This document shows, piece by piece, positions 1-21,364 of a stretch of 21,364 nucleotides of DNA; within the stretch, counting starts at the first letter, position 1, and each line of letters begins with the position of its first letter. Both the position numbers and the translations under genes were made by a program. The notes beneath the pieces are model-generated. The model saw nothing but the letters and a program-made list of their open reading frames with translations, was not told the DNA's origin and made no database searches. This DNA is from a virus. The stretch lies in the IMG/VR virus record IMGVR_UViG_3300023176_003451, positions 1 to 21,364 of that record; one strand, 5' to 3'.

Positions 1-2406
1 GGAGCAGATAAGGTACAGGCTGAGTTAGAGAAAGGGTTAGTAAGTAGTGGAGTATCTGCATCAGTAGCACAGGAAGCTGCTAAGGCTACAGTGTTAAGCT
101 CAGGTATGGCTACTACTTCTACTGCTTTACTAGAGGCTGGTGCTCACTCTGTTGCTGATGTAGACATAGACTATGATGACTTCTACAACCGTATGAAAGA
201 GTCTGCTGCTTTAGGTGTACTAGGTGGTACTCCTCTAGGTTCAGTGTCAGGTTACATCAAGCATAAGAATCTTAAGAATGTAGTAATGCCAGAAGCTCCA
301 CAATCTTTCCAGAAGGAGAGAAGCTTAGGGGTGTTAGGTGGACTTCATGACTGGTTCACTGGACAGATTACTTCTTCTATTGCACCTAAAGCTACAAGAG
401 CTGCTGCTGGTCAAGACTTGGTTAGGATCTTTAATGATCCATTAGGTGATGACCTTACCGGTGTACAGTCTAAGTTACGTAATGAGATTAACTACGACAG
501 AGAGCAAGTATATAAGCAAGCTCAGAAAGAATATGGTAAAGGTTGGGAAGATAAACTAGTAGAGGATTACACAGCAGGTAAGGACAGTGGTAGTGCTAAA
601 GCATTACGAGATCACTTAGCTAACCTAGCTGATAGGGGTGTGAAAGCTAAACTACTTCCTGAATCTAGAATAGTTGAAGACTACATCCCTAGCAGAATGG
701 ATGTGGATAATATCAAGAACAACCTTGATGAGTTTAAGTCTGACCTAAGATCTCAACTAGCTGAGAGAGGTAGAACTCCTGATGAAGCTACTCTTAATGC
801 TCAAGTAGATAGATACGTAGAACAGTTAGAGACTGGTGACTTCTCTAAACTTACTTCTGCTATTACTAAGTTAGAAGGTGGGGAAGATCTTACTAAGCTA
901 GAAGCTAGCATGATAGATAAGGTTACCGGAGGAGAAGTAAGAGGAGGAGAGCTAGGTTCTACTAGAGTAGGTAACATCTCTGGTAACTTAGAGGGACAAC
1001 GTAGATGGAATGTAGGGCAGGACTTCTATAACAAGTGGTCAGTAGGAGAGAACAAAGGTAGGTTTGCACTAGAGTCTATCGCTGACTATGGGGAAGGGGT
1101 AGCTCATCGTATTGCTGGTGCTGATATGCTAGGTAAGAATGGTGAGAAGCTTAACCGTTTAATCCTTGAGACTCAAGCCGAGTTAGCTGGAAGTGGTAAC
1201 CCTACCCTAACTGCTAATGAAGTCTCTACCTTCTATGACATGGTAGATGCTTACGATAACACTTACCGTACCATCCAGAACCCTACTGCTAGGAAGATCT
1301 CTACTGTAGCTAAGACTGGTTCTACTATGGCAGCATTACCACTAGTAACTCTAGGTTCTCTTACTGAGATCTTTAACGTAGCTATGAGAACTGATATGAG
1401 TTCTATGGTACAGTCTACTCTTAGTGTTATGAACAGAGCTGGTGTTAACCTAGTACGTAGAGCTATGCTTAGAGGCCCAAGTGAGAGCTGGCAGACTAAC
1501 GCTACTCAGATGAGTATGGCTGGTCAGTCTATTAACACTGCTGATAGCTTAATGATGGCTAGACTTGCTGATCCTAACATTGGAACTAGGGCAGCTAAAG
1601 TAACTAGGGGTTTCTTTAAGATGACTGGTCTATCTTACTGGACTCACTTTGTAAGAGAAGTAGGAGCAGAAGCAACTAGGCTACAAGTTACTAAAGATCT
1701 AGACCTAGTTAACAATGCTAAGTTCCAAGGTAGTGGTGAGGCTATGAGAGCTAACCAACGACTTACTGAGCTAGGTATTGTTGGTCAAGCTAGGGATGCT
1801 CTACTTCCTAACTCTGGTGCACCTCAAGCAGTTAAGAACAAAGCTATGGCTGATGCTATCTACCAGTTCAACCGTAAGGTAGCTCCTAGTCCTACCTTTA
1901 GTGATAGACCTTTGTGGATGAGTAACCAACACCTATGGTTGTTCTCCCAACTACAGAGTTACCCTACTATCTTTACTAACTCTGTTCTTCCTTTGCTAGG
2001 TAACAAGCTTAAGAGTGCACCTTCAGATGTTATTGATGGGTTATTCATCTTAGGTGGTATTGCCTTAGTAGGTTCTATGCAGATAAGTTTAAGAGATGCA
2101 GTAAGTGGAAGAGAGTTAGATAGAGATCCTACAGAATTAGTGATGAGTTCCATCTTTAGGTATGTAACTCCTAGATCTATTCAAGCGTTTGGTGAAGCTA
2201 TTAACTCACATGAATATGGGGATAGTCCTCACAGTAGCTTCTTCGGTGTAGGTGCTCATATGGCTAGCGATATGGTATCACTTACTTCTCAGAATGCAGC
2301 TAAGCTAGCCAGTGGTGAGATGGATCTATCACAATACTTAGCTGATATGGCCTTCGCCTCAGTAGGAACTAGTGCTAGGGGTTGGAGAGATGAACTAGGT
2401 TTATAA
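1..2406 (+). CDS. Large internal virion / ejection-type structural protein (5' end outside window)
   Basis: The reading frame is open from base 1 with no stop, so the start lies upstream and at least 801 codons are visible; the GTG at 91 is an internal valine codon. The protein is Ala/Ser/Leu-rich and largely helical. The N-terminal half visible here has charged helical stretches. A hydrophobic segment lies near 1320-1390 (MAALPLVTLGSLTEIF) and another near 2030-2080 (GLFILGGIALVGSMQ). Towards the C-terminus, around 1905-1975, is a block reading RPLWMSNQHLWLFSQLQSY; in my recollection similar 'RPxWMxNPxxxLxxQLKxF' blocks occur near the end of very large phage internal/ejection proteins and polyvalent proteins. 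That suggests a virion protein delivered with or acting on DNA entry, but I see no enzyme motif in the visible part. It is the first of three co-directional late genes; the next gene starts 26 bases after the TAA. Confidence 0.8.
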   Translation, partial: GADKVQAELEKGLVSSGVSASVAQEAAKATVLSSGMATTSTALLEAGAHSVADVDIDYDDFYNRMKESAALGVLGGTPLGSVSGYIKHKNLKNVVMPEAPQSFQKERSLGVLGGLHDWFTGQITSSIAPKATRAAAGQDLVRIFNDPLGDDLTGVQSKLRNEINYDREQVYKQAQKEYGKGWEDKLVEDYTAGKDSGSAKALRDHLANLADRGVKAKLLPESRIVEDYIPSRMDVDNIKNNLDEFKSDLRSQLAERGRTPDEATLNAQVDRYVEQLETGDFSKLTSAITKLEGGEDLTKLEASMIDKVTGGEVRGGELGSTRVGNISGNLEGQRRWNVGQDFYNKWSVGENKGRFALESIADYGEGVAHRIAGADMLGKNGEKLNRLILETQAELAGSGNPTLTANEVSTFYDMVDAYDNTYRTIQNPTARKISTVAKTGSTMAALPLVTLGSLTEIFNVAMRTDMSSMVQSTLSVMNRAGVNLVRRAMLRGPSESWQTNATQMSMAGQSINTADSLMMARLADPNIGTRAAKVTRGFFKMTGLSYWTHFVREVGAEATRLQVTKDLDLVNNAKFQGSGEAMRANQRLTELGIVGQARDALLPNSGAPQAVKNKAMADAIYQFNRKVAPSPTFSDRPLWMSNQHLWLFSQLQSYPTIFTNSVLPLLGNKLKSAPSDVIDGLFILGGIALVGSMQISLRDAVSGRELDRDPTELVMSSIFRYVTPRSIQAFGEAINSHEYGDSPHSSFFGVGAHMASDMVSLTSQNAAKLASGEMDLSQYLADMAFASVGTSARGWRDELGL

Positions 2407-2432
2407 TGTCACAGGCAACAAGAGGAGAATAG

Positions 2433-2945
2433 ATGCCTAACTTAACCACTATTGAAAAGGACTTCTTCTACACAGATGAAAGGGTTGCTCTAGTACAGGG
2501 TAACCTCTTTCGTAACCATGGTAACCTATCACTAGCTACAGGCGAGAGTCTTTTCTCAGCAGTTAACCTATCGCAGACTGCTAAGTTTAACTTATCAACT
2601 ACAGCTTGGTCAGGTAACTTTACGGTTACTGTATATGAGGGAGGTGTTATTACGGGAGGAATTCCTATTTCTCTTCCTGTAAATGTTAATCGACTATCGG
2701 ATAAACCTTTCCAAGGAGAAGTAGAGGTTGCATTATCAGGAAGTGGAGGTAGCATTGATTTAACAGGAGCTACTCAGCTATTTCAAGTAGTAGTAGACGA
2801 GTCATCCTCTAACAAAGGGGGTTCAGGATTAGAGCTACCCTTTATGATACTTGCTCCAGAATTGGATTACACATTCGTACTACAGAATGATAACAATGGT
2901 AGTAATTCTGTACAGTATGATTCACAATATGTCTTCTTTGAATAG
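2433..2945 (+). CDS. Hypothetical beta-rich phage protein, possible virion or decoration protein
   Basis: The 170-aa protein begins at ATG 2433 behind a clear ribosome-binding site (AGAGGAG, 2421-2427). It has no signal peptide, membrane segment or cysteine. It is rich in Thr, Ser, Gly, Asn and Val in alternating patterns (for example WSGNFTVTVYEGG), which suggests a beta-sandwich like those of decoration, head-fibre or tail proteins. It ends in QYVFFE with a TAG at 2943-2945, and the next start codon follows after 8 bases. Its place among late-oriented genes, directly after the large virion protein, supports a structural role, but I do not recognise the family and no function is assigned. 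The open frame on the opposite strand is a shadow. Confidence 0.85.
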   Translation: MPNLTTIEKDFFYTDERVALVQGNLFRNHGNLSLATGESLFSAVNLSQTAKFNLSTTAWSGNFTVTVYEGGVITGGIPISLPVNVNRLSDKPFQGEVEVALSGSGGSIDLTGATQLFQVVVDESSSNKGGSGLELPFMILAPELDYTFVLQNDNNGSNSVQYDSQYVFFE

Positions 2946-2953
2946 GAGTTAGC

Positions 2954-3310
2954 ATGAACGGTAAGGTTGATGCAGCAGTTGTAGGTTGGCTATGCTCAGC
3001 CTTACTTGCTATACAGATTGGCTTGATGGGTTGGAGTTTAAGTCATCAAGTAGAGATGAGTACTGAACTAGCTAAGTATAGAGAGAAAGTATTTTCAGCT
3101 ATCAGTAATTTAGAGAGGATTGAACAGAAGCAGAATGAAGCTGAGATGAGATTCATTGAGGCTATACAGGATATTTCTGATAGTTTCCAGAGGGAAGATC
3201 TTGAACAAAGGAAACAGTTAGCTAAACATTACGTTAAGATTAATACTCTTACCCAGCGTGTAGTTATCCTAGAGCTACACACTGGTGTTAAGAATGTTAC
3301 TAAGGAGTAG
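2954..3310 (+). CDS. Membrane-anchored coiled-coil protein, possible lysis-related protein
   Basis: This 118-aa protein starts at ATG 2954, five bases after AGGAG (2944-2948). Residues about 6-28 form one strong hydrophobic helix (VDAAVVGWLCSALLAIQIGL), and residues about 35-95 are charged and helical with coiled-coil character (EKVFSAISNLERIEQKQNE). A single N-terminal helix plus a periplasmic-type coiled coil is the plan of inner-membrane spanins (Rz-like), and small membrane proteins in this late position are often holins. There is no second embedded gene that looks like an outer-membrane lipoprotein spanin partner, so lysis remains only a suggestion. The stop codon TAG (3308-3310) lies inside the hairpin where the two transcription units converge. 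Confidence 0.8.
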   Translation: MNGKVDAAVVGWLCSALLAIQIGLMGWSLSHQVEMSTELAKYREKVFSAISNLERIEQKQNEAEMRFIEAIQDISDSFQREDLEQRKQLAKHYVKINTLTQRVVILELHTGVKNVTKE

Positions 3311-3325
3311 GGGTTATCCCTACTC
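3305..3325. terminator. Bidirectional hairpin between converging transcription units
   Basis: GAGTAGGG (3305-3312) pairs perfectly with CCCTACTC (3318-3325) around a five-base loop. It lies exactly where the rightward late genes meet the leftward replication/nucleotide genes. Neither side has a strong run of T after the stem, so it may be a weak terminator or an RNA end-protecting stem rather than a classical intrinsic terminator. Both flanking genes end inside it: the + gene uses TAG at 3308-3310 and the - gene uses TAG at 3320-3322. Confidence 0.6.
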
Positions 3326-3430
3326 TAAGTAGTCCCACCACTTCTTCCTACCTCCCCCTAATACCCACCATTCATGAATTGCTAGCATCACTACTACCAC
3401 TACCATAAAAGCTAACATAGCTTTAGCCAT
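3320..3430 (-). CDS. 36-aa single-helix membrane peptide
   Basis: A 36-codon frame runs from ATG 3430 to TAG 3320-3322. The ribosome-binding site is a consensus GGAGGT five to six bases upstream that overlaps the nrdA stop codon (3440-3442), so translation probably follows nrdA. Residues about 4-18 are a pure hydrophobic run (AMLAFMVVVVVMLAI), followed by HEWWV, a GGG turn and a basic, Trp-rich tail (RKKWWDYLE). This predicts one membrane helix with a short C-terminal amphipathic tail. The function is unknown; small phage peptides of this kind include holin-like, antiholin-like and superinfection-exclusion proteins. It is the last gene of the leftward transcription unit. Confidence 0.75.
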   Translation of the reverse strand: MAKAMLAFMVVVVVMLAIHEWWVLGGGRKKWWDYLE

Positions 3431-3439
3431 AAGCACCTC

Positions 3440-5134
3440 CTAAGATGCACAGTTCTCACAGTCCCCTTTGCTTGCTTGGACTCCTGCCTTACTCCTCATA
3501 TAGTACAGACTATGGATACTCTCATCTAAGAAAGCTTCCTTGTGTACCATAGCGATATACTCTTCAGATTCATCAGCATCAAAGAACAGGTTAATAGATT
3601 GAGCCTGACAAGTATACTTCTGTCTAGCTGCTGCTAGTTTAAGTATGTCAAGCTGGTTAATTTCAAAGGCAGTCTTAAATACTTCCTTCTCTAAGTCAGA
3701 CAAGAAGCCTAACCCTTGAGCACTACCGTTATCACTAAGTACTTGCTTTAAGATTTCAGGTGTATACTTACCATGCTTCTTAAGTACCTTGATAAACTCA
3801 GGGTTAACACGGAACATACCACCAGCAGCTCCACCTTCATTGAACACGTTACCATACCAAGGTGTACATCCTTGACTCTCACTACCAAAGATTAGTGAGC
3901 TAGTAACATTAGGTGCATAAGCAGTACGGTGAGTGTTACGTACTCCATACCCTACACACCACTCTGGTTCACCCCACTCACTAGCCATCCACTGACTAGC
4001 TTTAAGTGTCTCATCATGTAGGTGCTTAGCAATCTCTACATTCAGAAGGTAAGCTTCCATAGAAGACCAAGGGTACATCTTCTTCTGGAATAGAGAATGG
4101 AAGCCTGATACTCCTAGACCAATAGCTCTACCCTTCTCTGTACATCTTACTGCTTTCTCTAACCCCTTAACATTACGGGCTTGTACTAGGAACTCAGACA
4201 CTAGGCAGTCTAAGAAGATAGTCATACAGTAGACAGCATCTGTATCTTTCCACTCATCCCAAGTAGAAGCTACCATTCCTGAGATTACACAAGTGAAGGT
4301 GTGGTCTTCATCAGAGTGTAGAGCAATCTCAGTACACAGGTTACTAGCCTTACAGCTTAACCCATGATCTTTATACATCTGAGGTGCTGCTCGATTAACT
4401 TTATCAGGGAAGAAGTAGTAACCTCTACCAGTGATACATTTAGTGTATAGAGTTTCTTGCCACCTACTTACTATGTCTGAGTCTCCCTCTTCTAACTTCT
4501 CAATAGTAGAATCGTAGATGTTCCACCCTACGTTAGCACCATCAGGGAAGTTCTTAACATAGTTAGAAGTCTCCCAGAAGTCACCATGTTCCAGTGGTAA
4601 GTAGCCAGCCCATGCACCTCTACGAGTACCACCTTGTGACACCTTCTGAGCCATAGTCACCATGTCATCAAAGACTGGTTCTACTCCATTAGCTTTCCCA
4701 CCTCTACTGATTGGTGTACCTCTCTCACGGATAGCCCCTAAGTAAGAAGAAGTACCAAAACCTTCTTGACTTAGTACTGAGCCTTCCAGTCTAGCTTGAC
4801 CAAAGTCGTAGATAGAATCACCAATGTAACCACCTGAACACGAGACACTCATGCCTCTATTTGTACCAGTGTTAGCTAGTACAGGTGTAGCTAAGTAAGC
4901 GTGGTTATTCATGAAGAGTTCTTTCCATCGTACCTTCAAGTAGTCTTGCTTAGTGTGTGCATACTTAGCTACTGTCTCGACAATACGGTCTATCTGTTCT
5001 TCATAGGTTTCTGCTTGGTACAGGTACTTCGACTTGAATGCTTGCCAGCCCATCGTTGTAAACCAAGCAGGTAGCTTACCACTTTCTTGTAATTCCTTAC
5101 GCTCTTGTGATAGCTCTTCAAAAAGTTCACTCAT
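3440..5134 (-). CDS. nrdA: Ribonucleoside-diphosphate reductase, class I alpha (large) subunit, compact form
   Basis: This is the catalytic subunit that reduces ribonucleotides to deoxyribonucleotides with the radical supplied by NrdB. The 564-aa chain keeps the class I machinery: redox cysteines C99 (VSCSGG) and C282 (TFTCVI), the active-site block N265-x-C267-x-E269 (SNLCTE), the paired radical-transfer tyrosines Y544-Y545 (SLYYMRS) and a C-terminal CxxC tail at C559/C562 that would be re-reduced by a thioredoxin or glutaredoxin. The phosphate-binding loop region is near 407-432. It is far shorter than the roughly 760-aa bacterial enzyme; homology begins almost at residue 20, so the N-terminal ATP-cone that gives overall activity control appears absent. 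The start ATG at 5134 shares one base with the nrdB stop (TAATG), so synthesis of the two subunits is probably coupled. Confidence 0.95.
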   Translation of the reverse strand: MSELFEELSQERKELQESGKLPAWFTTMGWQAFKSKYLYQAETYEEQIDRIVETVAKYAHTKQDYLKVRWKELFMNNHAYLATPVLANTGTNRGMSVSCSGGYIGDSIYDFGQARLEGSVLSQEGFGTSSYLGAIRERGTPISRGGKANGVEPVFDDMVTMAQKVSQGGTRRGAWAGYLPLEHGDFWETSNYVKNFPDGANVGWNIYDSTIEKLEEGDSDIVSRWQETLYTKCITGRGYYFFPDKVNRAAPQMYKDHGLSCKASNLCTEIALHSDEDHTFTCVISGMVASTWDEWKDTDAVYCMTIFLDCLVSEFLVQARNVKGLEKAVRCTEKGRAIGLGVSGFHSLFQKKMYPWSSMEAYLLNVEIAKHLHDETLKASQWMASEWGEPEWCVGYGVRNTHRTAYAPNVTSSLIFGSESQGCTPWYGNVFNEGGAAGGMFRVNPEFIKVLKKHGKYTPEILKQVLSDNGSAQGLGFLSDLEKEVFKTAFEINQLDILKLAAARQKYTCQAQSINLFFDADESEEYIAMVHKEAFLDESIHSLYYMRSKAGVQASKGDCENCAS

Positions 5135-6117
5135 TAATTACTCCAAACAAATGATGATTTAGTCCAGTTACGATTATAAGAAGAGTCTATAGTGTAGAAG
5201 AAGTCATGCTGTCTATCTCCCCCAATCATATCATAGAACCAGTTAGCGATAGGGTTGTAGCTAGGCTTGTATACTTTATCCAAACCTAAGTTCTCTAGGC
5301 ATAGATCAATACGGCTATCTACAAAGTTCTTCATCTGAGTTTCAGTAATACCTTTGATACTACCTTCAGAGAATACCATCTCAATGATACGATACTCATG
5401 CTCTCTAATCTGAGAGGCTGCTTGGTATAACTTCTCTTCTAGCTTCTGTAAGCTACTGTCAGTTAACTCATTGTTATCCTGCATCTCCTTAACCATAGTA
5501 CGGTACACATAAGCACCAGTCTCAGAGTGTAGGTTCTCGTCCTTAACACTGAAGGTTAGACCAGCATGTATGTTAGGTAGTAGGTTCTTACCTGCCATCT
5601 GGAAGTGCATAAGGAAAGCAAAGGATGAGTAGAGGATAGCTCCTTCTACCATACTGAATACACCTACTGAGTAAGCAGCATTGTCACTTCCTACTGCTTC
5701 ATCTAAGAAATCCATACGGGACTTAAGGATAGGGTCATCAGTAAAGGAAGAGTAGAACTCATCTGTGTTAAGTCCAAGTAGTTCATCTACTCGTTGGTAG
5801 AAAGGGGAGTGGATGTTAAGCTCTACGTCAGAGTAGCATGCCCCTAATCTTTGGAACTCATAGCGAGGGAACAACCGCTTAAACTTACCACCCCAGTATT
5901 CATTGCCTGCTACGATCTCATAAAGAGTAAACAGTTTAAGAGTAGTGAGAACTCCATGATACTCAGCAGGAGTTAGCTCAGTCTTAATACAGTGTAAATC
6001 TTTCTCTACCTTAGGTTCAGTTGGTAACCAGAAGATATGTTGTTGTGCTTCAATAGCTTGAACAATAGCTGGATAGTCTACTGTTGGAGTCTTCTTAGGA
6101 GTTCTGCACTGGATCAT
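5134..6117 (-). CDS. nrdB: Ribonucleoside-diphosphate reductase, class I beta (radical-generating) subunit
   Basis: The 327-aa protein is a ferritin-like class I R2 subunit that houses the metal centre and tyrosyl radical. Likely metal ligands are E67, E99, H103, E158 (MVEGAI), E194 and H197 (DENLHSET); Y107 (HSPFY) aligns with the radical tyrosine. The C-terminal tail carries the aromatic residues expected for docking to the large subunit. One oddity is the spacing E99-xxx-H103; in E. coli and mouse R2 the corresponding pair is ExxH. The gene starts at ATG 6117, two bases after the stop of the mini-glutaredoxin gene, and overlaps nrdA by one base, so reductant, beta and alpha subunits are made in a row. 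Assignment is firm; the type of metal centre cannot be settled from sequence reading alone. Confidence 0.95.
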   Translation of the reverse strand: MIQCRTPKKTPTVDYPAIVQAIEAQQHIFWLPTEPKVEKDLHCIKTELTPAEYHGVLTTLKLFTLYEIVAGNEYWGGKFKRLFPRYEFQRLGACYSDVELNIHSPFYQRVDELLGLNTDEFYSSFTDDPILKSRMDFLDEAVGSDNAAYSVGVFSMVEGAILYSSFAFLMHFQMAGKNLLPNIHAGLTFSVKDENLHSETGAYVYRTMVKEMQDNNELTDSSLQKLEEKLYQAASQIREHEYRIIEMVFSEGSIKGITETQMKNFVDSRIDLCLENLGLDKVYKPSYNPIANWFYDMIGGDRQHDFFYTIDSSYNRNWTKSSFVWSN

Positions 6118-6118
6118 A

Positions 6119-6331
6119 TTACTTACCTACTACTGCTTTTACGATAGCACTTACACCTACGTGTAAGTTACCTTCGGAGTCTTGAAGAGCAGGGATACTT
6201 CTCACCCCTGCCTCTTGTGCTAACTCTGGCTTCTCATCTAGATCAACCATGTCAACCTCAATACCTTTCTCATCTAGCAAACGCTTTACTGATTTACAGT
6301 TGATACACCAGTTAGCGGTGAATAGCTTCAT
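6119..6331 (-). CDS. Mini-glutaredoxin / thioredoxin-like protein with CxxC
   Basis: This 70-aa protein is a minimal thioredoxin-fold redox protein. The active site is W8-C9-I-N-C12 after the first beta strand, and the cis-proline motif S-I-P47-A is present. The order (CxxC, helix, strand VDMVDLDEKPEL, SIPAL, then a GVSAIVKAV helix) matches NrdH/glutaredoxin-like proteins. The likely job is to re-reduce the CxxC tail of the NrdA encoded two genes downstream. The ATG at 6331 overlaps the metallophosphoesterase stop by four bases (ATGA). It is shorter than usual glutaredoxins (about 80-90 aa) but nothing essential seems missing. Confidence 0.85.
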   Translation of the reverse strand: MKLFTANWCINCKSVKRLLDEKGIEVDMVDLDEKPELAQEAGVRSIPALQDSEGNLHVGVSAIVKAVVGK

Positions 6332-7107
6332 AGATACTTCTCCAATAAATAATTCAAGCTTAGTTCACAGATGTCAGCACTACCATCAGCAACTTCATTA
6401 AGCTGGATGATACCTCTCCAATGGTTGTTACCCTGAGCACCCATGTAATCTTCTTCATGCTGATAGAAGCTACCAGCTACAATACCTAACCTCTTAGTTC
6501 CATCCCCTAAGTAATGCTTACCCATCTTCATACCTTGAGTATGTCCTTGTACAAAGGAGAAGCCAGCATTCTTAATCATTGTATCAATCTGTCCACCAAG
6601 AGGAGACTTAGTAGCAGAGTGTGAGTTCTGGAAGTAGTGAGAGAATCTAATACCTTCAATCTCTACGATCTCTAGGAACTGGTGTACCTCAAAGCCACAG
6701 CGTTCAAGGTACTCATTAGTCCAATCCCCTGAGAACATACCTTCCATTACAGGGTTGTCATCGATGTACCTAGGGATACGTACCTGTGGATCATGGTTAC
6801 CTACACAGAAGACTAGTCTAGGTTTATACACTCTCTTCTTCTGAATCTTCTGTTTAAGCTGAAGAGACTTAAGAGGGCATAAGAAAAGATCCATAGCATC
6901 TTCACCTGCCTTAAGATCCTCCTGAACTCTCTGACCTTCTACCTTCTTCTTAGTAGAGAACCTAGACAGAGACTCCATATCCCACCAATCACCTATCACT
7001 ACTACGACATCAGGCCTATGCCTTACGATGTACTTACCAGCAGCTAAGATGTGGTTAGTTGGTGTGTTAGGTTTAACCTGTGTATCAGGGATAACTACTA
7101 TCTTCAT
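6328..7107 (-). CDS. Calcineurin-like metallophosphoesterase (phage type)
   Basis: The 259-aa protein has the ordered motifs of the calcineurin-like phosphoesterase superfamily: PD8TQ, GD40WWD43, GNH105D, a lone histidine in SH157YF and GH189TQ, a set that binds two metal ions. Two canonical histidines are glutamine here: DxH is DTQ and GHxH is GHTQ. I recall similar 'PDTQVKPxxPTxH' openings in other phage phosphoesterases, so this is probably a clade feature rather than a dead enzyme. The substrate is unknown; a nucleic acid or nucleotide is plausible. It overlaps both neighbours by ATGA and sits between two thioredoxin-fold genes inside the nucleotide-metabolism block. Confidence 0.88.
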   Translation of the reverse strand: MKIVVIPDTQVKPNTPTNHILAAGKYIVRHRPDVVVVIGDWWDMESLSRFSTKKKVEGQRVQEDLKAGEDAMDLFLCPLKSLQLKQKIQKKRVYKPRLVFCVGNHDPQVRIPRYIDDNPVMEGMFSGDWTNEYLERCGFEVHQFLEIVEIEGIRFSHYFQNSHSATKSPLGGQIDTMIKNAGFSFVQGHTQGMKMGKHYLGDGTKRLGIVAGSFYQHEEDYMGAQGNNHWRGIIQLNEVADGSADICELSLNYLLEKYL

Positions 7108-7418
7108 TCAGCTAACCTCTTAGCATAGGTATTATCATAGTGTCTAGCACCTAAGTACTCTACGTGTGGATACTTCTTGTGGTGTTTGATCAGGTTAATT
7201 ACTGCATCATCTCCCCAACCTACTACCTTCTTACCAGCCATTACTACTGGTGTACGGATAGCACCTTGTTCAATAGCAAAAGTAAGAAGCTCATCACTAG
7301 GTTCTTTGATTATGGTTAGGTCAATGTTGTAAGCTTCAGAGATAGCAACTAGAACATCTGTCTCTCCTAGCTCTACCTCATTAGTGCTATCTGGATCTAC
7401 AATCGCTGAGTAGTACAT
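7104..7418 (-). CDS. Thioredoxin/glutaredoxin-fold protein lacking the CxxC active site
   Basis: The 104-aa protein contains no cysteine at all. Its second half resembles the latter part of glutaredoxins: AIRTPVVMAGKKVVGWGDDA corresponds to the 'VPxVFIDGxxIGGxDD' block with the cis-proline, followed by a helix (INLIKHHK). The first half has the strand-helix-strand pattern expected, but the position of CxxC is replaced by acidic and polar residues (DPDSTNEVELGE). It cannot be a dithiol reductant; a binding, scaffolding or regulatory role is more likely. The start ATG 7418 directly follows the stop of the 52-aa gene, whose GAGGAG codons supply the ribosome-binding site. The fold call is by eye and moderately secure. 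Confidence 0.75.
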   Translation of the reverse strand: MYYSAIVDPDSTNEVELGETDVLVAISEAYNIDLTIIKEPSDELLTFAIEQGAIRTPVVMAGKKVVGWGDDAVINLIKHHKKYPHVEYLGARHYDNTYAKRLAE

Positions 7419-7577
7419 CTACTTCTCCTCTTTGATCTCTCCTAGCTCGACCAGTTTCTTACGAGCTTCTTCCTTTTCTTTCTCACATTTACTAAAGCCT
7501 AGTGTCCATCGTAATGCCATAACTTCACGGGAAGCTTTAGTTCTATTGAGATAATTCCTACTAGTTTTACCAGCCAT
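7419..7577 (-). CDS. Hypothetical 52-aa basic/charged protein
   Basis: A 52-codon frame runs from ATG 7577 to TAG 7419-7421. Its ATG shares one base with the stop of the upstream 92-aa gene (TAATG) and its stop abuts the next start codon, so it fits the operon exactly. The protein is very charged: a basic N-terminus (MAGKTSRNYLNRTKAS), a short central block (MALRWTLGFSK) and a Lys/Glu-rich helical tail likely to form a coiled coil. There is a single cysteine. I do not recognise it; nucleic-acid binding through the basic end is possible but unproven. Confidence 0.75.
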   Translation of the reverse strand: MAGKTSRNYLNRTKASREVMALRWTLGFSKCEKEKEEARKKLVELGEIKEEK

Positions 7578-7855
7578 TAGTGTACCACCTTTAACTCGAT
7601 AGGGTCTAGTTGATCTACTTGCTCACGTACTTGAGATAAGGCATCATCTACTAACTCAGGGTCAAGCTTTCTAGACCCTTCAATAGCTTCATCGATTGTA
7701 TCTCCATCAGCAGCTTTAGTAATGAAGTCAGTAACTACTGATAAGTTCATAGTTTGTCCTGCCATAGCTCCAAGTGCTAGTGTCTTGATAGCTATGTCAC
7801 GATCTTCTGTTAGCATTAATGGTGTACCGTTCTCTACTACTACATAAATCTTCAT
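7577..7855 (-). CDS. Hypothetical 92-aa acidic protein
   Basis: The 92-aa frame starts at ATG 7855, one base after the thyX stop region, with AGGA upstream inside the end of thyX. It begins with a beta strand (KIYVVVENG) followed by TEDRDIAI and a small-residue helix, and the C-terminal half is acidic and helical (DPELVDDALSQVREQVDQL). There are no cysteines, no membrane segment and no motif that I recognise. It lies between thyX and the thioredoxin-fold/phosphoesterase group, in a tightly overlapping run of genes, which argues that it is expressed. Confidence 0.8.
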   Translation of the reverse strand: MKIYVVVENGTPLMLTEDRDIAIKTLALGAMAGQTMNLSVVTDFITKAADGDTIDEAIEGSRKLDPELVDDALSQVREQVDQLDPIELKVVH

Positions 7856-7856
7856 A

Positions 7857-8861
7857 CTAATTTCCTAGTGATTCTTTCCAAAGGTTAGGGTGTAGTTCTG
7901 AGATTACATTGTCTACTTTGTTAGCTAGATCTTGTATCTCCTTCTGAGCATGTGGATCTTTACGTTGCTTAACCATACGAGCAAAGGCAGACAGGGAGCC
8001 TGTTACATAGTAAGAAGTCATCATACTCTGAGGTAACACTATCCTAGCCAGTTCGGGCGCTATGCCCTTTTCAATCATCTCTGTGTAAAAATCTAAACAG
8101 GCATCTAGATGGCCTTCGTAAACTTCTTCCAAAGTCCTGTCTACGCAGGCTTCCTCCTCTGTCCAGAAGTAGCCGGTGAAGTCATCACCACTCCCCTGCT
8201 TTACGCTACCATCGGGACGACTACGCCATGTATCAGGTACATAAAAGGTGGGTGCATCATCTACATACCTACGGCTAACCTCATTGTAAGTAAAGCCTAC
8301 CATGTGTTTGAACCGTTGCCTAGCTACGAAGATAGGTACAGTCTCTCGGAGAGTTACATCTACGTAGTCAGGGTCAGTGTCTTCTGTAACAAGAGCTACG
8401 TTGGCGTCAATAGCTGATAGCTGTGCTTGTTTCCTCAATAGGCCACAGGCTCTAGCAGACACAGGGTAACGATCAACAAGCATGTTGCCAATTAGGGTGG
8501 ATGCAGGATCTACAACTTTACTTGAGATAAGTAACTTCGCCCAGCCCCAAAGGGAATGCCTAACCTTAATCATGTTTTTGGACTCAGCATCTACCTTACA
8601 TACCATACCTGTATAAGTCTCTGGTAGGAGGCCTCCTCTAAAATACTTGGCAGGTAAAGTAAATGTTTCTCGTACATGAGAGAAGGGAGTCCAATGGTCA
8701 TGGGCAGCTAGATAGTTTACTAGCCCCTCATCACTACCTTTAGGTACTTCCTCTCGGTAGGTAAACTCTTTACTTTCTTTATCAAAACTAACCCTAGCTG
8801 CATTGACTACAGTTAGATCATCTTGTTTGTTATCAATTAATTCTACAGTTATGTCTGTCAT
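7857..8861 (-). CDS. thyX: Flavin-dependent thymidylate synthase (ThyX), phage variant
   Basis: ThyX makes dTMP from dUMP using methylene-tetrahydrofolate and FAD. The 334-aa protein has the family landmarks: an N-terminal strand with AARVSF, the HDHWTPFSH block, the FAD/dUMP signature region reading VARQRFKHMVGFTYNEVSRRY, and a late block LARIVLPQSMMTSYYVTGS that matches the 'ARxVLPxxxxT' segment. The signature deviates: the usual RHRxxSxNExSxRY appears as KHMVGFTYNEVSRRY, so RHR is KHM and there is one extra residue before NE. The protein is longer than most bacterial ThyX (about 220-250 aa) because of inserts between these blocks. The ATG at 8861 follows GGGGATAGG formed at the stop of the 31-aa membrane peptide gene. 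Confidence 0.93.
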   Translation of the reverse strand: MTDITVELIDNKQDDLTVVNAARVSFDKESKEFTYREEVPKGSDEGLVNYLAAHDHWTPFSHVRETFTLPAKYFRGGLLPETYTGMVCKVDAESKNMIKVRHSLWGWAKLLISSKVVDPASTLIGNMLVDRYPVSARACGLLRKQAQLSAIDANVALVTEDTDPDYVDVTLRETVPIFVARQRFKHMVGFTYNEVSRRYVDDAPTFYVPDTWRSRPDGSVKQGSGDDFTGYFWTEEEACVDRTLEEVYEGHLDACLDFYTEMIEKGIAPELARIVLPQSMMTSYYVTGSLSAFARMVKQRKDPHAQKEIQDLANKVDNVISELHPNLWKESLGN

Positions 8862-8863
8862 TC

Positions 8864-8959
8864 CTATCCCCAGATTATATTAACCACTAGCACTATTGTT
8901 ACACCAGTCCAGAAAGTTACCTCTCCCCAGTCTGTACAGTTGCAATCTTTGTCACTCAT
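8864..8959 (-). CDS. 31-aa single-helix membrane peptide
   Basis: A 31-codon frame starts at ATG 8959 and ends at TAG 8864-8866. Its ATG overlaps the stop of the upstream MazG-like gene by four bases (ATGA), and its end forms the ribosome-binding site of thyX, so the whole gap between those genes is accounted for. The N-terminus is polar with two cysteines (SDKDCNCTDWGE); residues about 14-29 are a hydrophobic helix (TFWTGVTIVLVVNIIW). A single-pass membrane peptide is predicted. Function is unknown. Confidence 0.7.
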   Translation of the reverse strand: MSDKDCNCTDWGEVTFWTGVTIVLVVNIIWG

Positions 8960-9264
8960 CGGTTATCCCCATCACCACGCAACACTTGCCTAGCTTTACG
9001 ATCAGCAAGTTTATCAAGATTAGTTTGTGCTACATCTTCTAAGCTCCAACCTTGCTCATAGCAGAAGGCTGATAGTTGCCAGAGGATATCCCCTGCTTCC
9101 TTCTTAATGTCAGCTTCTACTAGCTCCTTGTCACCCCGATAGAACTTAGCAAACTTTCCTTGTAGTTCTCCAACCTCTTCACCTAAAGCAAGAAGGGGAT
9201 AGAGAGGATCTTTGTACAGAGCAGTAGCTAAAGCTCTAGCTTGGTAATCATTCATAGTTAACAT
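8956..9264 (-). CDS. MazG-like nucleotide pyrophosphohydrolase
   Basis: The 102-aa helical protein has the metal-binding pattern of the all-alpha NTP pyrophosphohydrolase superfamily: E29-E30-xx-E33 (GEEVGEL) followed by E56-xx-D59 (KKEAGDILW). Enzymes of this kind hydrolyse nucleoside triphosphates to monophosphates; in phages they may supply dUMP for thymidylate synthesis, remove damaged nucleotides or lower alarmone levels. The gene is encoded just upstream of thyX, with only the 31-aa membrane peptide between them. The ATG at 9264 is preceded by GAGG about nine bases away and overlaps the endonuclease gene by 17 bases; a second ATG at 9255 is a less likely start. Confidence 0.85.
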   Translation of the reverse strand: MLTMNDYQARALATALYKDPLYPLLALGEEVGELQGKFAKFYRGDKELVEADIKKEAGDILWQLSAFCYEQGWSLEDVAQTNLDKLADRKARQVLRGDGDNR

Positions 9265-9688
9265 TAGTTAGTTCCTCAAGTGTTACATCTTTGCCATAAG
9301 CTCTGAACCCATTGTACTCAGCCCACTCTTTGTGGGTCATTCGAGTACCATCCTTACGCTTGGTAGCCCAAGGTAGAGGGGTATCAGGCTTCTCAAATAT
9401 AAATACTAACTCTTTGTCAGTTAGCTCTTTACGTATCTCTTTATACTTCCTAGCTTCAGAGGAATCTTGGAAGAACCCCTTGCACTCAATGACTAGCTTA
9501 TCATTACAGAAGTCAGGATGGTATTTATGGGAGACCGTGTAGTCAATAGTGTAAGGGTGCTTATCAAAATCTTTAAGCACCCCTTCGTGTAGTTCACACT
9601 CTAACAGTGAGTCATACGTCAGTCCCGTTTGTTCGCTTGTTACCTTTTGTACTACGGGTCTTGCTTTGTACCATCGCTTCTTGCTCAT
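9248..9688 (-). CDS. T7 gp3-like endonuclease I (Holliday-junction resolvase)
   Basis: The 146-aa protein matches the T7 endonuclease I plan: an acidic residue in YDSLLE30, then YHPD59F, then the E68-x-K70 pair in VIECKGF. These correspond to T7 gp3 residues E20, D55, E65 and K67 of the PD-(D/E)xK active site. The enzyme cuts branched DNA and, in T7, also degrades host DNA and debranches replication intermediates. Length is close to T7 gp3 (149 aa). The start ATG 9688 has only a weak ribosome-binding site (GTGGA), and lies within the nested 68-aa gene, so it may depend on translation of the upstream frames. Confidence 0.88.
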   Translation of the reverse strand: MSKKRWYKARPVVQKVTSEQTGLTYDSLLECELHEGVLKDFDKHPYTIDYTVSHKYHPDFCNDKLVIECKGFFQDSSEARKYKEIRKELTDKELVFIFEKPDTPLPWATKRKDGTRMTHKEWAEYNGFRAYGKDVTLEELTNVNYE

Positions 9689-9818
9689 TATACTTATCCA
9701 CTAGTTCGTTAACCTTAGAAACAATCTGCTTCAGAATCAGAGGTACTGATCTGTTGAAAACAGTATCGTCCACTTTCTCTAGTGTGGTTTGTTTGTCTTT
9801 CGTAGTTCCAGTGGTCAT
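9612..9818 (-). CDS. Nested 68-aa helical protein overlapping the genes on both sides
   Basis: The frame starts at ATG 9818, eight bases after a perfect GGAGG (9827-9831 on the other strand reads CCTCC), and ends at TGA 9612-9614. It overlaps the last 104 bases of the 5'-3' exonuclease gene and the first 77 bases of the endonuclease gene in a different frame. The protein starts with a Thr/Lys-rich stretch (MTTGTTKDKQTTLEK), continues into a helix with coiled-coil character (LKQIVSKVNELVDKYNEQEA) and ends basic. The 'KVNELVDxxNE' stretch looks like those seen in small phage proteins. A longer version from 9857 lacks a good ribosome-binding site. It is called on the strong site and sensible protein; it could still be a chance frame. 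Confidence 0.55.
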   Translation of the reverse strand: MTTGTTKDKQTTLEKVDDTVFNRSVPLILKQIVSKVNELVDKYNEQEAMVQSKTRSTKGNKRTNGTDV

Positions 9819-10578
9819 CTTTATGTCCTCCCATGTGCAGCAGTGCACCCATTTCATTAAGTTTGTCTAACCAGTCAGTACCAAATTCAGCCTTGTAAGC
9901 AGCTACTACTTTGTCTAGCATCTCACTAGGTTCGACATTGAGTATCTCTTCAGCTTTCTTAGGGCCGACACCTTCACGTCTTGTGTAAGTCTGTCCAGCT
10001 TTCTTAGCTTTAGGGCCATAGACTTTCTCAACAAGTTTAGCACAGCCAAGGATTGCATCGGTAGACCAGTCACCAACCAGAAGTTGATACATGAACCAAT
10101 AGTAGCCCTCTGTGTCTGACACATAACGCTTCTCCTCTTTCCTCCAATTGTAGTGCCAACCTACTACCATGAGTAGATCTTTGTCTAGTGAGCAGAGTAC
10201 AGTGTCTTCAGTCTGTGCATTAGCTAACTCATCATCAGCTTCATTGTCAGGAGAAATGTTGTAAGCTATGGACTCTAGGTAATCACGTACTGTTTGCCAG
10301 TGGTAAGGTTTCTCTAACCCATCCCTGTTGCCTTTGTAAGGATAGGTAGTAGCTACCTCTACTCTGTAGTTATTATTACCACTCAAGAAGATACGGTAGT
10401 CAGTACACTCAGCACCTTCTACTATCTTCCTAATCTCATCATCAACTAACCCTTTGATAGCTTCAGTACTTACTGGCATCTGTAAAGGTTTACCTTCTTG
10501 ATCTTTAAGGAAGGGGTGATCATTAGTGAATGAGCCAACAGAGTAGGTAAGTATATCACCATCAATGTTAGCTATCAT
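9715..10578 (-). CDS. T7 gp6-like 5'-3' exonuclease (FEN family)
   Basis: The 287-aa protein has the complete metal-ligand series of the FEN/T7 gp6 family: D6 and D8 in IDGDIL, the YKGNR loop, ADD at 114-116, D132 and D134 in SLDKDL, D170 and D174 in GDWSTDAILG, and a helix-hairpin DNA-binding motif GVGPKKAEEIL at 203-213. In T7 such an enzyme removes primers and helps degrade host DNA. The ATG at 10578 is chosen over the upstream TTG at 10596 because GGAG lies seven bases before it and the conserved IDGDIL then starts at residue 5. It overlaps the DUF3310 gene by 11 bases. The last 20 or so residues are unusual (Ser/Asp/Glu-rich), and are the part shared with the nested gene. Confidence 0.9.
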   Translation of the reverse strand: MIANIDGDILTYSVGSFTNDHPFLKDQEGKPLQMPVSTEAIKGLVDDEIRKIVEGAECTDYRIFLSGNNNYRVEVATTYPYKGNRDGLEKPYHWQTVRDYLESIAYNISPDNEADDELANAQTEDTVLCSLDKDLLMVVGWHYNWRKEEKRYVSDTEGYYWFMYQLLVGDWSTDAILGCAKLVEKVYGPKAKKAGQTYTRREGVGPKKAEEILNVEPSEMLDKVVAAYKAEFGTDWLDKLNEMGALLHMGGHKDDHWNYERQTNHTRESGRYCFQQISTSDSEADCF

Positions 10579-10843
10579 CTGAGTACTCCATAGCAATCAG
10601 TAGTTGAGCATAGTGGATAACCTTCTCAAGATCCTCCTTACCATTCTTGTCTTTGTAACGAGTAGCATACTTAACAATGTTACCTTGTAAGAAGTTAAGG
10701 TTGTTCTTGTAGATGTACTCAATAGGTTGGATAGGTAGATCTTTGTAGTGACCACCTCCTACTTGTACATCAAGAGGAGAATCAGGATCAGGGTTGTCCA
10801 TCATTAGTGGCAGTTGTGATTTTACGTGTGGAAATTTAACCAT
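10568..10843 (-). CDS. DUF3310-family protein (nucleotide-kinase-like domain of T7 gp1.7 type)
   Basis: The 91-aa protein carries the characteristic DUF3310 block GGGHYKDLPIQPIEYIYKNN followed by NIVKYATRYKDKNG and a KVIHYAQLLI helix. Many phages encode this small domain; as I recall, it also forms part of T7 gp1.7, reported to be a dGMP/dTMP kinase, so a role in nucleotide metabolism is plausible but not shown for short forms such as this. The ATG at 10843 follows AGAGGT by five bases. The gene is the first after a terminator (10877-10894) and overlaps the exonuclease gene downstream. Confidence 0.88.
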   Translation of the reverse strand: MVKFPHVKSQLPLMMDNPDPDSPLDVQVGGGHYKDLPIQPIEYIYKNNLNFLQGNIVKYATRYKDKNGKEDLEKVIHYAQLLIAMEYSDDS

Positions 10844-10876
10844 GTAATACCTCTTATTTTAGAAGAAGAAAAGTAA

Positions 10877-10894
10877 GGGGCTATTGCTAGCCCC
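10877..10894 (-). terminator. Intrinsic terminator downstream of the SSB gene
   Basis: On the - strand GGGGCTA pairs with TAGCCCC over seven bases around a GCAA (GNRA-type) tetraloop. It is followed by a pyrimidine run TTACTTTTCTTCTTCT (10876 to 10861). It lies 11 bases beyond the stop codon of the SSB gene and before DUF3310, in the middle of the leftward operon, so it would reduce rather than abolish transcription of the nucleotide block unless there is antitermination. Confidence 0.75.
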
Positions 10895-10904
10895 ACCCTG
10901 TTGA

Positions 10905-11567
10905 TTAGAATTCTTTTTCATCGTCATCATCAGCAGGTTTCTCAGTAGGCCACTCCTGTGTGATACACGGTAGGAAGTCCTTGTCACTAGCTTCTGCTAG
11001 CTTACCTTGTAGGAAGTTACCTAGTCCTGCATACTTCTCCTTAGCTGACTCACTGTCATCATAGCAGCAGAAGAAGAGGGTATCTACTGTGCTATCCTCT
11101 ACACCATCACGGTACTTCTTAGGGATAGGGTTAACTGCATTGATACAGTTACGCTCTACTCCATCCTGTTTACCAGTGTAGCTACCTACCTGTAGACTTA
11201 CTGGCATACCGATAAGGTCAGCATACTTGTCAGTGTCATCATAGGTTTCTTTGTCACCAGTGGTTGCTTGCAGTAGGTTGAACATGTGACCACGGGTAAC
11301 ACCAGCAGCAGGTACTACTACATCTTGGAAGACAATAGCTGGCTTAGTCTCCTCATTACCTTCACCATCTGTGACTGTTACTGTCTCACCAATTAGTTCA
11401 TAACTAATCTTAGCTACTAGTGCATCAGGTTTAGGTGTACCTTTGAATGGTCGTTGCTTCTGAACACCAATCAATACAAAACTAACTAGACGTGCTTCGT
11501 ACTCATCAGTTGGGATTAGAGAGTAGACTTTCTTATTTGCTGAACCTGCTTGTGCGATCTTAGCCAT
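10905..11567 (-). CDS. Single-stranded DNA-binding protein, T7 gp2.5-like
   Basis: The 220-aa protein lies directly after the polymerase gene. It has a beta-rich core (residues about 20-150) with patterns such as LVAKISYELIG and PVSLQVGSYTG, which suits an OB-fold, and a very acidic tail ending in phenylalanine (ADDDDEKEF). That acidic, aromatic-ended tail is the hallmark by which phage and bacterial SSBs contact polymerase and helicase. The core sequence alone would not be enough for the call; the tail plus the position in the replication block support it. ATG 11567 has AAGG about ten bases upstream. It is followed by a strong terminator, consistent with high expression of a stoichiometric protein. 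Confidence 0.85.
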   Translation of the reverse strand: MAKIAQAGSANKKVYSLIPTDEYEARLVSFVLIGVQKQRPFKGTPKPDALVAKISYELIGETVTVTDGEGNEETKPAIVFQDVVVPAAGVTRGHMFNLLQATTGDKETYDDTDKYADLIGMPVSLQVGSYTGKQDGVERNCINAVNPIPKKYRDGVEDSTVDTLFFCCYDDSESAKEKYAGLGNFLQGKLAEASDKDFLPCITQEWPTEKPADDDDEKEF

Positions 11568-11582
11568 ATTTAAAATACCTTT

Positions 11583-13073
11583 TTAGTGTGTTTGATACCA
11601 GTTATTACCAATCATAGCGTCAGAAGCTAGTGGTACATTCATGTTTAAGAATTCACCTGCTACTCTGACATAGTTATTAGCGAAGAGTTCCATCTCTTCT
11701 AGGTCTTTTTTGTGTACTGACCACTGTACCTCATCGTGCATCCAGATTACTTGATGAGCTTCTAACTGTGCTTGCCTTACCCAATGATCTAAGAAGATCA
11801 TACCGTACTTCATTACAATAGCACCAGCAGATTGAAGGAGAGTGTTAAGAGCTTTGTGTGTTTCAGGTAGACCATCCCACCCTTTCCTCATGTGGAGAGT
11901 CCTACCATCTAGGCCAACAATCTTACCAGAACTAGCCTCATTAGTCAACCTGTTAATAAGGTTATCCAGCTTAGGCAATCCATTAAGAAAGTTAGCTCTC
12001 ATCTCAGCACCTTCCTTCTTACCTCCTCCTACTTGTGCTCCTAGGTTAGCGTCACCAGCTCCATATAGGAAAGCGTAGAAGAAAGTTTTAGCATGATCCC
12101 TAGTAGGTAGACCTGCTAGCTCTTGGTTGTAGCTATGGATGTCACCATTAAGCAAGATGTCCGTATAGTTAGGATCATTCATGTAATGGCATAGCATCCT
12201 AGCTTCTAAGCCAGCAGCATCAGAGCCTAGGAATACATGGTCTTCATTGTCAGGTATGAACAAGCTACGTAACTGCTTACCATACACTGACCTAGCAGCA
12301 GGGATGTTAACTACTACCTTGTAGTTAGCCCTGAATGTAGGGGTAGCACAAGGGTTACACCCTGCACCTAACTTACCATCAGGTCTGAGCTTATCTAGCA
12401 AACCTTTGGTCAGTGATCGTCTATGAGACAAGACTACTCGCTTCATAACCAGACCACCGACACTACCACTTACTGACTTCAAAGAGTCCTCAGTAATCTT
12501 AGGAGAAGTAGGTATGTACCTTTGGTTAAGCATGAACTTAGCTAAGGATTTCCTGTTACGGACACCATTGTAGTTCATCTCCTTAAGCCTCAGGTCTTTG
12601 AAGTTAGCTGACTTGTCTTCTACTAAGTTCTTAGTGATGTAGTTATCTACCCACTCTGCTGCATTGTCTAGGCCAACTAACTTCTTAGTGTTCCACTCAG
12701 TAGGTTTCCAACCGTGGTCGATTAGTACACGCTTAACTAGGTCAGTCTTACCCATGTCAAAATCAGTGTACCAGACTCTACTGAATGGGCCACCTACCCA
12801 CTCCTCAGGTATGCCGTGAGCTTCACAGTATAACTTAGGCCAATGAGCTAGCTTGCCACTCTTAAGGAAAGGTTTCTTGTAGGCATCAGCTACGTTCTTC
12901 ATCTTAGGAAGTTGAGGTACAGCCTCAAGATCTACCTTTAGAATCTCCTCAGTCAGTTGGTGAACTAAGAAGCTAGCCTTGCGCTTATCAAAGTTAACTC
13001 CATGTATCTCCTGCTTAGACATGATGCTAGCGACTTGAGTCTCACACCACATAGGGAGGTTCATGTCTTGCAT
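11583..13073 (-). CDS. Family A DNA polymerase, polymerase domain only (T7 gp5-like, split)
   Basis: The 496-aa protein is the polymerase part of a T7-type enzyme. Its N-terminus matches the region just after the exonuclease domain of T7 gp5 (SIMSKQEIHGVNFDKR). Motif A is GSD285AAGLEAR, motif B runs R325DHAK329TFFY333AFLYGAG, motif C is MH446D447E448VQ, and it ends NNWYQTH, like the T7 C-terminus. The usual TGR of the thumb/palm junction is TFR (246-248). No 3'-5' exonuclease motifs are present; these are in the overlapping upstream gene. The ATG at 13073 is chosen because GGGAGGAG lies seven bases upstream; a longer frame would need an ATT start. Where T7 gp5 has its thioredoxin-binding thumb insert I cannot tell whether one is present. 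Confidence 0.93.
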   Translation of the reverse strand: MQDMNLPMWCETQVASIMSKQEIHGVNFDKRKASFLVHQLTEEILKVDLEAVPQLPKMKNVADAYKKPFLKSGKLAHWPKLYCEAHGIPEEWVGGPFSRVWYTDFDMGKTDLVKRVLIDHGWKPTEWNTKKLVGLDNAAEWVDNYITKNLVEDKSANFKDLRLKEMNYNGVRNRKSLAKFMLNQRYIPTSPKITEDSLKSVSGSVGGLVMKRVVLSHRRSLTKGLLDKLRPDGKLGAGCNPCATPTFRANYKVVVNIPAARSVYGKQLRSLFIPDNEDHVFLGSDAAGLEARMLCHYMNDPNYTDILLNGDIHSYNQELAGLPTRDHAKTFFYAFLYGAGDANLGAQVGGGKKEGAEMRANFLNGLPKLDNLINRLTNEASSGKIVGLDGRTLHMRKGWDGLPETHKALNTLLQSAGAIVMKYGMIFLDHWVRQAQLEAHQVIWMHDEVQWSVHKKDLEEMELFANNYVRVAGEFLNMNVPLASDAMIGNNWYQTH

Positions 13074-13585
13074 TTGTACTCCTCCCAATTGATAGGGTCT
13101 AAGTCGATAGCTTCAGGACTCATTGATTCAGTTAACCTGTTGAAGAGTGCCACTGTTACAACCACATCCTGCTTACAGTACTCACTTAACTCAGGAGTGT
13201 AGACACCATATACTTCTTCGATGTCTTCATCTCCGTCTTCTCCAACAGAACCTTTAAGGATTCCTAACCGTATACCCCAAGCCTTTAGGCTATGGCCTCC
13301 GTACCTATCAGGGTTAAGTGCTCTACTAGCTACCATTGTATCAAAGATAGGAGAAGTAATAGGGGTAGAAGTAATCTTCTCAACAGCAGGAGAATCGAAA
13401 GCTATGCCATTGTGAGCCACTAGTCTAGTGCTAGTGTTAAGGTACTCGACTAGCTTATCAACTTCCCACTCTCTCCACTCTATCCACTCACCCTCTTCAA
13501 TACAATATGTCCAAGCCACTGACATTAGGGTTAACACATCTAGGAATCCATCAGTTTCAATATCGAAGACTACTGTCTTACTCAC
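13061..13585 (-). CDS. 3'-5' proofreading exonuclease domain of the split T7-like DNA polymerase
   Basis: The 174-aa protein has the three DnaQ-like exonuclease motifs in order: FD8IE10TDG (Exo I), AHN59GIAFD64SP (Exo II) and Y136CKQD140VVVT (Exo III). Around them it follows T7 gp5 residue by residue (KAWGIRLGILKG; QDVVVTVALFNRL). It stops just where the polymerase gene begins: the two overlap by 13 bases in different frames, and the polymerase ribosome-binding site lies in this gene's last codons. It should therefore act as a separate proofreading subunit that associates with the polymerase. The start is GTG 13585 with a weak AGGG site; no better start is nearby. Confidence 0.92.
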   Translation of the reverse strand: MSKTVVFDIETDGFLDVLTLMSVAWTYCIEEGEWIEWREWEVDKLVEYLNTSTRLVAHNGIAFDSPAVEKITSTPITSPIFDTMVASRALNPDRYGGHSLKAWGIRLGILKGSVGEDGDEDIEEVYGVYTPELSEYCKQDVVVTVALFNRLTESMSPEAIDLDPINWEEYKCKT

Positions 13586-13590
13586 TTGGA

Positions 13591-13791
13591 TTACCCTACT
13601 TTAGTTTTGGAAGGTAGTACCTTTACTTCTTGGTCAGGCTTACACTCTAACCACTGATAGATTACAGGATCCTTCTTGGTCTGAGTCCAACACTCCTTGG
13701 CTACTGGCTCATCAGTGAACCAGAAGTCATAGGCATCTTGAAGTAAGGGGTATCCTGCGAAGATAAGGAAAGCAATTGTAGCTGGTTCCAT
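13591..13791 (-). CDS. Hypothetical 66-aa protein with N-terminal hydrophobic segment
   Basis: The 66-aa frame starts at ATG 13791 behind GGAG (six bases) and ends five bases before the exonuclease start. Residues about 4-16 are hydrophobic (ATIAFLIFAGYPLL), then come an aromatic/acidic stretch and two cysteines in KECWTQ and LECKPD. It might be membrane-attached or have an uncleaved signal-anchor, but the segment is short. It sits between the helicase and polymerase genes, separated from the upstream stop by one base. I do not recognise the family. Confidence 0.75.
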   Translation of the reverse strand: MEPATIAFLIFAGYPLLQDAYDFWFTDEPVAKECWTQTKKDPVIYQWLECKPDQEVKVLPSKTKVG

Positions 13792-13792
13792 A

Positions 13793-13999
13793 CTAAGCTC
13801 CTAACTTTTTCTGCATCTCATTAAAGGTTTCTGCTACTGGGAAGCTCTTGTACTCTTGGAGTTTAACATCCCAATACTTAAGCCATACGCTACTGTCTAG
13901 TGCAATGTTAACTTCTGCAATTACAGCAGCAGGTAAGATCATCTTCTGATCATCCCCTTCCATATGTTTACGACTAAAGCTTACAAATTTATTACTCAT
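13793..13999 (-). CDS. Hypothetical 68-aa protein
   Basis: The 68-aa frame starts at ATG 13999, two bases after the helicase stop codon, with GAGGAG upstream that also encodes the helicase's final glutamates. It begins with a basic stretch (SNKFVSFSRKHMEG), continues with a hydrophobic AVIAEVNIAL strand and a SVWLKYWDVK block that may be a beta hairpin, and ends in a helix. There are no cysteines and no membrane segment. Tight spacing on both sides supports expression. Function is unknown. Confidence 0.78.
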   Translation of the reverse strand: MSNKFVSFSRKHMEGDDQKMILPAAVIAEVNIALDSSVWLKYWDVKLQEYKSFPVAETFNEMQKKLGA

Positions 14000-14001
14000 A
14001 A

Positions 14002-15735
14002 TTAAAACTCCTCATTCTTTTCTTCGACCTTAGGTCTTTCAATTAACATACCAGTACTAGGTACATACTGTGTATCTACCACACCAGTAGTTCCATACTT
14101 ACGTTGCTTGAGTAGTCTGATTCTACTCTCATGCTTAGTGTCACCTTCAGCTTGCTTGTTACGTTCGAAGCCTATGATAACTTGACACCACCTCATCAGT
14201 GCTCTCGATCCAGTGAACTGGAACTCCTTAACTTCCCCTCCTTCCTCATGACTAGGGCCAGAGCTAGGAGTGTTAAGGTGAGAGAAGATAAAGATCTGTA
14301 GGTCTAGCTCATCAGCCAATCCTGCTAGTGTCATAGCAATCCTACCTACCTCAGTGTTAATCTCACTAGGAGTTAAGTGCTGAGTAGCAGCAGTAATGTT
14401 ATCAAAGTATACGTCCTTGATATTATTAACAGCAGCATGGTATCGGATGGCTTGCTCAATCTTATCAAAGTTATAACGGATGTTCTGATTGATTGAAGAC
14501 TTCCATAAGTGTACACCATCATTTAACTTCGTAGCTGTACCTCTTAACTTCTCAACATCAAAGTCAAAGTCTGGTCTATGGTAAGGGACTTCATCGATCT
14601 TACCTGCTATGTTCTTAACAGTATCACCGTTGTTCTCCTCAAGCATCACACAGAAGCCAGCTCTACCATGTTGCTCCCAGTTCCAAGCAGCTAACATGTG
14701 AGCCATAAGGGTCTTACCACAACCTACTCCACCACCTACTGCTACTATCTCCTTAGTTCTTTGACCAAAGGTTAGCTTGTCTAACTCAGGCCAAGGAGAA
14801 CTAGCACCATACTCAGGTGGTTCTAGTGCTTCATCTAAGCAATCAAGTACACTAACTAGTCCTTCAATCTTAGGAGCTTCTTGTCTGAACAGTAAGAAGT
14901 TAAACAGTTCTCTACCTTTACCATTCATCAAGTAGTCATTAGGATCTACACCTTCCTTCTTGTTCTTTAATGGTGGTAACTCAACAACTAAAGCATGAGG
15001 TACTAGCTTAAGCCCTTCCTCTACTGCTTTCTTCCCTGCCTTGTCACCATCCATTACAAAGACTACATTCTTGAAGGTGTTAACCCAGTCCAGTTGCTCA
15101 CCTAAAGCACGAGAGATACTACCAGTACCATCAGGTAGCCCAACCACTGCTGGCTTGTTAGTCGTCTTACTGTACTCATCTAATACTTGGTAGCAGGACA
15201 TAGCACTAAGCTCATCCTCTACTACCCATAGGTATTGATTACCTACATCAGACTTCTTGGCTTGCTCTAACCCAAACAGATCACAGTCAGTAGCTTTGTG
15301 TCCAAGAGAGTAGAAGAACTTAGGAACTAGGTTACGCAGTTTGTAAGACACTAGCTTGCCATCTCTATACTTAGGGTACAAGTGCGTAGTAACCTCTTGC
15401 CCATTAACAGGGTCAAGCCCTACCCTAACTCCAAACCTTTCGCATACAGCCTCCTTAATGTTACGTGATTCTAACTTCTTGAAAGGACAGTCAAGTAGTT
15501 CAGCTAGCTCAGCATCACACTGTTCAGGTGTTTTCTCTGTACGCTTAGCTGCCTTGTACTTATCTGGGTCAAAGTCTTTAGGTGCAATGTAGAATCCACA
15601 GCTACCCCTAGTACACTTGCCAAACCTCTCACCTTCTTTGTTCTCGAAGATGAGCATGTGGTTACCAGTACGATCCCCACCTCTAGCAGTACACTCAGGG
15701 CAGGCTGTATCACCTACAATCTTGAGTTTACTCAC
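14002..15735 (-). CDS. DNA primase-helicase, T7 gp4-like
   Basis: The 577-aa bifunctional replication protein has an N-terminal zinc-binding primase domain with C12/C15 and C41/C46, a TOPRIM core with catalytic E173 (VVED) and the D229-x-D231 pair (VMDGDKAG), and a C-terminal DnaB/RecA-like helicase with Walker A GGGVGCGK341T, catalytic Glu in LEEN (366-367), Walker B DVYFD445, sensor SHL (485-487) and arginine finger region FERNKQ. It unwinds DNA at the fork and lays down primers for the polymerase. The start is GTG 15735, six bases after a perfect GGAGG; it overlaps the upstream membrane-protein gene by eight bases. The zinc cysteine pattern is complete, so full primase function is expected. 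Length is close to T7 gp4 (566 aa). Confidence 0.95.
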   Translation of the reverse strand: MSKLKIVGDTACPECTARGGDRTGNHMLIFENKEGERFGKCTRGSCGFYIAPKDFDPDKYKAAKRTEKTPEQCDAELAELLDCPFKKLESRNIKEAVCERFGVRVGLDPVNGQEVTTHLYPKYRDGKLVSYKLRNLVPKFFYSLGHKATDCDLFGLEQAKKSDVGNQYLWVVEDELSAMSCYQVLDEYSKTTNKPAVVGLPDGTGSISRALGEQLDWVNTFKNVVFVMDGDKAGKKAVEEGLKLVPHALVVELPPLKNKKEGVDPNDYLMNGKGRELFNFLLFRQEAPKIEGLVSVLDCLDEALEPPEYGASSPWPELDKLTFGQRTKEIVAVGGGVGCGKTLMAHMLAAWNWEQHGRAGFCVMLEENNGDTVKNIAGKIDEVPYHRPDFDFDVEKLRGTATKLNDGVHLWKSSINQNIRYNFDKIEQAIRYHAAVNNIKDVYFDNITAATQHLTPSEINTEVGRIAMTLAGLADELDLQIFIFSHLNTPSSGPSHEEGGEVKEFQFTGSRALMRWCQVIIGFERNKQAEGDTKHESRIRLLKQRKYGTTGVVDTQYVPSTGMLIERPKVEEKNEEF

Positions 15736-16417
15736 TTACTTCCTCCTTAACTTTATGTGCATCTGGGTCAGAGATGTGAGCCTTTAACTTCTTACCAATA
15801 CGAACTACCTTACGGACTACAAAGGCACTAGCTATTGTAGTTACTGTTACAACTGTTAGGGTAGGAAGTAGTTTGTAAGCAAGTAACACTAGGAACAAAA
15901 CAAATAGCACAAAGGTTAGGTATAGGAATGTAACGTGTGTATCTGGTTTCTTAGGCTCATTGCTGAAAAATTTGTCAGGGTCCCTAGCTAACTTTGTTAC
16001 TTCAGAAGATTTAAGAGTTTTAACATAAGCACTTACAGCTAGTGCATCTTCTTTGTTGGTAAATACCAAGTATCTCCAGTAACCTCCTACTCTTACGTGA
16101 TACGCAGAAGAGCTAGAACCTTTAAGAACCTGCCCTACTTTGTAAGTCTGCTTTTCTTTTCCATAATAGCTATCAGTGCAGTTCAATGCACCTTTAAGTT
16201 TTGGCACTTTGATAGGTGTAAAAAATATAGATTCTAGCCAAGGGACGAAGACAGACTTGTATGTAGTTTCGAAGTCATCCACCCAACCCAACAACCAAAC
16301 CCTAGCCCCATCAAGAAAAGCAAATAGTACGCTGAGTAAGAGAAGAACACTAGGTACAATAGCGTAATAGTAGCTAGTGAAGTAGTCAATAAAGTCAATA
16401 ATCGAATAGTTGTCCAC
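15728..16417 (-). CDS. Three-helix membrane protein of unknown function
   Basis: The 229-aa protein has one hydrophobic segment at about 18-46 (IVPSVLLLLSVLFAFL, continuing with WLLGW), a soluble middle of about 110 residues, and two hydrophobic segments at about 161-182 (VTFLYLTFVLFVLFLVLLAY) and 185-201, followed by a basic and then acidic C-terminal tail. The middle region contains KVGQVLKGSSSSAYHVRV and YWRYLVFTNKEDALAV, which look like a small beta domain. The start is GTG 16417 with AGGAG eight bases upstream. The end overlaps the primase-helicase start, so the two are probably translated together. I do not recognise the family; a membrane anchor for the replisome or a host-membrane effector are both possible. 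Confidence 0.82.
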   Translation of the reverse strand: MDNYSIIDFIDYFTSYYYAIVPSVLLLLSVLFAFLDGARVWLLGWVDDFETTYKSVFVPWLESIFFTPIKVPKLKGALNCTDSYYGKEKQTYKVGQVLKGSSSSAYHVRVGGYWRYLVFTNKEDALAVSAYVKTLKSSEVTKLARDPDKFFSNEPKKPDTHVTFLYLTFVLFVLFLVLLAYKLLPTLTVVTVTTIASAFVVRKVVRIGKKLKAHISDPDAHKVKEEVSE

Positions 16418-16419
16418 AC

Positions 16420-16605
16420 TTAATTCTCCTGTACATTAACATTAACATTAACATGAGTGTCCACTTCAAAGGTTAGTTTCTTACCTTGTCTGTGTCTTGC
16501 ATACTTCTTATAAGTAGAGAAGCCTTTACCTTTAGCTAGATTATCCTCTAGTTGCTTAGCCTTCTCCCAATGTTCAGGTGTGATACTGCTACCTGCTTGT
16601 GACAT
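16420..16605 (-). CDS. Hypothetical 61-aa basic protein with VNVNVNV tail
   Basis: The frame starts at ATG 16605, five bases after AAGGAG, and ends at TAA 16420-16422, just before the membrane-protein start. It is helical and basic in the first two thirds (TPEHWEKAKQLEDNL; YKKYARHRQGKK) and ends in a beta-like VNVNVNV stretch encoded by a short tandem repeat. There are no cysteines. Function is unknown; the basic centre could bind nucleic acid. Confidence 0.75.
   Translation of the reverse strand: MSQAGSSITPEHWEKAKQLEDNLAKGKGFSTYKKYARHRQGKKLTFEVDTHVNVNVNVQEN
16433..16454. repeat. Short tandem repeat ACATTA x3 plus partial copy
   Basis: Three and two-thirds copies of the six-base unit ACATTA lie within the 3' end of the 61-aa gene. 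In that gene's frame they read as alternating Val-Asn codons. Being a multiple of three in unit length, copy-number changes would lengthen or shorten the tail without frameshift. Confidence 0.85.
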
Positions 16606-16607
16606 AT

Positions 16608-16940
16608 CTACTCCTTAAGCATTTGTCTGTAAGTTTGGTAGAGGTTATCTACATTGACAGTAACATTGCCAGATAGTTTCTGCTCTCGTCTTTCTCTAGC
16701 TTCATCACTCCTCTTGTGATCTCTCCACCAGATTTGTAACTCTAGAGATTTAGTAGTAACATCGTTGGCTTTACACCAAGTACATAGTAGAGCAGTAAGA
16801 CTGTCTAAGCCCTCTTGAACTCCATATTGGCCTACTTGTTTGTACTCAGGGCGTAAACCTACCTCGTATAAGAAACCTGCTACTCGCTTGTTCTCTCGCT
16901 CTCTAGCAGTAGGTTCCATGTAATCTGATCTGCAAGGCAT
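16608..16940 (-). CDS. Hypothetical 110-aa phage protein (MPCRSDYM type)
   Basis: The ATG at 16940 is chosen because it overlaps the upstream stop (TAATG) and follows a GGGGGTGA site; a longer frame from 16967 would start at a non-ATG codon without such support. The protein opens MPCRSDYMEPTARE, a beginning that I recall from small phage proteins of unknown function, and contains a LTALLCTWCK block and a charged helix RDHKRSDEARERREQK, then NVTVNVDN near the C-terminus. The cysteine pairs do not form an obvious zinc finger. It is probably soluble and helical. No function is assigned. Confidence 0.8.
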   Translation of the reverse strand: MPCRSDYMEPTARERENKRVAGFLYEVGLRPEYKQVGQYGVQEGLDSLTALLCTWCKANDVTTKSLELQIWWRDHKRSDEARERREQKLSGNVTVNVDNLYQTYRQMLKE

Positions 16941-17047
16941 TAGCTCACCCCCAACATAAGACGACAATCATCCTGCATTTCAGCAATAATGGTTTCTATG
17001 GTTTTTTCTGAGCCGTAGTCTTTCAATAACTCTAACTTAGTTTGCAT
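16940..17047 (-). CDS. Hypothetical 35-aa protein
   Basis: The ATG at 17047 follows the peptidase stop by one base and has GGGGGAG seven bases upstream; the longer frame reaching back to 17146 would run inside the peptidase gene and has no such site. The short acidic, helical peptide (MQTKLELLKDYGSEK, then TIIAEMQDDCRLML) overlaps the next gene by one base (TAATG). It could be a coupling leader or a small regulatory protein. Function is unknown. Confidence 0.68.
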   Translation of the reverse strand: MQTKLELLKDYGSEKTIETIIAEMQDDCRLMLGVS

Positions 17048-17048
17048 T

Positions 17049-18008
17049 CTAAATCTCCCCCTCTTTCCAGTAATGTTCAATGTCTTTGACACTAGTGTTG
17101 TGAAGATGTAAGTAGTATACCACCTTCTCAATATTAGCTTCAACATACTTCACATAATCATCCCACTCATTAGCTACTGGGTAGCCTTCTGTGTCTACTC
17201 CTACGTCATCTGTATCGTAAGCGTTACCATACCACTCAGATAATCCCCAACCATGGTCACAGTCAGTTACTTCTCGTACTACTGGCAGGTCTAACCAATT
17301 AACCTTGAGGAGTTGATCAACTAGCTTCTCAACGTATACAAAGTTAACCTTCTCACTAGCTGTATGCTGGTGTATATAACCTGCTGCTACATTCACACAC
17401 TCAGGGATAAAGGTATTAAACTCTGAATTGTCAGTAAAGACCCCCTCGTTAGAAGGTAAGTGCCCCATGTCTAGCTCATCAGCTAGTGCCTCAGCAAACT
17501 CATCGCTAGCACCTTTACCAGTAGCTTGGTGTGTGATGATCTCATACTCACCAGCTCTGTCTACTTCTACACACATTAAGAAGGAAGATAGCCACTCTTG
17601 CATTGTGTCAGCAATAAAGCTAGCACCAATCAAGCCTTTCTCTTCTCCTACTGTGAAGAGATAAGTACCTCCTACACCTGCTTGTATCATTCGTAAGTTA
17701 GTGTAGATTCCTACCCCATCATCAGCACCTAAACACCCTACCTGTTTGTTCGCTACATGGTAGTAGTTCTTCTCTTCTAGAACCTGAACTACTGTAGCCT
17801 CCATAGTATGACAGGTGTCAATGTGTGCTACAAATAAGATAGGGTCATCATTAACTTTAACGTAGTGATTACCCATAGAGTCAGTAGTAAAGGAGTACCC
17901 TAGCTGCTTAATCATAGGCTGTAGGTATTGAGTTACAAAGTCGTACTCACTTGATGAACCATGACATCTGGCATAACTGAGGATCTTTTTAAGGGTTAAT
18001 GTTAGCAT
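17049..18008 (-). CDS. Zinc metallopeptidase/aminopeptidase-like protein (M20/M28/M42 clan)
   Basis: The 319-aa protein carries a full co-catalytic two-zinc site in the order typical of clan MH aminopeptidases: H62-x-D64 (VAHIDT), the bridging aspartate in GAD96DGVG, catalytic Glu plus ligand in GE122E123KG, an acidic ligand in VEVD150RAG and a histidine in IHQH215T. The blocks LGADDGVGIY and TVGEEKGLIGA match bacterial M42/M20 enzymes. The core of about 235 residues is shorter than most because the dimerisation domain is reduced or missing; the last 80 residues (aromatic and acidic, DCDHGWGLSEWYGN) have no counterpart I recognise. The ATG at 18008 follows AGGAG by about nine bases. It is the first gene after the non-coding region. 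Substrate could be a peptide, an amide-modified metabolite or an N-acyl amino acid. Confidence 0.82.
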   Translation of the reverse strand: MLTLTLKKILSYARCHGSSSEYDFVTQYLQPMIKQLGYSFTTDSMGNHYVKVNDDPILFVAHIDTCHTMEATVVQVLEEKNYYHVANKQVGCLGADDGVGIYTNLRMIQAGVGGTYLFTVGEEKGLIGASFIADTMQEWLSSFLMCVEVDRAGEYEIITHQATGKGASDEFAEALADELDMGHLPSNEGVFTDNSEFNTFIPECVNVAAGYIHQHTASEKVNFVYVEKLVDQLLKVNWLDLPVVREVTDCDHGWGLSEWYGNAYDTDDVGVDTEGYPVANEWDDYVKYVEANIEKVVYYLHLHNTSVKDIEHYWKEGEI

Positions 18009-18043
18009 AATACTACTCTCCTGAATTATTTTCTTGTTAATTG

Positions 18044-18072
18044 TTTACTTCTTCTTAAATTTATGCTATAAT
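18044..18072 (+). promoter_or_regulatory. Sigma70-like promoter sequence pointing rightward, against the genes
   Basis: TTTACT (18044-18049) is followed after 17 bases by a perfect TATAAT (18067-18072), with an extended -10 TG at 18064-18065. Its direction is opposite to every gene around it, and no + strand start codon with a ribosome-binding site follows, so a transcript would be antisense to the 411-aa gene. AT-richness of the region makes a chance match possible. Confidence 0.5.
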
Positions 18073-18081
18073 TATTACTAT

Positions 18082-18178
18082 CTTAAGGAATAGCTTAAGG
18101 AGTAGGGTAAGAAAGTAGAAATACTCCTTACTTACTTCTGATATTACTCCTTAGTAACTAACCTAGTGCTACTCCTTA
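18082..18178. repeat. Cluster of short direct and inverted repeats in the non-coding gap
   Basis: The non-coding gap runs from 18009 to 18175. It holds two tandem 12-base copies differing at one position (CTTAAGGAATAG and CTTAAGGAGTAG, 18082-18105). TAAGGAGTA occurs at 18096-18104, and its reverse complement occurs at 18122-18130, 18145-18153 and 18170-18178, the last ending at the stop of the 411-aa gene. The first pair can form a nine-base-pair stem. On the - strand the three copies look like ribosome-binding sites, but none precedes an ATG. Confidence 0.7.
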
Positions 18179-19411
18179 GTCATCGTCACTGTTACAGTAG
18201 CAGTCGTAGCAACAATCACCTACTCCATCTACCCAGTAAATGTCCTCCCTCTCTACCTCTTCTCCACAATTATCACACTCTGTTGTACTTTTAACCCCTA
18301 CCCCTGAGTCAATACAGCCATAGTAGCTACCACCATCAATAATGACAGACTCTTTACTATGATCAATACTGACAAAATTAGTACAACTGTCAAGGTAAGG
18401 TAGTAGTACATCGCCATTACAAGTAGTGTTATAAGACAGCTCATGGTCTAGTAGATCTTCATAGTTAATGTCGAAGTCCGTAAAGCTGATAATTTCTAGT
18501 CCATACTTATTGACATACCCGCTGTTCAGCTTAGAGCCGATAGACCTAGCTACATAAGGGAACTCTTTATTGCTAGAACAATCCTTGATCAGTAACAGTA
18601 AGCAGTCACTATCCTCATAAGCCATGGTAGGGTGTTCATCACTCTCTAGCTCATAGCACCCAGAAGTCTTAGACATGCAGCTGTCTAGGTTCTGATCCTC
18701 TGACAGCTGAATATAACACTCAGGAATGTAGTGATCAGTGATGAACATCTCAAACTGCTTAGGCTTAAAGCTTACATGTTTAGATAGATTAGTAACCTCA
18801 TACTCAGTGAACCCTACTGATCTTAACCAACGACCTAGCTTCATAGGGTTACGTACTAGCTCTATCTCACGAACCTCTTCTTTGTACCCACCAGCAGGGG
18901 AATAGTTCTCAAAAAATAGATCGATCTTAGGAGCTACTAATCCTCCTTCTTGAATACATAGCTTTAGGTAGAAGCTAAGAGTACAACGAGAATCTTTGAT
19001 GTTTCCCCAACCACCACCAGTACCATTAGTGAGCCTGAAGAAGCCATACATCCTGCTAGGTTGGGAGTAAAGAGCGGATAGTATAAACTTATTAGGGTCT
19101 TCGGTAACATTCTTGACCATAATATCTAAGAGACTACCTTCATTGTTACACATCAACCGCAGTAAGTCCTCATTTCTTAGGTCTTTCATGTAGCTAACTT
19201 CACGGTCACCTAACAATTCTTTCCAGAAGAGCTCGTTGTCCATGGAGTGAGAACCAATATCAGTGTGGTGGCTAATCTTACTCCTAACCCCCCTTTCGTC
19301 AAGAGCAACCTCTACCACTTTCTTAGCTTCTGGATAATACTTAGAGAAATTCTCCTTTGTATACTCTTCAATATACTCTACAATTTCAGGGATACTAGCA
19401 CGATAGTCCAT
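18176..19411 (-). CDS. Hypothetical 411-aa protein with C-terminal Cys cluster (zinc-ribbon-like)
   Basis: The protein starts at ATG 19411, five bases after AGAGGT. The N-terminal 200 residues are mixed helical with no motif that I recognise. Residues about 241-305 contain a series SCM (244-246), HPTMAYED (260-267), LLLLIKD, VARSIGS and YVNKYG (299-304); I recall a comparable 'SCM...YED...ARxxx...Y' layout in unannotated phage proteins, but cannot name the family. The last 35 residues hold C379-xx-C382 and C400-C401-xx-C404-x-C406, a plausible zinc ribbon, before an acidic tail (NSDDD). The mix of a beta-rich core and terminal zinc ribbon could indicate nucleic-acid or protein binding. It lies between a terminator and the non-coding gap, so it may be expressed on its own. 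Confidence 0.82.
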   Translation of the reverse strand: MDYRASIPEIVEYIEEYTKENFSKYYPEAKKVVEVALDERGVRSKISHHTDIGSHSMDNELFWKELLGDREVSYMKDLRNEDLLRLMCNNEGSLLDIMVKNVTEDPNKFILSALYSQPSRMYGFFRLTNGTGGGWGNIKDSRCTLSFYLKLCIQEGGLVAPKIDLFFENYSPAGGYKEEVREIELVRNPMKLGRWLRSVGFTEYEVTNLSKHVSFKPKQFEMFITDHYIPECYIQLSEDQNLDSCMSKTSGCYELESDEHPTMAYEDSDCLLLLIKDCSSNKEFPYVARSIGSKLNSGYVNKYGLEIISFTDFDINYEDLLDHELSYNTTCNGDVLLPYLDSCTNFVSIDHSKESVIIDGGSYYGCIDSGVGVKSTTECDNCGEEVEREDIYWVDGVGDCCYDCYCNSDDD

Positions 19412-19485
19412 AACTTACCTCTTCTTACATTAATATTAGCCTTTTCTAGCTCATGAGAGCTTACTACAGGGTTTTATAGGGAAAA

Positions 19486-19524
19486 GTAAGGCTACCCTAC
19501 TAGGTACTGCTTAGGGAGCCTTAC
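19486..19524 (-). terminator. Intrinsic terminator before the 411-aa gene
   Basis: On the - strand GTAAGGCT and AGCCTTAC form an eight-base-pair outer stem, extended by an inner CCCTA/TAGGG stem of five pairs after a one-base bulge, with a 12-base loop. TTTT follows immediately (19485-19482 on the - strand). It lies 16 bases beyond the stop of the 147-aa gene and would end or weaken the early small-gene transcript. The rest of the gap to 19411 has a small AGCTC/GAGCT hairpin, but I see no convincing promoter. Confidence 0.8.
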
Positions 19525-19539
19525 AGAGCTTCTGAGTTA

Positions 19540-19983
19540 TTAGTCTAAATTTTGGATAGTGGCCTTAAGTTCTTCCACTTTAGCTTCTAACTCTTTGAGT
19601 TGTTGTTCTGCTAACTCTTTAGGAGTAGGTTCAGAAGGTTTGATACGGTAAGTATTATCTTCCCACCAATTAGGAGACTTCTTATCTACCCACTCCTTAT
19701 TATTAAAGTATTGAATCTCAGCACCATCAGCCCATGCCTTGATTAGCTCAGCATGTTTGTGAGGGGGGTTAGGGTACGCAGGTTTTACCAGTTCAAAGGT
19801 TTTCCCACCAATAAACCCATCGTATACTCCTGTAAGGCTGTTCCCAATGGCAGGACTTACTTTGTATCCTACTTCACCATTATAGCCCCCTGTTTCAATA
19901 ATAGTTACTTCTCTTCCTAAGTGCTCGTCACCACAACCCCATCCAGTTTTTACTACTCTAACTTTGTCACCTACTTTGTACAT
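19540..19983 (-). CDS. Hypothetical 147-aa phage protein with SH3-like N-terminus and coiled-coil tail
   Basis: The ATG at 19983 is used because GGAG lies eight bases upstream; a GTG six bases earlier is too close to that site. Residues 1-65 (YKVGDKVRVVKTGWG, GREVTIIETGG, GYKVSP) look like a small SH3-like or KOW-type beta barrel. Residues about 72-118 contain KHAELIKAWADGAEIQYF, KEWVD, PNWWEDNTYRIKP, a domain that I recall from many phage early proteins of unknown function. The C-terminal 30 residues form a charged coiled coil (ELAEQQLKELEAKVEELK). Role unknown; it is the last gene before the terminator. Confidence 0.85.
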   Translation of the reverse strand: MYKVGDKVRVVKTGWGCGDEHLGREVTIIETGGYNGEVGYKVSPAIGNSLTGVYDGFIGGKTFELVKPAYPNPPHKHAELIKAWADGAEIQYFNNKEWVDKKSPNWWEDNTYRIKPSEPTPKELAEQQLKELEAKVEELKATIQNLD

Positions 19984-19985
19984 AA

Positions 19986-20135
19986 TCACAACTCCTTAGT
20001 TTCTAGGCTCATAGCCTTAGCTTTACAATCAAGATCACACAAAGGTACAGTGATAACCTCAGAGGCTAACGCTATACCTGAGCATACCAGTAGCACTATC
20101 GCTAAGATAATGCTAGTTATTGTTTCATCACTCAT
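19986..20135 (-). CDS. 49-aa exported peptide with a two-cysteine mature part
   Basis: The frame starts at ATG 20135, overlapping the upstream stop by four bases (ATGA), and ends at TGA 19986-19988, two bases before the next start codon. Residues 9-24 are a hydrophobic segment (IILAIVLLVCSGIALA) ending in A-L-A before Ser25, which fits signal peptidase I cleavage. The mature part would be about 25 residues, with a CDLDC pair and a basic, helical end (KAKAMSLETKEL). A lipobox is not convincing because valine, not Gly/Ala/Ser, precedes the cysteine at 18. A small periplasmic peptide, possibly disulfide-bonded, is predicted; its function is unknown. Confidence 0.72.
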   Translation of the reverse strand: MSDETITSIILAIVLLVCSGIALASEVITVPLCDLDCKAKAMSLETKEL

Positions 20136-20794
20136 GATGCTAACTTACCAGAATCTAAAAGCTTAACAATCTCTGCTTTCTGCTTCTTAAGGTCAGACAC
20201 CATGTTAGTGATACGCTTAGACTCTACCTGTACAGACTCCAAGTTATCAATTTCAAGGTTGACTTTGTTGATAGCCTCAATAGCTTGTGCCTCAGTTAGC
20301 TTCTGAGTATCAATACCATAGACAGTATAGCCAGTTACTTTGTCGAAAGCTTTAGATGAATCGGTAGAAAACATAGGGATTTCTCCTTGTTGGATACATT
20401 CTAGGTTAGTTGTTTTTTCAGTGTCTTGATTAGGGAACACTTTGTAATGCTCTAATACGTGACTAGGGTAGTCAATTACGTGAGCAGTTACTGACAGAGC
20501 TTTACGGAATAGGTGGTATCGTGGACTGGTAGTTGTCAGTAAAACAATACTAGACGGATCTACCCTATCAGAATGGTCTATTAATACTTTCATTAGGTAG
20601 TGAAAAGATACATCTGAGTATAGGGTTTCTGAGACAGTTCTGTTACGTGGGTATCCAGCCCTAACTATTAAAGTCTTGAAACTTACAGGACTACCGCCAG
20701 TTAACATATCTATATAGGCGTTAATAACCGTATCTAGCAGCTTTTTGTCATTGTCAATGGTCAGTGTTAGGTCACTAAACCAGTCTTTTTCCAT
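20132..20794 (-). CDS. Hypothetical 220-aa protein with C-terminal coiled coil
   Basis: The ATG at 20794 follows AAGGAG by six bases. The first 120 residues are mixed alpha/beta with no motif that I recognise (for example DPSSIVLLTTTSPRYHLFRK and DYPSHVLEHYKVFP). From about residue 165 to the end, the chain is a long helix with coiled-coil spacing (EAQAIEAINKVNLEIDNLE; KRITNMVSDLKKQKAEIVK). It may be an oligomerising protein. It overlaps the exported-peptide gene by four bases and lies in the early-type cluster. Confidence 0.82.
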   Translation of the reverse strand: MEKDWFSDLTLTIDNDKKLLDTVINAYIDMLTGGSPVSFKTLIVRAGYPRNRTVSETLYSDVSFHYLMKVLIDHSDRVDPSSIVLLTTTSPRYHLFRKALSVTAHVIDYPSHVLEHYKVFPNQDTEKTTNLECIQQGEIPMFSTDSSKAFDKVTGYTVYGIDTQKLTEAQAIEAINKVNLEIDNLESVQVESKRITNMVSDLKKQKAEIVKLLDSGKLAS

Positions 20795-20804
20795 GATATT
20801 CTCC

Positions 20805-20936
20805 TTACAAGTATTTAGACTTAAGAAAGCTAGCTGAGTCTTGAGCTAACTTCTTTGTTGGTTGAACATCTACTACTATACCATTGTAACTTACATGCCA
20901 AGCCACCTTAGCTGGTGATCTTACTACTTTTAACAT
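20805..20936 (-). CDS. Hypothetical 43-aa basic protein
   Basis: The frame starts at ATG 20936 behind AAGGAAG, and its TAA (20805-20807) overlaps the ribosome-binding site of the 220-aa gene. The peptide is basic and beta-like in its first half (MLKVVRSPAKVAWHVSYNG, IVVDV), then helical (KKLAQDSASFLKSKYL). No cysteine and no membrane segment. Function is unknown; it fills the gap exactly, which supports it being real. Confidence 0.7.
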   Translation of the reverse strand: MLKVVRSPAKVAWHVSYNGIVVDVQPTKKLAQDSASFLKSKYL

Positions 20937-20965
20937 TGTCTTATCTTCCTTAACTTACAAAGTAG

Positions 20966-21148
20966 TTAGAGAGAAGCAGGTACACAACAAAGAACTAAGA
21001 TGGTAAACCATGCTAGACTAGTTGCTGCTACTGTACCTGAATCATGAGGGAAAGCCTTATCCAGATATTTGTTGATAAGATAAGCAGTAGAATCACCAAT
21101 AGGCAAAGACACTACCGCCAGTAATGCTACTAGAATTATTGTATCCAT
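20966..21148 (-). CDS. 60-aa membrane protein with two helices
   Basis: The ATG at 21148 follows AAGGAG by eight bases. Residues about 2-18 (TIILVALLAVVSLPIG) and about 40-58 (VAATSLAWFTILVLCCVP) are hydrophobic, joined by a polar loop with charged residues (INKYLDKAFPHDSG). A two-helix hairpin in the inner membrane is predicted. Holin-like or exclusion functions are possible for such proteins, but the early-type location away from the late genes does not favour a holin. Confidence 0.78.
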   Translation of the reverse strand: MDTIILVALLAVVSLPIGDSTAYLINKYLDKAFPHDSGTVAATSLAWFTILVLCCVPASL

Positions 21149-21163
21149 TTAGATACTCCTTAG

Positions 21164-21241
21164 TTACCAAACTGTCATAATAGCCACTAAGATAATAGAC
21201 AACACTACTATCTTAGCTGTTTCTTTAGTAAGACTATCCAT
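21164..21241 (-). CDS. 25-aa single-helix membrane peptide
   Basis: A 25-codon frame starts at ATG 21241 with AGGAG about nine bases upstream and stops at TAA 21164-21166, just before the ribosome-binding site of the 60-aa gene. After a short charged start (MDSLTKETAK) it has one hydrophobic helix (IVVLSIILVAIMTVW) that runs to the C-terminus. It is short enough to arise by chance, but the ribosome-binding site and exact fit argue for expression. Confidence 0.6.
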   Translation of the reverse strand: MDSLTKETAKIVVLSIILVAIMTVW

Positions 21242-21275
21242 TCTTGGTTACTCCTGTATATAATAACACTTATTG

Positions 21276-21299
21276 CTAGACACTCCTTAAAGTGCCTAG
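21276..21299 (-). other. RNA hairpin between two membrane-peptide genes
   Basis: On the - strand CTAGGCACT and AGTGTCTAG form a nine-base-pair stem (one G-U pair) with a six-base TTAAGG loop. No T-run follows, so it is not a standard terminator; an RNA processing or stabilising element is possible. The region 21242-21308 has no gene with a ribosome-binding site. Confidence 0.5.
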
Positions 21300-21308
21300 T
21301 CATAAGTA

Positions 21309-21364
21309 TTACAAGGCTAGTGTGAAAGCTAGCATTAGTAGCACATAGCCGAGTAAGAAGTTCA
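21309..21364 (-). CDS. C-terminus of a small membrane protein (5' end outside window)
   Basis: One frame runs from the right window edge to TAA 21309-21311 and encodes a hydrophobic end (NFLLGYVLLMLAFTLAL), consistent with the last membrane helix of a small protein whose start lies beyond 21364. With only 17 codons visible this is weak on its own, but it matches the run of membrane peptides to its left. Confidence 0.45.
   Translation of the reverse strand, partial: NFLLGYVLLMLAFTLAL

Follow-up and report, generated by a model that had tools for sequence, protein, structure and literature searches.

A peptidase to which no role is assigned is annotated in hundreds of sequenced phages, many Klebsiella phages among them, and its family, judged by profile matches, is already catalogued and named in PHROG as phrog_4191 'peptidase', with members in Drulisvirus, Phimunavirus, Maculvirus and other phages. 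PMC6115819 places the Phimunavirus peptidase (IPR007484) among six conserved ORFs of the early region and gives it the sole putative function among the six. Related cellular enzymes are the PepT-like tripeptidases of family M20B, represented by the structures 3rza and 3gb0, and the M28 aminopeptidases, which are lid-less single-domain proteins. A precedent for a phage GNAT protein acting in host takeover is Rac of phiKMV-like phages (PMC7552054), which may be compared with the second protein considered below by description only; as excerpted, that paper describes Rac with an acetyl-CoA pocket and without a phage peptidase, and attributes the cleavage of RNAP alpha to host proteases.

The window, i.e. 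the whole stretch of 21,364 nucleotides analysed here (IMG/VR virus record IMGVR_UViG_3300023176_003451), shares 14,313 bases at 99.99% identity with a 40.5-kb IMG/VR record (3300023173_000036) and contains, precisely at 17049-18008 (minus strand), an ATG-started ORF encoding a 319-residue two-metal peptidase of the phrog_4191 family. Both these coordinates and residues H62, D64, D96, E122, E123, D150 and H215 are as an earlier note on this DNA, made by a model from the letters alone, had given them. The protein matches phrog_4191 with E 1.6e-65 over residues 5-266 of 319, and it passes the cut-off of Pfam M28 (PF04389) by a small margin (E 3.8e-5; 23.9 versus 21.3 bits), which two of its homologues miss; the match to the NCBIfam PepT-like model (E 4.6e-7) lies far below that model's own cut-off, and the comparison with M28 and M42 profiles that the note had proposed comes out in favour of the former, the cut-off of Pfam M42 (TET aminopeptidase) being missed (12.9 versus 23.2 bits). 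Profile family and ligands are those of the other phrog_4191 members, and the gene neighbourhood is similar, although the window peptidase shares just 28-36% identity with the aligned members from Autographiviridae and Thermus phages.

The active site is conserved throughout. The seven residues listed above do not vary among the 12 diverse phage relatives aligned, nor in any of the 65 rows of a larger alignment (the window and 64 of 80 loci, near-copies and some truncated copies being left out), and the same is true of R151, G189, N206, Y211 and E219 in both alignments, so that the loss of ligands in close homologues, which the note had held to speak against its reading, is not seen. Nor is the best structural match a non-peptidase fold, the second such outcome: in the AlphaFold model (mean pLDDT 89.4; about 90 or more across most of the core), the catalytic core (residues 1-245; 17274-18008, minus strand) most closely resembles PepT-like 3rza and 3gb0 (Z-score 25.5; r.m.s.d. 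2.2 Å, 226-227 residues, 23% identity; residues 4-241 matched), with Xaa-His dipeptidase, TET, PepT, DapE and LysK-type enzymes ranking close behind. The Foldseek ranking agrees with this placement, and a profile built from the 65 rows again finds 3gb0 and 3rza first among the PDB sequences (E 9.7e-13 and 1.4e-12). Five metal ligands and the catalytic acids occur in the order and fold of a two-metal enzyme, and we concur with the note that the window peptidase, as far as alignment and model can tell, is a complete clan MH two-metal enzyme and probably active.

Fold, ligand order and motif pattern of the catalytic domain are those of the PepT-like M20B enzymes, and structure and sequence alike rank PepT-like entries above M28. 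The window peptidase differs from them, however, in two respects: it carries an added variable C-terminal tail, and the lid/dimerisation domain, which in M20B lies between the third and the last metal ligands, is missing, since residues 133-188 provide 55 positions where 3rza uses 166 (residues 173-339). It is thus related to M20B and not a member of it. Two irregular copies were seen in other genomes: Pseudomonas phage YMC11/06/C171 has two ORFs in place of one (L181:5184-5986), by disruption or sequencing error, and one copy in a huge phage has a single TAA within the match.

The note had described the C-terminal part as a novel domain of about 80 residues. Alignment and model show otherwise: residues 246-319 with the stop codon (17049-17273, minus strand) form a variable tail with no conserved domain, its length after R245 ranging from 23 to 135 residues across the 65 rows, its mean pairwise identity being 0.21 versus 0.46 for the core, and the model falling mostly below pLDDT 50 at residues 253-277 before predicted helices follow.

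Matches to the peptidase family occur in 397 of 50,697 phage records (E 0.01), with 61 covering at least 80% of the query. In each of the 13 Autographiviridae records viewed, the peptidase adjoins the same large gene, mostly annotated as hypothetical, and primase, helicase and DNA polymerase follow the pair in most of these records; the exceptions are AC2, whose stretch ends before primase and helicase, and Pasto, which has an integrase instead. For KP34-like phages, where the peptidase stands beside replication genes, the note is therefore wrong to exclude such enzymes from a T7-like replication set. The large neighbours of the peptidases in other phages belong to phrog_13313 or phrog_6980, for which PHROG lists no function, and the window encodes a 411-residue partner protein of the same family (18176-19411, minus strand): its match to phrog_13313 is weak (E 6.3e-6), and alignment and HMM assign it there.

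Pairing of peptidase and partner is near-constant and independent of gene order, as is firmly established by searches in both directions. Starting from the peptidase, the partner is present in 72 of 79 viral loci (L017-L095), in 63 of them adjacent on the same strand and in nine elsewhere in the locus (seven of the nine on the opposite strand); the survey of related phages proposed in the note thus finds both the gene and its neighbour conserved. Six of the seven loci without it have fewer than 700 bases upstream (contig edges) and one (L025) has 7.9 kb; a second HMM run on the same viral loci missed the partner in L018 and L020. Starting from the partner, the peptidase lies directly beside it in 79 of 80 loci, the 80th ending 2 bases past the partner, with some contigs shared between the two sets. 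Of 66 loci on bacterial-genome contigs, 51 encode a peptidase of the family (E < 1e-35), accompanied by the partner in 38 cases; the remaining 15 encode longer enzymes of cellular type, and the partner is found in none of them. When full peptidases are made non-redundant at 90% identity, 127 of 151 have a partner within 3 kb; 14 of the other 24 have less than 2.5 kb of flanking DNA in one direction, and seven of the last ten are surplus copies from two huge phages. In a linkage control covering 91 loci, the partner family is present in 83, DNA polymerase in 46 and terminase in 39. What is new here is this tight, order-independent pairing with a single uncharacterised family, and the possible GNAT fold of the latter: a search of open-access main texts yielded no description of the pair, and the available parts of PMC6115819, PMC7824862, PMC7552054, PMC6775973, PMC12195039 and PMC7291057 do not mention it. 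On two viral contigs (L055:7154-9715; L031:1233-2003), partner-like ORFs of about 260-270 residues flank or follow the peptidase in place of the long partner.

The pair reaches well beyond the Autographiviridae. With the partner of a 635-kb uncultured phage as the query, tblastn finds Cellulophaga phages of the Pervagoviridae, which we take to be crAss-like, and Thermus phage TSP4, and in the three records viewed (Cellulophaga, TSP4) the order is reversed, the partner immediately following a gene annotated as a peptidase or a metal-dependent hydrolase. Iteration from a single huge-phage partner recovers 213 ORFs, the window partner included. Podophages, crAss-like phages and Thermus siphophages share the pair, with one gene or the other coming first. 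The iterated search detects no partner in phages with more distant peptidase relatives (Thermus P23-45, Bacillus, Enterococcus, Lactococcus). In TSP4 the peptidase is flanked by a partner copy on either side (L266:1386-4543); its relative P23-45, as said, shows none. A Mesorhizobium contig holds two partner-peptidase pairs in tandem (L208:4514-11371) with an RtcB-like gene nearby. Huge uncultured phages (L257-L265, W01-W04; LR756502, LR745206, LR756504, LR756501) carry 4-8 peptidase copies and at least seven partner copies each, two of the partner matches reading through TAA codons; the partner of huge phages also exists in a compact form of 334-337 residues. Across four of them, with short fragments set aside, 22 peptidases compare with 47 partner places; 11 peptidases lie within 10 kb of a partner (expected 5.4, p 0.013) and just four within 2.5 kb (expected 1.6, p 0.09), so that strict pairing is rejected for these multi-copy genomes.

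We then have a 'stray peptidase' that becomes one half of a defined two-gene system, kept in either order across distant phages, and the nature of the other half bears on what the system may do. In 59 of 59 partner rows C245, M246, R289, P338 and D341 are invariant; the N-terminal region is variable, the model reaches good confidence only past residue 190 or so, and a cysteine cluster at the C-terminus, with C379, C382 and C404 nearly invariant, marks a putative zinc ribbon (residues 379-404; 18200-18277, minus strand). Profile searches link the window partner to no Pfam family, the 59 rows give only scattered weak Pfam matches, and two partner alignments compared with PDB sequences give only matches at chance level; Pfam Leu_Phe_trans was sought in the window record and control genomes, a search uninformative on distant kinship. 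In Foldseek no PDB match to the model reaches E 0.001 (E 0.4 or worse), with GNAT-fold proteins crowding the top rows. Structural comparison of the alpha/beta core that contains C245, M246 and R289 (residues 214-318; 18458-18772, minus strand) gives 39 rows titled acetyltransferases among the best 50, and the other 11, including ATE1, L-PGS, RibT and malonyl-CoA decarboxylase, are presumably GNAT-fold as well; the Z-scores for GNAT-type rows, 3.6-5.5 over 70-91 residues, fall short of 8, the value under which the tool advises caution. On the strength of these models, we somewhat favour a GNAT fold for the partner core. Compared with GNAT acyl- and aminoacyltransferases (acetyltransferases, ATE1, L-PGS), the partner has an extra N-terminal part and the putative zinc ribbon, and the CoA pyrophosphate loop motif [QR]xxGx[GA] is no commoner than chance (15 of 193 members versus 22 in shuffles). 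This argues against an ordinary acetyltransferase, and for the same reason the partner may be something other than a transferase; to our knowledge, GNAT relatives that depend on aminoacyl-tRNA likewise do without the motif.

We suggest that the lid-less PepT-like peptidase and its partner form a two-gene module acting on the same acyl or aminoacyl group in host takeover, a proposal to which we give slightly less than an even chance. That the two act jointly on some host molecule is probable in our analysis, because both genes are almost always side by side in very different phages; the chemistry of the module, the addition or removal of an acyl or aminoacyl group, is what we infer from the two folds. 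The peptidase would be an active zinc aminopeptidase, dipeptidase or acylase, and its active site, devoid of the lid, would have the more open character seen in M28 aminopeptidases; the enzyme could then act on the ends of peptides or proteins or on N-acylated amino groups. More tentatively, the partner might be a GNAT-fold transferase without the usual acetyl-CoA loop, one of the two proteins might add or present an acyl or aminoacyl group (N-terminal or amide) that the other removes, and the target might be a host protein, an aminoacyl-tRNA or a small molecule. The context supports a role in takeover: the pair precedes the primase in KP34-like phages, in Rhizobium phage Pasto it adjoins an ArdA-like antirestriction gene, and Rac offers a precedent for a phage GNAT at work there. 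That both proteins are made is indicated by their detection in particles of one Klebsiella phage, described below. Were the partner indeed a transferase, phages would possess a widespread strategy of modifying proteins or metabolites that comes with its own eraser.

In a more specific version, which we consider rather unlikely, the transferase lacking the CoA loop would tag the ends of host or phage proteins, perhaps from aminoacyl-tRNA, and the lid-less M20-like peptidase would remove the tag; if this were true, podophages, crAss-like phages and Thermus siphophages would share a module for control by protein tagging whose two genes are multiplied in huge phages. Equally improbable in our view is a partner that is no enzyme and instead uses its zinc ribbon and variable N-terminal part to capture a target and hand it over to the peptidase, or is itself trimmed. 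The tight pairing in either order, the variable N-terminal region next to a conserved cysteine cluster and the chance-level frequency of the CoA-loop motif would all suit such an adaptor or substrate; on the other hand, the five invariant residues of the partner resemble a binding or catalytic site and not a scaffold. The peptidase tail also bears on this point. Tails shorter than 40 residues are mostly partnerless, just one of 127 partnered peptidases having one: tails of at least 40 residues occur in 126 of the 127, versus eight of the ten unpartnered peptidases that have enough flanking sequence in both directions (Fisher p 0.014, rank test p 0.61). Partner presence, however, follows lineage in a peptidase tree of 69 rows (38 of 137 partnered copies, randomly drawn, and 31 of 39 unpartnered, eight being dropped for a short core), and the link between tail and partner may simply be inherited; as a marker of partner dependence, the tail is thus suggestive only. 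Separately, near-tailless short peptidases on contigs binned with diverse bacteria (L210, L225, L229, L230, L232, L236, L241) have no partner and possibly constitute a solo branch of the family.

Plain recycling of peptides, in which a PepT-like di- or tripeptidase supplies the phage with amino acids salvaged from degraded host protein, we judge to be distinctly unlikely. It would accord with tripeptidase/PepT and Xaa-His dipeptidases being the nearest structures and profiles. The M20B lid, however, helps to hold small peptides, and the phage enzyme has none; moreover, the peptidase is tied in most loci to a single partner that belongs to no known metabolic family, a pairing that recycling would render superfluous. 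The constant GNAT-like partner favours the acyl or aminoacyl module over this explanation.

At a similarly low probability we place the view that both proteins are packaged and injected, rather than made early. It draws on Klebsiella phage fHe-Kpn01, whose partner (gp12) and peptidase (gp13) are annotated as detected by LC-MS/MS in purified particles (PMC7291057); among the 22 early and replication genes gp02-gp23 only these two and gp14, the gene next to the pair, are flagged as particle-associated. PMC7291057 states that some particle-associated proteins are carried over to act early. Yet the flag is also borne by RNA polymerase, exonuclease, endonuclease VII and endolysin, which makes carry-over of abundant cell proteins equally likely; given the RNA polymerase and the endolysin, the detection therefore shows that gp12 and gp13 are made, not that they are packaged.

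Small-molecule chemistry, with a GNAT-fold synthase akin to LuxI or FeeM and an M20-like acylase making and breaking an amide signal such as an N-acyl amino acid, appears very improbable: the two folds do include such synthases (LuxI, FeeM) and acylases, and the M20 deacylases DapE, ArgE and LysK rank close behind PepT in structure, but Pfam searches matched no LuxI- or FeeM-like family and no recognised signalling gene lies nearby. Least probable of all is a counter-defence in which the peptidase or the pair removes or changes acyl groups set on aminoacyl-tRNA by host GNAT toxins, for although GNAT toxins do act on aminoacyl-tRNA, and the pair has RtcB nearby in two Cellulophaga phages and at one Mesorhizobium locus and the antirestriction gene beside it in Pasto, these are hints from neighbourhood only, and five proteins compared with the anti-phage defence profiles of PADLOC-DB gave 0 matches.

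Returning to the module proposed above and to its place in the window, a spacer of 167 bases (18009-18175, minus strand) separates partner and peptidase. The note had regarded the peptidase as the first gene after a non-coding gap and, as such, made early. Its position after a gap stands, and placement among early, pre-primase genes agrees with how PMC6115819 defines these for PhiM1-like phages; an early transcript start within the gap is not supported, the partner ORF preceding it on the same strand. A site scan of the spacer finds no minus-strand site resembling a promoter or terminator, and the spacer folds no better than shuffles (z -0.79), so that the idea of a promoter, a terminator or a structured RNA ahead of the peptidase finds no support.

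The 40.5-kb record related to the window differs from phages known to host phrog_4191 in that it gives no match to a single-subunit T7-like RNA polymerase, whereas the same search finds one in KpV48 and in a second record (L068). By its gene content, the window phage recalls T7 relatives through its replication genes alone and does not look like a T7-like Autographivirus. Its DNA polymerase (11583-13585) appears as two adjacent ORFs, one with the family-A polymerase domain and one upstream that by eye is exonuclease-like.
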